Origin: an uncultured Hungatella sp.
GTDB taxonomy: Bacteria > Bacillota > Clostridia > Lachnospirales > Lachnospiraceae
Assembly: GCA_949879795.1 (NCBI GenBank)
Contig: CATLBR010000009.1
Span: forward strand, 45,823 to 109,822
DNA: 64,000 bases
Direction: 5' to 3'
Part shown: in pieces, positions 1-64,000 of the stretch
Layout: each line of letters starts with the position of its first letter
Position numbering within the stretch: the stretch's first letter is position 1
Program-made: the position numbers and the translations under genes
Notes under the pieces: model-generated
Databases searched by the model: none
The model's input: only the letters and a program-made list of their open reading frames with translations
What the model was told of the DNA's origin: nothing

Positions 1-23
1 TTCCGGCTCAGACGAAGGTTCCC

Positions 24-2228
24 ATGAGGGACCAGGCCAACGAAGTCGTGTTCGCCATGGATATTGGAACCAGAAGCATCATCGGGATGGTGGGAGTTGT
101 CCAGGAGGGCAAAGTCAACATCATTGCGGTGGAGAGGGAGGAGCATGCCCAGAGAGCTATGATCGATGGGCAGATCGAGAATATAGAGAAGGTTTCGACT
201 CTGGCAGGCAAAGTGAAAAAGCGTCTGGAGGAAAAGACCCGTATCAGGCTGTCGCGAGTCTGCGTGGCTGCCGCAGGGCGGGCTCTGAGAACAAAGAGAG
301 CGGATTATGAGCTGGAGCTCCCCGGAACCCAGCTGATCGACGATGAGATCATCAGCCGTCTGGAGGCGGGGGCCATCACCAGGGCGGAGGAGGCTTTTGA
401 CGCGGAAAACGAATCAGCTGAGGATTCCAGGCGCTTTTATCTGGTGGGCTATACCGTATGCCAGTATTTTTTGGACAAGTATATGATCTCCAACTTAAAA
501 GACCACAGGGGACGGCAGATCAAAGTGGATCTCATCGCCACTTTTCTTCCCAGCGAGGTGGTGGAGAGTCTGTACACCACCATGAATAAGATCGGTCTGG
601 AAGTAGCCAGTCTGACCCTGGAGCCTATCGCCGCCATCAATGCGGCTATTCCCGAAAATATCAGACTCCTGAATCTGGTTCTGGTGGACATCGGGGCGGG
701 GACCTCGGATATCGCCGCATGTACCAGCGGAAGTGTCACCGGTTATACCATGGCGACTATGGCGGGGGACGAGATCACTGAGGCGATTATGAAGCAGTAC
801 CTGGTGGATTTTTCCACGGCTGAGGCCATAAAGGCTCAGCTTGACCGCCAGGAAGAGATAAGGTTTGCCAATATTCTCGGGATGGAGCAGACGCTCTCCA
901 AAACCGAGGTGGAAAGGTGCATCAGAGGCACGGTGGAAGCTCTCTCCAAAGAGATTGCGGACAAGGTGGTGGAGATCAACGGAACGGCTCCTTCCGCCCT
1001 GTTTCTGGCAGGTGGCGGGAGTAAGCTGGCCGGGTTGAAGGACGGCATCACGGAGGCTCTGGGTATGGATGCCGGCCGTGTAGCCATCGCGGGAAATTAT
1101 TTCAAGACCAACGCGTACTCTGAGGAATACGATCTGAACAATCCAGAGTATGCCACTCCCCTGGGGATTGCCGTGTCCTCCGGTCTCAACATGATCAATG
1201 ACAGTTTCCGGGTGACCTTAAACGGTCGTCCTGCCAAACTGTTCAGAAGCGGCACTTTTACGACGTTGAACCTGCTGATGATGAACGGTTATAATTTCAG
1301 AGACATTGTGGGGCGGGCAGGTATGAACCTGACCGTGACGGTCAACGGGCAGAGAAAGGTGTTTTACGGCACTGCGTCTGAACCTGCGTCTCTTCTTATC
1401 AACCAGAAGGAAGGGAAACTCTCGGATGTGATCCATGCAGGAGATTTCATCGATTTTGTCCCTGCTGTTCAGGGAAGAGATGCCAGAGCCTGTCTGGGGG
1501 ATATCGACGGGGTGAATGTCAGGACGGACGTAACTCTCAACGGGATGCAGGCTTCTCTGAAAACATTCCTGAAAAGCGGCGATGTGATCACAGTAAAGCG
1601 GAGTGATGAGAGCGGAAGTGTGCTGACGGAAGAGAATGTTCCTGCAGAGGAAGAGAGGGAGACTGACGCACAGATTCCGGAGATTCCTGACGACAGCTTC
1701 AGCGGGCAGGAATCGGGCGGAGTCCTGAGCCAGATGGAGGATTCGGGAACTTCCGATAACATGGGCGACCAGACCGAGACGGCCCCCGCCCTTGCCAGAC
1801 TGGGAAGACTGGGAGCAAAGGTGACCCCTGTCTATGTTCCGGCAGAGAAACAGCAGGAGAGAGACGAGACGGCATGGTCCGGCCGGGAACAGGTGTCTGC
1901 TCCGGCGGCTGCGGACGGAGCTTCTGTGGAGCTGACAGCAGACGCTAAGACCTTCGCAGAGGAGACGGCGCCCCTCAAGGAGGAGGTCAAGAAACCAGAG
2001 CAGGAGAGAGAAACCGTAATGTTCCAGCTGAACGGTTCTACCCTGCGGCTTCCTAAAAAGGAGGACGGACGTCCGTATTATCTGATGGATCTTATTCAGT
2101 ACGCTGACATCGATTTGGAACATCCCAAGGGTACAGTGACGCTGAAGGTCAATCAGGAGACAGGAAGATTTCAGCAGGTTCTGCGGGCGGGTGACATTAT
2201 ATATATCCAGGAAGAAGAAAGGCAATGA
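24..2228 (+). CDS. FtsA/PilM-like actin-fold ATPase with long C-terminal extension
   Basis: Actin-fold (FtsA/PilM/HSP70-type) ATPase. Phosphate-1 motif AMDIGTRSIIGMVG lies near residue 11, phosphate-2 motif VDIGAGTSDIA near 220 and adenosine motif LFLAGGGSKLAGL near 325. FtsA is usually about 420 residues; this protein has 734. After about residue 390 come beta-rich stretches that look like repeated small ubiquitin-like or SLBB-like units (RVTLNGRPAKL, LTVTVNGQRKVF, DVTLNGMQASL, MFQLNGSTLRL), with an acidic, low-complexity linker at about 540-670. The FtsA C-terminal membrane amphipathic helix is not obvious. An FtsZ-membrane tether or another assembly ATPase are both possible. The frame is open upstream to the window edge; the ATG at 24 has a weak AAGG upstream, so the true start may lie outside. 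Confidence 0.8.
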   Translation: MRDQANEVVFAMDIGTRSIIGMVGVVQEGKVNIIAVEREEHAQRAMIDGQIENIEKVSTLAGKVKKRLEEKTRIRLSRVCVAAAGRALRTKRADYELELPGTQLIDDEIISRLEAGAITRAEEAFDAENESAEDSRRFYLVGYTVCQYFLDKYMISNLKDHRGRQIKVDLIATFLPSEVVESLYTTMNKIGLEVASLTLEPIAAINAAIPENIRLLNLVLVDIGAGTSDIAACTSGSVTGYTMATMAGDEITEAIMKQYLVDFSTAEAIKAQLDRQEEIRFANILGMEQTLSKTEVERCIRGTVEALSKEIADKVVEINGTAPSALFLAGGGSKLAGLKDGITEALGMDAGRVAIAGNYFKTNAYSEEYDLNNPEYATPLGIAVSSGLNMINDSFRVTLNGRPAKLFRSGTFTTLNLLMMNGYNFRDIVGRAGMNLTVTVNGQRKVFYGTASEPASLLINQKEGKLSDVIHAGDFIDFVPAVQGRDARACLGDIDGVNVRTDVTLNGMQASLKTFLKSGDVITVKRSDESGSVLTEENVPAEEERETDAQIPEIPDDSFSGQESGGVLSQMEDSGTSDNMGDQTETAPALARLGRLGAKVTPVYVPAEKQQERDETAWSGREQVSAPAAADGASVELTADAKTFAEETAPLKEEVKKPEQERETVMFQLNGSTLRLPKKEDGRPYYLMDLIQYADIDLEHPKGTVTLKVNQETGRFQQVLRAGDIIYIQEEERQ

Positions 2229-2287
2229 GACGTAAGCATTGTTCTATGCTGACAGGAGATCATGATAAACGAGGAGGAGAAGACGTG

Positions 2288-3463
2288 ATGAATTATTATG
2301 AAGAGGCGCTGAAGCTGCACAGCGAACACAGAGGTAAGATTGAGGTGGTGAGCAAGGTACGTCTTGCGACACGTGATGACCTTAGCACCGCCTACACTCC
2401 CGGAGTGGCAGAACCCTGCAAGGAGATTGCCAAAGATAAGAAGAATGTCTTCAAATACACCGCCAAAAGCAATCTGGTGGGAGTGGTGTCCGACGGAACG
2501 GCAGTGCTGGGTCTGGGCAACATCGGAGCCGAAGCCGCTATTCCTGTTATGGAGGGAAAGTCCATTCTGTTCAAGCAGTTCGGCGGCGTGGACGCGTTTC
2601 CCATCTGTCTGGACACCAAAGATACGGAGGAGATCATCAAGGCCGTAAAGCAGATTGCCCCGGTATTTGGCGGAATCAATCTGGAGGATATTGCCTCCCC
2701 CAAATGTTTTGAGATCGAGCGCCGTCTGGAGGAAGAACTGGATATTCCGGTGTTCCACGATGATCAGCACGGCACGGCTATCGTGGTGACGGCCGCCCTG
2801 CTCAATGCCCTGAAGGTGGTGGGCAAAAAGATCGAGGAGATCAAGGTAGTGCTCAACGGGCCGGGCTCTGCAGGAACCGCCATCATCAAGATGATGCTCA
2901 CCGCGGGAGTGAAACACATCATTGCCTGCGATGAGAACGGCATTCTCTACAAGGACAGGGGAGTGGGTATTGCGGACCACAAGAAAATGCTGTGTGACAT
3001 CACCAATCCGGATGATATGAGGGGGACTCTGGCAGATGCCCTGGTGGGAGCCGATGTGTTTGTGGGCGTGTCTGTGGGGGGAGTTTTAAAGCAGGAGATG
3101 ATAAAGACTATGAATGTGGATCCGATTGTGTTTGCTATGGCCAACCCTGTTCCAGAGATTATGTACGACGAAGCCATGGCGGCCGGAGTGAAGGTCATGG
3201 GTACAGGACGCTCGGATTTTCCAAATCAGATCAACAATGTGCTGGCGTTTCCAGGAATCTTCAGGGGGGCTCTGGATGCAGGAGCACGCGATATTAACTA
3301 CGATATGAAACTTGCGGCGGCGAGAGCCATCGCCGAGCTGGTGGAGCCGGAGAAGCTGTGTGCGGAGTACATCATACCGTCCGCGCTTGACCCCCGTGTG
3401 GCAAAACATGTGGCAGAGCGTGTAGGGGAGGCGGCAGCGTCGTCGGGAGCAGTGAGAAAATAG
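2288..3463 (+). CDS. NAD(P)-dependent malic enzyme (short bacterial type)
   Basis: Oxidative decarboxylation of malate to pyruvate, cytosolic. At 391 residues it has the size of the short bacterial malic enzymes. Visible motifs are TAYTPGVAEPCKEIAKD near the N-terminus, the metal- and substrate-site stretch VFHDDQHGTAIV, and the nucleotide-binding GPGSAGTAIIKM. The ORF track starts at 2225, but an AGGAGGAGA Shine-Dalgarno at 2272-2280 points to the ATG at 2288 (MNYYEEALKLH), with a GTG directly before it. It follows the FtsA-like gene by about 60 bases. A terminator lies just downstream, so it ends its transcription unit. Cofactor preference cannot be read from sequence. Confidence 0.93.
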   Translation: MNYYEEALKLHSEHRGKIEVVSKVRLATRDDLSTAYTPGVAEPCKEIAKDKKNVFKYTAKSNLVGVVSDGTAVLGLGNIGAEAAIPVMEGKSILFKQFGGVDAFPICLDTKDTEEIIKAVKQIAPVFGGINLEDIASPKCFEIERRLEEELDIPVFHDDQHGTAIVVTAALLNALKVVGKKIEEIKVVLNGPGSAGTAIIKMMLTAGVKHIIACDENGILYKDRGVGIADHKKMLCDITNPDDMRGTLADALVGADVFVGVSVGGVLKQEMIKTMNVDPIVFAMANPVPEIMYDEAMAAGVKVMGTGRSDFPNQINNVLAFPGIFRGALDAGARDINYDMKLAAARAIAELVEPEKLCAEYIIPSALDPRVAKHVAERVGEAAASSGAVRK

Positions 3464-3488
3464 TGGAGGACACATTTTGGGACACCCA

Positions 3489-3520
3489 GCGGTCGCCGAT
3501 AAGGTGACCGCAAATTTTTC
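3489..3520 (+). terminator. Rho-independent terminator after malic enzyme
   Basis: Stem GCGGTCGCC / GGTGACCGC with one G-T wobble and a 5-nt loop, followed by AAATTTTTC. It lies between the malic enzyme stop and the next gene's ribosome binding site. Confidence 0.75.
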
Positions 3521-3541
3521 GGTCAGATAGGGGGGAATACT

Positions 3542-4495
3542 GTGAAAGCAGGAAACGTGTCTACAGCCTTTTTTGTGGCAGCCGCCATAGCTTTGTCGGC
3601 ATGCGGCAGTCCCCGGGCGGCAGGCGGGACAGAAGAAGAGCGTTCATCGGCTGCGGAGATTCAGACGGAAGGAATTCAGATGACAGAGGCCCAAACCCAG
3701 GATATGGGCGGAAAAGACAGGGACGCTGTATCTTCTCGAGAACCGCAGAAAGAAGCTCCTCCAACTGTAGATAGCACAAAAGAGTATGTAGGACTTAACG
3801 GACATATAAAGGAAATTCGTGGAGACCAAGTGCTGATAAGCTCTGATACAGACGACTTTCCCGGAGTTTTCTGGGCAGAAGGTGTTGAAGCCCTGGCGGC
3901 AGAGGAAGATCTGAAAGGCGGCATACCGGTCTTTGTCCTCATGGAGGATACAGGGAGACAGGAGTCTGACGGTGTGAGGATATTCGGAGCAGAACAATTT
4001 ATGGTTCTTCCGGAGGATGAGGAGAGAGGGGAGGAGGATATTCTTTTGACTTCTGTTCCTTCTGTGAAACTCACCGATATGCTCTCAAGCAAAATCAGTT
4101 TTTTTGAGGTCAGGTCGGGCAATTTCAGCTGGAGTACCGCTGCAGGGGGCGGAGAGCTCTCCACAATGGTTGGCTGCGGGAGGGCGCCTCTTGACGAGGC
4201 GGCATCGGAGAGCGCTGCCAGGCTGAAGCTGCCGACATACAATGGAGCCGACGGAGTATACTACAGTTTTTCTACAGTTATCCCTCCGGACAGGCTGGTG
4301 ATCTGCCGGTGGAGCGGTGGGGATGCTGGAAAGGAAGATGTAGCGCCGGAGTGTGTCATCACATATTACTGTCCGGTGTTCGGGATTGAACTGGAGAAGG
4401 ACAAAGTGTATCACTTCGCGGCAGAATGGAATGAAGATAATCTGGAACGGAGAGGGTTTGGAGGACAGGCCGGTTACGTTCTGGTAACGGAATAA
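3542..4495 (+). CDS. Putative lipoprotein of unknown function
   Basis: 317 residues from a GTG start behind a strong AGGGGGGAA ribosome binding site. The N-terminus is a lipoprotein signal peptide (MKAGNVSTAFFVAAAIALSACG, lipobox LSAC, Cys near 21), so the mature protein should be anchored to the outer face of the membrane. A Glu/Gln/Thr-rich linker (about 28-75) precedes a region beginning EYVGLNGHIKEIRGDQVLISSDTDD, which reads like a small beta-barrel fold. No catalytic motif is recognised. It has its own upstream terminator and no obvious functional partner. No homologous family is recognised. Confidence 0.75.
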   Translation: MKAGNVSTAFFVAAAIALSACGSPRAAGGTEEERSSAAEIQTEGIQMTEAQTQDMGGKDRDAVSSREPQKEAPPTVDSTKEYVGLNGHIKEIRGDQVLISSDTDDFPGVFWAEGVEALAAEEDLKGGIPVFVLMEDTGRQESDGVRIFGAEQFMVLPEDEERGEEDILLTSVPSVKLTDMLSSKISFFEVRSGNFSWSTAAGGGELSTMVGCGRAPLDEAASESAARLKLPTYNGADGVYYSFSTVIPPDRLVICRWSGGDAGKEDVAPECVITYYCPVFGIELEKDKVYHFAAEWNEDNLERRGFGGQAGYVLVTE

Positions 4496-4548
4496 TCGGA
4501 TCTTTTTTGCGTTTCCCGGACGGCCTGCCTCCAGGGCAAAGGAGGACT

Positions 4549-5361
4549 ATGAACAGATATAAGAAATCAACGGACACGATGATTCTTGTGGTGAGCTTTG
4601 GCACAAGCTATAATAGCAGCAGGGAGATTACCATAGGAGCCGTGGAGAAAGCTGTGGCTGACGCGTGTCCTCTGTATGAAGTGCGCAGGGCATTTACGTC
4701 CCAGACGGTCATCAACATTTTGAAAAATCGTGACGGGCTTGAGATCGACAATGTATCCAGAGCCCTGGAACGTGCAGAGGCGGACGGAGCCAGGAATCTG
4801 GTGGTGCAGCCCACCTATATCATGAAAGGTTTTGAATATAGAGATTTGATGGAGAAATTAAATCGGCACAAAAAGAATTTTATCCGGTTGTCAGTGGGAA
4901 TGCCGCTTCTTTCAGGGGATGAAGATTTTAAGGCTGTGGCGAAAGCAGTCGCTGACCATACAAGACATTATGACGACGGAAAGACAGCCGTGATATTCAT
5001 GGGACACGGCACGGAGGCGGAGGCAAATCAGGTTTATGGACAGCTGCAGAAGACTCTGGCTGACAGCGGTTTTGACAATTACTACATAGGCACTGTGGAA
5101 GCGGGACCCACCGTGGAAGAGGTGGCAAATCTTCTGAGAGCGAAAGGGATTTACAGGAGAGTCGTGTTAAATCCGCTGATGCTGGTGGCCGGTGACCATG
5201 CGGTCAACGACATGGCAGGCGATAAGAAAGATTCCTGGAAAAATATTTTTTTGTCAGAGGGATATGAGGTGGAATGTGTGCTCAGGAGTCTCGGAGAGAT
5301 GGAGGAAGTCAGAGATATATATGTTAATCATGTGCTGACAGCCTTGAAAAATCTAGGATGA
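4549..5361 (+). CDS. cbiK: Sirohydrochlorin cobaltochelatase (CbiK type)
   Basis: Anaerobic class II chelatase that inserts Co2+ (or Fe2+/Ni2+) into sirohydrochlorin for cobalamin or siroheme. The 270-residue length fits CbiK. Hallmarks are the N-terminal ILVVSFGTSYNSSRE, the first metal-binding His in FMGHGTEAEANQVYG, and the second His in MLVAGDHAVNDMAGD. The start is moved from the track's 4507 to the ATG at 4549 because an AAAGGAGG sits just before it. The protein has no signal peptide. It stands alone, away from any cob/cbi operon in this window, so the physiological metal is uncertain. Confidence 0.93.
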   Translation: MNRYKKSTDTMILVVSFGTSYNSSREITIGAVEKAVADACPLYEVRRAFTSQTVINILKNRDGLEIDNVSRALERAEADGARNLVVQPTYIMKGFEYRDLMEKLNRHKKNFIRLSVGMPLLSGDEDFKAVAKAVADHTRHYDDGKTAVIFMGHGTEAEANQVYGQLQKTLADSGFDNYYIGTVEAGPTVEEVANLLRAKGIYRRVVLNPLMLVAGDHAVNDMAGDKKDSWKNIFLSEGYEVECVLRSLGEMEEVRDIYVNHVLTALKNLG

Positions 5362-5427
5362 CAGCCGAAGAGGCGGAATGAGACGGCGAATGGTCTGGAG
5401 TTTCAGGAAGTTCTGTCAGATAATGTC

Positions 5428-5456
5428 TTGTATCACAAAACAATCGATGATATAAT
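5428..5456 (+). promoter_or_regulatory. Candidate sigma-A promoter upstream of miaB
   Basis: TTGTAT, 17-nt spacer, then a perfect TATAAT at 5451-5456. It lies between cbiK and the small ORF/miaB unit. The -35 is weak (3/6). Confidence 0.55.
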
Positions 5457-5486
5457 CGGTATATTATCCGAGATGGAGGAAAAAAC

Positions 5487-5603
5487 ATGATAAGAAATTC
5501 GAGACGTGTAAAGACGGCAGCTTTGGCGGTACTTCCGAGTGTCGGTCTGTCCATGACCGGCGGCACTCATGGGGAGTTATTGCTGGAATCAGGAATTTGG
5601 TAA
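5487..5603 (+). CDS. Possible 38-residue leader or small protein upstream of miaB
   Basis: An ATG 30 bases downstream of the promoter's -10 and preceded by GGAGG opens a 38-codon frame: a basic N-terminus (MIRNSRRVKTAALAVL) then a short hydrophobic stretch, ending LLLESGIW. It stops 10 bases before miaB. The basic-plus-hydrophobic start resembles a small secreted or membrane peptide, but the ORF is too short to separate from chance. It could also act only as a translated leader of miaB. Confidence 0.3.
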   Translation: MIRNSRRVKTAALAVLPSVGLSMTGGTHGELLLESGIW

Positions 5604-5613
5604 AAAGGTTTGA

Positions 5614-7074
5614 ATGGATATGTATAGTGAAACCGATTTTGAAAAAATAGATTTAAGCCAGAAACCGCCCCGGGAGGAACCGGAACGCCAATACTATTAT
5701 ATAGCCAGATGCCGGGAGTGGGTTCGGGAGTTTAAACAGAAAAATGGCCGTCCCCCATGCTTTTTTACTCAGACATTCGGGTGTCAGATGAACGCCAGGG
5801 ATTCCGAAAAACTTGAGGGTATTCTGAGGCAGGCGGGATTTGAGGAAGCAGGCGGGGAGAATGCGGATTTTGTTCTCTACAACACCTGCACCGTCCGCGA
5901 GAATGCCAATCAGAGAGTCTACGGACGGCTGGGCTACTTAAACGCTCTGAAGAAGAAGAATCCCCACATGCTCATCGCACTGTGCGGCTGCATGATGCAG
6001 GAACCCCAGGTGGTGGAGAAGATCCGCAAAAGTTACGGGTTTGTAGATATCGTATTCGGTACACACAATATCTTTAAGCTGGCGGAATTGATCAGCAGGC
6101 GGGTGGAAGAGCAGCACATGGTGGTAGATATCTGGAAGGACACAAAACAGATCGTGGAGGAACTTCCCGCAGAGAGAAAATTCCCCTTCAAGTCAGGGGT
6201 CAACATTATGTTCGGCTGCAATAATTTCTGCAGCTACTGTATTGTCCCCTACGTGAGGGGAAGAGAGAGAAGCAGGAAACCGGAAGATATCATTGCCGAG
6301 ATCCAAAGACTGACAGAGGACGGGGTTGTGGAAGTGATGCTTCTGGGACAGAATGTGAATTCCTACGGTAAAAATCTTGAGGGTTCCGTCACCTTTGCCC
6401 AGCTTTTAAGGCGGGTGGAAGAGATCCAGGGGCTTAAAAGGATCCGATTTATGACCTCCCATCCCAAGGACCTGTCAGAGGAACTGATCCAGGTGATGAA
6501 GGAGTCAAAAAAGATCTGTCATCACCTGCACCTTCCGGTACAATCCGGAAGCTCCCGGATTTTAAAAGCTATGAACCGCAGATATACTAAAGAACAGTAT
6601 CTGGAACTGGTGGGCAGGATACGGGAGGCAGTGCCGGATATCTCCCTCACCACAGACATTATCGTGGGATTCCCGGGGGAGACGGAGGAGGATTTTCAGG
6701 AGACTATGGATGTGGTGGAGAAGGTCAGGTTTGACAGCGCATTCACTTTCATCTACTCCAGGCGCTCGGGGACGCCGGCGGCTTCCATGGAAGACCAGGT
6801 GGAGGAATCGGTGGTAAAAGACCGGTTTGACCGTCTGCTCAGGCGGGTACAGGAGATTTCTACCGATGTATGCGCCAGAGATCTTCACACCACCCAGGAC
6901 GTTCTGGTGGAAAGCCTGAATGATCATCTGGAAGGATATGTCACAGGGCGTCTTGGCAACAACACGGTGGTACACTTACCCGGAGATGCGTCCCTAGTGG
7001 GGACCATTGTTCCCGTATACCTGGAGGAATCCAAAGGATTTTATTATATGGGAACTGCCGGACAGGAACCCTGA
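5614..7074 (+). CDS. miaB: tRNA-2-methylthio-N6-dimethylallyladenosine synthase MiaB
   Basis: Radical SAM methylthiotransferase that converts i6A37 to ms2i6A37 in tRNAs reading UNN codons. The order is complete: N-terminal UPF0004 domain with Cys motif TQTFGCQMNARDSEKL and further Cys in NTCTVREN and LCGCMMQEP, the radical SAM cluster FGCNNFCSYCIVPYVRG near residue 205, and a C-terminal TRAM domain (LVESLNDHLEGYVTGR onward). 486 residues is normal; the first 40 or so form a clostridial extension. The substrate for MiaB is made by MiaA, encoded about 5 kb downstream. Confidence 0.97.
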   Translation: MDMYSETDFEKIDLSQKPPREEPERQYYYIARCREWVREFKQKNGRPPCFFTQTFGCQMNARDSEKLEGILRQAGFEEAGGENADFVLYNTCTVRENANQRVYGRLGYLNALKKKNPHMLIALCGCMMQEPQVVEKIRKSYGFVDIVFGTHNIFKLAELISRRVEEQHMVVDIWKDTKQIVEELPAERKFPFKSGVNIMFGCNNFCSYCIVPYVRGRERSRKPEDIIAEIQRLTEDGVVEVMLLGQNVNSYGKNLEGSVTFAQLLRRVEEIQGLKRIRFMTSHPKDLSEELIQVMKESKKICHHLHLPVQSGSSRILKAMNRRYTKEQYLELVGRIREAVPDISLTTDIIVGFPGETEEDFQETMDVVEKVRFDSAFTFIYSRRSGTPAASMEDQVEESVVKDRFDRLLRRVQEISTDVCARDLHTTQDVLVESLNDHLEGYVTGRLGNNTVVHLPGDASLVGTIVPVYLEESKGFYYMGTAGQEP

Positions 7075-7103
7075 GGCAGAGTTCGTCACACATTACAAAA
7101 GAC

Positions 7104-7130
7104 ACTCCCGAAAGAATTTTCGGGAGTTTT
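7104..7130 (+). terminator. Rho-independent terminator after miaB
   Basis: Perfect 9-bp stem CTCCCGAAA / TTTCGGGAG with a 4-nt loop followed by TTTT. Confidence 0.85.
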
Positions 7131-7218
7131 CACCGTTTAAACAGCAGCGGTTTGCCTTAAAAGTCTGCAGCTGAATAGGCGGCATGCAGGTTTACATTAA
7201 AGAAGAGAGGTTTACAAC

Positions 7219-9870
7219 GTGGCCGGATTATCACCCATGATGGTTCATTACATGGAGACCAAGAAACAATACCCTGACTGCCTGTTGTTCTACAGGCTAG
7301 GGGATTTTTATGAAATGTTCTTTGACGATGCGGTGACTACATCAAAAGAACTGGAACTGACCTTGACGGGAAAGGAATGCGGCCTTGATGAGCGGGCTCC
7401 CATGTGCGGAATTCCTTATCACGCCGTAGATTCTTATCTGTATAAGCTGGTACAGAAAGGTTACAAGGTTGCCATCGCGGAGCAGATGGAGGACCCGAAA
7501 CTGGCAAAGGGACTGGTGAAGCGAGAGGTTACCCGTGTGGTAACGCCGGGAACCATCACAAGCAGCCAGGCACTGGATGAGACAAAGAACAATTACCTTA
7601 TGGGAATTGTGTATGTGGGAGATGTGTTCGGAATTTCCGTGTGCGATATCACCACAGGGGATTATCTGGTGACGGAGGTGGAGGGGGAGAGAAACCTTTT
7701 AGATGAGATTCACAAATTTTCCCCGTCGGAGATCATTTGCAATGAAGCCTTCTACATGTGCGGAATTGACCTGGAAGATTTGAGAAACAGGTATCATGTG
7801 GCTGTTTCTGCCCTGGATAATCGGTATTTTTCCGACGATGGGTGCAGAAATGTCCTGAAAGAACATTTTCATGTAGGCAGTCTGGAGGGGCTGGGGCTGG
7901 GGGACTATGACGCGGGTGTTATCGCCTCCGGCGCCGTCATGGAGTATCTGTATGATACTCAGAAAAATACACTGTCCCATATTGTGGCCATCACTCCGTA
8001 CACTACGGGAGAATTTATGGTCATCGACACTTCCACCCGCAGGAATCTGGAGCTTCTCGAGACACTGAGGGAGAAGCAGAGGAGAGGTTCTCTTCTGTGG
8101 GTTCTGGACAAGACAAAGACAGCCATGGGAGCCAGACTTATGCGCAGTTTTATCGAGCAGCCGCTTGTGCATAAGCAGGCAATTTTGGACAGACAGGACA
8201 CCATCGAGGAGCTGAACATGAATTACATCACCAGGGAGGAGATCAGGGAATACCTGAACTCGGTTTATGACCTGGAGAGGCTTGTAGGACGGATCAGCTA
8301 CAAGTCTGCCAATCCCAGAGATCTGATTTCGTTTCGAAATTCTCTTGAGATGCTGCCCCACATAAAGAATCTTCTGGGGGAGATGAACGCTCCTGTCCTG
8401 AAACAGCTCTATACAGATCTTGACCCCCTTGAAGACCTGTGGAGTCTGATCGAAAACTCGATTGTGGACGACCCGCCGCTGGCGGTAAAAGAAGGCGGAA
8501 TCATCAGGGAGGGGTATCATGAGGAAGCCGACCGCCTCCGCCAGGCCAAGACAGAGGGGAAGACATGGCTTGCCCAGCTGGAGGCAGGTGAGCGGGACAA
8601 GACAGGGATTAAAAATCTGAAGATAAAATACAACAAAGTGTTTGGGTACTATTTTGAGGTGACCAACTCTTTTAAAAATATGGTGCCGGAGTATTTCATC
8701 CGGAAACAGACGCTGACTAACGCGGAGAGATACACCACGGATAAGCTGAAAGAACTGGAGGATGTGATTCTCGGAGCTGAGGACAAGCTGTTTTCTCTGG
8801 AGTACGATTTGTTCTGCGGGATTCGGGACAAGGTGGGAGCCGAGGCGGAGAGGATACACAGAACCGCCAAAGCGCTGGCGGGCATCGACGTGTTCTCATC
8901 TCTGTCTCTGGTCGCCACAAGAAATAACTACATAAAGCCGAAGATCAATGAGAAGGGCGCCATTCACATCAAAAACGGACGTCACCCTGTGGTGGAACTG
9001 ATGCTGAGGAATGATCTGTTCGTGTCCAACGATACGGTTCTGGACAATGGCAAAAACCGTATATCCATTATCACAGGCCCCAATATGGCAGGGAAATCCA
9101 CCTACATGCGGCAGACGGCCCTTATCGTCCTTATGGCTCAGATGGGATGCTTTGTCCCTGCGGAGGCGGCAGATATCGGCATCTGTGACCGGATCTTTAC
9201 AAGGGTGGGAGCCTCCGATGACCTGGCCTCTGGTCAGAGCACGTTTATGGTTGAGATGACGGAGGTGGCCAACATCCTGCGGAATGCTACCAGAAGCAGT
9301 CTGATCATTCTGGATGAGATCGGAAGAGGCACAAGTACGTTCGACGGGCTGTCCATCGCGTGGGCGGTGGTGGAACACATCAGCAACACAAAAGTTTTGG
9401 GCGCCAAGACCTTGTTTGCCACCCACTACCATGAACTGACAGAATTGGAGGGAGCCATGAGCGGCGTCAACAATTACTGTATTGCCGTCAAAGAACAGGG
9501 GGATGATATTGTATTTCTAAGAAAGATCATCAAGGGAGGAGCCGATAAAAGCTACGGAATACAGGTGGCCAGGCTGGCGGGAGTTCCGGATCAGGTAATC
9601 AGCCGTGCCAGGGAGCTGGTGGAAGAACTGAGCAGCGCGGATATCGCCACAAAAGCCAGGGAGATTGCCAGACAGAATGCCCCCGCGGCCCCCAGAAAAA
9701 CCGTGACAAAACCAGATGAAGTAGACTTAAACCAGATGACTTTATTTGATACGGTAAAGAATGAGGATATAATCAAAGAGATTGAAAGCATTCAGATCAA
9801 TGAGATCACGCCGGTGGAGGCACTGAATATACTGAGCCGCATGCAGGGAAAACTGAAAAATCGGTGGTGA
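7219..9870 (+). CDS. mutS: DNA mismatch repair protein MutS
   Basis: Mismatch-recognition ATPase that scans DNA and recruits MutL. The N-terminal mismatch-binding domain carries GDFYEMFFDDA (the Phe-X-Glu wedge). The connector, core and clamp domains follow. The ATPase has Walker A TGPNMAGKST near residue 620 and Walker B/signature LDEIGRGTSTFDG near 698. The C-terminal helix-turn-helix region is present. 883 residues is typical. Translation starts at GTG 7219 with AGAGAGG upstream; no better ATG exists. mutL follows after 63 bases. Confidence 0.98.
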   Translation: MAGLSPMMVHYMETKKQYPDCLLFYRLGDFYEMFFDDAVTTSKELELTLTGKECGLDERAPMCGIPYHAVDSYLYKLVQKGYKVAIAEQMEDPKLAKGLVKREVTRVVTPGTITSSQALDETKNNYLMGIVYVGDVFGISVCDITTGDYLVTEVEGERNLLDEIHKFSPSEIICNEAFYMCGIDLEDLRNRYHVAVSALDNRYFSDDGCRNVLKEHFHVGSLEGLGLGDYDAGVIASGAVMEYLYDTQKNTLSHIVAITPYTTGEFMVIDTSTRRNLELLETLREKQRRGSLLWVLDKTKTAMGARLMRSFIEQPLVHKQAILDRQDTIEELNMNYITREEIREYLNSVYDLERLVGRISYKSANPRDLISFRNSLEMLPHIKNLLGEMNAPVLKQLYTDLDPLEDLWSLIENSIVDDPPLAVKEGGIIREGYHEEADRLRQAKTEGKTWLAQLEAGERDKTGIKNLKIKYNKVFGYYFEVTNSFKNMVPEYFIRKQTLTNAERYTTDKLKELEDVILGAEDKLFSLEYDLFCGIRDKVGAEAERIHRTAKALAGIDVFSSLSLVATRNNYIKPKINEKGAIHIKNGRHPVVELMLRNDLFVSNDTVLDNGKNRISIITGPNMAGKSTYMRQTALIVLMAQMGCFVPAEAADIGICDRIFTRVGASDDLASGQSTFMVEMTEVANILRNATRSSLIILDEIGRGTSTFDGLSIAWAVVEHISNTKVLGAKTLFATHYHELTELEGAMSGVNNYCIAVKEQGDDIVFLRKIIKGGADKSYGIQVARLAGVPDQVISRARELVEELSSADIATKAREIARQNAPAAPRKTVTKPDEVDLNQMTLFDTVKNEDIIKEIESIQINEITPVEALNILSRMQGKLKNRW

Positions 9871-9933
9871 GAATGTGCGGGCCTCTGCAGGATGTGAAAT
9901 GGAATTTAATCTGAGGGATGTCAGGGAGGGATT

Positions 9934-11838
9934 ATGGCGCAGATTACAGTATTGGACCAGGGTACGATTGATAAGATTGCAGCGGGTGAGGTCATCGAGC
10001 GTCCTGCGTCCGTGGTGAAGGAGCTTCTGGAAAATGCCATTGACGCCAAGGCGACGGCCGTTACGGTGGAGATCCGGGACGGGGGGATCTCCTTTATCAG
10101 GGTTACCGACAACGGCTGCGGGATTTCCAAGGAGGATGTGCCGGTGGCGTTTCTGCGTCATTCTACCAGCAAGATCAAATCGGTAGAAGATCTGTTTACG
10201 GTGGCGTCCCTGGGTTTTCGCGGGGAGGCTCTTTCCAGCATCGCGGCAGTGTCCCAGGTTGAACTGATCACCAAGACGGCGCAGGAACTTTCAGGGATCC
10301 GATATCAGATTGAAGGGGGAAAAGAGCGCTCTATAGAGGAAATCGGAGCGCCCGAGGGTACTACATTTCTGGTGCGGAATCTGTTTTACAATACGCCCGC
10401 CAGACAGAAATTTTTAAAGACGGCTCAGACAGAGGGCTCCCATGTGGCGGCGCTTGTGGAGAAGATCGCCATGTCCCATCCGGATATCTCCATACGGTTC
10501 ATACAGAACAATCAGAACAGGCTTCACACGTCAGGAAACCACAATCTGAAGGATATTATCTACACGGTGTTTGGCAGAGAGATCGCCGCCAATCTGCTGC
10601 CTGCCGACTCCAGCCAGGAGATCATGCAGATTCACGGGTTTGTGGGAAAGCCTGTCATCGCCAGAAGCAACAGAAATTTTGAAAATTACTATATCAACGG
10701 GAGGTATATCAGGAGCAGCCTGGTAGCCAAAGCCGTGGAGGAGGCCTACAGGCCCTTTATGATGCAGCACAAATACCCCTTCGTGCTGCTGCATCTCACA
10801 GTCGAACCGGAGTATTTGGATGTCAATGTCCATCCAACAAAGATGGAACTGCGTTTCAGGGACGGGGAGAGAATCTACGAAATCATCCGCCAGACAGTCA
10901 GCGATGCTCTGTCCGAGAAGGAACTGATTCCTCAGGTACAGCTTAACAGGCCTGTAAAAGAGAAGGACACCCCCAAAAGAGAGCAGGAACCCCGACCGGA
11001 ACCGTTTGAGGTGAAGAGGCAGGCCGACCTTTCTTACAGAAATAATCCGGTTTACCAGGCAGTTGCCGAGAGACAGCCTTCCTGGAATGCAGGGGACAAA
11101 AACATGAAAGGGGAAGGCAGGGAATCTGCCATGCAGGCGGAACGTTCCAGGGACAGGCACACAGCCTCGAGGCAGGAGCCTACTGCCGGAGGGAGTGAGA
11201 GAAAGCAGGAGGAAAAGCAGCTGGATCTGTTTGAAGAGAAACTTCTGGAGCCCAAGAGCCGTCTCCGCCACAAACTTATCGGACAGCTGTTTGATACTTA
11301 TTGGCTGGTGGAATTTTCCGATCAGCTGTACATCATAGATCAGCATGCGGCCCACGAGAAGATTCTCTACGAAAAAACCATGGCATCCCTGAAAAACCGG
11401 GAATACACATCGCAGATGGTCAACCCTCCGATCATCCTCACTCTGGGAAGTGAGGAAGAGGTGATTCTTGACCGATATATGACTTATTTGGCTCACATGG
11501 GATTTGAAATTGAACATTTCGGAGGCAGGGAGTACGCAGTGAGGGCGGTTCCGGACAATCTGTTTTCTATCGCTAAAAAAGAACTTCTTATAGAGATCCT
11601 TGACAGTCTGTCGGATGATATTTTCAAAGAAAATCCCGACATGATCTACGAGAGGGTTGCCGGTATGTCCTGCAAGGCGGCGGTTAAAGGCAACAGCAGG
11701 CTGTCCTCAGCGGAAGCGGATCATCTCATCGATCAGCTTCTGGAACTGGAAAATCCTTACGCCTGTCCTCACGGACGGCCGACGATCATCTCTATGAGCC
11801 GACGTGAACTGGAGAAAAAATTCAAGAGGATCGTATAA
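9934..11838 (+). CDS. mutL: DNA mismatch repair endonuclease MutL
   Basis: GHKL ATPase and latent nicking endonuclease of mismatch repair. The N-terminal ATPase shows DNGCGISKED and GFRGEALSSIA. A Lys/Glu/Arg-rich linker spans about 340-435. The C-terminal domain keeps the endonuclease metal motif DQHAAHEKILYE near 469 and the supporting motifs CKAAVKGNSRL and CPHGRPTI. This is therefore the nicking type found in organisms without MutH. 634 residues is normal. A GGGAGG ribosome binding site precedes ATG 9934. miaA begins 19 bases after its stop. Confidence 0.98.
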   Translation: MAQITVLDQGTIDKIAAGEVIERPASVVKELLENAIDAKATAVTVEIRDGGISFIRVTDNGCGISKEDVPVAFLRHSTSKIKSVEDLFTVASLGFRGEALSSIAAVSQVELITKTAQELSGIRYQIEGGKERSIEEIGAPEGTTFLVRNLFYNTPARQKFLKTAQTEGSHVAALVEKIAMSHPDISIRFIQNNQNRLHTSGNHNLKDIIYTVFGREIAANLLPADSSQEIMQIHGFVGKPVIARSNRNFENYYINGRYIRSSLVAKAVEEAYRPFMMQHKYPFVLLHLTVEPEYLDVNVHPTKMELRFRDGERIYEIIRQTVSDALSEKELIPQVQLNRPVKEKDTPKREQEPRPEPFEVKRQADLSYRNNPVYQAVAERQPSWNAGDKNMKGEGRESAMQAERSRDRHTASRQEPTAGGSERKQEEKQLDLFEEKLLEPKSRLRHKLIGQLFDTYWLVEFSDQLYIIDQHAAHEKILYEKTMASLKNREYTSQMVNPPIILTLGSEEEVILDRYMTYLAHMGFEIEHFGGREYAVRAVPDNLFSIAKKELLIEILDSLSDDIFKENPDMIYERVAGMSCKAAVKGNSRLSSAEADHLIDQLLELENPYACPHGRPTIISMSRRELEKKFKRIV

Positions 11839-11857
11839 TTAGCAAGGAGGAGATTTT

Positions 11858-12808
11858 ATGGCATTGCCCCTGATTATTCTGACCGGACCGACGGCGGTAG
11901 GGAAAACCGGTCTTTCCATTGAACTGGCCAGGGCAGTGGACGGAGAGATCATCAGCGCCGACTCCATGCAGGTGTACCGATACATGGACATCGGTTCTGC
12001 CAAGGTGACCAGGGCGGAGATGTCAGGTGTTCCCCACCACCTTATCGATGTGTTGGAGCCGACGGAAGAATTCAATGTAGTTGTTTTTCAAAAGATGGCC
12101 AAGAAAGCCCTCGGGGAAATCTATGACAGAGGCAGGATTCCCGTTGTTGTGGGGGGAACCGGGTTTTATATTCAGGCGCTGGCGTACGATATCGATTTCA
12201 CGGAGAATGACTTGGACGAGAGGCTGCGCAGGGAACTGGAGGAGAGTGCCAGGGAAAAAGGTCCGGGGTATCTCCACGGGCTTCTGGAAGAGATAGATCC
12301 TGCAGCGGCCGGCCAGATTCACGCAAACAATATAAAGAGGGTAATCCGTGCCATCGAGTTTTATCGGCAGACCGGAAAGAGAATCTCAGAGCACAACGAG
12401 ACGGAGAGGCGGAAGGAATCGCCCTATAAGCTGTTTTACTATGTGTTGAATACAGACCGGAAGGTTCTCTATGAGCGAATCGAACAGAGAGTGGACGAGA
12501 TGCTCCGTCGGGGGTTGGTGGAAGAAGTAAAAGGGCTTGCGGACATGGGATGTACCCGTGACATAGTGTCCATGCAGGGCCTGGGCTACAAGGAAATCCT
12601 GGATTACCTGGAAGGACGTTGCAGTTTGGAGGAAGCGGTTTACACGATCAAGCGGGATACCAGGCACTTTGCAAAACGGCAGCTTACGTGGTTCAGGAGA
12701 GAGCGTGATGTGCGGTGGCTGAATCTGCAGGAATTCCACAATGACAGACGGGAGGTTCTGGAGCATATACTTGCCGAGATCAATTTGGACGGCCGCCACG
12801 GCTGCTGA
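11858..12808 (+). CDS. miaA: tRNA dimethylallyltransferase MiaA
   Basis: Transfers dimethylallyl from DMAPP to A37 of tRNAs, giving the substrate of MiaB. The P-loop LTGPTAVGKTGLSIELA begins near residue 6, followed by ISADSMQVYRYMDIGSAK and the conserved GGTGFYIQAL. The tRNA-binding and zinc-finger-like C-terminal part is present (TRHFAKRQLTWFRRE). 316 residues is typical. A strong AAGGAGGAG sits before the ATG. mutS-mutL-miaA is a common Firmicute arrangement. Confidence 0.97.
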   Translation: MALPLIILTGPTAVGKTGLSIELARAVDGEIISADSMQVYRYMDIGSAKVTRAEMSGVPHHLIDVLEPTEEFNVVVFQKMAKKALGEIYDRGRIPVVVGGTGFYIQALAYDIDFTENDLDERLRRELEESAREKGPGYLHGLLEEIDPAAAGQIHANNIKRVIRAIEFYRQTGKRISEHNETERRKESPYKLFYYVLNTDRKVLYERIEQRVDEMLRRGLVEEVKGLADMGCTRDIVSMQGLGYKEILDYLEGRCSLEEAVYTIKRDTRHFAKRQLTWFRRERDVRWLNLQEFHNDRREVLEHILAEINLDGRHGC

Positions 12809-12848
12809 CCGCCGCGAGCCGTTGCCATATAAAGGAGACGAGAAAATT

Positions 12849-14138
12849 ATGGATTTAGAGACTATGTACCAGTCCTTGGGAGTCAGCTCCCAGGTATTGG
12901 ACTTTGCAAAAAAGATAGAGGATACTTTAAAAGACCGTTTTGAGGCCATTGACAGCCGGGCGGAGTACAATCAGCTGAAGGTGGTAAAGGCCATGCAGGA
13001 GTGCAGGGTCAGTGATATTCATTTTGCTGCCACTACAGGCTATGGGTATAATGACCTGGGGAGAGATACACTGGAAGACGTGTTTGCCCGTGTTTTTCAG
13101 ACCGAGAGTGCTCTGGTGCGTCCTCAGCTTATCAGCGGGACCCACGCGCTCCACATCGCCCTGTCAGGAAATCTGCGTCCGGGAGATGAGCTTCTCTCGC
13201 CCAACGGAAAGCCTTATGACACACTGGAAGAAGTCATCGGAATCAGGGAGTCCGTGGGCTCATTGAAGGAGTACGGGGTTTCATACCGCCAGGTGGACCT
13301 TCTTCCTGACGGAACCTTTGACTTTGAGAACATCGCGAGGGCTGTCAATGAAAAGACAAAAGTGATGACCATTCAGCGCTCAAAAGGCTACGCTTCCAGA
13401 CCTACCTTCTCAGTGGAGCAGATCGGGGAGCTTATCGTTTTTGTCAAGAAGATAAAGCCGGATCTGATCTGTATGGTGGATAACTGCTACGGAGAGTTTG
13501 TGGAAACCTTAGAGCCTACTCAGGTGGGAGCGGACATGGCGGTAGGCTCTCTGATAAAAAATCCGGGAGGAGGTCTTGCTCCTATCGGAGGCTATATTGT
13601 GGGCAGAAAGGAGTGCGTCGACAGGGCCTCCTTTCGCCTAAGCGCTCCTGGTCTGGGAAGGGAAGTGGGGGCAAGCCTGGGACTCAATCAGTCATTTTAT
13701 CAGGGGTTGTTTTTATCTCCCACCGTGGTGGCCGGCGCCCTCAAGGGAGCCATCTTCGCCGCCAATATATACGAAAAGCTGGGATTTTCCGTAGTGCCTG
13801 ACGGCCGTGAGGAGCGCCATGACATCATTCAGTCTGTCACTTTCGGCACGCCGGAGGGAGTCATTGCCTTCTGTCAGGGCATCCAGGCGGCGGCTCCTGT
13901 GGACAGCTTCGTGACACCGGAGCCGTGGGACATGCCGGGATATGATGCTCCTGTAATCATGGCGGCGGGGGCTTTCGTTCAGGGCTCGTCCATCGAGCTC
14001 AGCGCCGATGCTCCTATAAAGCCTCCCTACGCCGTGTATTTTCAGGGAGGGCTTACCTGGTATCACGCGAAACTGGGAGTGCTGATGTCTCTTCAGAAGC
14101 TGATCGAAGCAGGAGTCTGCTCCCTTAAGATTTTATAA
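12849..14138 (+). CDS. PLP-dependent methionine gamma-lyase-family protein (aluminium-resistance/YnbB type)
   Basis: 429-residue PLP enzyme of the family long annotated as aluminium resistance protein or YnbB, related to cystathionine/methionine gamma-lyases. The probable Schiff-base Lys lies in VGSLIKNPGGGLAPIGGYIVG, preceded by the PLP-Asp region ICMVDNCYGEFVE. The track's start (12741) overlaps miaA; the real start is ATG 12849 behind AAAGGAGACG. It sits directly after miaA, as in many Clostridia. Its actual substrate is not known from sequence, and the aluminium label is historical. Confidence 0.9.
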   Translation: MDLETMYQSLGVSSQVLDFAKKIEDTLKDRFEAIDSRAEYNQLKVVKAMQECRVSDIHFAATTGYGYNDLGRDTLEDVFARVFQTESALVRPQLISGTHALHIALSGNLRPGDELLSPNGKPYDTLEEVIGIRESVGSLKEYGVSYRQVDLLPDGTFDFENIARAVNEKTKVMTIQRSKGYASRPTFSVEQIGELIVFVKKIKPDLICMVDNCYGEFVETLEPTQVGADMAVGSLIKNPGGGLAPIGGYIVGRKECVDRASFRLSAPGLGREVGASLGLNQSFYQGLFLSPTVVAGALKGAIFAANIYEKLGFSVVPDGREERHDIIQSVTFGTPEGVIAFCQGIQAAAPVDSFVTPEPWDMPGYDAPVIMAAGAFVQGSSIELSADAPIKPPYAVYFQGGLTWYHAKLGVLMSLQKLIEAGVCSLKIL

Positions 14139-14144
14139 ACTCTA

Positions 14145-14173
14145 TGTACAGATTTTTCTTGATATGGTAAAAT
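14145..14173 (+). promoter_or_regulatory. Candidate promoter for radC-mreC-mreD operon
   Basis: TGTACA (4/6), 17-nt spacer, TAAAAT (5/6). A perfect 8-bp palindrome AAAATCTC/GAGATTTT with loop CCTA (14169-14188) overlaps the -10 and the expected start site, so it could be an operator or an early RNA hairpin. Confidence 0.5.
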
Positions 14174-14253
14174 CTCCCTAGAGATTTTGCCGGTGCTTCT
14201 TGTCAAGTCAAAATTCCTTTGTGTACTGGAGAGTCACGCGGAGAGGGGTTAGA

Positions 14254-14949
14254 ATGGAGCACATCAAGATGAAAGACATCCCTGCCAATGACCGTCCCTA
14301 TGAGAAATGTCTCCGGCTGGGACCGGAGGGCCTGAGCGAGGCAGAGCTTCTGGCCGTGATCATCCGAACGGGAAGCAGGAATTTCAGCTCTCTTAAGCTG
14401 GCTCAGCAGGTGCTGGAACTGAACTACCCGGGAGACGGGATACTGGGATTGTGCAGGCTCAGTCTGGAGGAGCTGAAGAAGATTGAGGGGATCGGAACCG
14501 TAAAAGGAATTCAGCTTCTGTGTATCGGGGAACTGTCAAAGCGGATCAGCAGACGTTCCGCTGTGGTCAGAAGCACGATCTTTGACAGCCCTGAGTCGGT
14601 GGCGGGTTACTATATGGAAGAGATGAGGCACTTGCAGCAGGAGCATCTCTATGCCATGTTTCTCAACATCAAACAGACGCTGATTCGGGATCTGCTGATC
14701 TCAAAGGGTACGGTAAACGCTTCCCTGGCGTCGCCCAGAGAGATTTTTATTGAGGCGCTCCGCTATCAGGCTGTCAGTATTATTCTGGTTCACAATCACC
14801 CAAGCGGTGACTCCACTCCCAGCAGGGATGACAGCATGCTGACCAAGCGGGTCTGTGAGGCGGGAAGGCTGGTGGGCATACAGCTTTTGGATCACATTGT
14901 CATCGGAGACAATAATTTTTGCAGTTTTAAAAAAGAAGGAATGTTGTAG
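14254..14949 (+). CDS. radC: RadC-family JAB/MPN metalloprotein
   Basis: RadC-type protein of 231 residues. The N-terminus has a helix-hairpin-helix-like region (ELKKIEGIGTVKGIQLL), and the C-terminal JAB domain has the metal motif HNHPSGDSTPSRDD. Biochemical function is unsettled; the repair name is historical. The track's start at 14200 is replaced by ATG 14254, which follows AGAGGGG. mreC starts one base after its stop, so the two are co-transcribed. In many Firmicutes mreB lies between radC and mreC; here nothing does. Confidence 0.93.
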   Translation: MEHIKMKDIPANDRPYEKCLRLGPEGLSEAELLAVIIRTGSRNFSSLKLAQQVLELNYPGDGILGLCRLSLEELKKIEGIGTVKGIQLLCIGELSKRISRRSAVVRSTIFDSPESVAGYYMEEMRHLQQEHLYAMFLNIKQTLIRDLLISKGTVNASLASPREIFIEALRYQAVSIILVHNHPSGDSTPSRDDSMLTKRVCEAGRLVGIQLLDHIVIGDNNFCSFKKEGML

Positions 14950-15795
14950 ATGGAATCAAAACAGAATCGATATATTTTGGCTGGGCTGACATGTTTTTGT
15001 ATCCTGCTCATCGGGATTACCATGGTCAACGATGAATGGCTGGCGCCGCTGCGCACCGGAGTAGGCTATGTGCTGATCCCTATTCAGTCAGGAGTGAACA
15101 AGGTGGGGGTGTCCATATATCAGGAACTGTCCGACTACGGACAGCTTAAAGGTGCTCTGGAGGAGAACCGGAAGCTGCAGGAGGAGATTGACCGGCTTAC
15201 GGAGGAGAACAACCGGCTTTTGGCAGAGCAGTTCGAGCTTCAGCGTCTCAGGGAGATGTATACTTTGGATCAGGACTATATGCAGTATGAAAAGACGGCT
15301 GCCCGAGTCATCGCCAACGATTCGGGGGACTGGTTTCAGGTATTCAGAGTCAATAAAGGTTCTGCTGACGGTATTCAGGTGGGGAACAATGTGCTTGCCG
15401 GAGGAGGGCTGGCTGGAATCGTCACCGATGTGGGTGCCCACTACGCGACGGTGCGGTCCATCATAGACGATTCCAGCCGCGTCAGCGGTATGGCACTCCA
15501 GTCTGCGGACACCTGCATTGTGGCGGGAGATTTGACTCTTTACAAAGATGGTCGGCTGCGTATCACCAACATAAAAAAGGACGGAGATATCAAGGATGGA
15601 GATCGGATCGTCACCTCCAACATCAGTTCCCGCTTTTTGCCGGGGATTCTGGTGGGCTATGCGGTTGATATTTCCATTGACAGTAATCAGCTGACAAGCT
15701 CGGGATACCTGATCCCGGCGGCCGAGTTCAGTAATCTTCAGGAGGTGCTGATTATCACCGACGTGAAAGAGGCTGAGGAGACGGCAGGAGAATAG
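14950..15795 (+). CDS. mreC: Rod shape-determining protein MreC
   Basis: Membrane-anchored scaffold of the elongasome that links PBP2/RodA to MreD. One transmembrane segment near 9-28 (ILAGLTCFCILLIGITMV) is followed by a coiled coil (about 68-105, EENRKLQEEIDRLTEENN) and the beta-barrel periplasmic domain (RVIANDSGDWFQVFRVNKGS onward). 281 residues is normal. It abuts radC, and mreD starts one base after its stop. Confidence 0.96.
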   Translation: MESKQNRYILAGLTCFCILLIGITMVNDEWLAPLRTGVGYVLIPIQSGVNKVGVSIYQELSDYGQLKGALEENRKLQEEIDRLTEENNRLLAEQFELQRLREMYTLDQDYMQYEKTAARVIANDSGDWFQVFRVNKGSADGIQVGNNVLAGGGLAGIVTDVGAHYATVRSIIDDSSRVSGMALQSADTCIVAGDLTLYKDGRLRITNIKKDGDIKDGDRIVTSNISSRFLPGILVGYAVDISIDSNQLTSSGYLIPAAEFSNLQEVLIITDVKEAEETAGE

Positions 15796-15796
15796 C

Positions 15797-16324
15797 ATGA
15801 ACAGTGTGAAAAGAATTATCATCAACCTGATATTGATTATTGCGGCGTTTACCATACAGAACTGTGTGTTTCCGCTGATCCCGTTTTTGTCGGCCTCGCC
15901 AAACCTGCTTTTGATCCTGACGTTTTCTTTTGGTTTTATGAGCGGACAGAGGGCAGGCATGCTCTACGGGGTTCTGGCAGGAGTACTCCTTGACTTGTTT
16001 TACAGCGGTCCCTTTGGCTTCTATACTCTGTTTTACGTGTATGTAGGGTATGTGAACGGGATCTGCACAAAATATTACTATGAAGACTACATCACCCTTC
16101 CGCTGGTTTTAAGCATACTCAATGAACTGGCATACAATCTGTATGTGTATGTGTTCCGCTTCCTGATCAGAGGGCGGCTGAACATCTTGTACTATTTCCG
16201 GGAACTGGTGATTCCGGAAACAATTTTTACTGTTGTGACCACACTGTTTATCTACCGCCTGCTTCTGTATATTAACAGACGACTGACGGAATTCGAAAAT
16301 AGGAGAGATACAACCATTGTTTAG
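15797..16324 (+). CDS. mreD: Rod shape-determining protein MreD
   Basis: Small integral membrane partner of MreC. The 175 residues are mostly hydrophobic with five or six predicted membrane helices (for example IINLILIIAAFTIQNCVFPL and LLLILTFSFGFMSG). Its stop overlaps the TTG start of the PBP2 gene by 8 bases, which suggests translational coupling. Confidence 0.93.
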   Translation: MNSVKRIIINLILIIAAFTIQNCVFPLIPFLSASPNLLLILTFSFGFMSGQRAGMLYGVLAGVLLDLFYSGPFGFYTLFYVYVGYVNGICTKYYYEDYITLPLVLSILNELAYNLYVYVFRFLIRGRLNILYYFRELVIPETIFTVVTTLFIYRLLLYINRRLTEFENRRDTTIV

Positions 16325-19199
16325 AGATTTGCTGGAAATTGTGCAGATAGCCATAAAGAAAGTAATCACTTCAAGATTGTTTGCCCTTGCGGTCATATAT
16401 ATATGCATGTTCGCGGTTCTGGTGGGACGGCTTTTCAGCCTGCAGATAGTCCGCGGGGAAGAATTCATGAGTGATTATGAGTCAAAGATTCTGAGAACCG
16501 TGTACACGACAGGCACAAGGGGCAACATCTACGACAGAAACGGTTCTGTTCTGGCCAGGAATGAGCTGGCTTACTCGGTGACGATCCAGGATGTGGGTGT
16601 CTACCGGTCCAACCAGACCAGGAATCTGATGCTATATGAGCTGGTTCGGATTTTGGACAGGCAGGAGGAAAACATCGAGGGAAAGCTGGAGATCACCATT
16701 GACCAAAACGGAGATTTTGTATATACCACCGCGTCCGAGGCAGCGAGACTGAGATTCTTAAGAGATTTCTATGGTGTCCGGTCCGTAGACAAGCTGGATG
16801 ACGAGGATGGAAAGTATCCTTCAGCCGTGACGGCGCGTGATATCTTTGATATGATGAGAGAGCGCTATGAGCTTGACCAGCTGAAGGACGGAAAAGGTAA
16901 TCCTCTTATCCTGACCGACGAGCAGACGCTGAAGATAGGGAATATCCGCTACACCATGTCCCTGACAGCCTATACCAGCTACAAAACCACTACCATAGCC
17001 TCCAATGTGACGGAGGAGACTGTGGCAGATATATCGGAGCACATGGCGGAGCTCCAGGGAGTGGATATTGCTGAATCTACCACCCGTATCTATGAAGATG
17101 CCCTGTATTTTGCTCCGATTGTAGGATATACCGGCAAGGTTCAGAGTGAAGAACAGCTGGAGGAACTGCGGAAGATCGACGAGAGCTATGAGTTAAATGA
17201 TACGGTGGGGCGCATCGGCATCGAATCCGCCATGGAGCATATTTTACAGGGGAAAAAAGGAGTCAAGAACATGTATGTGGACAGTGTGGGACATGTGCTG
17301 AAGGTTCTTGATGACGCCACGGAGCCGGTGGCAGGCAACGACATTTATCTGACGCTGGACAGAAATTTGCAGATCGGGATCTACCATCTTCTTGAGCAGC
17401 ACCTGGCTGGAATTCTGACAGGTCATCTGGTAAACCGGGATGTGACAGAGGAGGAAAACAGGGACTCCAGTAAAAAGAAAATTCCCATAAAGGATGCGTA
17501 CTATCAGCTGATCAACAACAACGTGCTCTCTCTCAAATCTATGGAGGAGGAGGGAGCAGGGGCTGTGGAAAAGCAGATATACGGGAAGTTTACGGCCTCG
17601 AGACAACAGATCCTCTCTGACATGAGGTTTCAGCTCACCGGCCAGAACCCTCTTTCCATGGGAGAACTGCCAGAGGATATGAGGGCTTATATGCAGTATG
17701 TGTATACATGGCTCTCGTCGTCGACCATCGGGATCATACAGAGGGACAAGATAGATGTCACAAGCCCTGAGGCCGTGGCCTGGCAGGAAGAGACCATCAG
17801 CCTTCGGGAGTATCTGTATCACGGAATTTCCCAGAACTGGGTGGACACCACAAAGCTGGGAATCGAGAATAAATATTCCAACGCAGATGACAGTTTTCTG
17901 GCCCTGGTGGATTATGTCATCAGCCAGATGGAAGCAGATACCAAATTCACGAAGAGAATATACCGCTACCTGATCAACCAGGACATTGTGACGGGAAATG
18001 AGCTGTGCCTGGCGCTGTATTCCCAGGGGGTGCTTCCTTATGAAGAAGAGCAGGTGCAGCTGCTGTCTTCGGGAGGGGCCGACTATGCCTTCACTTTTCT
18101 GATCAACAAGATATCTAATCTTGATATCACACCGGCGCAGCTGGCTCTAGACCCGTGTACGGCGGGGTGTACGGTGACTGATGTGCGGACAGGTGAAGTC
18201 AGAGCTCTGGTGACTTATCCAAGCTATGACAACAACCTGATGTCGGGAACAGTGGACGCGGCTTATTTCAGCCAGCTCAACGACGATCTGTCTCTGCCTC
18301 TGTACAACAACGCCACACAGGTTCTAAAAGCTCCGGGTTCCACATTCAAACCCATCACTGCCATCGCGGGCCTGGAGGAGAAAGTGATCACTACAGAGGA
18401 CGAGATTGAATGTACAGGTATCTATGATATCGTGTTCCCGGTTATTCGCTGCTGGATCAATCCGGGGCGTCACGGAAAACTGGATGTTTCCGGCGGGATT
18501 GAAAATTCCTGCAACTACTTTTTCTCGGAGGTGGCTCACCGGCTGTCCACCAACGAGGAGGGGGTGTATTCCACAGAGAGAGGCCTTGACCTGATCAGGA
18601 AGTATGCGACCATGTTCGGTCTGGACCATCCGTCGGGAATCGAGATCGCCGAGAGTGCTCCCAAACTTACCACGGAGGACCCGGAACGATCAGCCATGGG
18701 GCAGGGGGATAACGCATACACCAATGTGCAGCTGTCCCGCTATGTGACAGCCATCGCCAACAGGGGGACCGTGTTTGAGCTGAGCCTTGTGGACAGGATC
18801 ACCAATTCGGACGGTAGTATTGTGGAGGAGCGCGCTCCGGAGATATCCAACCATGTTGAGATCGCGGACACCACATGGGATGCCGTGCAGAGCGGAATGC
18901 GCAGGGTGGTCACCAACAGTTCGGCAAACAGAATCTTGAGGGATCTGGAAGTGGAGATCGCAGGAAAGACCGGTACCGCTCAGGAAAATACCAGGGCAAA
19001 CCACGCGTTTTTTATCTCCTATGGTCCCTTTGCCGATCCTGAGATCAGCGTGACTGTCAATATTCCATACGGTTATGCCTCTTCCAATGCAGTTGCTGTT
19101 GCAAAAGATGTTTACCGGTTGTATTATGGATATACGGATTTGGAACATATCATCAATACAGGAGCATTGGATGCAACCAACGTAATTATTGGAGATTAA
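16317..19199 (+). CDS. mrdA: Penicillin-binding protein 2 (class B, elongasome transpeptidase)
   Basis: Class B transpeptidase that crosslinks peptidoglycan during elongation, paired with RodA. One N-terminal membrane helix (about 20-40) precedes a dimerisation domain beginning GTRGNIYDRNGSVLARN. The active-site motifs are SxxK in PGSTFKPITA (Ser near 675), SxN in NSCNYFFSEV (near 731) and KTG in AGKTGTAQEN (near 883). PBP2 is usually 600-700 residues; this one has 960, with a long inserted helical region at about 360-600 between the pedestal and the transpeptidase. Translation starts at TTG 16317 with AGGAGA upstream. Confidence 0.95.
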   Translation: MFRDLLEIVQIAIKKVITSRLFALAVIYICMFAVLVGRLFSLQIVRGEEFMSDYESKILRTVYTTGTRGNIYDRNGSVLARNELAYSVTIQDVGVYRSNQTRNLMLYELVRILDRQEENIEGKLEITIDQNGDFVYTTASEAARLRFLRDFYGVRSVDKLDDEDGKYPSAVTARDIFDMMRERYELDQLKDGKGNPLILTDEQTLKIGNIRYTMSLTAYTSYKTTTIASNVTEETVADISEHMAELQGVDIAESTTRIYEDALYFAPIVGYTGKVQSEEQLEELRKIDESYELNDTVGRIGIESAMEHILQGKKGVKNMYVDSVGHVLKVLDDATEPVAGNDIYLTLDRNLQIGIYHLLEQHLAGILTGHLVNRDVTEEENRDSSKKKIPIKDAYYQLINNNVLSLKSMEEEGAGAVEKQIYGKFTASRQQILSDMRFQLTGQNPLSMGELPEDMRAYMQYVYTWLSSSTIGIIQRDKIDVTSPEAVAWQEETISLREYLYHGISQNWVDTTKLGIENKYSNADDSFLALVDYVISQMEADTKFTKRIYRYLINQDIVTGNELCLALYSQGVLPYEEEQVQLLSSGGADYAFTFLINKISNLDITPAQLALDPCTAGCTVTDVRTGEVRALVTYPSYDNNLMSGTVDAAYFSQLNDDLSLPLYNNATQVLKAPGSTFKPITAIAGLEEKVITTEDEIECTGIYDIVFPVIRCWINPGRHGKLDVSGGIENSCNYFFSEVAHRLSTNEEGVYSTERGLDLIRKYATMFGLDHPSGIEIAESAPKLTTEDPERSAMGQGDNAYTNVQLSRYVTAIANRGTVFELSLVDRITNSDGSIVEERAPEISNHVEIADTTWDAVQSGMRRVVTNSSANRILRDLEVEIAGKTGTAQENTRANHAFFISYGPFADPEISVTVNIPYGYASSNAVAVAKDVYRLYYGYTDLEHIINTGALDATNVIIGD

Positions 19200-19233
19200 G
19201 TAGAATCCGGTTATAGTAAGAAGGTGGTATAGT

Positions 19234-19899
19234 ATGAAGAATACAGTAGTGATTAAGAGTAATAAATCCGGCATGACTGTAATTCTCGCGCCGGAGGTGC
19301 CATTTGAGGAGCTGCTCCGGGACATTGCAGGCAAGTTTGAGGACAGCGCGAAGTTCTGGGGGTCTGTCCAGATGGTTCTGACACTCACGGGACGGCCCCT
19401 TACGCCCCAGCAGGAGTTCGAGATCGTCAACGTGATTATGGAGCATTCTCAGATCGAGATTCTCTGTCTGGTGGATCTGGACAGCAACCGGACCAGAAGA
19501 TGTGAAAAAGCTCTCAATGAAAAGCTGATGGAGCTGTCGTCCACCACGGGGCAGTTTTACAAGGGATGTCTGAGAAAGGGAGAGTCCCTGGAGTCTGAGG
19601 CCAGCATCATAGTTATAGGAAATGTGGAACAGGGGGCGAGGGTGACTGCCAAGGGGAACGTCATCGTTCTGGGCGAGCTTCGTGGTACCGTGTTCGCAGG
19701 GGCGGCTGGCAATGAAGACGCGGTGGTGGTAGCCTTGACCATGGCTCCCTATCAGCTGAAGATCGCAGGCGCGGAAAGTCCTGTCAACGAGAAGGGACGT
19801 AAAATGGGCAGAGGTCCCATGACAGTGAGCATCAAAGAAGGACGTTTGTTTACAGAAAATATAAAAAAAAATTTTTTTAATATGTTAAAATCCATTTAA
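19234..19899 (+). CDS. minC: Septum site-determining protein MinC
   Basis: FtsZ assembly inhibitor that works with MinD. The N-terminal FtsZ-binding domain is divergent. The C-terminal beta-helix domain, which binds MinD and dimerises, is clear: EASIIVIGNVEQGARVTAKG and VIVLGELRGTVFAGA. 221 residues is normal. AAGGTGGT precedes the ATG. The final codons run through an A/T tract (aaaaaaaaattttttt), and minD follows 68 bases later. Confidence 0.94.
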   Translation: MKNTVVIKSNKSGMTVILAPEVPFEELLRDIAGKFEDSAKFWGSVQMVLTLTGRPLTPQQEFEIVNVIMEHSQIEILCLVDLDSNRTRRCEKALNEKLMELSSTTGQFYKGCLRKGESLESEASIIVIGNVEQGARVTAKGNVIVLGELRGTVFAGAAGNEDAVVVALTMAPYQLKIAGAESPVNEKGRKMGRGPMTVSIKEGRLFTENIKKNFFNMLKSI

Positions 19900-19967
19900 T
19901 ACTGGAAATATTATAAAATATAGAGTAGAATATATGTGTTAGGCATTTATTGCAGGAGGAAAAGAAT

Positions 19968-20759
19968 ATGAGTGAAGTCATTGTTATTACCTCCGGAAAA
20001 GGCGGGGTGGGTAAAACCACAACTTCAGCCAACATTGGAACCGGCCTGGCCATGCTTGGGATGCGTACGGCGCTGATTGATACAGATATCGGCCTTCGCA
20101 ATCTGGATGTGGTTATGGGGCTGGAAAACCGGATTGTCTATAATCTGGTGGATGTGGTGGAAGGAAACTGCAGAATGAAGCAGGCCCTGATCAGAGACAA
20201 AAGATACCCGAATCTGTATTTGCTGCCGTCAGCGCAGACCAGGGACAAGTCAGCGGTAAATCCTGAACAGATGATAAAGTTAACAGAAGACCTGAAAGAT
20301 GATTTTGATTACATACTGCTGGACTGTCCGGCGGGAATCGAACAGGGATTCCGCAACGCCATCGCAGGCGCCGACCGGGCACTGGTAGTGACAACGCCGG
20401 AGGTATCGGCTATTCGGGATGCGGACCGTATCATAGGGCTTTTGGAGACAGGAGACATGGGGCAGATTCAACTGATTGTCAACCGTGTCAGGACCGATAT
20501 GGTGCGCAGGGGAGATATGATGTCTGTGGATGACGTGATGGATATCCTGGCAGTTCCGCTTCTGGGTGCTGTTCCGGACGATGAATCCATTGTGATCTCC
20601 ACCAATCAGGGAGAGCCTCTCGCCGGCACGGACACGCCTGCCGGACAGGCCTATATGGATATATGCAAGCGCCTTCTGGGAGAAGACATTCCACTCTCCA
20701 TTCCCGAGGCGGGCAGAGGTTTTATATCCAGGCTGACAGGGTTTTTGAAACGGGCCTAG
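19968..20759 (+). CDS. minD: Septum site-determining ATPase MinD
   Basis: Membrane-associated ParA/MinD ATPase that recruits MinC. The deviant Walker A is SGKGGVGKTTTSANIG (residues 8-23), with the Walker B-like YILLDCPAGIEQGF. The C-terminus RGFISRLTGFLKRA is the amphipathic membrane-targeting helix. The track's TTG at 19950 is replaced by ATG 19968 behind GCAGGAGGAAAAG. 263 residues is typical. minE begins 11 bases after the stop. Confidence 0.97.
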   Translation: MSEVIVITSGKGGVGKTTTSANIGTGLAMLGMRTALIDTDIGLRNLDVVMGLENRIVYNLVDVVEGNCRMKQALIRDKRYPNLYLLPSAQTRDKSAVNPEQMIKLTEDLKDDFDYILLDCPAGIEQGFRNAIAGADRALVVTTPEVSAIRDADRIIGLLETGDMGQIQLIVNRVRTDMVRRGDMMSVDDVMDILAVPLLGAVPDDESIVISTNQGEPLAGTDTPAGQAYMDICKRLLGEDIPLSIPEAGRGFISRLTGFLKRA

Positions 20760-20770
20760 GAGAAATATTC

Positions 20771-21049
20771 ATGAACCGGAGGCGGCGTGTCACTCAAAAA
20801 CGTTCCGGAGAAATTGCCAGAAAGCGGTTAAAGATTCTTCTGGCGGCAGATAAGACGAACAGTTCTCCTGAATTTCTGGAGATGATAAAGGATGACATTT
20901 ATCAGGTTGTCTCGAGATACATGGATATCGATTCCAGCGAGATCGAAGTGGGGTTTACAAAAGCCTGGCCTCAGGGGGGGCCGGAATATGAACCGGCCTT
21001 TTACGCCAGTATTCCCATACGATGTCTGTCCTACAAGGGGATTATTTGA
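20771..21049 (+). CDS. minE: Cell division topological specificity factor MinE
   Basis: Displaces MinC from MinD and drives Min oscillation. The start is ATG 20771 (MNRRRRVTQKRSGEIARKRL) behind AGGAGA, giving 92 residues, a normal size; the track's longer ORF begins inside minD. The MinD-activating helix region (SGEIARKRLKILLAADKTNSS) is basic, and the C-terminal topological-specificity domain follows. The presence of MinE means an oscillating system rather than DivIVA-anchored MinCD. Confidence 0.9.
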   Translation: MNRRRRVTQKRSGEIARKRLKILLAADKTNSSPEFLEMIKDDIYQVVSRYMDIDSSEIEVGFTKAWPQGGPEYEPAFYASIPIRCLSYKGII

Positions 21050-21051
21050 TT

Positions 21052-22170
21052 ATGTTGTTTGACTACAGTTTCAAAAGATACAATTTTCGGATTCTGCTGT
21101 ACATGCTGGCATTGAGCGGCATCGGTCTTCTGGCTATCTGGAGTGCTACAAACCAGAATCAGAGTGCGGTAAACAAACAGATCCTCGGAATAGCTGTAGG
21201 TTTATTTATGGCTGTCGTTCTGTCTCTGATTGATTACCACAGACTGCTGTCGTTCAGCACACTGATTTATCTGGCCTGTGTGGCTATGCTGGTGGCGGTT
21301 CTCTTTTTGGGAAAAGCCAGAGGGATCGCGAGACGATGGATTGTCCTTCCGGTTATCGGGCAGATCCAGCCGGCAGAGTTTGTGAAAATCGGCCTGATTC
21401 TTTTCTTTTCCTGGTATTTTCAGAAATACCAGGAAAAGAAAAATCAGCCTTCCGTGCTGGGAGCAGGTGCCATCCTTTTTGCAGTTCCTGCGTTTTTAAT
21501 TTTTAAACAGCCGAACCTGTCCACCACTCTGGTTATGATGGTGATTATCGCAGCAGTGGTGTTTGCGTCGGGGATCAGCTACCGATGGATTCTGGGAATC
21601 CTGGCGGCCGTGATTCCGTCAGCCGTGTTGATGGTGTATCTTCTTCGATACGGTATGCTGCCGTTTATAGAACAATATCAGGCAAACCGAATTCTGGCCT
21701 GGATTGATCCAGAGACATATGCAGAGGCTTTTTATCAGCAGGAGAACTCGGTTATGGCCATCGGTTCCGGGCAGCTCTGGGGCAAAGGCTTGAGCAACAC
21801 AGGGATTGCGTCTGTAAAAAACGGAAATTTTTTGATTGAGGAAGAGACGGATTTTATTTTTGCTATTGTAGGAGAAGAGATGGGGTTTGTAGGGGCTATG
21901 GTGCTTTTAGCCCTGATTCTTGTGATTGTTTTGGAATGTCTGTTGATGGCCCGCAGAGCCAGAGATCTGTCGGGAAGACTGATCTGCGTGGGGATGGCAA
22001 CTCTGTTCGCATTTCAGAGTTTTGCCAATATAGCAGTGGCGACGGCAATTTTTCCCAATACAGGCCTGCCGCTGCCGCTGGTAAGTTCAGGGGTTAGTTC
22101 CCTGCTGAGTATTTATATCGGCATGGGGGTCGTATTAAATGTGGGGCTTCAGCGAAAGTTCAACGACTAA
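21052..22170 (+). CDS. rodA: SEDS-family peptidoglycan glycosyltransferase RodA
   Basis: Polytopic membrane glycosyltransferase that polymerises lipid II with PBP2. Of 372 residues, about ten segments are hydrophobic. SEDS landmarks are GKARGIARRWIVLP, IQPAEFVKIGLILFFSW, EEETDFIFAIVGEEMGF and TGLPLPLVSSGVSSLL. The start is set at ATG 21052, two bases after the minE stop; the track's 21022 lies within minE and has no ribosome binding site. Its place beside mrdA, mreC and mreD argues for RodA over FtsW. Confidence 0.93.
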   Translation: MLFDYSFKRYNFRILLYMLALSGIGLLAIWSATNQNQSAVNKQILGIAVGLFMAVVLSLIDYHRLLSFSTLIYLACVAMLVAVLFLGKARGIARRWIVLPVIGQIQPAEFVKIGLILFFSWYFQKYQEKKNQPSVLGAGAILFAVPAFLIFKQPNLSTTLVMMVIIAAVVFASGISYRWILGILAAVIPSAVLMVYLLRYGMLPFIEQYQANRILAWIDPETYAEAFYQQENSVMAIGSGQLWGKGLSNTGIASVKNGNFLIEEETDFIFAIVGEEMGFVGAMVLLALILVIVLECLLMARRARDLSGRLICVGMATLFAFQSFANIAVATAIFPNTGLPLPLVSSGVSSLLSIYIGMGVVLNVGLQRKFND

Positions 22171-22188
22171 TGAAGGAGGGGATGTAAC

Positions 22189-22584
22189 ATGAATATCGGT
22201 TTGATTGCACATGATTCAAAGAAAAAGCTGATGCAGAATTTCTGCATTGCATACAGGGGGATTTTAAGTAAGCATTCGTTATACGCCACAGGAACTACAG
22301 GGAGACTTATAGAAGAGGTGACAAACCTGAATGTGCACAAGTATTTGGCAGGACATCTGGGAGGCGGACAGCAGCTGTGCACGGATATTGAGCAAAACCA
22401 GCTTGATCTGGTTATTTTTATGCGGGAGCCGGATGTTCCCAAGAGACTTGACCCTGACAGCAGCCCTATTGTGAGGGTTTGTGATATGCACAATATTCCT
22501 CTGGCCACCAATGTAGCTACGGCGGAACTGCTTATAAAGGCACTGGAGCGGGGGGATTTGGAATGGCGCGAAATCTACAAATAA
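22189..22584 (+). CDS. Methylglyoxal synthase-like protein lacking catalytic residues
   Basis: 131-residue MGS-fold protein. The phosphate-binding YATGTTGRL and the fold core LIAHDSKKKLM and IPLATNVATAELL are conserved. Compared with MgsA of E. coli and B. subtilis, the catalytic Asp of GGDQQ is Gly60 (GHLGGGQQ), the Asp of the WDP/RDP motif is Glu80 (MREPD), and the active-site His of PHDPD is Leu87 (RLDPD); Asp90 is kept. Ordinary methylglyoxal synthesis from DHAP is therefore doubtful. AAGGAGGGG precedes the ATG. It sits between rodA and a DD-carboxypeptidase, and its 3' end overlaps the latter by 22 bases. Confidence 0.85.
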   Translation: MNIGLIAHDSKKKLMQNFCIAYRGILSKHSLYATGTTGRLIEEVTNLNVHKYLAGHLGGGQQLCTDIEQNQLDLVIFMREPDVPKRLDPDSSPIVRVCDMHNIPLATNVATAELLIKALERGDLEWREIYK

Positions 22585-23549
22585 GACGGCTTCTCTGGCT
22601 TCTGTGCAGTCTGGAAGCGGGGCTCTGGATGTCGGGCTGCGGCTCTCAGGCCAGGGAATTGGAACAGCCGTATTCTTTTGAGGCGAGACCTTTTGAGCTC
22701 ACCGGCGTCTCGGTGGAGAAGTCGGCGGCACTTCCTCTGTTTGCCGAAAATCTGTGTGTTGTCTCCGATGAGTCTGCCTATGATGCAGGGGATGTGAACT
22801 GTGAGGCAGGGCTTTTGATGTCTCTGACCGACAAGAATGTTATGTATAGCAAGAACGCGTTTGAGCGGCTTTATCCGGCCAGCACCACCAAGATTATGAC
22901 AGCCCTGATTGCCATCAAGTACGGCAATCTTGACGATATAGTCACCGTGACCGATGAGGCGGTGATCACTGAGGCAGGGGCGACTCTGTGCGGAATTCAG
23001 CCAGGAGATGTTCTCACACTTAGGCAGCTTCTCTACGGGCTGATGCTTCCGTCAGGGAATGACGCGGGGGCAGCCATAGGGATTCATATGGCTCAGAGCA
23101 TTGAGGGGTTTGCAGAACTTATGAATCAGGAGGCTTATCGTCTGGGAGCCACAGGAACCCATTTTGTCAATCCTCATGGACTCCACGACGAGAACCATTA
23201 CACCACGGCCTATGATCTGTATCTGATTTACCAGGAGGCTTTAAAATATCCGGAATTCAGGGAGGTAACAAAGACCACAGCCTATGTGGCCGACTATGTG
23301 GACAGAGACGGAAACGCGGTGAGCAAAACATGGGAAGGAGGCAACTGGTACATGACGGGCAGGGAAGAGGCCCCGGAGGGAATCACGGTATTTTCAGGGA
23401 AAACCGGCACCACCAGGGCGGCAGGATGCTGCCTGGTCATGGCTTGTGCGGAGCAGGAGAAGGAGTACGTTTCCATAGTCCTGAAATCCGAAAACAGAAA
23501 CAGCCTCTATGACAACATGACAAATATAATTTCTAAAATTGTCAATTAA
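22563..23549 (+). CDS. D-alanyl-D-alanine carboxypeptidase (S11, DacA-like lipoprotein)
   Basis: Penicillin-binding DD-carboxypeptidase that trims stem pentapeptides. The catalytic motifs are all present: SxxK in YPASTTKIMTAL, SxN in LPSGNDAGAAIG and KTG in FSGKTGTTRAAG. The N-terminus ends in a lipobox-like WMSGCGSQ (Cys near 26), so it is probably a lipoprotein rather than anchored by a C-terminal helix. No C-terminal amphipathic anchor is seen. The start overlaps the mgsA-like gene, with GGGGGGA upstream. It closes the elongation/division operon. Confidence 0.93.
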   Translation: MARNLQIRRLLWLLCSLEAGLWMSGCGSQARELEQPYSFEARPFELTGVSVEKSAALPLFAENLCVVSDESAYDAGDVNCEAGLLMSLTDKNVMYSKNAFERLYPASTTKIMTALIAIKYGNLDDIVTVTDEAVITEAGATLCGIQPGDVLTLRQLLYGLMLPSGNDAGAAIGIHMAQSIEGFAELMNQEAYRLGATGTHFVNPHGLHDENHYTTAYDLYLIYQEALKYPEFREVTKTTAYVADYVDRDGNAVSKTWEGGNWYMTGREEAPEGITVFSGKTGTTRAAGCCLVMACAEQEKEYVSIVLKSENRNSLYDNMTNIISKIVN

Positions 23550-23553
23550 GTCA

Positions 23554-23582
23554 TTGCCTTTTTATCTTATTTATACTATAAT
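23554..23582 (+). promoter_or_regulatory. Promoter for the P-loop protein gene
   Basis: TTGCCT (4/6), 17-nt spacer, perfect TATAAT at 23577-23582. The 5' leader to the ATG at 23694 would be about 105 bases; nothing else is recognised in it. Confidence 0.65.
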
Positions 23583-23693
23583 TAATAATAAATCAGTTGT
23601 CTTTTTATACATTAGGCGTATATGTTACAGAAGTACGAATCAGAGGATACCTGAAGAGGTATACTAATTAATAAACTCAAGGAGGACACGACT

Positions 23694-24113
23694 ATGGTTC
23701 AGATTATAGCAGGGAATAAGGGTAAGGGAAAGACCAAGCACTTGCTTGACAAAGCCAATGCGGCGATCAAAGAGGCAAATGGTTCTATCGTTTACCTGGA
23801 CAAAAGTTCCAAGCACATGTATGAGCTGAATAACAGAATTCGATTGATCAATGTAAAAGGATTTGATATTACTGATTGTTCCGGTTTTATCGGTTTTGTC
23901 TGCGGAATCATCTCACAGGACCACGATCTGGAGATTATGTTCCTGGACAGCTTTTTGAAACTTGCGTGTCTCGAGGGTGAGGACATCTCCGAGGCGATTG
24001 CGGAATTAGACGCTATCAGCGAGAAATTCCATGTAAATTTTGTGTTAAGCGTATCTATGGATGCTGATGAATTACCTGAGAATGCAAAAAAAGATGTTAT
24101 CATCTCTTTATAA
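23694..24113 (+). CDS. Small P-loop protein of unknown function
   Basis: 139 residues starting MVQIIAGNKGKGKTKHLLDKA, a Walker A-type GNKGKGKT at residues 8-15. A hydrophobic strand ending in Asp (LEIMFLDSFLK) could serve as Walker B. No membrane segment or signal is seen. The remainder, including EAIAELDAISEKFHVNFVLS, fits a compact alpha/beta nucleotide-binding domain. It is monocistronic, with its own consensus promoter, an AAGGAGG ribosome binding site and a terminator. The function is not recognised; its position beside wall-synthesis and SepF genes is the only clue. Confidence 0.85.
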   Translation: MVQIIAGNKGKGKTKHLLDKANAAIKEANGSIVYLDKSSKHMYELNNRIRLINVKGFDITDCSGFIGFVCGIISQDHDLEIMFLDSFLKLACLEGEDISEAIAELDAISEKFHVNFVLSVSMDADELPENAKKDVIISL

Positions 24114-24175
24114 TATACATGTTCGGTGAAGTCCGGATGCCCGAAAAAGGGCGTATACATATGACAAGAAAAGTT

Positions 24176-24211
24176 GGGGGACCTGTATGTCAGGTCTCCC
24201 TTGAATTTTTT
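24176..24211 (+). terminator. Rho-independent terminator after P-loop gene
   Basis: Stem GGGGGACCT / AGGTCTCCC (one mismatch), 7-nt loop, followed by TTGAATTTTTT. The T-tract overlaps the -35 of the next promoter. Confidence 0.75.
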
Positions 24212-24229
24212 GCCATTTGCACGTATAAT
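24201..24229 (+). promoter_or_regulatory. Promoter for the HlyD-like gene operon
   Basis: TTGAAT, 17-nt spacer, perfect TATAAT at 24224-24229, about 40 bases before the ATG at 24271. Confidence 0.65.
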
Positions 24230-24270
24230 AGATATGGTTAAGGATCAGTGCTTGGGAAAGGGGAGGCCTT

Positions 24271-25671
24271 ATGGCGAAAAATACCGGTAAAATTGTAAAA
24301 TACCGTAAACCTTTGAATGTGAACATAGGAATGCTGATCTTTGCCGTAATTTTTATTTACATGGTTTTCAGCGTGTACACTTACCTTACAAAAGAAAAAA
24401 TACAGTTTTATGAAGTGGCGGACGGTTCCATAATGGATGACAGAAGCTACACAGGGATTATTCTTCGTCAGGAGACCACAGAGTACGCCGACAGCGCAGG
24501 GTATATCAACTATTATGTGCGGGAAGGGAAGCGGGCATCAGTGAATACCTGTGTCTATTCCATTGATGAAAGCGGGGATCTGTCATCCTTTCTGGAGGAA
24601 CAGAATGAGGGGGCTGGGGCTTTCACGGCTCAGGACCTTTCCAACATACGAAAGCAGCTGAATACCTACAGCGTCGCCTACTCGGATGAGAAGTTTGATT
24701 CCGTGTATGACGTCAGATATACATTAGAAGCCATGGTGATGGAATATACGAATTTTAACGCTCTGGACAGTCAGGAACAGCTGATAAATGAGATGGGAAT
24801 TAATTTTAAACAGGTGGTTACACCGGTCAGCGGTGTGATCTCCTATGGAATCGACGGTTTTGAGACTCTTACAGTTCCCCAGATCAACGAAAGTGTTTTT
24901 GACCGAAGCGGATACACGAAAGCCATCACAAAAGCGGGACAGAGGGTGGAGCCGGGAACACCGGTGTACAAGGTCATCACGGAGGATAGCTGGTCTGTGG
25001 TTTTTTCTCTGGAAGAGGAAGACGCCCTTGAGTTCAGTTCCAGGGGAAGCCTGAAAGTTTCTTTTCCAGGTCACAATCTTGTGACCAGCGGTGTTTTTTC
25101 CATTGTCACCGGCGGTGACGGGAAGGCATACGGCAAGCTGGACTTTGACAAATATATGGTACAGTTTGTGTCGGACAGATATGTGGATTTTGAGATTGTC
25201 ACCGAGACGACGGAAGGGTTAAAAATTCCCATCAGCTCCGTCACTACCAAAAATTTTTACCTGGTGCCCGTGGAGTTTCTCACGAAAGGCGGAGACGGCC
25301 TGGAGGACGGTTTCAACAAAGAGGTTTACTCGGAAGCAGGTACATCGGTCTTGTTTGTGCCCACCACGATTTACTATTCCAACGGAGAATATTATTATAT
25401 TGACTGTGACAAGGATCAGATGATCCAGGCTGGCGACTATCTTGTGAGGCCTGATTCTGCCGAGCGGTTTCAGGTGGGAATTACAGCCTCTCTCCAGGGA
25501 GTTTATAATATTAACAGGGGATATACGGTATTTAAGCAGATTGAAGTCCTGGCCCAGAGTGATGAGTTTTATACAATTCGAAAGAATATGAGTTATGGTC
25601 TCAATGTGTATGACCATATAGTACTGAATGCTTCTATCATCGAAGAGGAAGGTGTTTTTGTCTATCAGTAA
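24271..25671 (+). CDS. HlyD-like membrane-anchored adaptor protein
   Basis: 466 residues. A short basic cytoplasmic start is followed by one membrane helix (about 18-38, MLIFAVIFIYMVFSVYTYL) and a long extracytoplasmic part. The stretches YTGIILRQETTEYADSAGYI and the later VTPVSGVISYGIDGFE look like the two halves of a biotinyl-lipoyl-like hairpin around a helical linker (about 110-185), the HlyD/membrane-fusion layout. No transporter gene lies next to it. It shares a promoter with yggS and sepF, which points to a cell-envelope or division role more than drug export. GGGAGG precedes the ATG. Confidence 0.7.
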   Translation: MAKNTGKIVKYRKPLNVNIGMLIFAVIFIYMVFSVYTYLTKEKIQFYEVADGSIMDDRSYTGIILRQETTEYADSAGYINYYVREGKRASVNTCVYSIDESGDLSSFLEEQNEGAGAFTAQDLSNIRKQLNTYSVAYSDEKFDSVYDVRYTLEAMVMEYTNFNALDSQEQLINEMGINFKQVVTPVSGVISYGIDGFETLTVPQINESVFDRSGYTKAITKAGQRVEPGTPVYKVITEDSWSVVFSLEEEDALEFSSRGSLKVSFPGHNLVTSGVFSIVTGGDGKAYGKLDFDKYMVQFVSDRYVDFEIVTETTEGLKIPISSVTTKNFYLVPVEFLTKGGDGLEDGFNKEVYSEAGTSVLFVPTTIYYSNGEYYYIDCDKDQMIQAGDYLVRPDSAERFQVGITASLQGVYNINRGYTVFKQIEVLAQSDEFYTIRKNMSYGLNVYDHIVLNASIIEEEGVFVYQ

Positions 25672-25684
25672 AAGGAGTGAGAGT

Positions 25685-26368
25685 ATGGAAGTTCGGGAAA
25701 ATTTACATAAGGTGCAAAGACAGATCCAGGAGGCCTGTTCTACCGGCGGGAGAGATCCCAGGGAAGTGACATTGATTGCGGTGGGAAAGACGAAGCCGGT
25801 GGAGATGCTTTTAGATGCCTACCAGGGAGGAGCCCGGGATTTTGGAGAAAATAAGGTTCAGGAAATGATTTCTAAGATTCCTCAGATGCCTCAGGATGTG
25901 AGATGGCATATGATCGGTCATCTTCAGACCAACAAAGTACGACAGGTCGTGGGGAGGACATGCCTTATTCACTCGGTGGATTCCCTAAGGCTGGCCCGAG
26001 AGATTGAAAAAGAGTCGGAGAAACAAAATTTGGTTACCAATATTCTTTTGGAGGTCAACGTGGCCAGGGAGGAGAGCAAATACGGCTTTTTTTTGGATGA
26101 GGTAGAAGAAGCCCTTTATTCAATGGGAGATTTATCACATATAAAGGTGTGCGGACTGATGACTATCGCTCCATTTGTCTCTAATGCCGAAGAAAATCGT
26201 GCAGTTTTTAGAAAATTGTATCAATTTTATGTTGACATGAAAACTAAAAACATTGATAATATGAATATGAGTATTCTTTCCATGGGGATGACAGGTGATT
26301 TTCAGGTGGCTGTCGAGGAAGGTGCAACCATGGTGAGGGTAGGTACCGGAATATTTGGTACAAGATAG
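25685..26368 (+). CDS. yggS: YggS-family PLP homeostasis protein
   Basis: Single-domain alanine-racemase-like PLP-binding protein (PLPBP/YggS/YlmE) that buffers pyridoxal phosphate. The PLP Lys is in TLIAVGKTKPVEMLL, followed by the characteristic DFGENKVQEM and the later MGMTGDFQVAVEEGATMVRVG. The start is ATG 25685 behind AAAAGGAG rather than the track's 25628, giving 227 residues. As in Bacillus (ylmE-ylmF), sepF comes next. Confidence 0.95.
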   Translation: MEVRENLHKVQRQIQEACSTGGRDPREVTLIAVGKTKPVEMLLDAYQGGARDFGENKVQEMISKIPQMPQDVRWHMIGHLQTNKVRQVVGRTCLIHSVDSLRLAREIEKESEKQNLVTNILLEVNVAREESKYGFFLDEVEEALYSMGDLSHIKVCGLMTIAPFVSNAEENRAVFRKLYQFYVDMKTKNIDNMNMSILSMGMTGDFQVAVEEGATMVRVGTGIFGTR

Positions 26369-26385
26369 AAGATTGGAGAATGTAT

Positions 26386-26919
26386 ATGAGTTTTTTGGGG
26401 AAAATTATGGAGAGCATGCGTTTGAGCGAAAGTGATGATGACGACTACTTCTTAGATGACGACTATGAAGACGATGAGAAACCCCCCAGAAAAAGTCTGT
26501 TTGGAAAAAGAGATGAAGAATACTATGATGATGAGGAAGAACCAGAAGAACCTGTGCGGCCAAGATTTCTTGGACGTTCTTCGTCATCTAACAATAATAA
26601 AGTTGTTCCGATGAAACGTAACATGGAGGTGTCCATGATCAAACCCACTTCTATTGAGGATTCCAAAGAGATATGTGATTATCTTCTTGCGGGGAAGGCG
26701 GTAGTTCTCAACATGGAAGGGCTGCATACAGAGGTGGCACAGCGGATTATCGACTTCTCTTCCGGGGCAACCTACTCGATGAACGGAAATCTACAGAAGA
26801 TATCCAACTATATATTTATCGCCACACCGGAGTCCGTGGAGCTTTCCGGAGATTTTCAGGACATGCTGGGCGGAGGCGGGGGGAGTCTGGATATGTCCGG
26901 GCTGAATCTGCGGTTGTAG
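26386..26919 (+). CDS. sepF: Cell division protein SepF
   Basis: FtsZ-bundling and membrane-tethering protein. The N-terminal MSFLGKIMESMRL is an amphipathic membrane-binding helix. An acidic, disordered linker (DDDDYFLDDDYEDDEK and following) leads to the SepF core from about residue 80 (SMIKPTSIEDSKEICDYLL, ATYSMNGNLQKIS). 177 residues is normal. ATG 26386 is favoured over 26380 because GGAG at 26374-26377 would be too close to the first ATG. Confidence 0.95.
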   Translation: MSFLGKIMESMRLSESDDDDYFLDDDYEDDEKPPRKSLFGKRDEEYYDDEEEPEEPVRPRFLGRSSSSNNNKVVPMKRNMEVSMIKPTSIEDSKEICDYLLAGKAVVLNMEGLHTEVAQRIIDFSSGATYSMNGNLQKISNYIFIATPESVELSGDFQDMLGGGGGSLDMSGLNLRL

Positions 26920-27010
26920 ATATGATTGATAGAAAAAGCATGGGGAGCAGACAGTTTTTTGTGCGCTGGTGCATGAGAAGCTGTTTGCTCTCTTAGAATG
27001 GAGAATTGCT

Positions 27011-28099
27011 ATGTCAAGGACATTGAATGTACATCAGGAAGGAAGACGAATCTACGATATTGTGCTGGACAGCTCTTTTGGCAGTCTGTCTGCGGAGGTA
27101 AAAAAGCTGGCGGTGGAAGGACGGCGTATGTGTATTGTCACAGATTCTACGGTGGCGGAACTGTATTTGAACCAGGTGGAGAATATTCTGAGAGACTGCT
27201 GCAAGGAGATCTGTGTGTTTATATTTCCAGCGGGGGAGGAACAGAAGAATCTGGATACGGTGCAGCAGTTGTATGAAACTCTGATCCGCCGCCATTTTGA
27301 TCGAAAAGACTGGCTGGTGGCTCTTGGAGGAGGCGTGGTAGGAGATCTGTGTGGTTACGCCGCTGCTACCTATCTGAGAGGAGTGTCTTTTATCCAGGTT
27401 CCCACTACGCTGCTGGCTCAGGTGGACAGCAGTATCGGAGGAAAGACAGGAGTTGATTTTTCCTCCTATAAAAATATGGTTGGCGCATTTCACATGCCCA
27501 GTCTGGTCTATACTAATGTGGAGACTCTTAAGACCTTGTCAGAGGAGCAGTACTCTTCGGGTATGGGGGAAGTGATCAAGCATGGGCTGATTCAGGACAG
27601 TGAATACTACGACTGGCTGGCGGCCCACAGAGAAGAGATATGGGACAGGGAGGCAGACACCTGCATTGAGATGATTGCCCGGAGTGATGAGATCAAGCGC
27701 AGGGTGGTAGAGGAAGATCCCAAAGAGCAGGGGGTGCGGGCGCTGTTGAATTTCGGTCATACCTTTGGCCACGCCCTGGAAAAACAGCTTTCTTTTTCTA
27801 TGCTTCACGGACACTGTGTAGGCCTGGGAACTATAGGAGCCGTAAAAATGTCTGCTGCCAGAGGATATATTCCAGAGGAGACAGTGGACACGCTGAAAGC
27901 ATTGATGGAAACTTTTCATATGCCGTTGAGTGTCGGAGGCATCCAGGCAGATCGGGTGATTCAGGATACAAAAAGTGATAAGAAGATGGATGGCGGAGCG
28001 ATCCGTTTTATTCTTCTCCGTGGCATAGGTCAGGCTTTTGTGGATGGAACGGTGACAGATGATGAGATGAGATCCGGGCTTTCGGCTGTTCTCCTTTAA
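27011..28099 (+). CDS. aroB: 3-dehydroquinate synthase
   Basis: Second step of the shikimate pathway, converting DAHP to 3-dehydroquinate with NAD and a metal. The NAD/metal core is clear: ALGGGVVGDLCGYAAATYLRG, VPTTLLAQVDSSIGGKTGVD and the metal His region NFGHTFGHALEK. The start is ATG 27011 (MSRTLNVHQE) behind TGGAG; the track's 26969 lacks a ribosome binding site. 362 residues is typical. No other aro gene is nearby; it stands between sepF and lspA. Confidence 0.96.
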   Translation: MSRTLNVHQEGRRIYDIVLDSSFGSLSAEVKKLAVEGRRMCIVTDSTVAELYLNQVENILRDCCKEICVFIFPAGEEQKNLDTVQQLYETLIRRHFDRKDWLVALGGGVVGDLCGYAAATYLRGVSFIQVPTTLLAQVDSSIGGKTGVDFSSYKNMVGAFHMPSLVYTNVETLKTLSEEQYSSGMGEVIKHGLIQDSEYYDWLAAHREEIWDREADTCIEMIARSDEIKRRVVEEDPKEQGVRALLNFGHTFGHALEKQLSFSMLHGHCVGLGTIGAVKMSAARGYIPEETVDTLKALMETFHMPLSVGGIQADRVIQDTKSDKKMDGGAIRFILLRGIGQAFVDGTVTDDEMRSGLSAVLL

Positions 28100-28122
28100 A
28101 GGTATTCTGGAGGTTGTGTGGT

Positions 28123-28638
28123 ATGGAGAGAAAATACAATCATATATTAGGCTTTGCGGCGGGTATATTGTGCCTGACTGCTCTGGATCAGTGGACTAAA
28201 AAACTGGCGGTAAAATTTCTTATGGGCAACAGTCCCTGTGTGCTCTGGGATGGAGTGTTTGAACTGTTCTATTCGGAAAACAGAGGGGCGGCCTTTGGCA
28301 TGCTCCAGGGGAAACAGACTTTTTTCTTTGTCATCTCAGTCTGTGTGTTTGCCGTAATAGGGTATGTGATGGCGAAACTGCCTGCGGCGCGGCGTTATCT
28401 TCCTCTGGAAATGTGTCTTACCGTCATCTGTGCCGGAGCTGCCGGCAACCTGATCGACCGTGTGAGCCAGGGATATGTGGTGGATTTTTTGTATTTTAAG
28501 TTAATTGATTTCCCTATTTTCAATGTGGCGGACTGTTATGTAACGGTTGCCACGGCTGCTCTTATGATCCTTCTTCTGTGGTACTACAAGGATGAAGAAT
28601 TTGCTATGCTGCATCCCCGCGGAAAGGAGCAGGCGTGA
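28123..28638 (+). CDS. lspA: Lipoprotein signal peptidase
   Basis: Membrane aspartyl protease that cleaves prolipoproteins after diacylglyceryl transfer; this window encodes several clients. Four hydrophobic segments are visible. The two catalytic Asp motifs are GAAGNLIDRV and FNVADCYVTV, and the family signature YSENRGAAFGM is present. The start is ATG 28123, nine bases after GGAGG. 171 residues is normal. The stop overlaps the next gene's GTG by four bases (GTGA). Confidence 0.96.
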   Translation: MERKYNHILGFAAGILCLTALDQWTKKLAVKFLMGNSPCVLWDGVFELFYSENRGAAFGMLQGKQTFFFVISVCVFAVIGYVMAKLPAARRYLPLEMCLTVICAGAAGNLIDRVSQGYVVDFLYFKLIDFPIFNVADCYVTVATAALMILLLWYYKDEEFAMLHPRGKEQA

Positions 28639-29549
28639 AAAGGACATTTATTGTCTCACCGGATGATGAAGGTGTCAGGATCGATGTTCTGTTGGCCCGG
28701 ATATGCGAAGATCTGTCCAGGAGCCATGTTCAGAAACTTGTGAAATCCGGGGATGTGATGGTGAATCAAAGTCCTGTGAAGGCCAACTATAAAGTGACAG
28801 TGGGAGACCAGATTTCAATGGATATCCCGGAGGCCGCAGAGCAGGAGATTCTGGCGGAACCTATGGATTTGGATATTCTCTATGAAGATTCTGACGTGAT
28901 ATTGATCAATAAGCCCAAAGGGATGGTGGTTCACCCGGCCGCAGGTCATTACAGTCAAACCTTGGTCAACGGGCTTATGTATCACTGCAGACAGGATCTC
29001 TCAGGCATCAACGGAGTGCTCCGTCCCGGCATCGTCCACCGCATTGACATGGATACCACCGGCGTGCTGATCGTGTGCAAAAATGATATGGCTCACAATT
29101 TCATAGCCGCACAGCTGAAGGAGCACACCATAGTGCGCAGATACAGGGCTGTTGTATGTGGAGTCATAAAGGAGGACCATGGAATAATCGATGCTCCTAT
29201 CGGCCGCCATCCCACAGACAGAAAAAAGATGTGTGTCAATGAGAAGAACGGCCGCCGTGCTGTCACGCATTACCATGTTTTGGAGCGATTTCAGCAGTTT
29301 ACTTATATTGAGTGCAGGCTTGAGACAGGGAGGACCCACCAGATAAGGGTTCATATGGCCAGTATTCATCACCCTATAGCAGGAGATCAGGTCTATGGCC
29401 CCGAGAGGTGTCCATTCAAACTTCAGGGTCAGACCCTCCATGCGGGAGTCCTCGGTTTTGTCCATCCAAGGACGGGAGAGTACATGGAGTTTCAGGCTCC
29501 CCTCCCGGAATATTTTCAGAAATTGCTGGAAAAATTGAGAACTGTGTAG
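28635..29549 (+). CDS. RluD/RluA-family 23S rRNA pseudouridine synthase
   Basis: 304 residues: an N-terminal S4 RNA-binding domain (SRSHVQKLVKSGDVMVNQ) and the RluA catalytic domain with the Asp motif GIVHRIDMDTTGVLIV (usually HRLDxxTSG) and the C-terminal RTHQIRVHMASIHHPIAGD. lspA followed by an rluD paralogue is a standard bacterial pair. GTG start, overlapping lspA. The exact uridine target cannot be set from sequence. Confidence 0.93.
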   Translation: MKRTFIVSPDDEGVRIDVLLARICEDLSRSHVQKLVKSGDVMVNQSPVKANYKVTVGDQISMDIPEAAEQEILAEPMDLDILYEDSDVILINKPKGMVVHPAAGHYSQTLVNGLMYHCRQDLSGINGVLRPGIVHRIDMDTTGVLIVCKNDMAHNFIAAQLKEHTIVRRYRAVVCGVIKEDHGIIDAPIGRHPTDRKKMCVNEKNGRRAVTHYHVLERFQQFTYIECRLETGRTHQIRVHMASIHHPIAGDQVYGPERCPFKLQGQTLHAGVLGFVHPRTGEYMEFQAPLPEYFQKLLEKLRTV

Positions 29550-29574
29550 AATCATTTGTTTTGGTGGAAAAGGC

Positions 29575-29603
29575 TATACATTTTTAGTTTTTTGTTGTAT
29601 AAT
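29575..29603 (+). promoter_or_regulatory. Promoter for the cytidylate kinase-like gene
   Basis: TATACA (4/6), 17-nt spacer, perfect TATAAT at 29598-29603, about 57 bases before the ATG. Confidence 0.6.
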
Positions 29604-29660
29604 ACAGACATAAAGTTTTGATTTGTATGACAATAATGGCTGGAGGAAGGAGAAGGTAAT

Positions 29661-30293
29661 ATGAGTGATCATTTAGTCATAACAATCGGAAGACATTGTG
29701 GAAGCAAGGGGAATGTGATCGGAAGAAAACTGGCGGAAGTCATGGGGGTGAAATGTTACAATAAGGAATTGCTGGCTGAGGCGGCAAAGCACAGTGGTTT
29801 GTGCCAGGAACTGTTTGAGACCCACGATGAGAGGCCTACCAACAGTTTTCTGTATTCTCTGGTTATGGATACTTACTCTCTCGGATATACCACATCTGCA
29901 TATATGGATATGCCTATCAACCATAAGATTTTCCTGGCTCAGTTCGATACCATCAAAAAACTGGCATCGGAAGAATCCTGTGTGATTGTAGGCCGTTGCG
30001 CAGATTATGCCCTGGCGGATTATCCCTGTGCAGTAAACGTGTTCATCACAGGTTATGAGTCTGATAAGCTGGCATATCTGAAGGATCTGTACAATGTCAC
30101 CGAGGCAAAAGCGAAAGATATTATGATTAAGACTGACAAACAGAGAGCCAGTTATTATAACTACTATTCGAGCAAAAAATGGGGAGACGCCAGAAGCTAT
30201 GATCTGTGTATAAACAGCAGCGTAACCGGTGTCGACGGCGCGGTGGAGATCATTCAGGAGTTCGCGAAGATAAAGATGGCTCACAAAAAGTAA
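29661..30293 (+). CDS. Cytidylate kinase-like family protein
   Basis: 210-residue P-loop kinase of the cytidylate_kin2 family. The nucleotide-binding loop is TIGRHCGSKGNVIGRKLAE near residue 8, followed by CVIVGRCADYAL and INSS near the C-terminus. This family is widespread in gut Firmicutes and distinct from Cmk; its substrate is not established. AAGGAGAAGG precedes the ATG. It is probably monocistronic, with a strong stem-loop after it. Confidence 0.85.
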   Translation: MSDHLVITIGRHCGSKGNVIGRKLAEVMGVKCYNKELLAEAAKHSGLCQELFETHDERPTNSFLYSLVMDTYSLGYTTSAYMDMPINHKIFLAQFDTIKKLASEESCVIVGRCADYALADYPCAVNVFITGYESDKLAYLKDLYNVTEAKAKDIMIKTDKQRASYYNYYSSKKWGDARSYDLCINSSVTGVDGAVEIIQEFAKIKMAHKK

Positions 30294-30320
30294 CGAAAAA
30301 GTGGTGTGGAAGTGATATGC

Positions 30321-30359
30321 TGAAGGGGGAACTGCCGAGCCAGGGCAGTTCCCCCTTCA
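30321..30359. terminator. Strong stem-loop between convergent genes
   Basis: A perfect 16-bp stem TGAAGGGGGAACTGCC / GGCAGTTCCCCCTTCA with a 7-nt loop lies between the cytidylate kinase-like gene and glmS, which converge. It lacks a clear T-tract on either strand, so it may act as a bidirectional terminator or as an mRNA 3'-end stabiliser. Confidence 0.65.
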
Positions 30360-30400
30360 AGTATGACGGGATGTCAGCCTGCAGAATTTACGGCTGTAGC

Positions 30401-32218
30401 CTATTCTACAGTGACAGATTTTGCCAGATTCCGGGGCTGATCTACATCCAGATTTTTTCCGATAGAAGCATAGTAGGCGATTAGCTGAAGGATAACCGCA
30501 ATAGGAAATACAGTAAATCTGTCGTCCAGGTCAGGAATTTTGATATGAATATCCGCCAGACCTTCATCCACCCGGGCGTGTTCTTTTGTCAGCAGAATGA
30601 CAAAAGCGCCTCTGGCCTTTACTTCCCGGACGTTGGAGATCATTTTGGAAAATACATGCTCCTGGGTTGCGATGGCGATAACCGGAACTTCCGGGGCGAT
30701 GAGAGCAATGGTTCCGTGCTTTAGTTCTCCCGCAGCGTAAGCCTCGGCGTGGATATAGGAAATTTCTTTCAGCTTAAGAGCTCCTTCCAGGGAAAAGGCA
30801 TAATCCAGCCCTCTTCCCATAAAGAATGTATCGTGTTGCTGTATCAGATGAGTTACCAGTTGTTTTTCTATATCCTTATGCTGGATCATGGTCTCCATAG
30901 CAGGGATAGCATCCAGAAGTTCTGTCAGGAAAGCGGACGCCTGCTCTCTGGTGAACTTTTCCCGCACGAGAGCCATGCGGCATCCGACCATGTAAAGTGC
31001 AGCCAGCTGTACAGAGTAGGCCTTAGTGCTGGCTACGGCGATCTCAGGACCGGCGTGTGTATACAGGACATAGTCGCTTTCTCTGGCGATGGTGGAGCCT
31101 TTTACGTTGACGATGGCGAGTGTTTTGGAACCATAGCTTTTGGCAAGGCGCAGAGCTGCCAGAGTGTCTATGGTCTCGCCTGACTGGGAGATGATTATGA
31201 CCAGGGTTTTTTCGTCGATGAGAGGCTCATCATAGCGGAATTCAGAGGCTATGGAAACCATCACCGGAATTCTTAAAACAGGTTCCATCAGGGCTCTGGC
31301 CACCATTCCTGCATGCATGGCCGTCCCGCAGGCCACCACATGAATCCTGGTGCACTCTGTAAATATTTCATCAGGAATCTGGTCGTCGGTAAAATCGGGA
31401 AGCCCCTTGGTCATGCGGGGAAGGATGGTATTTTTAAGTGCCTCCGGCTGTTCGTGGATCTCTTTCAGCATAAAGTGGGGGAATCCATTTTTCATAGCGG
31501 CATCCATATTCCAGTTGACTTCCATGATATCCGGTGAGACAGAGTTTCCGTCCATGTCGTACAGAGATATCTTGTAGCCGGTCAGCTTCACAATATGATT
31601 TTCCGGAACCACAAAATATTTTCTTGTATAGGGGATGAGGGCGGTGAGGTCAGACGCTATCAAGGCACCTGAACGAGTGTAAGCTGCCACCAGAGGACTT
31701 ACGCTGCGTATTCCGTAGATCTCCCCGGGACGGTCGTCAAACATGATGCAGAAGCCGTAGGACCCTTGGATGCACTCCGTCAGTTGTCTGATAGCCGCTT
31801 TGGGATCTCCAGTATAAAAAGTATCGAGAAGCCAGGCAGCAACCTCCGAGTCCGTCTGGGAGACTAGTTTTTCATCCAGTGAATACTTTTGTGTCAGACT
31901 GTGATAATTTTCTATGATTCCGTTGTGAATGAGAGTGACTCTCCCCGCTCGATGAGGATGGGCATTGGTATCGCTCACCCCCCCGTGAGTGGCCCATCTG
32001 GTATGCCCGATACCGCAGTGCGAGTGACGGAGCACAGAACTGCAGACTTCTTTTAAGTTGGCCACCTTCCCTGTTTTTTTCACTACCTGGACCACGGATT
32101 TCGTATCAAAGCATGCGATACCTGCGCTGTCATAGCCCCGATATTCCAGCTGAGAGAGCCCCTCCAGCAATATATTTTTGGCCTCAAGAGGACCGCTGTA
32201 TCCAATAATTCCGCACAT
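30401..32218 (-). CDS. glmS: Glutamine-fructose-6-phosphate aminotransferase (isomerizing)
   Basis: Makes glucosamine-6-phosphate, the first step towards UDP-GlcNAc and peptidoglycan. Cys2 (MCGIIGYSG) is the glutaminase nucleophile. Two SIS domains follow (about 285-600), with ISQSGETIDTLAALRLAK, and the protein ends in the typical LAKSVTVE. 605 residues is normal. The track's start (32392) runs into the leader; ATG 32218 has GGAGAAGAAAGTT before it. Expression is controlled by the glmS ribozyme in its leader, with a further terminator-like hairpin. Confidence 0.98.
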   Translation of the reverse strand: MCGIIGYSGPLEAKNILLEGLSQLEYRGYDSAGIACFDTKSVVQVVKKTGKVANLKEVCSSVLRHSHCGIGHTRWATHGGVSDTNAHPHRAGRVTLIHNGIIENYHSLTQKYSLDEKLVSQTDSEVAAWLLDTFYTGDPKAAIRQLTECIQGSYGFCIMFDDRPGEIYGIRSVSPLVAAYTRSGALIASDLTALIPYTRKYFVVPENHIVKLTGYKISLYDMDGNSVSPDIMEVNWNMDAAMKNGFPHFMLKEIHEQPEALKNTILPRMTKGLPDFTDDQIPDEIFTECTRIHVVACGTAMHAGMVARALMEPVLRIPVMVSIASEFRYDEPLIDEKTLVIIISQSGETIDTLAALRLAKSYGSKTLAIVNVKGSTIARESDYVLYTHAGPEIAVASTKAYSVQLAALYMVGCRMALVREKFTREQASAFLTELLDAIPAMETMIQHKDIEKQLVTHLIQQHDTFFMGRGLDYAFSLEGALKLKEISYIHAEAYAAGELKHGTIALIAPEVPVIAIATQEHVFSKMISNVREVKARGAFVILLTKEHARVDEGLADIHIKIPDLDDRFTVFPIAVILQLIAYYASIGKNLDVDQPRNLAKSVTVE

Positions 32219-32259
32219 AACTTTCTTCTCCAATCTTATAATTTCTTGTTTTTTCCACA

Positions 32260-32283
32260 CAAAAAAGACCTGTCCAAGGTCTA
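32260..32283 (-). terminator. Terminator-like hairpin inside the glmS leader
   Basis: On the minus strand AGACCT-TGGAC-AGGTCT followed by TTTTTT lies between the ribozyme and the glmS ribosome binding site. A 6-bp stem with six U is a plausible attenuator or partial terminator. A GGAGG sits just upstream of the stem. Confidence 0.6.
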
Positions 32284-32337
32284 TAGTTTCCTCCTGGGCA
32301 GTACGTCTGTGATTGTGGTTGTTCTGGTTGCAGCACG

Positions 32338-32490
32338 TTTGTTTTGCAGTCACCTGCATATTTCGGTCTGCATGACACGCCCAGAACGGCATGGAAGGGT
32401 ACCCGCCGAAGATTCGATAATCCCTTCACCTCGTCAACCTGAAGCTGCCGGGTCAAACCCGTTCACGCTCGCAGTCAGGTACTGGCGCTT
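32338..32490 (-). ncRNA. glmS ribozyme (glucosamine-6-phosphate-activated self-cleaving riboswitch)
   Basis: The minus strand carries the conserved ribozyme core in order: AGCGCCAG at the cleavage site (about 32489), CGGCAGCTTCAGGTTGACGA, then GATTATCGAATCTTCGGCGG. A 3' domain ends with GCAG-GTGA-CTGC followed by AAAACAAA. Binding of glucosamine-6-phosphate triggers self-cleavage and mRNA decay, giving feedback on GlmS. The 3' boundary is estimated from the last conserved hairpin. Confidence 0.93.
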
Positions 32491-32536
32491 AGCTTTGCCA
32501 TTAAAACTTATGCCTCCTTTTCATAAGACTTCGTCT

Positions 32537-32565
32537 ATTATAGCCTTATATATCTTATGCGTCAA
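32537..32565 (-). promoter_or_regulatory. glmS promoter
   Basis: On the minus strand TTGACG (5/6), 17-nt spacer, perfect TATAAT. Transcription would begin about 40 bases before the ribozyme cleavage site and give a leader of roughly 310 bases. Confidence 0.8.
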
Positions 32566-32657
32566 CTGCTTTCTGAACACTTTAATTTTGGGTTCTCGGA
32601 TATTTATTATGCTACAAATGTCTTTTAATTAATTTTTAATGATTTTATAGTGTAAAT

Positions 32658-32687
32658 TGTAATAGGATTGTGTTATATTTTTATAGT
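32658..32687 (+). promoter_or_regulatory. Candidate promoter for the NlpC/P60-LCP gene pair
   Basis: TTGTAA, 18-nt spacer, TATAGT (5/6) in an AT-rich stretch, 27 bases before the ATG at 32714. It diverges from the glmS promoter. Confidence 0.4.
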
Positions 32688-32713
32688 TAACGAAAGAGAT
32701 CAAGGATTGTTCA

Positions 32714-34516
32714 ATGAGAAAGAAGTATACTTTACAGTCCGGTACAGTCCGGACGCGCAGCTCTTCCATTTGTTTTCAGGCACTGGCTATGGCAGTGGGG
32801 GGCTGGATTTCTGTGGAGATATCTAAGGTGTGGACAAGACCGTTTTTTGTGGGGACAGAAGAACAGGAGACGGCAGCCGTTTATGAAGAGAAGAACCTGG
32901 GGGATCTGTTTGAACTGACAGCCCGCCTTGGGAAACTGACAGTGCAGGAGAGCAGTGTACGGGTTGATGTCGGTCCCGTTGATGTAGACCATGTGTTTTC
33001 TGACAACAGTCTGGAAAAGGTGTACATGCCGGCAGAGGAGCGGAAAAAGGATATGACATCGCCGGAACGGTTGAACTATGCATTTCTTTTTGATGAAGAT
33101 GATCAGAAAACAGACTGCATGGAAAGCTATGCGGGAAGAGTTTATCATCAGCTGTCCGAGAGGGACGGGACCTGGCTCCGGGAAATATATGGGCTTGGAG
33201 AGATGCCTCCAGAAGAGATGGCTGCTCATCTGGGCATCGAGATCGGGGACATTTCTTCGTGGAATCGGGTGAAGGTGACGTTTAGAAACGGAGATGATAT
33301 CCCTGTCAGTGGATATTCCAATGCGAAAGAGATAGTTTCCCTTGCCAGCGTCTATGCCTATTTTCAACAGTGGAATGACTATGAATCCTTTTTCCAGTAC
33401 GCAGACAGATTGTGGAAAAGTTCTCATTCTTATCGGATATTTGTCAGCGATCTATATTACTGTGAAGGAGATTGTCAGTACATAGAGACATCCTACCTGG
33501 AGACAGAAGACGGAACAGAAGATGTGGAAACGGAAGATAGTTCAGAGGCTGTCGGCACGGGAGATATTGAAATCGGAGAAGATGCCGGAATTCCTGGGGA
33601 TACTGAGAATCATGAAAATGCAGAGAACGCGCCTGACGAATGGGCACAGACGGAACTGTCGGGCGGAGAGGCCGAGACAGAGATCGGACCGGGAGTGGAG
33701 ACTGCAAGCGGCACTTTTCAGGAGACAGCTGCGGAGACAGATATGGACAGCCATGAGACAATGAACTCGGAGACGGTTTCTGAGAATATATGTTTGGGAC
33801 ATATGGATCTGAATATTTCTGTGAAGATTACGGGTCTGGAAGAGATGAAGAGTCTTTACGAGGAAGATCCTGTGGGCAATCTGAAAGAGTATTTCAATGA
33901 CCGGTGGCATGGATGGGATCTTCAGGCACGATCATATTCCGCAAATCTGGCAGACCAGGATTGGTATGATCTGTATGGGCTGTTTAGCTCCAACAGCGCC
34001 TATGTCAGAAATCCGCTCTCAGAGTCCGAGATTGCTTTTTATCTCAACAAACTGCCCGATACAGTATCTCCCAGACGCAGGGAGCTGATTCGTCAGGCTC
34101 TTGCTTCTGTGGGGTGTATTCCCTACTATTGGGGAGGCAAGCCGTCCGGAGGAGGTTTTGAGAGCAATCAATTTGGAACAGTGGTAGAACCAGATGAGGA
34201 TGGACGAATTCTGAGAGGACTTGATTGTTCCGGGTGGATCAGCTGGGTGTATTGGACTGCGTTTGGAGAGCCTGTGCCTGCCCAAAGCACATCAGGGCTT
34301 ATCAGTCTCGGCAGGGGGATCGCAAAAGAGGAACTGCAGGCAGGAGATATTCTGGTTCGAACAGGAGAGCAGCCCCATGTGTATCTTTTTTTGGCATGGG
34401 CAGAAGACGGCTCGATGTATTTGATTCATGAGACAACAGGAAATGTGAACAATGTTACTGTCAATACCTATGATGTGGAAGTGTCGCATTATAGAGATTT
34501 GATCGGTGAGGAATAG
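32714..34516 (+). CDS. Secreted NlpC/P60-type cell-wall protein
   Basis: 600 residues with a basic N-terminus and a weak hydrophobic segment (about 20-40) that may act as a signal or anchor. The middle contains a Glu/Thr-rich low-complexity region (about 255-355). The C-terminal domain (about 455-600) has an NlpC/P60 (C40) layout: LASVGCIPYYWGGKPSGG, catalytic Cys in RGLDCSGWISWVYW and a candidate His in GEQPHVYLFLAWAEDGS. It probably cuts peptide stems of peptidoglycan. An upstream tract (about 100-240) is not recognised. The LCP gene follows after 11 bases. Confidence 0.8.
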   Translation: MRKKYTLQSGTVRTRSSSICFQALAMAVGGWISVEISKVWTRPFFVGTEEQETAAVYEEKNLGDLFELTARLGKLTVQESSVRVDVGPVDVDHVFSDNSLEKVYMPAEERKKDMTSPERLNYAFLFDEDDQKTDCMESYAGRVYHQLSERDGTWLREIYGLGEMPPEEMAAHLGIEIGDISSWNRVKVTFRNGDDIPVSGYSNAKEIVSLASVYAYFQQWNDYESFFQYADRLWKSSHSYRIFVSDLYYCEGDCQYIETSYLETEDGTEDVETEDSSEAVGTGDIEIGEDAGIPGDTENHENAENAPDEWAQTELSGGEAETEIGPGVETASGTFQETAAETDMDSHETMNSETVSENICLGHMDLNISVKITGLEEMKSLYEEDPVGNLKEYFNDRWHGWDLQARSYSANLADQDWYDLYGLFSSNSAYVRNPLSESEIAFYLNKLPDTVSPRRRELIRQALASVGCIPYYWGGKPSGGGFESNQFGTVVEPDEDGRILRGLDCSGWISWVYWTAFGEPVPAQSTSGLISLGRGIAKEELQAGDILVRTGEQPHVYLFLAWAEDGSMYLIHETTGNVNNVTVNTYDVEVSHYRDLIGEE

Positions 34517-34527
34517 GAGGATGGCAT

Positions 34528-36258
34528 ATGGAGTATGAAGATGAGTTAGAACGAATGCGCAGACGAAGACAGCACCAGAGAACAAGGGCGCATGATGAGT
34601 TAGATGTAATTGATTTTGACCAACTGGATCAGCCCCGTCCGAGAAAAGCCCAGACCGAGAGGCGGAATTCCCAAAAGAGAAAGCCCCCTCAAAGAAGGAA
34701 TTATGAAGATTATGAATATGAAACTGTCTATGAGGATTCACGGGAAAGCAACGGACATCGGCCAAACCGGTATGGGGATTCGCAAGAAACCAACAGGCGA
34801 AGGCCGAATAGGAAGGAGCAAAAGAACAGCAGTCTTCAAAAAAACAAGAAGAAACACAGATTTGGTTTTCTTAAAATCTTTTTTATGCTGATAACTCTTA
34901 CAGGAGTGTACTTTGGTTACAGGTATGTCTTGGGAGGAACAGGAGTCTGGACCGTCGCTGTGTTTGGTGTGGACTCCCGAAACGGCAGTCTGGAAAAAGG
35001 GGCATTGTCAGATGTGGAGATGCTGTGTGTCATCGACCAGAAAACCGGAGAAATAAAGCTGGTATCCGTTTTCAGAGATACTTATCTGGAAATTTCCCCC
35101 GACGGAACATACCACAAAATCAATGAAGCATATTTCAAGGGAGGACATGAGCAGGCTGTGGAGGCCCTGGAGAGAAATCTGGACCTGACCATTGACGATT
35201 ATGCAACTTTTAACTGGAAAGCCGTGGCTGATGCTATCACAATCCTGGGAGGCATAGACCTGGAGATATCAGACAGCGAATTTCGCTATATCAATGCATT
35301 TATAACAGAGACAGTTGAATCTACAGGGCTTGGGTCTCATCATCTGGAACATGCAGGAATGAATCATCTGGATGGTGTGCAGGCAGTTGCGTATGCCAGG
35401 CTGAGACTGATGGATACCGATTACAACCGGACAGCCAGACAGAGGCTGGTGATTCAGCTGGCCATGAATAAAGCCAAGGAGGCTGATTTTAAGACCCTGA
35501 GTATTGTTGCGAAAACCGTACTCCCACAGCTGTCCACCAGCATCAGCCTTGACGATGTCATCTCAATGGCAAAAAGTATCAAAAAATATCATATCGGTGA
35601 AACCGGCGGTTTTCCGTTTTCCAGGGGAGAGGCTGATATAGGCAAAAAGGATTGTGTGATTCCGCTTACTTTGGAGAGCAATGTGACTCAGCTCCATTAT
35701 TTTCTTTACGGCACAGAGGGGTATCAGCCATCCGACATAGTGAAACAGATCAGTGCTCAAATAGCTGCAGACAGCGGAATGGGAGAGGTGGCGGAGAATG
35801 CACCGGAGGCCAGAGTAACCGGGCAGAAGGCATTGGAGGGAGGCAACAGCGGTTCCTCCCAGGGGTCAGATATAAGCTCCACACCCACAAAAGGACAGAC
35901 AATTCCTGCGTCCCAGCCGGAAAGCACCCAGACAGAGACAGAGCCGATTACAGAAGAGACTTCAGAGGAAAGCTCAGAGGAAACCTCTGTTGAAGAAGAC
36001 GGTTCCACGGAGTCTGCGGAGACAATTACGGAACAATCTGTGACAGAAACTACAGAGGGACCAGAATCTCCAAATGGTCCTGGCCAGATGCAAACCACAG
36101 ATTCCGACAATCCTGTTGGTCCTGGAGTCATTGAAAGCAATGCTGGCAGCAACTCGGGGCCTGGTGTATCCTCAGAGTCCTCGGGCACTTCAGGTTCTGC
36201 AAATTCAGGAGAAAAACCGAGGTCTGAAGTTCCGGAGGTTGGTCCGGGAGTACCGTGA
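34528..36258 (+). CDS. LytR-CpsA-Psr (LCP) family protein
   Basis: Membrane phosphotransferase that attaches wall polymers (teichoic acid or capsule type) from lipid carriers to peptidoglycan. A basic cytoplasmic region of about 110 residues precedes one membrane helix (FLKIFFMLITLTGVYFGY). The LCP domain has VAVFGVDSRN, DVEMLCVIDQKTGEIKLVSV, FRDTYLEI and YARLRLMDTDYNRTARQR, with the pyrophosphate-binding Arg and Asp residues present. A 170-residue Ser/Thr/Glu-rich tail carries repeated GPG motifs (NGPGQ, VGPGVI, SGPGVS, VGPGVP). It is 11 bases after the NlpC/P60 gene, so the two are co-transcribed. Confidence 0.9.
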   Translation: MEYEDELERMRRRRQHQRTRAHDELDVIDFDQLDQPRPRKAQTERRNSQKRKPPQRRNYEDYEYETVYEDSRESNGHRPNRYGDSQETNRRRPNRKEQKNSSLQKNKKKHRFGFLKIFFMLITLTGVYFGYRYVLGGTGVWTVAVFGVDSRNGSLEKGALSDVEMLCVIDQKTGEIKLVSVFRDTYLEISPDGTYHKINEAYFKGGHEQAVEALERNLDLTIDDYATFNWKAVADAITILGGIDLEISDSEFRYINAFITETVESTGLGSHHLEHAGMNHLDGVQAVAYARLRLMDTDYNRTARQRLVIQLAMNKAKEADFKTLSIVAKTVLPQLSTSISLDDVISMAKSIKKYHIGETGGFPFSRGEADIGKKDCVIPLTLESNVTQLHYFLYGTEGYQPSDIVKQISAQIAADSGMGEVAENAPEARVTGQKALEGGNSGSSQGSDISSTPTKGQTIPASQPESTQTETEPITEETSEESSEETSVEEDGSTESAETITEQSVTETTEGPESPNGPGQMQTTDSDNPVGPGVIESNAGSNSGPGVSSESSGTSGSANSGEKPRSEVPEVGPGVP

Positions 36259-36270
36259 TAGAAGTAGGAT

Positions 36271-36306
36271 TAACTATTCGCGAAAGACAGCTTTAACGAA
36301 TAGTTA
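36271..36306 (+). promoter_or_regulatory. Long inverted repeat upstream of the TtcA-like gene
   Basis: Perfect 10-bp arms TAACTATTCG / CGAATAGTTA enclose a smaller AAAG-ACAG-CTTT hairpin. There is no T-tract. The adjacent AAAAG-GAGC-CTTTT (36313-36326) folds over the ribosome binding site directly before ATG 36327, so translation may be controlled by structure. A weak terminator is the alternative. Confidence 0.45.
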
Positions 36307-36326
36307 GCGCGTAAAAGGAGCCTTTT

Positions 36327-37067
36327 ATGAAGTTACAGCGTTTACTCAGTCTCACTCGCCAGGCTGTGGATACCTGGTGTATGATTGATGAGGGTGATCA
36401 TATTGCAGTAGGAATCTCCGGCGGTAAAGACAGCCTTACCTTGCTGTATGCTCTGCATGGGCTTATGCGTTTTTATCCGAAATCCTTCAGGCTTCATGCA
36501 GTTACAGTAGACCTTGGTTATGAGGGATTTGATCTGGGGCAGGTCAGAAAACTTTGTAAAGAGCTGAGGATTCCCTATACAGTTATCTCTACCGAGATCG
36601 GAAAGATTTTATTTGAGATTCGGCGGGAATCCAACCCCTGCTCTCTGTGTGCCAAACTGCGCAAAGGTGCTTTGAATCAGGCGGCTCTTGATCTTGGATG
36701 CAATAAAGTTGCATATGGTCATCATAAAAATGATATAGTAGATACAATGATGTTATCTTTGATTTATGAAGGACGTTTCTATTCCTTTTCTCCTAAGACA
36801 TATCTGGATCGAACGGGTCTTACGGTGATTCGTCCGTTAATGTATGTGGATGAGGCAGATATTATAGGATTTTGCAATAAGTATGCCGTACCGGTGTGTG
36901 AAAATCCATGTCCTGCTGATGGGTATACAAAAAGGGAATATGTTAAAAATTTACTGAAAAATCTGGAGTATGACAATCCCGGTGTAAAAGAACGTATGTT
37001 TCGTGCGGTTCTCAATGGCCGTATTCCAGGGTGGTTTGTGTCTGACTCTGACTCACTGTTTTCATAG
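36327..37067 (+). CDS. TtcA-like tRNA 2-thiocytidine/thiolation PP-loop ATPase
   Basis: 246-residue PP-loop ATPase of the TtcA/TtuA family, which thiolates tRNA bases through adenylation. The PP-loop is AVGISGGKDSLTLLYALHG (near 30-48). A CxxC pair in ESNPCSLCAKLRKGALN would bind an iron-sulfur cluster, and the C-terminal ENPCPADGYTKREYVKNLL is typical. TtcA proper has about 310 residues; the shorter form is common in Clostridia, so the exact base modified is not certain. The ATG follows AAAAGGAG. Confidence 0.88.
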   Translation: MKLQRLLSLTRQAVDTWCMIDEGDHIAVGISGGKDSLTLLYALHGLMRFYPKSFRLHAVTVDLGYEGFDLGQVRKLCKELRIPYTVISTEIGKILFEIRRESNPCSLCAKLRKGALNQAALDLGCNKVAYGHHKNDIVDTMMLSLIYEGRFYSFSPKTYLDRTGLTVIRPLMYVDEADIIGFCNKYAVPVCENPCPADGYTKREYVKNLLKNLEYDNPGVKERMFRAVLNGRIPGWFVSDSDSLFS

Positions 37068-37118
37068 ATGATGATTAAGAGATTCTGTACAATTACAAAA
37101 TAAATGGAGGATTTATCC

Positions 37119-38207
37119 ATGAAACAGCTACCGTACCATGAACAGGTGGACAGAGAAAATATTTTAAAACTGCGGGACATGATTCGAGAACTGCCGCCAT
37201 TTTGTCCGGAGTTTTTCAGAGGAATTGAACCGCGGACATCTTCGCGCACACGGATTGCCTACGCGTATGATCTGAAAATATTTTTTGATTTTCTTCAAAA
37301 GGAGAATCCGGTTATTGCTAAATTAGATATGAAAAGTATCACACTCTCCCACCTGGACAAGCTCCTTGTCACAGATCTTGAAGAATATATGGAGTATTTA
37401 AAGTATCGTTTCAATGACAAAGATCAGGAGATTATAAATAAAGAACGAGGAATCATGAGGAAGATATCTTCGTTGAAAAGTTTTTATAACTATTATTATC
37501 AGAGGGAGTTGATCAAGAATAATCCCGCAGCTCTGGTAAAACTTCCCAAGCTCCACGATAAAGAGATCATACGCTTGGATGTGGATGAAGTGGCCAGGTT
37601 GCTTGACGAAGTTGAAAGTGGAGATTCTCTCACTGAGAAACAGAGACAGTTTCATAAACGGACGAAAATCAGAGATCTGGCACTTTTAACACTGCTTCTC
37701 GGAACAGGAATCCGTGTATCAGAGTGTGTAGGACTGGATCTGAATGATGTGGATTTTAAAAACGCAGGAATTCGGATCCACCGCAAGGGGGGGAAAGAAG
37801 TTACAGTATACTTTGGAATCGAGGTGGAAGACGCTCTCAGAGACTATCTTGACGAGCGCCAGGTTATGATTCCTGTGGAAGGCCACGAGAACGCTTTCTT
37901 TCTGTCACTTCAGATGAAACGTATGTCTGTGCGGAGTGTGGAAAAGCTGGTAAAAAAATATGCAGTACTTGTAACTCCGCTGAAGAAGATCACACCCCAC
38001 AAACTCAGAAGCACCTACGGAACTACACTCTATCAGGAAACCGGTGATATCTATCTGGTGGCGGATGTTCTGGGTCACTCGGATGTCAACACCACACGAA
38101 AACACTATGCCGCCATGGAGGATTCCAGGCGAAGAACTGCCAGAAACGCAGTTCAGCTTAGAACACAGCCAGAGAGCAATCACTCTTCTTCTGCTTCAGG
38201 ACGCTGA
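37119..38207 (+). CDS. Tyrosine recombinase, XerS-like
   Basis: 362-residue tyrosine recombinase with the full catalytic set: Arg199 (GTGIRVSEC), Lys223 (HRKGGKE), His294-Arg297 (TPHKLRST), His320 (LGHSDVN) and Tyr330 (KHYAAM). The N-terminus (IRELPPFCPEFFRGIEPRTS) and the length resemble XerS, the single dif recombinase of streptococci, more than the ~300-residue XerC/XerD. A chromosome-dimer resolution role is likely, and no phage or integrative-element gene lies next to it. Start ATG 37119 behind GGAGG. Its 3' end overlaps the convergent yneA by 28 bases. Confidence 0.85.
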   Translation: MKQLPYHEQVDRENILKLRDMIRELPPFCPEFFRGIEPRTSSRTRIAYAYDLKIFFDFLQKENPVIAKLDMKSITLSHLDKLLVTDLEEYMEYLKYRFNDKDQEIINKERGIMRKISSLKSFYNYYYQRELIKNNPAALVKLPKLHDKEIIRLDVDEVARLLDEVESGDSLTEKQRQFHKRTKIRDLALLTLLLGTGIRVSECVGLDLNDVDFKNAGIRIHRKGGKEVTVYFGIEVEDALRDYLDERQVMIPVEGHENAFFLSLQMKRMSVRSVEKLVKKYAVLVTPLKKITPHKLRSTYGTTLYQETGDIYLVADVLGHSDVNTTRKHYAAMEDSRRRTARNAVQLRTQPESNHSSSASGR

Positions 38208-38488
38208 TACATGACCGTCAGGTAATGGCCGGCGTGAATGGTGTCCTCTCCCAGGTGGTTCATCTGCTTTATGCGCTGCACATAGTCTTCTACCGAAATA
38301 TCAGTTCCCTGTGTATAGGTTTCTGCTATGCTCCAGATGGTATCTCCGGGCTGTATCTTAATGCAGGTATAGTAGGATACCATCTTGGGCATCTCTGGTT
38401 CTTCTGCCATCACGTTTACGAAAAAGATGCCCAAAAAAGCACATCCCATAATGATGCCCAGCCATAAAAAGAAAAATGACTTTTTCAT
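38180..38488 (-). CDS. yneA: YneA-like SOS cell-division inhibitor (LysM protein)
   Basis: 102 residues: a basic start with one membrane helix (FFFLWLGIIMGCAFLGIFFVNV) and an extracellular LysM-type domain (YTCIKIQPGDTIWSIAETYT). Layout, size and divergence from lexA match B. subtilis YneA, which blocks septum formation during the SOS response and is removed by proteolysis. The start is ATG 38488, behind AAGGAGG; the track's 38503 TTG lies within that site. A perfect-consensus promoter overlapped by a LexA box controls it. Confidence 0.88.
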   Translation of the reverse strand: MKKSFFFLWLGIIMGCAFLGIFFVNVMAEEPEMPKMVSYYTCIKIQPGDTIWSIAETYTQGTDISVEDYVQRIKQMNHLGEDTIHAGHYLTVMYQRPEAEEE

Positions 38489-38518
38489 AGTATCCTCCTT
38501 CAAAAAGTAAACAGATAG

Positions 38519-38532
38519 CGAACGTGTGTTCT
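38519..38532 (-). promoter_or_regulatory. LexA box 1 (yneA leader)
   Basis: CGAACGTGTGTTCT matches the Gram-positive SOS box CGAACRNRYGTTYC closely. It lies just downstream of the yneA -10, over the expected transcription start region. Confidence 0.8.
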
Positions 38533-38547
38533 TTCTTGACTGCTCTT

Positions 38548-38576
38548 ATTATATTACTCGAACACATGTTTGTCAA
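38548..38576 (-). promoter_or_regulatory. yneA promoter
   Basis: On the minus strand a perfect TTGACA, 17-nt spacer and perfect TATAAT. Such a strong promoter needs tight repression, and LexA box 2 fills the spacer. Confidence 0.88.
38559..38572. promoter_or_regulatory. LexA box 2 (within yneA promoter spacer)
   Basis: CGAACACATGTTTG fits the SOS box except for the final position. It lies between the -35 and -10 of the yneA promoter. Confidence 0.85.
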
Positions 38577-38596
38577 TGACTTTTTTTGTATTTTTT

Positions 38597-38610
38597 CGAA
38601 CAAAGGTTTG
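38597..38610. promoter_or_regulatory. LexA box 3 (at lexA -35)
   Basis: CGAACAAAGGTTTG keeps both half-sites (CGAAC and GTTTG). It overlaps the -35 of the lexA promoter. Confidence 0.75.
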
Positions 38611-38636
38611 CATTTTTTTCGAACATATGATACTAT
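38608..38636 (+). promoter_or_regulatory. lexA promoter
   Basis: TTGCAT (4/6), 17-nt spacer, TACTAT (4/6). Boxes 3 and 4 overlap the -35 and spacer, which fits autorepression. Confidence 0.65.
38620..38633. promoter_or_regulatory. Degenerate LexA box 4 (lexA spacer)
   Basis: CGAACATATGATAC has a perfect left half-site and a decayed right one. It sits between the lexA -35 and -10. Confidence 0.45.
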
Positions 38637-38648
38637 ATATAGTAGCTG

Positions 38649-38662
38649 AGAATATATGTTCT
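38649..38662. promoter_or_regulatory. Degenerate LexA box 5 (lexA leader)
   Basis: AGAATATATGTTCT has an intact right half-site (GTTCT) and one mismatch in the left. It lies between the lexA -10 and the ribosome binding site. Confidence 0.45.
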
Positions 38663-38679
38663 GTTTGGGAGGTCAATAT

Positions 38680-39294
38680 ATGGCACAGGAAAAGATTACA
38701 TCGAAGCAGCAGGAAATTTTAGAATATATTAAAGAAACTATTTTAAAGAAGGGTTATCCCCCGTCAGTCAGGGAGATCTGCGAGGCAGTCCGTTTGAAAT
38801 CCACCTCTTCTGTTCATTCCCATCTGGAGACATTGGAGCAGAAAGGTTATATACGAAGGGATCCGACGAAACCCAGAACCATAGAGATTATTGATGACTG
38901 TTTTAATCTTACGAGGCGTGAACTGGTGAACGTGCCTATGATCGGTACCGTAGCGGCAGGACAGCCTATTCTCGCAGAGGAAAACATTGAAAATTATTTT
39001 CCCATCCCTGTGGAGCTTCTGCCCAACGAGCAGACGTTCATGCTGAGAGTAAAAGGTGAAAGCATGATCAACGCAGGTATTTTTGACGGAGACCAGATTA
39101 TTGTTAAACAGCAGGATTATGCGAGAAACGGGGAGATTGTAGTAGCCCTTATAGAGGATTCAGCCACGGTAAAACGGTTTTACAAAGAGAAAGGACATTA
39201 CCGTCTTCAGCCGGAAAACGACGCATTAGATCCCATTATCACAGATGAGGTGAAAATATTGGGGGTGGTTATAGGGCTGGTGCGCATGATGTAG
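38680..39294 (+). CDS. lexA: SOS transcriptional repressor LexA
   Basis: 204 residues. The N-terminal winged helix ([35 protein letters not shown]) binds SOS boxes. The C-terminal S24 domain has the self-cleavage site Ala93-Gly94 (VAAGQP), nucleophile Ser128 (KGESMINAG) and Lys165 (ATVKRFY). RecA-stimulated self-cleavage releases its targets. The start is ATG 38680 behind GGGAGG; the track's ATG at 38656 lies inside box 5 and has no ribosome binding site. It diverges from yneA across shared operators. Confidence 0.98.
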
Positions 39295-39299
39295 CTCTT

Positions 39300-39324
39300 G
39301 TTTACATAAATATTTTATGTAAAC
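39300..39324 (+). terminator. AT-rich stem-loop after lexA
   Basis: A perfect 11-bp stem GTTTACATAAA / TTTATGTAAAC with loop TAT begins 6 bases after the lexA stop. There is no T-tract, so it may be a weak terminator or a protein-binding palindrome. Confidence 0.45.
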
Positions 39325-39387
39325 GAAACGGGCGGACAGGAAAGAGACCTCCGTACTGCCTGAAGAAAAGAGCTGTAGGATCCCCCT

Positions 39388-39436
39388 CCCTAAAATAAAT
39401 CCCTCAAACTATGTGGAAAGGCACAGTTTGAGGGAT
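39388..39436 (-). terminator. Terminator of the rplU-rsfS operon
   Basis: A 12-bp stem ATCCCTCAAACT / AGTTTGAGGGAT, followed on the minus strand by TTATTTTA. It lies 50 bases beyond the rsfS stop. Confidence 0.7.
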
Positions 39437-39485
39437 AGTTTGCGTTGCGAAGTATCAAAAATCTTCGGTGATGTGTTGACAAAGC

Positions 39486-39839
39486 TCAGAGCAGTTGGTT
39501 TTCGTCCAAAAGTTTTCCGTCTCTCCATATCCGCTCCAGATCATAGAACAGACGGTCCTCCCGTGAAAACGCGTGCACAATGATATCGCCGTAATCCATA
39601 AGAACCCATCCACCGGCACCGTAGCCTTCGATCTGACGGCACTCGTACCCCGCTTTTCCCAGGACTTCTTCTACATTATCCACCATGGCCTGTACCTGAT
39701 TAGGATTTGAGCCGTCGGCAATGATAAAATAGTCGGCGATCACGGTTACTTCTCGAATATCTATGACTTTGATATCTTGAGCCTTTTTATCTTCCAGGGC
39801 TTTTTTAGCCATTTTTACCATTTCTAAAGATTTTGACAT
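39486..39839 (-). CDS. rsfS: Ribosome silencing factor RsfS
   Basis: 117-residue RsfS/Iojap protein that binds L14 and blocks subunit joining under starvation. Landmarks are IDIREVTVIADYFIIADGSN and GAGGWVLMDYGDIIVHAFS. GAGGAGGTTAT precedes the ATG. It is last in a minus-strand operon with yqeK and nadD. Confidence 0.96.
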   Translation of the reverse strand: MSKSLEMVKMAKKALEDKKAQDIKVIDIREVTVIADYFIIADGSNPNQVQAMVDNVEEVLGKAGYECRQIEGYGAGGWVLMDYGDIIVHAFSREDRLFYDLERIWRDGKLLDENQLL

Positions 39840-39858
39840 ATAACCTCCTCATCTATAG

Positions 39859-40458
39859 TTAATTGCCTTTTTTCAGTGTGCCTGCTGCTCTCTCACTTTC
39901 ATAGTACGCAAATGCTTCTGCTGTCATCGGGTCCAGACGGCTGCCTTTTTGCTCGAGATATTCAAGGGTTCCTTTCATGATCCGATAAAGTGTCTCATCT
40001 AGATCTTCAAACGCAAGTTTTCTCATGGAGGCAAGGTTGCCAGCTTTATCTCTTCGCGCTTCAATGTAATCAGCCACATACAGAATCTTATCCAGAGTTT
40101 TCATGGACGGTTTTCCTGTGGTGTGGCAGGCAATAGCCGAAAGGATCTCTTTATCCTCGATACCGTAACGCTTTTTGGCAAGCCAGGCTCCATACTTGGC
40201 ATGGAGCACCGCAGGCGCTTTAAGCTCTCCTTCGGAAACCGGTATTTTATGCTTTCTGCAGAATTTCAAGATCTCCGCATCACTGTAGCATTTGGCACAG
40301 TCATGCATCAGACCGGCCAGTTCTGCCTTGTCAAGCGGATATTCATATCGCATTGCAAGGCATACACAGGTAAATGATACACTTAAAGAATGCTCATAAC
40401 GGGCATCACTTAATTTCGATTTCATTTTTTTTCTCAGCTTCAAAATCTGAGAGTTCAT
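39859..40458 (-). CDS. yqeK: YqeK HD-domain (symmetrical Ap4A) hydrolase
   Basis: HD-domain phosphohydrolase; characterised YqeK proteins cleave Ap4A to two ADP. Metal ligands are visible as RYEHSLSV, LMHDCAKCY and the later HAKYGAWLA and CHTTGKPSM. The start is ATG 40458 (MNSQILKLRKK) behind GGGAGG, giving 199 residues; the track's 40515 start lies deep in nadD. Its 5' end overlaps nadD by 53 bases, which implies coupled translation. Confidence 0.92.
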   Translation of the reverse strand: MNSQILKLRKKMKSKLSDARYEHSLSVSFTCVCLAMRYEYPLDKAELAGLMHDCAKCYSDAEILKFCRKHKIPVSEGELKAPAVLHAKYGAWLAKKRYGIEDKEILSAIACHTTGKPSMKTLDKILYVADYIEARRDKAGNLASMRKLAFEDLDETLYRIMKGTLEYLEQKGSRLDPMTAEAFAYYESERAAGTLKKGN

Positions 40459-41095
40459 AGTTCCGCCTCCCGTCAAATGTTGATTCTGCTGCCCTGTAGA
40501 GATTGTGGACAGCAATGTACTCTCTTACCGGCTGAGGAACACAGCCTTCAATGGATATTCCCTGTTCTACCGCCTGTCTGATCCCTGCAGATGAAATATC
40601 CATCTCTCTGCAGTGGAGCAGATAGATGCAGGCATGGTAGGAGTTTTCTAAGTACGTGATCTGATCCTCCAGAGGACGGTGATCGCTTTTATACTCCCGG
40701 TTGGCCACCAGAAAAGGTACACTGGTCATCACCTGTTCCGGATGATACCAGTGTTCGATCTCATACAGGGAATCTGCACCGATAATATAATAAAACTGAT
40801 GCTGAGGAAAAGCATCTTTCAACAGTGTCATGGTCTGGGCCGTGTACGTATTTCCGCTTCTGAGAAGTTCGAAATCGGAAAATCTGAAAGCTGGTTTATC
40901 CTGTATGGCCAGCTTTACCATGGCGCAGCGATGAAATCCGTCGCTTACATGTTGATTCCTTTTGTGAGGCGGTTGTCCGGAAGGCATGAACCAAACCGAT
41001 TCCAGTCCGTATTCCATGTGTGCCTGTGTTCCCAGAAGAAGATGTCCGTTGTGAATAGGATCAAAAGTTCCCCCCATTATTCCGATTTTAGACAT
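40406..41095 (-). CDS. nadD: Nicotinate-nucleotide adenylyltransferase
   Basis: Converts nicotinate mononucleotide to deamido-NAD in NAD synthesis. The nucleotidyltransferase motif GIMGGTFDPIHNGHLLL is at the N-terminus, followed by MPSGQPPHKRN, and ISSAGIRQAVEQG is the ISSTxIR-type motif. 229 residues, slightly longer than usual, with a charged tail translated over the start of yqeK. Confidence 0.97.
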   Translation of the reverse strand: MSKIGIMGGTFDPIHNGHLLLGTQAHMEYGLESVWFMPSGQPPHKRNQHVSDGFHRCAMVKLAIQDKPAFRFSDFELLRSGNTYTAQTMTLLKDAFPQHQFYYIIGADSLYEIEHWYHPEQVMTSVPFLVANREYKSDHRPLEDQITYLENSYHACIYLLHCREMDISSAGIRQAVEQGISIEGCVPQPVREYIAVHNLYRAAESTFDGRRNYELSDFEAEKKNEIEIK

Positions 41096-41112
41096 GGCAG
41101 AAATATCTCCTT

Positions 41113-41406
41113 TTAAGGAAGTACAATCTTTCGCTTTTTTTCGTCTTTAGCCTGTTTATAGAGAACAATTTTTTTACCGATCACCTGTACCACATCCGAA
41201 TGGGTGCGTTCTGCCAGAATCTGGGCCAGTTCACGACTGTCATCCACACAATTCTTCAGTACACTGATTTTGATCAGTTCTCTGGCCTCCAGAGCTTCAG
41301 CCACAGCTGAAGTCAGTTCCGGAGTAAGGCTGGACTTGCCGATCTGAATAATGGGTTCCAGATTCATAGCCAGGCTTTTCAGACAGGCTCTCTGTTTTGT
41401 AGTCAT
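41113..41406 (-). CDS. yhbY: CRM-domain RNA-binding protein YhbY
   Basis: 97-residue CRM-domain protein that binds pre-50S particles. The family pattern is clear: LKSLAMNLEPIIQIGKSSLT and ELIKISVLKNC. It stands between obgE and nadD, the usual Firmicute order. Confidence 0.95.
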   Translation of the reverse strand: MTTKQRACLKSLAMNLEPIIQIGKSSLTPELTSAVAEALEARELIKISVLKNCVDDSRELAQILAERTHSDVVQVIGKKIVLYKQAKDEKKRKIVLP

Positions 41407-41474
41407 AGTAAACTCCTTTCAGGCGCGCGGCGGCGCCCTGTACTGCTGCCCTTCCTAGATGAGGGCAAAAAATA

Positions 41475-42767
41475 CTATTTATAATATTCAAAGGCCAGAC
41501 CATACATGCGCACTGTGTCGCCTTCCTGTATACCCGATTTTTCCAGTTCCTCCAAGATCCCTGAATCCCGGAGAAAATTCTGAAAAAATACAAAACCTTT
41601 TTCGGATTCCAGGTTGGTATAACCCAGCATTTTTTCAATTCTTGGTCCCTCTACCACATAGTCCCCATCGTCGTTGCGTTCAACTGTGTAGGGAAGGTTC
41701 ATCCCTGCACGGAGCTGTGTCGTATCAAACTCTTTTTCGAACACAACAGGTTTGCTGTCCAGAGACTTTAAAATATCATAGACGCCGTAGAGAAGCTCTT
41801 TTACCCCTTTTCCGCTTACTGCAGAGATTGGGTACACAGAAATACCCTCACTTTCAAATGCCTGGCGAATTCTCTCCACCGGATTTTCAGTCCCCCCATC
41901 CTCATAGAGGGCATCAATTTTGTTGGCAGCGATTACCTGTGGGCGATGTTTGAGTTCTGGGTTGTAGGCAGATAACTCTTCGTTGATAGTTCGGATATCT
42001 TCTACAGGATCCCGTCCTTCCGTGGAGGCGGCATCTACCACATGAACCAGTACTTTGGTGCGCTCGATGTGGCGAAGAAAATCATGGCCCAGCCCTACTC
42101 CCTGGGAAGCCCCTTCGATGAGTCCGGGGATATCCGCCATGACAAACCCCGCTCCGCTGTCTAGATCCACCACGCCCAGATGGGGATCCAGGGTGGTAAA
42201 ATGATAGTTGGCGATCTTTGGCCTGGCGTTGCTGACCCGTGACAGGAGGGTGGATTTGCCCACGTTGGGAAAGCCCACGAGACCTACGTCGGCTATGACC
42301 TTGAGTTCCAGAGTAACCCACAGTTCCTGACTCTCCTGTCCAGGTTGGGCATACTTGGGAGCCTGCATGGTAGATGTGGCAAAATGCATGTTGCCCAGCC
42401 CCCCTTTACCCCCCTTCAGGACTACCTCTCTGCAGCATTCCCCGGACATATCGGCGATCACTTTCCCACTTTCAAAATCTTTGATGACTGTTCCCTCAGG
42501 AACCTTGATTACCAGATCTTTTCCGTTGGCGCCGTGACATCGCTTTTTGCCTCCTGGCTGTCCGGGGGTAGCCACATATTTTCGAGTCTGTCTGAAATCG
42601 ACCAGAGTGTTTAGGCCTTTATCGATCTCAAAGATGATGTCTCCGCCTTTTCCGCCGTCGCCGCCGTCGGGACCACCGCTTGGAACGTACAGTTCCCTCC
42701 TGAAACTGACGTGTCCGTCACCGCCCTTGCCGGATTTTATAAATATTTTTGCGCGATCTGCAAACAT
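41475..42767 (-). CDS. obgE: GTPase Obg (50S assembly/stress GTPase)
   Basis: 430 residues in three domains: a Gly-rich OBG fold (SGKGGDGHVSFRRELYVPSGG) to about 158, the G domain with P-loop GFPNVGKSTLLS near 165, switch region DIPGLIEG and NKID, and the C-terminal OCT domain present in Gram-positive Obg (from about 350). It acts in 50S maturation and stress control. It lies downstream of rpmA, separated by a stem-loop. Confidence 0.97.
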   Translation of the reverse strand: MFADRAKIFIKSGKGGDGHVSFRRELYVPSGGPDGGDGGKGGDIIFEIDKGLNTLVDFRQTRKYVATPGQPGGKKRCHGANGKDLVIKVPEGTVIKDFESGKVIADMSGECCREVVLKGGKGGLGNMHFATSTMQAPKYAQPGQESQELWVTLELKVIADVGLVGFPNVGKSTLLSRVSNARPKIANYHFTTLDPHLGVVDLDSGAGFVMADIPGLIEGASQGVGLGHDFLRHIERTKVLVHVVDAASTEGRDPVEDIRTINEELSAYNPELKHRPQVIAANKIDALYEDGGTENPVERIRQAFESEGISVYPISAVSGKGVKELLYGVYDILKSLDSKPVVFEKEFDTTQLRAGMNLPYTVERNDDGDYVVEGPRIEKMLGYTNLESEKGFVFFQNFLRDSGILEELEKSGIQEGDTVRMYGLAFEYYK

Positions 42768-42804
42768 CGTTCACCGTTACCTTTCTGGATTATCATCAAC
42801 TGAT

Positions 42805-42842
42805 ACGGAAAATGGCTTCATACATCGTAAGTATGAAGCCAT
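42805..42842 (-). terminator. Stem-loop between rpmA and obgE
   Basis: A perfect 12-bp stem ATGGCTTCATAC / GTATGAAGCCAT with a 7-nt loop, followed on the minus strand by TTTCC. The short U-tract suggests partial termination, so ribosomal protein genes would be expressed above obgE. Confidence 0.6.
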
Positions 42843-42847
42843 CCAAA

Positions 42848-43138
42848 TTACTCGTTGATTGTTCTTGGATATACAGAAACCTGCTTTTTGTCTCTGCCCT
42901 TTCTCTCGAATCTCACAATGCCATCAACTCTGGCATACAATGTATCGTCGCCGCCGCGTCCTACATTGACACCTGGATGGATCTTGGTACCACGCTGTCT
43001 GTAGAGAATATTGCCGGCCAGCACGAACTGCCCGTCAGCCCTCTTGGCTCCAAGTCTCTTGGACTCGGAATCTCTGCCGTTCTTGGTGGAACCAACGCCC
43101 TTTTTGTGAGCGAACAACTGAAGGTTCATCTTAAACAT
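42848..43138 (-). CDS. rpmA: 50S ribosomal protein L27 with Prp-cleaved N-terminus
   Basis: 96 residues. The N-terminus [18 protein letters not shown] carries the Firmicute extension cut by Prp after NLQLFA, exposing the mature HKKG end that reaches the peptidyl-transferase centre. The start is ATG 43138, eight bases after AAGGAGG. prp lies immediately upstream. Confidence 0.96.
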
Positions 43139-43141
43139 CAC

Positions 43142-43483
43142 TTACACCTCCTTCAAACAGATTCTTATATATGGCTCTCCATACTCTTCTTCAATATCCA
43201 TAAGACCGAACACCAAAGAATTCATAAGAAGTCTTGATTCTGAACTGATTGATGATGTGAAACGAAAGGAAAATCCTCCTGCCTCCTCATCCTCGTCGGC
43301 TTCAAAGCAGTCTTCTGTGAAGTGCTCCACAGAATTAGCCATATTGAGAGTCAAAGCGGAAACTGCTGCACAGACAAGTTCCTGCCCCTCTGCTATAGGA
43401 GCAGACGCCGTACCAGCATGTCCAAGCATCTCAATACCGACATATTGATGTTCTGAATCTGTCAATACAGTTACATTAATCAT
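43142..43483 (-). CDS. prp: Ribosomal-processing cysteine protease Prp
   Basis: 113-residue protease that removes the L27 N-terminal extension. The catalytic pair is His in LGHAGTA and Cys in ELVCAAVSALTLN. It is encoded between rplU and rpmA, the standard order in Firmicutes with extended L27. Its stop abuts the rpmA start region. Confidence 0.95.
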   Translation of the reverse strand: MINVTVLTDSEHQYVGIEMLGHAGTASAPIAEGQELVCAAVSALTLNMANSVEHFTEDCFEADEDEEAGGFSFRFTSSISSESRLLMNSLVFGLMDIEEEYGEPYIRICLKEV

Positions 43484-43485
43484 GA

Positions 43486-43794
43486 TTATGCATTGATCTT
43501 GTCGATCTTGACCTGAGTAAAGAGCTGTCTGTGACCGTTTTTCTTGTGATAGCCGGTCTTTCTCTTATACTTGTATACGATCACTTTTTTGCCCTTGCCC
43601 TCTTTGACGACAGTGGCTGTCACCGTTGCCCCTTCTACAGTAGGGCAGCCTACGGCCAGCTCACCGTTGCTCACTGCAAGGACCTGGTCAAAGGTAACTG
43701 TCTCTCCAGCTTCAACACCAAGTTTCTCAACATTAATGATATCGCCTTCTGCGACTTTGTACTGCTTTCCGCCTGTTGCAATAATCGCGTACAT
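43486..43794 (-). CDS. rplU: 50S ribosomal protein L21
   Basis: 102 residues beginning [18 protein letters not shown], with the C-terminal [15 protein letters not shown] signature. The start is ATG 43794 behind AGGAGG; the track's start adds seven upstream residues without a ribosome binding site. First gene of the rplU-prp-rpmA unit. Confidence 0.97.
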
Positions 43795-43869
43795 CGTGGC
43801 ACCTCCTATTATCATTACTCGCCAACTGCGGTGTCCGTCAGGACTTATCGACCTCGTTGTGCGGCATAC
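43795..43869 (-). ncRNA. Putative L21 leader (autoregulatory RNA)
   Basis: The transcribed leader of rplU reads GAGTATGCCGCACAACGAGG then TCGATAAGTCCTGACGGACA, with a GTCC-TGAC-GGAC hairpin and a distal CAAC/GTTG pairing. It resembles the ribosomal protein L21 leader of Firmicutes, where L21 is thought to control its own operon. A covariance-model check is needed to confirm it. Confidence 0.6.
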
Positions 43870-43875
43870 TCAAAC

Positions 43876-43904
43876 ATATTACCATCTTACGGCCTGGTTG
43901 TCAA
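43876..43904 (-). promoter_or_regulatory. rplU operon promoter
   Basis: On the minus strand a perfect TTGACA, 17-nt spacer and TAATAT (4/6), about 80 bases before the rplU ATG. Confidence 0.75.
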
Positions 43905-43941
43905 CCTGAAATTGGAATTTTATCGGTTTAAATTTGCGGAT

Positions 43942-44985
43942 TTAGTCTCCCAGGACGTTGACAATCTTGCATGGAGTTCTGTAGTACATATTAGATGTGG
44001 TGATTCCGGTTCTCTCGTTGGAGGCATGAACCACCCTTCCATCACCGATATAGATAGCTACATGGTTTACGTGGCCTCCGCTGCTGTAGAAAACCAGATC
44101 CCCCGGCCTGGCCTCATCTGCCGAGACAGGCTTGCCTTGGGATGACTGGGACGCGGCTGTGCGGGGGAGATATACCCCGGCGTAATTACCTAAAATGTAC
44201 CTGGAAAAACCGGAACAGTCCACCCCTGTATGAGGGTCGTTGCCTCCGTATACATAGGCGTTTCCTACAAATTGAAGGGCGCTTGTGACCAGGGTTTTCC
44301 GAAGGTTTTCTTTTCTGGCAGCCTCCGCGGCCTCTGCGGCTTTGATCTCCTCGATGGTGTTTAAGTATCCGTCATACTGGCCGGATACCTCCAAAAGGCT
44401 GTTTTGCAGATAACTCAGCTCTGTCTGAATCGCCTGGAAACTCATGATGCGTTCGGTGTGGCTGAAGGACGGAACCATTCCCACAGTGTCCCCGGTTTCT
44501 GCGGTCTGCATATGGCTTTCCTCATCGGAATCGGAAGACGGCTCGTCCTCCGAGGCAAGCTGTTCAAGCCCCAGTTCCTCTCGAATCTGATTCTCTCTCT
44601 CCACCAGCTCTTCCAGTTCACGTATGGTGTCTTTGGTCCGTTCTTCCAGTTTTTTCAGCTCCTGTTCCTGCTGTTCACGGGCTTGTCTCAAACGTTCGTT
44701 CTCCTGGTCGGACAGCTGCTTTTGAGCGGCAAGCTCCAGCCATTCCACTTCCAGCTGTTCTTTCTCCACCTCCAGGTGCTCTTTCTCCAACTGGACTTCT
44801 TTCAGCTGATGGCGGGAACCTGCAAAGAAGAGACATGTCCCTGAAAGAACCAAAATGCCTAAAAAGAACAATCCAAAAGTCCAGACAGGTGTCTTGAAAT
44901 GTATCGGCTTTTTTTGAGAGTGGGGAAGAAGCATGACTGTGTAATTCAGGGAAATGCGTTCTTTTTTAAACTTTTTCCATTTCAT
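43942..44985 (-). CDS. NlpC/P60 peptidoglycan endopeptidase with coiled coil
   Basis: 347 residues. One membrane helix (about 34-55, FGLFFLGILVLSGTCLFF) is followed by a long Glu/Gln/Leu coiled coil (about 60-145) and an acidic linker. The C-terminal NlpC/P60 domain has the catalytic Cys in GVDCSGFSRY, His in GGHVNHVAIYIG and VVHASNERTG. The domain order resembles coiled-coil-regulated endopeptidases that open the wall during growth. Its ATG overlaps the bactofilin stop (TAATG), so it is translationally coupled to a cytoskeletal scaffold. Confidence 0.92.
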   Translation of the reverse strand: MKWKKFKKERISLNYTVMLLPHSQKKPIHFKTPVWTFGLFFLGILVLSGTCLFFAGSRHQLKEVQLEKEHLEVEKEQLEVEWLELAAQKQLSDQENERLRQAREQQEQELKKLEERTKDTIRELEELVERENQIREELGLEQLASEDEPSSDSDEESHMQTAETGDTVGMVPSFSHTERIMSFQAIQTELSYLQNSLLEVSGQYDGYLNTIEEIKAAEAAEAARKENLRKTLVTSALQFVGNAYVYGGNDPHTGVDCSGFSRYILGNYAGVYLPRTAASQSSQGKPVSADEARPGDLVFYSSGGHVNHVAIYIGDGRVVHASNERTGITTSNMYYRTPCKIVNVLGD

Positions 44986-45407
44986 TAATGAGTTTTTGCT
45001 CCTTTTTCAGGCTCTTTTTGCGGGGATATCTGAGGGGAGGCCTTCTCTTCCACCATTTCCATAGTACAGTTCCCCTTGAAAGAGGCGCCTTCATCGATGA
45101 CCAGAGTCTTTGTGATCATATCGCCCAGAACACGTCCCGTGCTGGTCAGTTCGATCTTCTCTTTTGCGGTGAGATTCCCGTGGACCGTTCCTGCAACCAG
45201 GATCTCCACGGCCAGAATATCACCGGTTACCATTCCGCTTTCCCCTACAATAACAGAACTTTCTGAGAGAATCTTTCCCTCAAGAATACCGTCTACCCTG
45301 GTAGAATCCTGGGTAGAAATCACTCCTTCAATCTTCGCGTTATTTCCTATAATTGTGTTTATCATACTGGTATTAATTGTGTCGCTTCTTTTTTTAGAGC
45401 TAAACAT
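44985..45407 (-). CDS. Bactofilin family cytoskeletal protein
   Basis: 140 residues. A central beta-helix bactofilin domain (IIGNNAKIEGVISTQDSTRV, LVAGTVHGNLTAKEKIELTS) has flexible ends. Bactofilins polymerise without nucleotide and position envelope enzymes. GGGAGAGG precedes the ATG. The coupled downstream gene is a membrane-bound NlpC/P60 peptidase, a likely client. Confidence 0.94.
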   Translation of the reverse strand: MFSSKKRSDTINTSMINTIIGNNAKIEGVISTQDSTRVDGILEGKILSESSVIVGESGMVTGDILAVEILVAGTVHGNLTAKEKIELTSTGRVLGDMITKTLVIDEGASFKGNCTMEMVEEKASPQISPQKEPEKGAKTH

Positions 45408-45463
45408 AATTCCTCTCCCTATGTATTATTGACGAAACAGAATCAACATGTTCCATTTTTTGT

Positions 45464-45492
45464 ATTTTAATACTTTCAGAATAAAAAAGCAA
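45464..45492 (-). promoter_or_regulatory. Candidate promoter for bactofilin-NlpC/P60 genes
   Basis: On the minus strand TTGCTT, 17-nt spacer, TAAAAT (5/6), about 57 bases before the bactofilin ATG. No strong terminator for trkH is seen in this gap. Confidence 0.45.
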
Positions 45493-45520
45493 CAGAATTA
45501 ACAATTTTGTAATAAATCTA

Positions 45521-46969
45521 TTACCACCCCTTCCTCCATGTGGAGGGTGAAAACAGAATCAGCATAGGGAAGATCTCCAGGCGTCCTGCCAGCATATCAA
45601 ACATCAGCACATATTTGGACAGTCCCGACAGCTGGGAAAAATTGCAGGAAGGTCCCACTCCCGCCAGTCCGGGACCGATGTTGTTGAATGTGGCAGCCAC
45701 GGCGGTGAATGTGGTGGTAAAGTCAAAATTGTCCAGGCTGACGATCAGGACAGAGGCGGCAAATATGAAAAAATACGCGATAAAGTAGTTGTTTACTGAA
45801 CGCATGACCCCGGAATCCAGAGCCTTCTGCTCCAACTTCAGCACCTTCACGCTCCGCGGGTGAATCAGGGCGGATAATTCGCTTTTTACTGATTTCATCC
45901 ATATCATGATCCGGGAGACTTTCATGCCGCCGCCGGTACTTCCGGCACAGGCTCCCACAAACATCAGACCGACCAGAAGAGTTTTAGAAACTTGAGGCCA
46001 TGTGTCGAAATCTACGGTAGAAAATCCTGTAGTGGTGATGATGGAACCTACCTGAAAAGCCGCATGGTGAAAAGATTCAAACAGACTTCCGAAAGCACCG
46101 CGAATATTGAAAGTGATGAGAGCCACGGAGACGGCGATGATTCCCAGATAAGTCCGGGCCTCTTCACAGGAGAATGCGTCTCTGAAATGTTTTGTGCTCA
46201 GCAGATAGTACACGTTAAAGTTGACACCGAACAGAATCATAAACACAGTGACCACACCCTGAAGGTAATAGCTGTCATAAAAAGCGATACTGTTGTTCTT
46301 AATCCCAAAGCCGCCGGTTCCCGCCGTGCCGAAGCTGGTAGCCAGAGAGTCGAAAAGCGGCATGCCTCCCACCAGGAGGAGTATCACCTGGAGAAGCGTC
46401 ATGGACAGATAGATGACATACAGTATCTTTGCGGTGTCCTTCACCTTGGGAGCCAATTTTCCCACAGACGGGCCGGGGCTTTCCGCTCTCATGATATGCA
46501 TGGCATATCCGCCGCCGGCGAGAGGAAGGATTGCCAGGATGAACACCAGCACACCCATGCCGCCCACCCAGTGGGTGAAACTTCTCCACATAAGCATAGA
46601 AGGTGAAAGTCCTTCCACATTATTTAAAATACTGGCTCCGGTGGTGGTAAATCCAGAGATGGTCTCAAAGAGGGCGTCGGTCATGGACGGTATCTCCCCG
46701 CTGATACGAAAAGGCAGAGCGCCGAAAAAACTGAGAACCACCCAGATGAGGGCCACGGCTACGAAGCCCTCTTTTGCATAAAATACAGTGTTTTCCGGCC
46801 TTCGGTGGGTGGTAAACCACCCGATGACGACACAGCATGCCATAACTATGAGAAATGCTGGCAGCTGTCCGTCTCCATAGATGAGAGATACGCCACAGGG
46901 GAGCAGCATCAAAAGCGCCTCTATGTTCAGTACCCAACCTAAAAAATATAATATTATCTTGATGTTCAT
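45521..46969 (-). CDS. trkH: Trk-type potassium uptake channel TrkH
   Basis: 482-residue K+ channel subunit with four membrane-pore-membrane repeats. Filter-like loops are visible (ISGFTTTGASIL, SFGTAGTGGFGI, IITTTGFSTVDF, FNNIGPGLAG). It works with the cytosolic gate TrkA, encoded 13 bases upstream. The C-terminus ends FSPSTWRKGW as in TrkH/KtrB proteins. Confidence 0.96.
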   Translation of the reverse strand: MNIKIILYFLGWVLNIEALLMLLPCGVSLIYGDGQLPAFLIVMACCVVIGWFTTHRRPENTVFYAKEGFVAVALIWVVLSFFGALPFRISGEIPSMTDALFETISGFTTTGASILNNVEGLSPSMLMWRSFTHWVGGMGVLVFILAILPLAGGGYAMHIMRAESPGPSVGKLAPKVKDTAKILYVIYLSMTLLQVILLLVGGMPLFDSLATSFGTAGTGGFGIKNNSIAFYDSYYLQGVVTVFMILFGVNFNVYYLLSTKHFRDAFSCEEARTYLGIIAVSVALITFNIRGAFGSLFESFHHAAFQVGSIITTTGFSTVDFDTWPQVSKTLLVGLMFVGACAGSTGGGMKVSRIMIWMKSVKSELSALIHPRSVKVLKLEQKALDSGVMRSVNNYFIAYFFIFAASVLIVSLDNFDFTTTFTAVAATFNNIGPGLAGVGPSCNFSQLSGLSKYVLMFDMLAGRLEIFPMLILFSPSTWRKGW

Positions 46970-46982
46970 GGTCTTCTCTTTT

Positions 46983-48338
46983 CTACCTCAAAATATCTTT
47001 CAGATCTTTTAAGCCTGTGGTAGTGGTCACGATGATCACCGTGTCCCCCTTTTCCATGGTATCTTTTCCACGGGGGGTGATAATCTTTCCGTTTCGATTG
47101 ATACAGGCTACCAGCAGATTGGGTTTTAAGGACAACTTTTCAAGAGGAACTCCTCTCATAGGCGCATCCGCCCCCACACGGAACTCCAGCGCTTCCGCCT
47201 TGTCGGCTACAATCTTGTACAGAGTCTCCACGTTACTGCCCACGGAATTTTGCATGGCGCGGACATACTGGAGGATGATATCGGCCGTAATCAGTTTTGG
47301 ATAGATGATGCTTCCAAGATTCATATCGTTGATTACACTCTCAAAAGCGGTACGGTTGACTTTTGTGATCAGCTTAGCCTTCGATTTGCTTCTGGCGTAG
47401 AGGGAAAGCATAATATTTTCCTCGTCGAAACCAGTGAGCGCGGCGAATGCCTCCGTCTCGTGGAGTCCTTCCTCCAAAAGGAGCTGCTGGTCGGAACCGT
47501 CCCCGTTGATGACGATAACGCCGGGAAGTTTCTCACTCAATATCCTGCATTGTTCCATGTCTCGCTCTATAATTTTTAATTTGATGGGAGAATCATGAAG
47601 CATCTGGGCAAGATAATATGTAATTCTCCCCCCGCCTATTAAAATCGCGTTTTTAACGCTGTTGTTTTCGACTCCTGCCCCTTTAAAAAAACGCATAGAC
47701 TCTGCAGGAGGGGCTACAAAGGACACTTTATCCCCGGTTTTTAGTTGAAAATTACCATTTGGAATCACCACGTCTGTCCCCCGCTCCACGGCGCAGATCA
47801 GGACGCTGCACCTTAATTTTGAGGGCACCTCCCACACTTTCAGTTCATGGAGAACCGAATTGTCGGGAATCTGAAACTTCATGATTTCCACCCTCCCCTT
47901 GGCGAAGGTATCGATCTTGATAGCCGAGGGGAATTTCAGAAGTCTGGAGATTTCCCTGGCCGCCGCGAGTTCGGGGTTGATCGCCATGGAGAGGTTCATC
48001 TCCTCCCGGATAAAGTTGATTTCCGCCGCATACTCGGGATTTCTGATTCTGGCGATAGTATGGCAGTTGCCGGCCTTCTTGGCTATGAGACAGCACAGCA
48101 TATTGAGCTCGTCGGAGTTTGTAGTGGCAATAAGGAGATCCGCCTCATGGATTCCTGCTTCCTGCTGGACAGCATAGACGGCGCCGTTCCCCGCCACCCC
48201 CAGCACATCGATGCTGTTGACCACATTTTCCAGCGCCGATGAGTCCTGATCGATGAGAGTGATATCGTGGCCTTCATTATTCAGCTGCTCGGCCAGAGTC
48301 ACACCTACTTTGCCACAGCCTACAATGATAATCTTCAT
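46983..48338 (-). CDS. trkA: Trk system potassium regulator TrkA
   Basis: 451 residues in the full two-repeat form: RCK_N (MKIIIVGCGKVGVTLAEQL) and RCK_C, then a second RCK_N (AILIGGGRITYYLAQMLH) and RCK_C. It binds nucleotides and gates TrkH. The first Rossmann loop is the canonical GxGxxG; in the second, GGGRIT departs from it. The ATG overlaps the RNase gene stop (ATGA), so the two are coupled. Confidence 0.96.
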   Translation of the reverse strand: MKIIIVGCGKVGVTLAEQLNNEGHDITLIDQDSSALENVVNSIDVLGVAGNGAVYAVQQEAGIHEADLLIATTNSDELNMLCCLIAKKAGNCHTIARIRNPEYAAEINFIREEMNLSMAINPELAAAREISRLLKFPSAIKIDTFAKGRVEIMKFQIPDNSVLHELKVWEVPSKLRCSVLICAVERGTDVVIPNGNFQLKTGDKVSFVAPPAESMRFFKGAGVENNSVKNAILIGGGRITYYLAQMLHDSPIKLKIIERDMEQCRILSEKLPGVIVINGDGSDQQLLLEEGLHETEAFAALTGFDEENIMLSLYARSKSKAKLITKVNRTAFESVINDMNLGSIIYPKLITADIILQYVRAMQNSVGSNVETLYKIVADKAEALEFRVGADAPMRGVPLEKLSLKPNLLVACINRNGKIITPRGKDTMEKGDTVIIVTTTTGLKDLKDILR

Positions 48339-49549
48339 GTTTCATGTTCTCCTTTTTCCATCTGTTCCCGGAATGGTTTCCGTATTTTTTTCCTTGTTAT
48401 CTCCACAAGTCCCAGCTTGGTCATGTCGACAACCGTAGTCTTTATAGGATCTTTTTTGCACCAGTCTGTCAGGACGGACATCAGTTTCTCCCGGTCTTCG
48501 TGGGTATCCATATCGATAAAATCCACGATGATCATACCTGAAAGATTGCGCAGCCGCAGCTGGCGGGAGATCTCAACCGCCGCCTCCAGGTTGATCTTTA
48601 GGATGGTCTCTCTGAAATCTTTTTTTCCGGTATATTTTCCGGAATTTACATCGATAACCGTCATGGCCTCCGTGGGTTCGATGACAAGATAGCCGCCGGA
48701 TTTCAGCCAGACTTTTTTTTGAAGAGCTTCAGACACTGCCTTTTCCAGAGAATACAGTTTTTTCAGCGGAAGCAGGGAATCCTGATAAAGTCTGACAGCA
48801 TCGCTGTTTTCCGGCTGGTATTTATCCAGATATGTCTGTATCTGAAGAAAGATTTCCTGATCGTCAGTGACAATCTCGTCCATGAAACCCTGATAAGTGT
48901 CCCTCAGGCTGGCGATGTAGGAGGGAACCGCGTCGTAGAGGCAGGTGTAGCAGGTTCGATGAGGGGCCTCCGACAGAAGTCTGTAGTATTGTGATTTCAG
49001 CTCCCGAAGTTCCTTTAAAATATCTTCTTCCGAGGCTGTTATGGCATTAGTGCGGACTATAATTCCGAATTCGGAATCTTTTTCCTCTTCCAGGACCTTT
49101 TTCAGATAAGCCTTCCATTCTCCGTCCGCAATTTTGGAAGAAAAACCGATATGACATTTCCCGGAAGTGACCACACAGTAGCGGCCTGTAAAACTGATAC
49201 AGCCTGTGACTACAGGGTCTTTTGTCTTTACTGCGTCCCTGCTAATCTGAACGATGAGTTCGTCGCCGGGACGCAGCCCGGTGCGCGGATGGTTTTCCAG
49301 AGGCTGATCCGCGAAAAGATGCCTTCGGTTCTCAGTCAGACTGTAGTAGGACATCTGGCCGCCTCCCAGATCGATAAAAGCGGCGTTGATATTTTTGGAG
49401 ATGTTTTTGACTTTTCCGATATAGATTTTTCCCAGAAGGAAACCCGTCTCGTTTTCCAGATTCAACTGCGTGACACGGCCGTCGCTGACAGCTGCGGTCA
49501 ATATTCCGTTGTCCATATTTGTTATGACAATCTTATTCAATGTCTTCAC
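48335..49549 (-). CDS. Ribonuclease E/G family protein, short form
   Basis: 404 residues. An S1-like RNA-binding region (LGKIYIGKVKNISKNINAAF) precedes the RNase E/G catalytic domain with both Asp motifs, AMTVIDVNSGKYTG and IVDFIDMDTHEDREKL. It ends soon after GLVEITRKKIRKPFREQ, so the CPxC zinc-link and small domain that follow in RNase E and most RNase G are absent. Start GTG 49549 behind GGAGG (track start 49552 is a TTG). It overlaps the DUF2344 gene upstream and trkA downstream. Confidence 0.92.
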   Translation of the reverse strand: MKTLNKIVITNMDNGILTAAVSDGRVTQLNLENETGFLLGKIYIGKVKNISKNINAAFIDLGGGQMSYYSLTENRRHLFADQPLENHPRTGLRPGDELIVQISRDAVKTKDPVVTGCISFTGRYCVVTSGKCHIGFSSKIADGEWKAYLKKVLEEEKDSEFGIIVRTNAITASEEDILKELRELKSQYYRLLSEAPHRTCYTCLYDAVPSYIASLRDTYQGFMDEIVTDDQEIFLQIQTYLDKYQPENSDAVRLYQDSLLPLKKLYSLEKAVSEALQKKVWLKSGGYLVIEPTEAMTVIDVNSGKYTGKKDFRETILKINLEAAVEISRQLRLRNLSGMIIVDFIDMDTHEDREKLMSVLTDWCKKDPIKTTVVDMTKLGLVEITRKKIRKPFREQMEKGEHET

Positions 49550-50234
49550 CAAATTCCTCCAGAGGAATCAGCCGTCCACTGTCGTCCCGACCGTAAACTT
49601 CTTCCCTCTGTATCTGAAAAGCAAAGCGGGGATACTCCCACTGTCTGCTCTTGTAAAATTCTTCCATCACCAGTTCTGGTTTGATGTTGTCTGTGCTGCC
49701 TGTGGATACCTGCATAAAGATCCCGTCTCCCCGTCTCTCCAGACGGTAGACAAGAGGTTTTAAATCCATCTCCTTCTGCCCCCGCTTTGTGGGTTTTACA
49801 ATAAAAATATGCTCCTGTCTGTAAAAACTCTCAAGATTTTCGAAAAACTCTTCCAGGTTTGCAGGGATATAATTTTCCCGGAATTCCAGAGTATAGTCGG
49901 CGGCACTGACGAGAGACATAGCGTTTTTGCTGGCGTCTCCAAGGTGTCGATAACTTAAAATCCGAATTTCCTCCACCATAGCGTTGTTGAGTCGATCCAC
50001 CATAACTTTAGAAGTGTCTGTAGAGAGGACCTCAATGTCCAGATACTCTCCGCTGCTGGTGATTCCCACGCCCAACGGGGCCGCAAAGGACATGATCTGA
50101 TGAGGGCTAAAGCCTTCACTGTAGCGTATATTTACCTCTGCCCTGCGCATGACTTTCTGGAAATACCGCATAATGTCCAGATGACCGATAAATTTCATGG
50201 AGCCCTGCTTACTGAACTTAATTCTTATTTTCAT
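49533..50234 (-). CDS. TIGR03936/DUF2344 family protein
   Basis: 233 residues starting MKIRIKFSKQGSMKFIGHLD, with RAEVNIRYSEGFSPHQIMSF typical of the radical-SAM-linked DUF2344 family. It always travels with, or is fused to, the TIGR03960 radical SAM protein, encoded just upstream and overlapping by 17 bases. Function unknown; a role in RNA or ribosome modification is often inferred from linkage to rng and rplU. Start ATG 50234 behind GGAGGGGG. Confidence 0.9.
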   Translation of the reverse strand: MKIRIKFSKQGSMKFIGHLDIMRYFQKVMRRAEVNIRYSEGFSPHQIMSFAAPLGVGITSSGEYLDIEVLSTDTSKVMVDRLNNAMVEEIRILSYRHLGDASKNAMSLVSAADYTLEFRENYIPANLEEFFENLESFYRQEHIFIVKPTKRGQKEMDLKPLVYRLERRGDGIFMQVSTGSTDNIKPELVMEEFYKSRQWEYPRFAFQIQREEVYGRDDSGRLIPLEEFGEDIE

Positions 50235-52086
50235 AGCAGACACCCCCTCCAAATTGTCTGGCTCCGCAGCCGGAGCACTTCTGGCGGCAGTTGGGAGTCA
50301 CCTTCTGCCCCAGCGCCAGCAGCCACTCTCTTTTTAAGAATTCCTTTGAAACTCCTGCGTCGATGAAATCCCAGGGAAAAATCTCATCCAGACTTCTCTC
50401 TCTCACCGTATAAAAATCAGGATCTATTCCGCACTTTTCAAACGCTTTCAGCCAACGGCTGTTGTCAAAATATTCGGACCAGGAATCAAACAGAGCGCCG
50501 TTTCTGTAGGCAGCCTCGATCACGGCTCCCACCTTTCTGTCTCCCCGGGCCAGCACCCCTTCCAGCACCGTGACGTCGGCTTCATGCCAGTTGTACTTGA
50601 GACTTTTGGAATTTTTCATCTCTTTAAACTTGTTCTTTACAATGTAGGCCCGCTCCAGAAACTCCTCCTTGGTGCACATCCTGGCCCATTGGAATGGGGT
50701 GAAAGGCTTAGGCACAAAGAAGGAAGAACTGGCCACAATCTGCGCTTTCCCATGGCGCTGTTCTTTTGGAACCGTGTCATAGTATGTTTCCGCGATTTTT
50801 TCAGAGAGCAGCGCGATACCTTCCATATCTTCTTGCTGCTCGGTGGGAAGACCAAGCATGAAGTATAGCTTTACACGGTTCCAACCACCCTTGAACGCTT
50901 CGGCGGCCCCCTGAAGAATCACTTCCTCGGTGAGCCCTTTGTTGATCACATCCCGCAGTCTCTGGGAGCCGGCTTCCGGAGCGAAAGTCAGGCTGCTTTT
51001 TTTAACATCTTGAATTTTGCTCATCACATCCAGAGAGAATGCATCGATCCGCAGGGAGGGAAGGGAGATATTGACTTTCCGCAGGCTGCACTGTTCGATG
51101 AGAAAATCTACCAGTTCAGGAAGATGGGTATAGTCGCTGGAACTGAGAGAACTTAAGGAAATCTCCTCGTGTCCCGTGGTCTCCAGCATCTGCTTGGCAT
51201 AGCTCTTTAAACAGTCCAGCCCCCTCTCCCGGAGAGGACGGTAAACATTGCCCGCCTGACAGAACCGGCAGCCCCGGATGCAGCCTCTCTGTATTTCCAG
51301 AACCACTCTGTCCTGTGTAACCTTTTGAAAAGGGACGAGAGGTTTCTCGATATAGGGTGCGTGATCCATGTTCATGACCAGCTCTTTTGTAACCTTTTCA
51401 CTGGCATTGATATTATTGGGTTTAAAACCTCTGACGGTACCGTCTTTGTTATAGGTTACATCGTAAAATGAAGGGACATAAATCCCCGGAATTCTGGCAG
51501 CCATCTCAAAGAATTTATGGCGGTTTCCCCCTTGCTTTTTATTTTCCAAGTAGGCATCCAACAATCGGTCGTAGACAGTCTCCCCTTCTCCGATGTAAAA
51601 GAGATCAAAAAAATCTGCCAGCGGCTCAGGGTTGTAAGCACAGGGACCGCCGCCGATGACGATAGGATACTCATCCCCTCTGTCTCTGCTGTGGATGGGA
51701 ATCTGGCTCAAATCAAGAATCTGCAGGATATTGGTATAGCACATCTCATACTGAAGAGTGATTCCCAGGAAATCAAAATTTTTTATCGGCTCCTGGGATT
51801 CGAGGGCAAAAAGAGGAATTTTGTTCTCTCTCAGGATCTTGTCCAAATCTGTCCAGGGAGAATAGACTCTCTCACAGTAGGTATCTTCCCTGCGGTTGAA
51901 CATGTCGTAAAGGATCTGGATTCCTAAGTGGGACATGCCGATCTCATACACGTCCGGAAAGCACATGGCAAAACGGATGGCCACATCTTTCGGGTCCTTG
52001 ACGCACATATTCACCTCGCCGCCGATGTAGCGGGCGGGCTGCTGGATACTTAGTAAAATTTCATCAGGTAAGGCTAGTTTTCTCAT
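50218..52086 (-). CDS. TIGR03960 family radical SAM protein
   Basis: 622 residues. An N-terminal B12-binding-like region (RFAMCFPDVYEIGMSHLGIQ) leads to the radical SAM cluster IQRGCIRGCRFCQAGNVYRP near residue 265. The C-terminus has a second Cys set (NCRQKCSGCGARQFGGGVC). Its reaction is not known. It heads the operon radical SAM, DUF2344, RNase E/G, trkA, trkH. The start at 52086 has AAGGAAA upstream and a leader of nearly 200 bases. Confidence 0.93.
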   Translation of the reverse strand: MRKLALPDEILLSIQQPARYIGGEVNMCVKDPKDVAIRFAMCFPDVYEIGMSHLGIQILYDMFNRREDTYCERVYSPWTDLDKILRENKIPLFALESQEPIKNFDFLGITLQYEMCYTNILQILDLSQIPIHSRDRGDEYPIVIGGGPCAYNPEPLADFFDLFYIGEGETVYDRLLDAYLENKKQGGNRHKFFEMAARIPGIYVPSFYDVTYNKDGTVRGFKPNNINASEKVTKELVMNMDHAPYIEKPLVPFQKVTQDRVVLEIQRGCIRGCRFCQAGNVYRPLRERGLDCLKSYAKQMLETTGHEEISLSSLSSSDYTHLPELVDFLIEQCSLRKVNISLPSLRIDAFSLDVMSKIQDVKKSSLTFAPEAGSQRLRDVINKGLTEEVILQGAAEAFKGGWNRVKLYFMLGLPTEQQEDMEGIALLSEKIAETYYDTVPKEQRHGKAQIVASSSFFVPKPFTPFQWARMCTKEEFLERAYIVKNKFKEMKNSKSLKYNWHEADVTVLEGVLARGDRKVGAVIEAAYRNGALFDSWSEYFDNSRWLKAFEKCGIDPDFYTVRERSLDEIFPWDFIDAGVSKEFLKREWLLALGQKVTPNCRQKCSGCGARQFGGGVCYENKN

Positions 52087-52144
52087 GGTTTTTCCTTGTT
52101 TTTTGTTTATATTGCATAAATTTTAAGCTGTTTTTGTGGTGCGG

Positions 52145-52236
52145 AAAATCGGTTGATTTTGAGAAATCTGCTGCAAATAAGGTCCCTACCAGGTCGGCGA
52201 ATCAGGCCTTTTTTGAGCCGAAAATCGGGTGATTTT
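52145..52236 (-). promoter_or_regulatory. Structured leader with two near-identical hairpins before the radical SAM operon
   Basis: Two copies of AAAATCGGKTGATTTT (52145-52160 and 52221-52236) each fold into a 6-bp hairpin, 76 bases apart. Between them is GGCCTTTTTTGAGCC. All fall inside the predicted 5' leader of the operon that encodes the RNase E/G protein. They could be RNA control structures or a small dispersed repeat. Confidence 0.4.
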
Positions 52237-52287
52237 CAAAATCTTCAACAATTTTATTTTCACGTACATTCTACCACATACGAAGCT

Positions 52288-52317
52288 ATTCTACCACAGT
52301 TTCCTATAAAACAGCAA
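52288..52317 (-). promoter_or_regulatory. Candidate promoter for the radical SAM-rng-trkA operon
   Basis: On the minus strand TTGCTG, 18-nt spacer, TAGAAT (5/6). A second identical GTGGTAGAAT lies 20 bases downstream, so start-site choice may vary. Confidence 0.4.
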
Positions 52318-52372
52318 CAACTACTTACATGGCAGGGAAAAATCTTAAGAATCGCCAGTAATTCCTTTCTTC

Positions 52373-52787
52373 TCAAATCAATCCCACTTTATTGAAACAG
52401 ACTTGACGAGTCAAATGATACGGTATTTCCGCTGTCGCCAATGTCTCTGGAAGCACTCCAATGAAAGGAGCTCTGGAAAGTCCGCTTAAATAGGCTTCTC
52501 TTCCCAGAAGTTTACTGGCCTTCTCTGCGAAAATCCGTCTCTTATGATAAATCTTATAGACAGACTTCCCCAACTTGAAACGGATGCGGGTCAATCTGGA
52601 TCTGATCAGAAATAATCCTGTTTATCTCCGCATAGGCGGCCTTGCCGCTCATACCGGCAGCGCCGCCTTTCAAAATCCGATAAGTCAGGTTGACTCTTCT
52701 GGTTCCTATGACCTTGCATTTTTCCCACTGATTAAGTTCCACCGTATATCCAGACTGTCCGCCTGGCAGTTTCTGCCTTCCTGGCAT
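52373..52787 (-). pseudogene. Possible gene remnant (two overlapping small ORFs)
   Basis: Two minus-strand ORFs in different frames (52554-52787, MPGRQKLPGGQ; 52373-52594, MTRIRFKLGKSVYKIYHKRR) overlap by 41 bases, as expected for a frameshifted fragment. Neither has a ribosome binding site or a recognised domain. The stretch marks the left edge of the GC-richer accessory segment. It may also be non-coding; the rest of the 782-base gap (52087-52868) holds only the leader elements listed above. Confidence 0.25.
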
Positions 52788-52868
52788 AATACATCAAAAC
52801 CAGGTTATAAACATGCCAGGACACAAGTATCAACGGGAAAATACAGCTGGCGGCTCCGATGCCTGAGC

Positions 52869-54308
52869 TTAAAACCCCACCACCTGCCCGTCCGCCGCTT
52901 TTATGGACACCAGCAGATTACGCTTTTTGGCATACTCCTGCAGGGGACTGCCATTTTCCGGTTTATCCCAGTTCTGGTCCGTGATCACCACGTCTCCATA
53001 AAAGCTCCACACCGGCTCCAGCCGTCCCCGGTCAGTGGTGTTTCCACGGTCAACCTCATAGGTCAGGAGGTATTCCAGCCTGACCTCCGACACCAGTATA
53101 TAAGTGCGGGGTTCAGGGGATACGGGGAGCAGCGTGGAAGGCCGGATACTTTCGGTCTCCCACTCCAACGTTGCGCTGTCCGCGGCCTGAAGCTGGCTTT
53201 TATCCCCGGCTTTAGCCTTAGTCTTGCCGCTGTCCGCCTCCTGGATCTGGCTCACCTCATCCGCATCAGGAATCCCCGGCTTACTCTGCTCAAAATATGT
53301 CTTGGCGTACTGTTCAAAAATCTCAGTGACGGCTGAGAACGGCAGCAAAAAGCCTTCCTCCTCCTGCTCCTTCACCACGGTTTCCCGGTTGATATCCTTG
53401 AGTTCCACCAGCTCTCCGTCCTGGGCGTAGACGAATTCCACATACTGGCTCAGAGCCGGGGCCATCCCCCAGGCCGCCCCGCCGCCGGAGGGTTCCGGTA
53501 TCCCGTCCACATTCCGGCAGTAGCTCAGTTTTAAACCATACCGGCCGTCCGGGACCCACTTGTAATCCGTGGATCTGGACAAAGCCCGCCACTGGCTGCT
53601 CCTCAGCTCAAAATGCTCCAGGCCCAGGCCGGTCAGGATTTTCTCCGCCTTTTTCTGCATTTCCCCCTCAATCTGTTCCCGCTCCTGCGCGCTGAGTGTC
53701 ATATCCGAGAGGTCCGTGGCATCAAAGCTGTCCCCGCTGCCGTGAGAGAGCTGACGCTGGTTCAGCCAGATGAGCGGCGTCTCGCCGCCGGACCCCTTGC
53801 TGAAGGACACGAAGTACCGGTCGTCCTCTGATGTACAGCTGTTGAGGTCCGTGTTCTTCTCCGGCGGATATTCGTTCTCATTCCACTGGATTCCCTCTGC
53901 CTCGGACACCACTTCCTTAAACCGGGCGAAATCCTCCTCCGTATAGGGCCTTTCCCGCTCCACCCGCAGCACGGGCGCGGCGTACACCTCCGGCACCTTC
54001 ACCGCAGCGTCGGCCTCCAGCCTCATGGTTTCACCGATCAGCTTCATCTCGTAGAGGGCTGGCGCTTCCGTCTGCTCCGACAGGCGTCTCTCCGGTTTCT
54101 CCTCGTCTGCTCCCTTTGTCTCTTCCCCGGCGTCGGATATCTCTTTGCCGCCCCGGGGCTGTTCCGCCTGAGATGTGCGCTCTGCGATCACCGGTTCCCC
54201 CTGCTGCGAAGAACAGCCTGTCTGCGCTGCCAAAATAGCGGCGGCACACAAAGCCAGTCCTGCCGGGAGGCAGAGACGCCTCCAGTTTCCACGATTCTTC
54301 TTGTCCAT
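52869..54308 (-). CDS. Lipoprotein linked to two-component system, function unknown
   Basis: 479 residues from ATG 54308 (MDKKNRGNWRRLCLPAGLAL), which is preceded by AAGGAG. The lipobox is AAQTGCSSQ (Cys near 30), then an acidic/Gln-rich linker and a large extracytoplasmic region with no recognised catalytic motif. It resembles the Clostridia lipoproteins found next to sensor kinases (possibly DUF6034-like). A second low-complexity stretch lies at about 355-395. The GC-rich codon use matches the adjacent kinase and regulator. It has its own candidate operator/promoter and may be the main target or ligand sensor of that system. Confidence 0.8.
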   Translation of the reverse strand: MDKKNRGNWRRLCLPAGLALCAAAILAAQTGCSSQQGEPVIAERTSQAEQPRGGKEISDAGEETKGADEEKPERRLSEQTEAPALYEMKLIGETMRLEADAAVKVPEVYAAPVLRVERERPYTEEDFARFKEVVSEAEGIQWNENEYPPEKNTDLNSCTSEDDRYFVSFSKGSGGETPLIWLNQRQLSHGSGDSFDATDLSDMTLSAQEREQIEGEMQKKAEKILTGLGLEHFELRSSQWRALSRSTDYKWVPDGRYGLKLSYCRNVDGIPEPSGGGAAWGMAPALSQYVEFVYAQDGELVELKDINRETVVKEQEEEGFLLPFSAVTEIFEQYAKTYFEQSKPGIPDADEVSQIQEADSGKTKAKAGDKSQLQAADSATLEWETESIRPSTLLPVSPEPRTYILVSEVRLEYLLTYEVDRGNTTDRGRLEPVWSFYGDVVITDQNWDKPENGSPLQEYAKKRNLLVSIKAADGQVVGF

Positions 54309-54368
54309 CTTGTCATAGCTCCTTTCCCGGGAACCACTTCCTGCCCGGTTCCCTCTCCTGATAACCCC

Positions 54369-54414
54369 ATGATAACAGATATGGTTCCCAAAGAAATCAC
54401 CGGAATGTAAAATA
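54369..54414 (-). promoter_or_regulatory. Candidate regulator box and -10 of the lipoprotein gene
   Basis: ACCGGAATGTAAAATA (54399-54414, plus-strand reading) lies 24 bases upstream of a minus-strand TATCAT (54369-54374). A second TGTAAAA follows 11 bases later (TGTAAAATAGTTGTAAAA), the direct-repeat spacing favoured by OmpR-type regulators. Nearly the same box precedes the regulator gene. Confidence 0.5.
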
Positions 54415-54463
54415 GTTGTAAAAACCGCATCTCTTCTGTTTTCCTGCGCTCCCATTCCCTCTT

Positions 54464-55804
54464 CTAAGGAAATGTTACCGACACCCGCGTCCCCTCCCCC
54501 GCCTTGCTCTCGATCTCCATGGTTCCCCCGTGAAGCTGCACGATGCGCTGTCCCAGAGCCAGCCCCAGGCCGGAGCCGCCCTCGCTGCGGCTGCGGGACT
54601 TATCCGCCATGTAAAATGCCTCCGTCACATGAGGCAGGTCCTTCTCCGGAATTCCGCAGCCCTTGTCCTCCACCGTCACTGTCCGCCCGCGGGCGCTTAC
54701 AAGCACCTCCCTGCCCGGGTCGGAGGCCTTACAGCCGTTGTGAACCAGATTGACAAACAGGCTGCACAGCAGTTCCCGGTCACCCAGAATCCGCATGTCC
54801 TCCGGAAGTTCCACCAGCAGAGTCACGTCCCTGGCGGCAGGCAGCGCCCTCGCCTCCTCCCGCACCTGCTCCAGCAGGTCTCTCAGGGACAGCTCTTCCC
54901 TCCGGATGGCCTCGTTCTCATACATTCCCACCAGCGCCAGCAGCTTGGCGCTCATCTGCTCCATGCGCACGCCTGCGCTGTGGATATTTTGCAGCGCCTG
55001 CTTCTTCTGCCGCTCCGAAAGGCGCACGCTTAACAGGCTTTCCGAGTATCCCATGATGGAGGTCACCGGCGTTTTCATCTCATGGGCCAGAGCGCCTAAG
55101 AGCAGCTCCAGGTTCTCCACCTGCTCCTCCACCTGCTCCGACATACGGTTAAACGCCTCCCCCACCTGGGCAATCTCGTCCCGTCCCCGCACCTTGACCT
55201 TGCTGCCCAGTTCCCCGCAGCTGATGGCGGCGGCCGCCTGGCGCAGCTCCTCCAGGGACTTTAAGGCCCGTCCAAGGCACAGGGCGAAGATCACGGCCGC
55301 TGTCAGGGAAACGCCGCCGAACACGGTCAAATACAGCCCCGCCTGCCGCTCCAACAGCTCCCAGGAATCCGAGATGTCCCGGGCCGCCAGCACCTCGAAG
55401 CCGTCCGGGTATTCCAGGGCCCTGCGCAGCAGCAGGATGTGCTTTTTGCCCAGCTCCTGAACCATGTACTCGCCCTTCAGGCCGCTTAGATTTATGATCT
55501 CGTAATCGGTCTGATTGGCGATGCACACGCCGTCCTTGATCAGCGCGTAACCGCTCTGGTAACAGCGGCCGAACTGATACTTCAAATATGCCTCCCGGGC
55601 GATCTCGCCCATGTTCTCAAAATCCTCCCGGGTTCCCACCTGCCGGAAGGCCCGACCTGCGATCCGCAGCTTTTCCCGCTCGCTCTCCACCTGCACCGAC
55701 AGGCTGTACTCCTTAAGGCGTGCGATGGAAAATGCCGCGCAGGCGCCCATGGAGAACGCCAGGATGAAAAATACCAGCAGCACCAGTTTCGTCTTCAGTT
55801 TCAT
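54464..55804 (-). CDS. Sensor histidine kinase (HAMP, HisKA, HATPase)
   Basis: 446 residues: a membrane helix at about 7-28, an extracytoplasmic sensor (about 30-155), a second helix (LYLTVFGGVSLTAAVIFALC), HAMP, HisKA with phospho-His in LGALAHEMKTPVTSIMGYSE, and an HATPase with N box LFVNLVHNGCKASD, VEDKGCGIPEKDL and GGSGLGLALGQRI. All boxes are intact. It overlaps the regulator gene by four bases. Visibly GC-richer than the genes before 52 kb. Confidence 0.95.
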   Translation of the reverse strand: MKLKTKLVLLVFFILAFSMGACAAFSIARLKEYSLSVQVESEREKLRIAGRAFRQVGTREDFENMGEIAREAYLKYQFGRCYQSGYALIKDGVCIANQTDYEIINLSGLKGEYMVQELGKKHILLLRRALEYPDGFEVLAARDISDSWELLERQAGLYLTVFGGVSLTAAVIFALCLGRALKSLEELRQAAAAISCGELGSKVKVRGRDEIAQVGEAFNRMSEQVEEQVENLELLLGALAHEMKTPVTSIMGYSESLLSVRLSERQKKQALQNIHSAGVRMEQMSAKLLALVGMYENEAIRREELSLRDLLEQVREEARALPAARDVTLLVELPEDMRILGDRELLCSLFVNLVHNGCKASDPGREVLVSARGRTVTVEDKGCGIPEKDLPHVTEAFYMADKSRSRSEGGSGLGLALGQRIVQLHGGTMEIESKAGEGTRVSVTFP

Positions 55805-56475
55805 AGGCCGTCGTCCTCAAACATATATCCCGCCTTGGGGATCGTCTTGATCGCCCCGGCGCTTTTCAGTTTCTTGCGCAGCTTGGCCACATGGACATCC
55901 ACGGTCCTGGTCTCCCCGTAGAAATCGCTGCCCCAGACCAGATCCAGCAGCCGGTCCCTGCCCAGCACCACGTTCCGGTTTTTCAGGAACACGGTCAGCA
56001 GGCCGAACTCCATGGGCTTTAGGTCTACCTCGGCTCCCCCTTCCCAGACGCGGTGCATGTTTAAGTCCACCACCAGATCGCCATAACAGAGCTCCGGTTT
56101 CATTTTCCCGGTCCGCTCCAGCACTTTTTCCATGCGGACCAGCAGCTCCAGCACCTCAAAGGGCTTGACAATATAATCCTCCGCCCCCAGCTTCAGCCCT
56201 CGCACCTTGGACGTCACGTCGGCCTTTGCCGTCAGGTAGATCACCGGAATGTGTTTTCCCTGAAACAGCTCCATCAGCGCAAAGCCGTCCATTCCCGGCA
56301 GCATGATATCCACCAGGGCCAGGTCCGCGGCCTCCTGCCCCTGTTCCCGCAGAAGCCCGGCCGCTTCACTGCCGTCATAAACGGCCCTCGTCTCGTAGCC
56401 TGCTGTTTCCAGATTCATGCAGATCAGATCCGAAATGATCCGCTCGTCCTCCACTACCAGTATCCTGTTCTTCAC
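55801..56475 (-). CDS. OmpR/PhoB-family response regulator
   Basis: 224 residues. The receiver domain has ILVVEDERIISDL, phospho-acceptor Asp in ALVDIMLPGMDG, and Lys in EDYIVKPFE. A winged-helix OmpR domain follows (RDRLLDLVWGSDFYGETRTV). Its cognate kinase is the overlapping gene. A candidate self-operator lies 25 bases from a TAGAAT -10 in its own upstream region. Confidence 0.96.
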   Translation of the reverse strand: MKNRILVVEDERIISDLICMNLETAGYETRAVYDGSEAAGLLREQGQEAADLALVDIMLPGMDGFALMELFQGKHIPVIYLTAKADVTSKVRGLKLGAEDYIVKPFEVLELLVRMEKVLERTGKMKPELCYGDLVVDLNMHRVWEGGAEVDLKPMEFGLLTVFLKNRNVVLGRDRLLDLVWGSDFYGETRTVDVHVAKLRKKLKSAGAIKTIPKAGYMFEDDGL

Positions 56476-56508
56476 GCTCGCCCTCCCTGTATGCCCTTTG
56501 ATATCTTA

Positions 56509-56555
56509 ATTCTACCATCAACCGCACCTAAAAATCTTTACCAAAATGTAAAATA
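56509..56555 (-). promoter_or_regulatory. Candidate regulator box and -10 of the response-regulator gene
   Basis: ACCAAAATGTAAAATA (56540-56555) matches the lipoprotein box at 14 of 16 positions and lies 25 bases from a minus-strand TAGAAT (56509-56514). No good -35 is present, which fits an activator-dependent promoter. Confidence 0.5.
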
Positions 56556-56557
56556 CA

Positions 56558-56588
56558 GGCATCCGGCCGACCACGCGATTCGGATGCC
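56558..56588 (-). terminator. Terminator-like hairpin upstream of the regulator
   Basis: GGCATCCG / CGGATGCC with a 15-nt loop, followed on the minus strand by TGTATTTTACATTTT. It lies 36 bases beyond the stop of a gene remnant, probably its original terminator. Confidence 0.5.
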
Positions 56589-56624
56589 CGCATCTCCTGG
56601 GAGATAAATCCCGGGGATCTTTGA

Positions 56625-56747
56625 TTATTCCGCAAATATCACGATCTTCTGCGCAACGCCCTGATCGTCGGACCAGATGAAGCAGGTTCTTCCCTGGCTG
56701 AGACCGTCCAAGGTCACGATGTTCTTCGTCAGGTATTTTAAGACTGC
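56625..56747 (-). pseudogene. C-terminal remnant of an unidentified protein
   Basis: The minus strand encodes a 40-residue open end (TKNIVTLDGLSQGRTCFIWS then DDQGVAQKIVIFAE and stop) bounded upstream by TAG, with no start codon. The wording looks like the tail of a larger secreted protein. It is not in the ORF track. The gene appears truncated by the adjoining mobile-element debris. Confidence 0.5.
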
Positions 56748-56753
56748 CTAATA

Positions 56754-56806
56754 TTTCAACACAAACAGAAAAGGCTGTGAAAAAAGTCCATCCTGCTGTG
56801 TTGAAA
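56754..56806. repeat. Inverted repeat at remnant junction
   Basis: Perfect 10-bp arms TTTCAACACA and TGTGTTGAAA, 33 bases apart, lie between two gene remnants and 11 bases beyond the recombinase-fragment stop. It may be an element-end structure or a terminator. Confidence 0.5.
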
Positions 56807-56816
56807 ACAACGGTTT

Positions 56817-57068
56817 TTATGCGCCTTGCCGTTTCGGTTGCGTGGCAGAAAGGAAATTGATTTCCCCTACGAAGTTGAAAATAATATCTACTTTCTGTAC
56901 CCGCTTCCCGTCCATTTTTTCCGGCGCATGGACTATGATTTTCTTGATAAATTCATTGACGATTGCGGGGGTAAGTTCCTTTATCCCCACATACTTGCGG
57001 ATAATCGCAGCGAAGCCGTCAAAATCGCTTTTGTTCTGCTCATAGGTATCGACTTCCTGCTGGTCTGC
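56817..57068 (-). pseudogene. C-terminal fragment of a TnpX-like large serine recombinase (DUF4368)
   Basis: Minus-strand frame without a start codon: DQQEVDTYEQNKSDFDGFAA, then IIRKYVGIKELTPAIVNEFI and KKIIVHAPEKMDGKRVQKVD, ending PKRQGA. The ELTPAIVNEFIKKIIVH stretch is the signature of the DUF4368 tail of TnpX/Tn4451-type recombinases of Clostridia. Only about 83 of the usual 500-plus residues remain; the catalytic domain is missing. This is the trace of an integrative element once present here. Confidence 0.8.
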
Positions 57069-57075
57069 TCATCCA

Positions 57076-57759
57076 TCAGGCCTGCTGTCTGTCCCTTTCT
57101 CCCTCTTTAGGTTTATAGTCCTCCAGGCACCCTAAATCAAAATACCCCAGCGCCTCTTCAATCGCGTCAATCTGCTCCTGATTTCTGGAATATTTTTTAA
57201 GCCTCCCTCTCAGGAAATCCGCCTGCTGTTTCAGTGCTTCCACCATCTCTGCCGCTTTTCCTGACCGCTGTGCCTCCAAAAGAAGATCCCCCGGGAGCTT
57301 GCCCGCCAGTTTTCCCATCTTAAGGGGAGTGAACGCAGCCGGAACAGAGTTGGCAGCCCTATCCCCGACAGGTTGGGAACATGTCTCTCCCTGGAAATTG
57401 ACTGCCCGGAAGATGGCCTCCTCAGCGCAGTCCGTGCGCTTCTTTAACAGCGGCATATCCCTTAAGGGAAGGTTGGCCACCAGGGACTGCTTCTTCTCAT
57501 AGCTGAACAGGGATATCAGGTAAATGGACCGGTTAGAAAAGATATTGAGGAACGGGTCCCCCTCCTCATCCGTCATTTTCTTCAGCCGGTCGATCACGGA
57601 CAGCCGGTAATTACTCCTTGGGATGTCCACCACCTGCCCCGCATACCCGGTATCCGGAAACGATTTCTTCAGAAAAGCCAAAGCTGCAAGGTTCCATATC
57701 GTCATAGAAACAAATGGTTCTGTTTCCCGGCCAGAGAAAAATTTCCCCCGGATGCTCAC
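57076..57759 (-). CDS. Hypothetical protein, possibly truncated mobile-element gene
   Basis: 227 residues from a GTG with only a weak ribosome binding site; the frame stays open further upstream, so the true start is unclear. It contains PRSNYRLSVIDRLKKMTDEE and a charged helical C-terminus (QIDAIEEALGYFDLGCLEDY). No domain is recognised. It ends seven bases before the recombinase fragment frame and 42 bases after the sugar-binding lipoprotein gene. It may be a disrupted cargo gene of the lost element. Codon use looks genuinely coding. Confidence 0.5.
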   Translation of the reverse strand: MSIRGKFFSGRETEPFVSMTIWNLAALAFLKKSFPDTGYAGQVVDIPRSNYRLSVIDRLKKMTDEEGDPFLNIFSNRSIYLISLFSYEKKQSLVANLPLRDMPLLKKRTDCAEEAIFRAVNFQGETCSQPVGDRAANSVPAAFTPLKMGKLAGKLPGDLLLEAQRSGKAAEMVEALKQQADFLRGRLKKYSRNQEQIDAIEEALGYFDLGCLEDYKPKEGERDRQQA

Positions 57760-57801
57760 AGCTTTTCCGAAGGGAATCTTTAAACGTATGATATAGTAAC
57801 A

Positions 57802-59631
57802 TTAATACTTCCGATTCTGAAATTGCGACCGGGGCGTATCTTTTGTGAATACACTTTCGTCTGTAATAATCCGAAGAGGCAATTCCTTTCCCTGCATCAG
57901 ATCGGTGATCGCTTTCATCAACTGAGGCCCCAAAAGTGGATTGCACTCCACCACACAGTTCACCTTTCCGGCCTGAAGTGCCACAAGAGCGTCAGATGTC
58001 CCGTCAACAGACATAATCTTTACATCCATTCCGGGCCGAATCCCCTGCTCTGCCATAATCTCCAGCGTTCCCAGCGCCATATCATCGTTATGCGCAAAAA
58101 TTGCGTCAATGTCCCAATTATGTTCCTCCAAATATTCCTGCATAACCCGGCCTCCTTCCTCTCTGGAAAAATCCCCGCAGGCAGAGTAGGCAATCTCACA
58201 TTCGGGTTCGCCATCGATTACCTCTTCAAACCCGATTTTCCGGCTCTGGGCCGGAGAAGAGCCCTCGGTTCCCGTAAGCTCCAGCACGCGAATCGGCTGT
58301 CCCGGTAATTCATGGAGCAGCCAGCGGGCGCAGCGGCGGCCCTCCTCCTCAAAATCCGCGCCAATGAAAGAAGTGTACATTTCTTCCTCTTCATCCACCA
58401 TACGATCTACCAGGAGAACCGGAATCCCGGCTTTTCTGGCTTCCTCCAGCACGGGCCGCCAGCCCTCCGCTACAACCGGGGAAACCACAATCACATCCAT
58501 ATCCTGGTCAATAAACTTCTGCACCAGCCTGGTCTGCTCCTCCACAAGGGGCTGGGTAAATTCCATGGTCAGATCAATGTCAAAATCCTTAGCCGCCTGA
58601 CGGATGGAGTCGGTACAGGCTGCCCTCCAGTGGCTTTCTTCATCGATCTGGGCGTATCCAACCCGGATTACGGACGGCTTGCCGGTTATCCGGGATTCCT
58701 TCTGATAGTCCGTCACATTGTCCGGCCGGATCCGGTGACTGCGCAGGATGATCTGCTTGGGGATACCACTTACCTGGTTCATAATATCCACCGCGTACCG
58801 AATGGCCTCCGTCCCTCCTGTGGGGCAGGTGACCGTAGCGTCAATCGCTCCCTGCTCCACCAGTTGCAAACCACCGTTTTCTCCGGAAAAGCCGTCCAGT
58901 CCCACAATTCGGATTCCACTGATTCCCAGCTTATCCAGCGCCAGGCGGGCGCCATAGGCCATATAGTCGTTGTGGGCGAAAATTACATCAATGCCCTCCA
59001 GCAACTCAGGACTGGCCAGCAAGGTATCTTCGGCGCAGTCCCGGGTAGCTTCCGGCAGGTCAATGGAGCGGGTAGCTATGCCTGACTCGGATACCGTCTT
59101 TACAAATTCCGCGCTGCGGCTCTCACTGGCAAAAGAATTGTTTTTCATTTCCAGCACAGACGCGCCGGAAATCCCGTCCTCCGCCAACAGTTCCAGCACC
59201 GTTTTCCCTGCCTGACGGCCAATCAGATCATTGTCCGGGCCAATGAACAGCGAGTAGTCATAGCCTTCCATCGCCCGGTCCAGCACGATCACCGGAATCT
59301 TTTCATACGTCCTGCTGATAACCGGGGTCAATGCCTCCACATCGCTGGGGGAGATAATGAGCAGGTCTATGCCGTAACTCATCAGCCGCTCCACATCCGA
59401 TTCCTGTTTCTCGCTGTCACCGGCAGCGTCCGTTATGACCAGACGAACGCCGTCATATTTTTCCGCTTCTGCTTCCAGTTCATCCTTCAGCACAAGCCGC
59501 CACTGCTCCTGGAGGTTGGCCAGCGAGACACCGATTACATACTCTACGCTGGTTTGCCGCACAGAACAGCCGCAGAGAATAGACAATGCCAGACATAAAA
59601 GCCCCATGATTCTTCTCCTGAAACGGCTCAT
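57802..59631 (-). CDS. Lipoprotein with two fused periplasmic sugar-binding domains
   Basis: 609 residues. Signal peptide with lipobox SILCGCSVR (Cys near 22). Domain 1 (about 30-305) is a type I periplasmic-binding fold: VIGVSLANLQEQWRLVLKDE, LLIISPSDVEALTPVI, AHNDYMAYGARLAL. Domain 2 (about 320-595) is a second complete one: RVGYAQIDEESHWRAACTDS, VIVVSPVVAEGWRPVLEEA, AHNDDMALGTLEIM, closest in style to YtfQ galactofuranose binders. Ordinary binding proteins have one domain and about 330 residues. The ATG follows GGGAGG and overlaps the regulator stop, so it belongs to the YesN/YesM operon and may serve as its sugar sensor. Confidence 0.92.
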   Translation of the reverse strand: MSRFRRRIMGLLCLALSILCGCSVRQTSVEYVIGVSLANLQEQWRLVLKDELEAEAEKYDGVRLVITDAAGDSEKQESDVERLMSYGIDLLIISPSDVEALTPVISRTYEKIPVIVLDRAMEGYDYSLFIGPDNDLIGRQAGKTVLELLAEDGISGASVLEMKNNSFASESRSAEFVKTVSESGIATRSIDLPEATRDCAEDTLLASPELLEGIDVIFAHNDYMAYGARLALDKLGISGIRIVGLDGFSGENGGLQLVEQGAIDATVTCPTGGTEAIRYAVDIMNQVSGIPKQIILRSHRIRPDNVTDYQKESRITGKPSVIRVGYAQIDEESHWRAACTDSIRQAAKDFDIDLTMEFTQPLVEEQTRLVQKFIDQDMDVIVVSPVVAEGWRPVLEEARKAGIPVLLVDRMVDEEEEMYTSFIGADFEEEGRRCARWLLHELPGQPIRVLELTGTEGSSPAQSRKIGFEEVIDGEPECEIAYSACGDFSREEGGRVMQEYLEEHNWDIDAIFAHNDDMALGTLEIMAEQGIRPGMDVKIMSVDGTSDALVALQAGKVNCVVECNPLLGPQLMKAITDLMQGKELPLRIITDESVFTKDTPRSQFQNRKY

Positions 59632-60845
59632 CTTGTGCCTCCCTGCTCCAGAATGTTTTTCCGGTATTCTGCCGGAGAGATTCCCAGCGTCCGCTTAAAA
59701 GCGCTGCTGAAATAGTGCTGGGAGCCGTATCCGGTTCTTTGGGCGATCTCATACATTTTCAGATTCTGGTTCTGCAGCAGGCGCATGGCCTCCCGAATCC
59801 GTCTCCCGGTCAGACAGGCGCCGAAGGTATCCCCCGTTTCCCGGTGAAAAACACGGCTGAGATACTGGGGGGTGACATACAGCTGATTCGCCGCTGACTG
59901 TAAAGAAAATTCGCTGTTCCCCCACTGCTTCTCGATCATGCCCAGGACACTGGTCACAAGCTCAGAGTATTTTCGCCGGGCATTGTACTCTGCCAGCGCC
60001 CTCTCCACTACCTCCGGGAATTCCATAAGGTCATTTCCCTGAACACGGATCAGCTCCGCCTTTACCCGAATATATGACTCAATAGGCCCGGTTAGTTTCC
60101 GGGAGAGGTCCTCCCACTCCTGCTGGGACAGCACCCTGGAAATGATGGCCAGGGCATCCCCCTCCGTCCGGAATGTAAGAATGGGACAGGCGGGAGCAAA
60201 GACCTCATGGGCAATGTTGTCACAACTGTATAAAAGAAGATCCATACTCCAGTCGCTTAAGCTGGCCTCCTGAGCCGGATCGCTGCGCAGATGCAGCAGT
60301 GTAACCCAATAAGGGGTGGGGATTTCTATATTCAGATACTGCATCCTGTCCTCAATCTCCACCTGATCCAGATAGCTGCGCAGCCAGCTCCTAAAAAAAT
60401 CGTTGATCAGGGATGAGCGGATTTGCTTCATCTGGCGGGTCACCCAGGTCATATATTTTCTGGACTTTTCCCTGCTCTCCAGCCGCAGAACCGCTTTGTC
60501 CAACATCTGGAAAAACGGCTCCTCCATAATGGGCTTGAGCAGATAGTCGGCAATCCCCATCTGAAGCGCCTTTTGTACAAAGGCAAAATCGTCATAGCCT
60601 GTGATCATGACGATCTCCACATCGGGCAATCGCTTTTTGGCCTCCTGGATAAATTCAAACCCATCCAGAAAAGGCATATTGATATCCACCAGCATCAGGT
60701 CCGGATGGGTCTGATCTGCCAGTTCCAGGGCGATTTCCCCATCCTCCGCCAATGCCACAACCTCCAGCCGTCCATACTGTCCTACCATACTGGCCAGACC
60801 CCGGCGAATGATATCCTCATCATCAGCAATCAAAACTTTATACAT
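59628..60845 (-). CDS. YesN-type response regulator (receiver plus AraC HTH)
   Basis: 405 residues. The receiver domain (MYKVLIADDEDIIRRGLASM, Asp in LMLVDINMPFLDGFEF, Lys in DYLLKPI) is followed by a linker and an AraC-type double HTH at the C-terminus (VTPQYLSRVFHRETGDTFGA, YFSSAFKRTLGISPAEYRK). Such regulators control sugar-uptake genes in Firmicutes. It overlaps the kinase gene by 8 bases and the lipoprotein gene by 4. Confidence 0.95.
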   Translation of the reverse strand: MYKVLIADDEDIIRRGLASMVGQYGRLEVVALAEDGEIALELADQTHPDLMLVDINMPFLDGFEFIQEAKKRLPDVEIVMITGYDDFAFVQKALQMGIADYLLKPIMEEPFFQMLDKAVLRLESREKSRKYMTWVTRQMKQIRSSLINDFFRSWLRSYLDQVEIEDRMQYLNIEIPTPYWVTLLHLRSDPAQEASLSDWSMDLLLYSCDNIAHEVFAPACPILTFRTEGDALAIISRVLSQQEWEDLSRKLTGPIESYIRVKAELIRVQGNDLMEFPEVVERALAEYNARRKYSELVTSVLGMIEKQWGNSEFSLQSAANQLYVTPQYLSRVFHRETGDTFGACLTGRRIREAMRLLQNQNLKMYEIAQRTGYGSQHYFSSAFKRTLGISPAEYRKNILEQGGTR

Positions 60846-62589
60846 GGAAACCCTCCTCCTGAACCGGGAGACGGACTGTTATCTGTGTAAAAATTCCTTC
60901 CTGGCTGTCGATTTGGATGCCATACGGATTACCGTAAGACAGCTCGATCCGCTCCGCAATATAGGACAGCCCAAATCCCCCTGTTTTCTCCTCTTTAGAT
61001 CTGCTTTGACCCTGGCGAAGCTCCTCCAGCCGCTCTGAAGAAATGCCGGCGCCGTCATCCCAGACATGCAAAAGCAGCACTTCCCCCTCCGTCCGGGCCG
61101 TGACACGGATCTGTCCTCCGCTCCGCTTCATTTTCACACCGTGGTAGATGGCATTTTCCACCAAAGGCTGCAGAATCAGCTTGGGAACCACCAGTCCGTC
61201 ATATGCGTCCGGAATCTCAATGGAATAACGCAGGCGGTCCTGATAGCGCACCTTCTGGATATACAGATAGTTTGTGACATGGTTTTTTTCCTCCCGGAGT
61301 GTAATGTAATCCCGGCCGCTTGAGAGCCCCACCCGAAACATATTGGTCAGGGCATCCACCAGACGCACCACGTCCATGGCGTTTTGCGCCCGGGCCATCC
61401 AACTGATGGTATCCAACGTGTTGTACAAAAAGTGGGGCTTGATCTGCTCCTGGAGACTTTTAAGCTGGGCCTCCAGACGAATCTGCTTCTCCTCATAAAG
61501 CTCATGAATCAGTTCTCCAATATGCTCCAGCATATGGTTGAATGAGGTGCCCAGTACACCGATTTCATCCTGGTGCATGGCCTCAAACCGGACAGAGAAG
61601 TCTCCCTCTTCCGCCTTGGCCATCAGGCGGCTCAGCTTAAGAATAGGGCGGGTGACCGTGTCTGATACGCCGATGGAGACCAGAACCACCAGAAGCAGGC
61701 AGACAGCAATACACAGGCTGAGCGCCTGGTAGACCGGGCGGATGCCAGCGGAAAACTCCGTCTCAGGGATCACGCCTACCACCCTCCACCCGGAATAGCC
61801 GCTGTACTGATTGGCAATAAAATAAGCGGTATCATGAATCTTTACCCTGTCTGTATCCACTCCGGCCCGCTGATAACTCTCCTGATCAACGCGGTAGACC
61901 ACATTGCTGGAAGGAGTGTACACCACATCACTGTCGTCCACCACGAAGAGGAACCCTTCCTCCCCGATGGAGACGCGGTTAATCAACTGCTGAATCATGT
62001 TATGGCGGATATCGAACATGACGACTCCCTGCTGACTGCCGTCTGGTCCGTAGGAAAAGGACTTGACAAGGGCAAAAATGGAGTCAGAACTGTCGTTGAG
62101 ATTGCTGAGTACATTTCGCCCCACCACGCTTCCAATGACCCCCAGCTGGCCCTGCCGGGCAATGGCGTACTGCCACCAGTATTCATCGCGGAACCGATCC
62201 CGGGATATCCGGTTCATGCCCGCTCCGAAATACTGCTCGTCCTCATAGGCAATGCAGAATCCGGCAATTTCCGGATAGGCATGCAGAATAGAGTTGGCAA
62301 GATTTTGGAGCATTTCAATCTGCCCGTCATCCATCGGCGCCGTGCTGCCCTTGTCAATTACCAGATCCATCAGCTTTTCCATGGTATTGATATAGATATC
62401 CAGGGATTCACTGGTCTGCCCTACCAGCTGTAAGGTCATTTGTCCGGAGCGGGCGCTGACATCCCGCACCAGTACCGTGGCGATTACCATGGAGAGAACC
62501 AGCAGCGGAATCAACGCCACCAACAGGGTGCTCAACACCAGTTTACTGCGAAATTTCAGATTGCCGAAAACGGCGGCGGCGCGTTTCAT
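60838..62589 (-). CDS. YesM-type sensor histidine kinase
   Basis: 583 residues. Two membrane helices (about 21-43 and 285-305) flank a large extracytoplasmic Cache-like sensor. HAMP follows, then the His_kinase domain with phospho-His in EQIKPHFLYNTLDTISWMA, and an HATPase (LVENAIYHGVKM, GGFGLSYIAERIE). This is the LytS/YesM layout. ATG 62589 is preferred; the track's TTG 18 bases upstream is an alternative. Together with the downstream sugar-binding lipoprotein it probably forms a three-component sugar sensor. Confidence 0.93.
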   Translation of the reverse strand: MKRAAAVFGNLKFRSKLVLSTLLVALIPLLVLSMVIATVLVRDVSARSGQMTLQLVGQTSESLDIYINTMEKLMDLVIDKGSTAPMDDGQIEMLQNLANSILHAYPEIAGFCIAYEDEQYFGAGMNRISRDRFRDEYWWQYAIARQGQLGVIGSVVGRNVLSNLNDSSDSIFALVKSFSYGPDGSQQGVVMFDIRHNMIQQLINRVSIGEEGFLFVVDDSDVVYTPSSNVVYRVDQESYQRAGVDTDRVKIHDTAYFIANQYSGYSGWRVVGVIPETEFSAGIRPVYQALSLCIAVCLLLVVLVSIGVSDTVTRPILKLSRLMAKAEEGDFSVRFEAMHQDEIGVLGTSFNHMLEHIGELIHELYEEKQIRLEAQLKSLQEQIKPHFLYNTLDTISWMARAQNAMDVVRLVDALTNMFRVGLSSGRDYITLREEKNHVTNYLYIQKVRYQDRLRYSIEIPDAYDGLVVPKLILQPLVENAIYHGVKMKRSGGQIRVTARTEGEVLLLHVWDDGAGISSERLEELRQGQSRSKEEKTGGFGLSYIAERIELSYGNPYGIQIDSQEGIFTQITVRLPVQEEGFHV

Positions 62590-62642
62590 TCCCTCACCCT
62601 CTTTCAAACCTTTCTCCCCCCAATTTTACCAGAGACCGGTTT

Positions 62643-62680
62643 CTCCCGCAAGCCGCATTGGCTCCCGCAAGCCGCACTGG
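62643..62680. repeat. Two tandem 19-bp direct repeats
   Basis: CTCCCGCAAGCCGCAYTGG occurs twice head to tail (62643-62661 and 62662-62680) with one mismatch, directly abutting the palindromic element. Confidence 0.8.
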
Positions 62681-62838
62681 AGCGTGTTTGAAAATTCATT
62701 CCCGCCAAGGCACGCCCCACTTTGCGGGAGATTTGGCCCTCATTCGGTCAACGTAGCCCACTACGCCTCCCTCGTTCGGGCCAAATCTCCCACAAACTGT
62801 GACGTACATCTGACGGAAAGCAATTTTCAAACACGCTC
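62680..62838. repeat. 159-bp palindromic MITE-like element
   Basis: Terminal inverted repeats of 17 bp (GAGCGTGTTTGAAAATT / AATTTTCAAACACGCTC), a nested perfect 14-bp pair GGGAGATTTGGCCC / GGGCCAAATCTCCC (62726-62739 and 62778-62791) and a central CGTAG-CCCA-CTACG hairpin. It has no ORF. It may be a non-autonomous mobile element or a dispersed structured repeat. Confidence 0.75.
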
Positions 62839-62839
62839 T

Positions 62840-62866
62840 GGCCGCAGACAACAGGCGTCTGCGGCC
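62840..62866 (-). terminator. Stem-loop after the ABC permease gene
   Basis: Perfect 10-bp stem GGCCGCAGAC / GTCTGCGGCC with a 7-nt loop, ten bases beyond the permease stop. There is no T-tract on the minus strand after it, so it may act with the adjoining element as transcript end or stabiliser. Confidence 0.6.
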
Positions 62867-62875
62867 AATTAGAAA

Positions 62876-63874
62876 TCAAGTTTTTTTCTTTTCCGCCCGA
62901 ATAGCAATAACCCGCTGAATCAAAATGAAAAAGCACAGGATTGCGGCAATCGTCACCTTTGTCCACCAGGTGTTCAGATTCTGGTAGGTGACGATGGTTT
63001 GGATAATCCCCTGAATCAAAACACCCACCATAGAGCCGATTACCGTCCCCACACCGCCGGTGAGCAGGGTGCCGCCGATCACGGCGGAGGAGATGGCGTC
63101 CAGCTCCAGCCCCATATTCTGCAGGGAGTAGCCCGCCAACGTGTAGAAGCTGAACAGCACACCGCCCAAGGCGGCGCAGAAACCGCTGATGGCGTACACG
63201 CCGATTTTTACGGCGGAGACTGGCAGTCCCATATATTGGGCACTCTGTTCGTTGCTGCCCACCGCATAGACCGCCCGGCCAAAACGGGTGTATTTCAGCA
63301 CATACCAGGCAATGAGAAGAACGGCAAGGGCCACAAACACATAGTAGTACAGCTTTGTGGTCCCTCCGGAAGACATTTTCCAGGAAATTTTTCCCAGAGC
63401 CGCGGCCTTATAGAAACCGTTGTTGATGGGAATGGACACGGTGCTGATGACGGCGCACATACCACGCATCAGGAACTGCCCTGCCAGTGTCACCAGAAAA
63501 GGAGCAATCTGGAACGTATGAACGGCGTAGCCCTGGGCAAAGCCCACAAAGGTTCCAATCAGCAGTACCAGGGGGATCACAACCAAGGCAGACCAGCCTT
63601 TCTCCAGCAGGAACGCGGAAAACACGCCGGTAAAGGCCAAGGTGGAGGCCACCGAAATGTCAATGCCGCCGGTAAGCAGAACAAAGGTCATGCCCACCGC
63701 CACTACGATCAGATAGGCGTTGTCATTGAACAGATTCATAATGGTAGAAATCTGCCCGAAACGGTCATACACGCCAGCCCCCGTCAGATACATGACAATC
63801 AGCATGGTTATGGCAATCAGAAGGGATATGTTGCTGATTTTCATCTTTGTCTTCAAAGGTGTTTTGGTCTTCAT
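62876..63874 (-). CDS. Sugar ABC transporter permease, YjfF type
   Basis: 332-residue membrane protein of the RbsC/YjfF/YtfT family with about nine or ten helices. Signature stretches are VAVGMTFVLLTGGIDISVAS, TRFGRAVYAVGSNEQSAQYM and SSAVIGGTLLTGGVGTVIGS. Similarity of layout to YjfF suggests galactofuranose or a related sugar. AAAGGCGG lies upstream. It follows the preceding permease stop by two bases, so the permeases form one operon whose ATPase and binding protein would lie beyond the window. Confidence 0.92.
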   Translation of the reverse strand: MKTKTPLKTKMKISNISLLIAITMLIVMYLTGAGVYDRFGQISTIMNLFNDNAYLIVVAVGMTFVLLTGGIDISVASTLAFTGVFSAFLLEKGWSALVVIPLVLLIGTFVGFAQGYAVHTFQIAPFLVTLAGQFLMRGMCAVISTVSIPINNGFYKAAALGKISWKMSSGGTTKLYYYVFVALAVLLIAWYVLKYTRFGRAVYAVGSNEQSAQYMGLPVSAVKIGVYAISGFCAALGGVLFSFYTLAGYSLQNMGLELDAISSAVIGGTLLTGGVGTVIGSMVGVLIQGIIQTIVTYQNLNTWWTKVTIAAILCFFILIQRVIAIRAEKKKT

Positions 63875-63876
63875 CG

Positions 63877-64000
63877 CTATGCCACCGCCTTTCTTTTGCC
63901 GAATACAGCCTTCATCCTGGAGATAAAGGCTGGAGACTGGGCCAGGCAGATCACGATTACAATCAGCGCTTTGAACACACGGATAACCTCCGGGGCAACG
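63877..64000 (-). CDS. Sugar ABC transporter permease, YtfT type (C-terminal part, cut by window edge)
   Basis: The minus-strand frame from the window edge to TAG at 63877 reads APEVIRVFKALIVIVICLAQ then SPAFISRMKAVFGKRKAVA. This is the last membrane helix and basic tail of an RbsC/YtfT-type permease. It is absent from the ORF track because its start lies outside. Two bases separate it from the YjfF-type gene. Confidence 0.85.
   Translation of the reverse strand, partial: VAPEVIRVFKALIVIVICLAQSPAFISRMKAVFGKRKAVA

Follow-up and report, generated by a model that had tools for sequence, protein, structure and literature searches.

A two-domain sugar-binding lipoprotein as a candidate sensor for a YesM/YesN system beside a furanose importer in Clostridia

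The locus studied here raises the question of what a single lipoprotein with two sugar-binding domains does when an ABC importer and a two-component system both stand beside it. It lies near one end of the window, by which we mean the whole 64,000-nucleotide stretch of an uncultured Hungatella sp. contig that was analysed. The original prediction had placed a tandem binding protein in translational overlap with a YesN-type regulator and a YesM-type kinase, and the open reading frame coordinates bear this out (Table 1): the lipoprotein and yesN genes overlap by 4 bp (ATGA), yesN and yesM by 8 bp, and yesM starts at an ATG at 62589, with an alternative upstream TTG at 62607. The ytfT and yjfF permease genes lie upstream in the same direction, with yesM, yesN and the lipoprotein gene just downstream of them; ytfT is cut off by the window end, which is also the contig end, with its last 40 codons remaining. 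Neither a separate gafA nor gafB was found in the window's own genome, the assembly of which is 65% complete and the contig of which ends at the importer.

Some neighbouring elements deserve mention in their own right. A 227-aa open reading frame (57076-57759) was considered as a fourth operon member and rejected: it has neither a family match nor a homologue in the fetched loci, and it is dissimilar to the 217-aa frame at the equivalent place in the related locus L010. Between yjfF and yesM lies a near-perfect inverted repeat of 155-160 nt (62680-62838), present as a single copy in the genome assembly, with an RNA fold of -100.9 kcal/mol (z -11); it resembles a miniature mobile element or a strong barrier to transcription, and the same gap in L010 holds a different element, likewise strongly folding. 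Elsewhere on the same strand (52869-56475), an OmpR-type regulator, a HAMP kinase and a DUF6034 protein (possibly a lipoprotein) form a separate two-component set.

Table 1. Features of the locus, in window positions.
Feature	Position	Strand	Details
Tandem sugar-binding lipoprotein	57802-59631	-	609 aa, ATG start, two Peripla_BP_4 domains
Signal peptide with single lipobox L19-C20-G21-C22	59566-59631	-	from the sequence (...SILCGC, Cys22)
Domain A, residues 27-318	58678-59553	-	sensory-type; nearest solved relative BT1754 sensor domain 2x7x; candidate head for docking on the kinase
Domain B, residues 319-609	57805-58677	-	GafA/YtfQ-like, furanose-binding type; proposed sugar-reading head
YesN-type response regulator	59628-60845	-	405 aa; receiver and AraC HTH
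YesM-type histidine kinase	60838-62589	-	583 aa; TM, dCache sensor, HAMP, His_kinase, HATPase_c
YjfF-type permease (gafD), galacto-/arabinofuranose ABC importer	62876-63874	-	NF008630, 358.7 bits (cut-off 363)
YtfT-type permease, C-terminal end	63877-63999	-	40 residues, matched to the end of YtfT in L010

That one polypeptide holds two full binding domains, as had been proposed, was confirmed both by Pfam, with two Peripla_BP_4 stretches (254.6 bits, E 1.4e-75), and by AlphaFold2, which returned two complete and confident folds at residues about 30-310 and 321-609 (mean pLDDT 89.7), with a weakly modelled linker at 311-320. A single lipobox was indeed found, and domain A adjoins the membrane anchor through a tether of about 9 residues; apart from the signal peptide, the 609-aa model contains no transmembrane domain, so the protein is not permease-fused. 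The domains differ as clearly as claimed, being only 20-30% identical, and each carries the ligand-cleft pattern: the pocket positions W-R, D-R, R, N-D and D occur in both and are kept across about 30 homologues, which is far beyond chance. No solved structure covers both heads, the best structure matches spanning one domain each. Whether either domain is degenerate has a different answer for the two. For B, with its pocket intact, conservation and structure rule out a degenerate or chance domain; for A they do so only in part, as its stacking aromatic is missing in the window's clade while its other pocket residues are near-invariant. Among the tandem homologues, seven (L023, L025, L028, L030, L032, L033 and L037) have no evident lipobox and seem to be anchored by an uncleaved N-terminal hydrophobic helix.

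Domain B matches GafA in structure comparison (6hbd, E 1.8e-72, with 42% identity over the matched fold). All three solved GafA proteins are reported to share one identical binding site, in which the sugar is stacked by a Trp and a Phe, and selectivity for furanoses comes from an Asp-Arg pair (PMC10191376). B carries W335, R336, D409, R410, R464, F488, N515, D516, D543 and E562, the residues present in every GafA examined; its sugar-contact positions (W R D R R F N D D E C) are identical to those of GafA proteins, and the whole galacto-/arabinofuranose pocket is intact at all positions checked. While B thus shares fold and pocket residues with GafA/YtfQ proteins (2VK2, 5OCP, 6HBD/6HBM), it is fused behind A in a sensor operon, has lost 28 of 69 GafA-invariant positions (block 358-369 among them) and scores 294.5 bits against the NCBIfam YtfQ equivalog, below the curated cut-off of 510. 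Loss of invariant positions around a preserved pocket is what would be expected if B no longer served the permease. B resembles a reader that has been freed from the permease, and block 358-369 may have been involved in permease docking.

Domain A has as its closest solved relative the sensor domain of BT1754 (2x7x, E 1.4e-33), a fructose sensor of the hybrid two-component type (PMC3404733), with which it shares the W-R, IGxDN and PTxG motifs. In BT1754, however, domain and kinase form one chain, whereas A belongs to a separate membrane-tethered protein. A keeps W44, R45, D118, R119, R172, N221, D222 and D246 nearly invariant, and its sugar-contact positions read W R D R R A N D D T C: the window protein has A195 where A-only relatives and the tandem A domains of Clostridium have Trp, and the pocket Glu of GafA is a Thr (T268 vs E562). 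Throughout the window's clade (26 proteins) the stacking Trp of A is replaced by Ala, Glu, Gly or Gln. Judged from these sequences, A retains most pocket residues and has lost its lower stacking surface in this clade, and the missing aromatic means that A might bind another sugar, another ring form, or only weakly.

Separate histories of the two heads are also apparent in trees of all domains, an analysis that the original prediction had named as a check. A and B fall into separate clades, A with single-domain sensory proteins and BT1754-related Bacteroidota proteins, and B with GafA (a B domain and the GafA encoded in its operon share 38-47% identity); the B domains form one clade (SH-aLRT 92). 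We propose that A comes from kinase-associated binding proteins and B from the importer's GafA/YtfQ. The A, B and kinase trees follow one host pattern, and the A tree requires three changes between tandem and A-only states; a single clade of all tandem A domains was rejected (AU test p 0.0004), with A-only Clostridium proteins falling inside. No B remnant was detected in the intergenic gaps of A-only Clostridium loci. With B a single clade, and given the A tree, the simplest reading is one fusion and then two losses of B in Clostridium, a direction of change that we infer from the sequences. The absence of B from two Clostridium lineages indicates that signalling can, in some systems, do without it.

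The tandem protein is not confined to the window. A genome scan found it complete in 29 other loci (L008-L034, L036 and L037) and apparently broken in L035, and a scan of 392 genomes from the same taxonomic order added about eight loci (one match duplicates L034), which brings the total to about 37 other loci. The protein is made by some gut and soil bacteria, its hosts belonging to the Lachnospiraceae, Oscillospiraceae, Acutalibacteraceae and Clostridiaceae (Clostridia) and to the Spirochaetota. Most often the genes run gafA-gafB(ATPase)-gafC-gafD-yesM-yesN-tandem; some loci have yesN first, and the arrangement in Clostridium is yesN-tandem-gafABCD-yesM. Wherever the flank is long enough, YesM and/or YesN is encoded beside or inside the cluster, and this linkage is kept where the transporter type differs; L029 has kinase and regulator and no importer in the fetched flanks. 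In 22 loci a separate single-domain GafA lies directly before the ATPase gene.

Three sets of loci depart from this picture. In the decayed locus L009 (6136-8004; Colidextribacter sp. OB.20), an in-frame deletion fuses YtfT residues 1-302 to YesN residues 85-405, so that yjfF, yesM and a portion of the receiver are gone while the tandem gene is intact; this may be a natural deletion or an assembly error. In L103-L108, a single-domain GafA-like lipoprotein lies directly before a kinase without dCache, together with YesN and another importer, which on gene order and domain content represents a third sensor architecture. Finally, diverged tandem proteins (L113:8838-10652, L114:8628-10436, L115:7531-9333, L116:8174-10021 and L117:7902-9752) sit beside non-Gaf importers, with A recognisable, the second domain strongly diverged and both pockets altered. 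Independent capture of that second domain from the local importer was unsupported: these domains group together near B and GafA, away from the neighbouring transport proteins, in a placement that long branches make unsure.

If the protein is a sensor, the kinase should be able to receive it. Pfam recognises Response_reg and an AraC-type HTH in YesN, and HAMP, His_kinase and HATPase_c in YesM, with dCache_1 as a weak match. The YesM sensor region nonetheless folds like tandem Cache domains in a modest model (pLDDT 76), and dCache is clear in the kinases of relatives, which supports an extracytoplasmic domain able to receive the lipoprotein; for the kinase domain, the nearest match is Geobacillus GanS (6swj). 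The features expected of an SBP three-component sensor are present, namely an extracytoplasmic dCache region (by weak Pfam match and fold), linkage to a YesM/LytS-type kinase and YesN and, in 22 related loci, a separate transport binding protein. As to which head meets the kinase, A-only proteins are accompanied by kinases of this dCache family; in Clostridium (L039 and L041-L043) the operon is also of the same type, and in Paenibacillus and Lachnospirales the importers are different ones. Where only a B-like protein is present (L103-L108), the YesM-type kinase beside it has 488 aa and no dCache match. When the distances within each head were compared with those within the kinase dCache and corrected for the kinase core, the partial correlation was 0.47 for A vs 0.22 for B, an order kept in 24 of 24 jackknives, although the correlation is modest and shared ancestry is not fully removed. 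These three lines, all comparative, point to A as the kinase partner.

What the sensor reads is suggested by its neighbours. A secreted GH43 (L034 and L121) or a GH127 beta-L-arabinofuranosidase (L025) is encoded directly downstream of the tandem gene, and in the A-only locus L043 ribulokinase (araB) and L-ribulose-5-phosphate 4-epimerase (araD) genes lie just before yesN; the GH43, GH127 and araB/araD genes all support L-arabinose. In L103, with a B-only sensor, aldolase-II, FGGY and fucose-isomerase family proteins adjoin, which we read as araD/araB-like proteins plus an isomerase. galM follows in five loci, and a GH36 alpha-galactosidase is encoded near L024. On this genomic context L-arabinofuranose is the favoured ligand, with galactofuranose or galactose second.

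Taken together, we think that the tandem protein probably belongs to a three-component sensor: A would dock on the YesM dCache, B would read a furanose sugar, and the importer would be switched on. Our functional statements build on sequence, structure prediction and gene order: from the observed domain anatomy, pocket conservation, gene linkage, congruent family trees and the separate transport binding protein of relatives we infer the ligand, the docking face, the signalling direction and the target promoter. Outside the cell, the B head would capture L-arabinofuranose and/or D-galactofuranose, while the A head, beside the lipid anchor, would dock on the dCache domain of YesM. Closure of B, with or without ligand in A, would shift the seating of A on the kinase; YesM would then phosphorylate YesN, which would induce the neighbouring gafABCD (ytfQRT-yjfF) importer.

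An unlikely but coherent alternative is that sugar reading and kinase docking both fall to A, as in single-headed XylFII-type sensors, with B in a secondary role as affinity booster, ligand reservoir or dimer bridge. It would account for A-only systems surviving without B in the same operon type and for the near-invariant residues of the A pocket, but the stacking Trp of A is lost in the window's clade, the furanose pocket of B is complete, and B is retained across Clostridia and Spirochaetota. Less probable again is a two-input gate, whether for two ligands or for two ring forms of one sugar (e.g., arabinopyranose in A and arabinofuranose in B). Both pockets are conserved and differ at the platform residue (A195 or E vs F488) and at T268 vs E562, but the missing aromatic of A may mean that it binds sugar weakly or not at all. 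Least credible is that the tandem protein serves as the importer's binding protein or combines transport with sensing, even though B is GafA-like, the importer genes are adjacent, and double-duty binding proteins have been reported in Vibrio cholerae and Bordetella pertussis (PMC10384115). In 22 loci the position directly by the ATPase gene is held by the separate GafA and not by the tandem protein, which follows the kinase genes, keeps its YesM/YesN linkage through changes of transporter and persists beside unrelated importers with its second domain diverged (L113-L117). A transport role is for these reasons very unlikely and was rejected as a candidate, and comparison supports well the original view of a sensor that does not serve the permease. 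A modular version of the three-component sensor, with a conserved docking head A carrying an exchangeable reader B copied from a transporter binding protein, possibly as a two-input gate, can be put forward only tentatively; were it true, L113-L117 would represent the same adaptor retargeted to new signals.

Single-headed sensors of this kind are already known. In XylFII-LytS-YesN of Clostridium beijerinckii and CuaDSR of Ruminiclostridium cellulolyticum, a second binding protein senses while another takes up the sugar, and a Geobacillus two-binding-protein system is cited alongside them (PMC10384115). These systems resemble the tandem loci in combining a sugar-binding protein beside a two-component system with a separate transport binding protein, but their sensors are described with one binding domain, whereas here two domains of different origin are fused and the kinase is of the dCache type. 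GlnPQ, too, has a tandem of unlike binding domains on a single chain; those domains, however, bind amino acids and are fused to the transporter that they feed (PMC8025302). Our literature searches returned no account of a YesM-type kinase served by a tandem sugar-binding sensor, and it is the two-headed form that is new.

Few systems in which a free sugar-binding protein switches a kinase have been examined, and all of them, as far as we found, have one domain. The natural versions in related bacteria (A alone, A plus B, and B-like alone), in matching operons, make the roles of the domains directly testable. The proposed sensor would also link the sensing of furanoses, sugars from plant arabinans and arabinoxylans, to the control of their importer in gut Clostridia.
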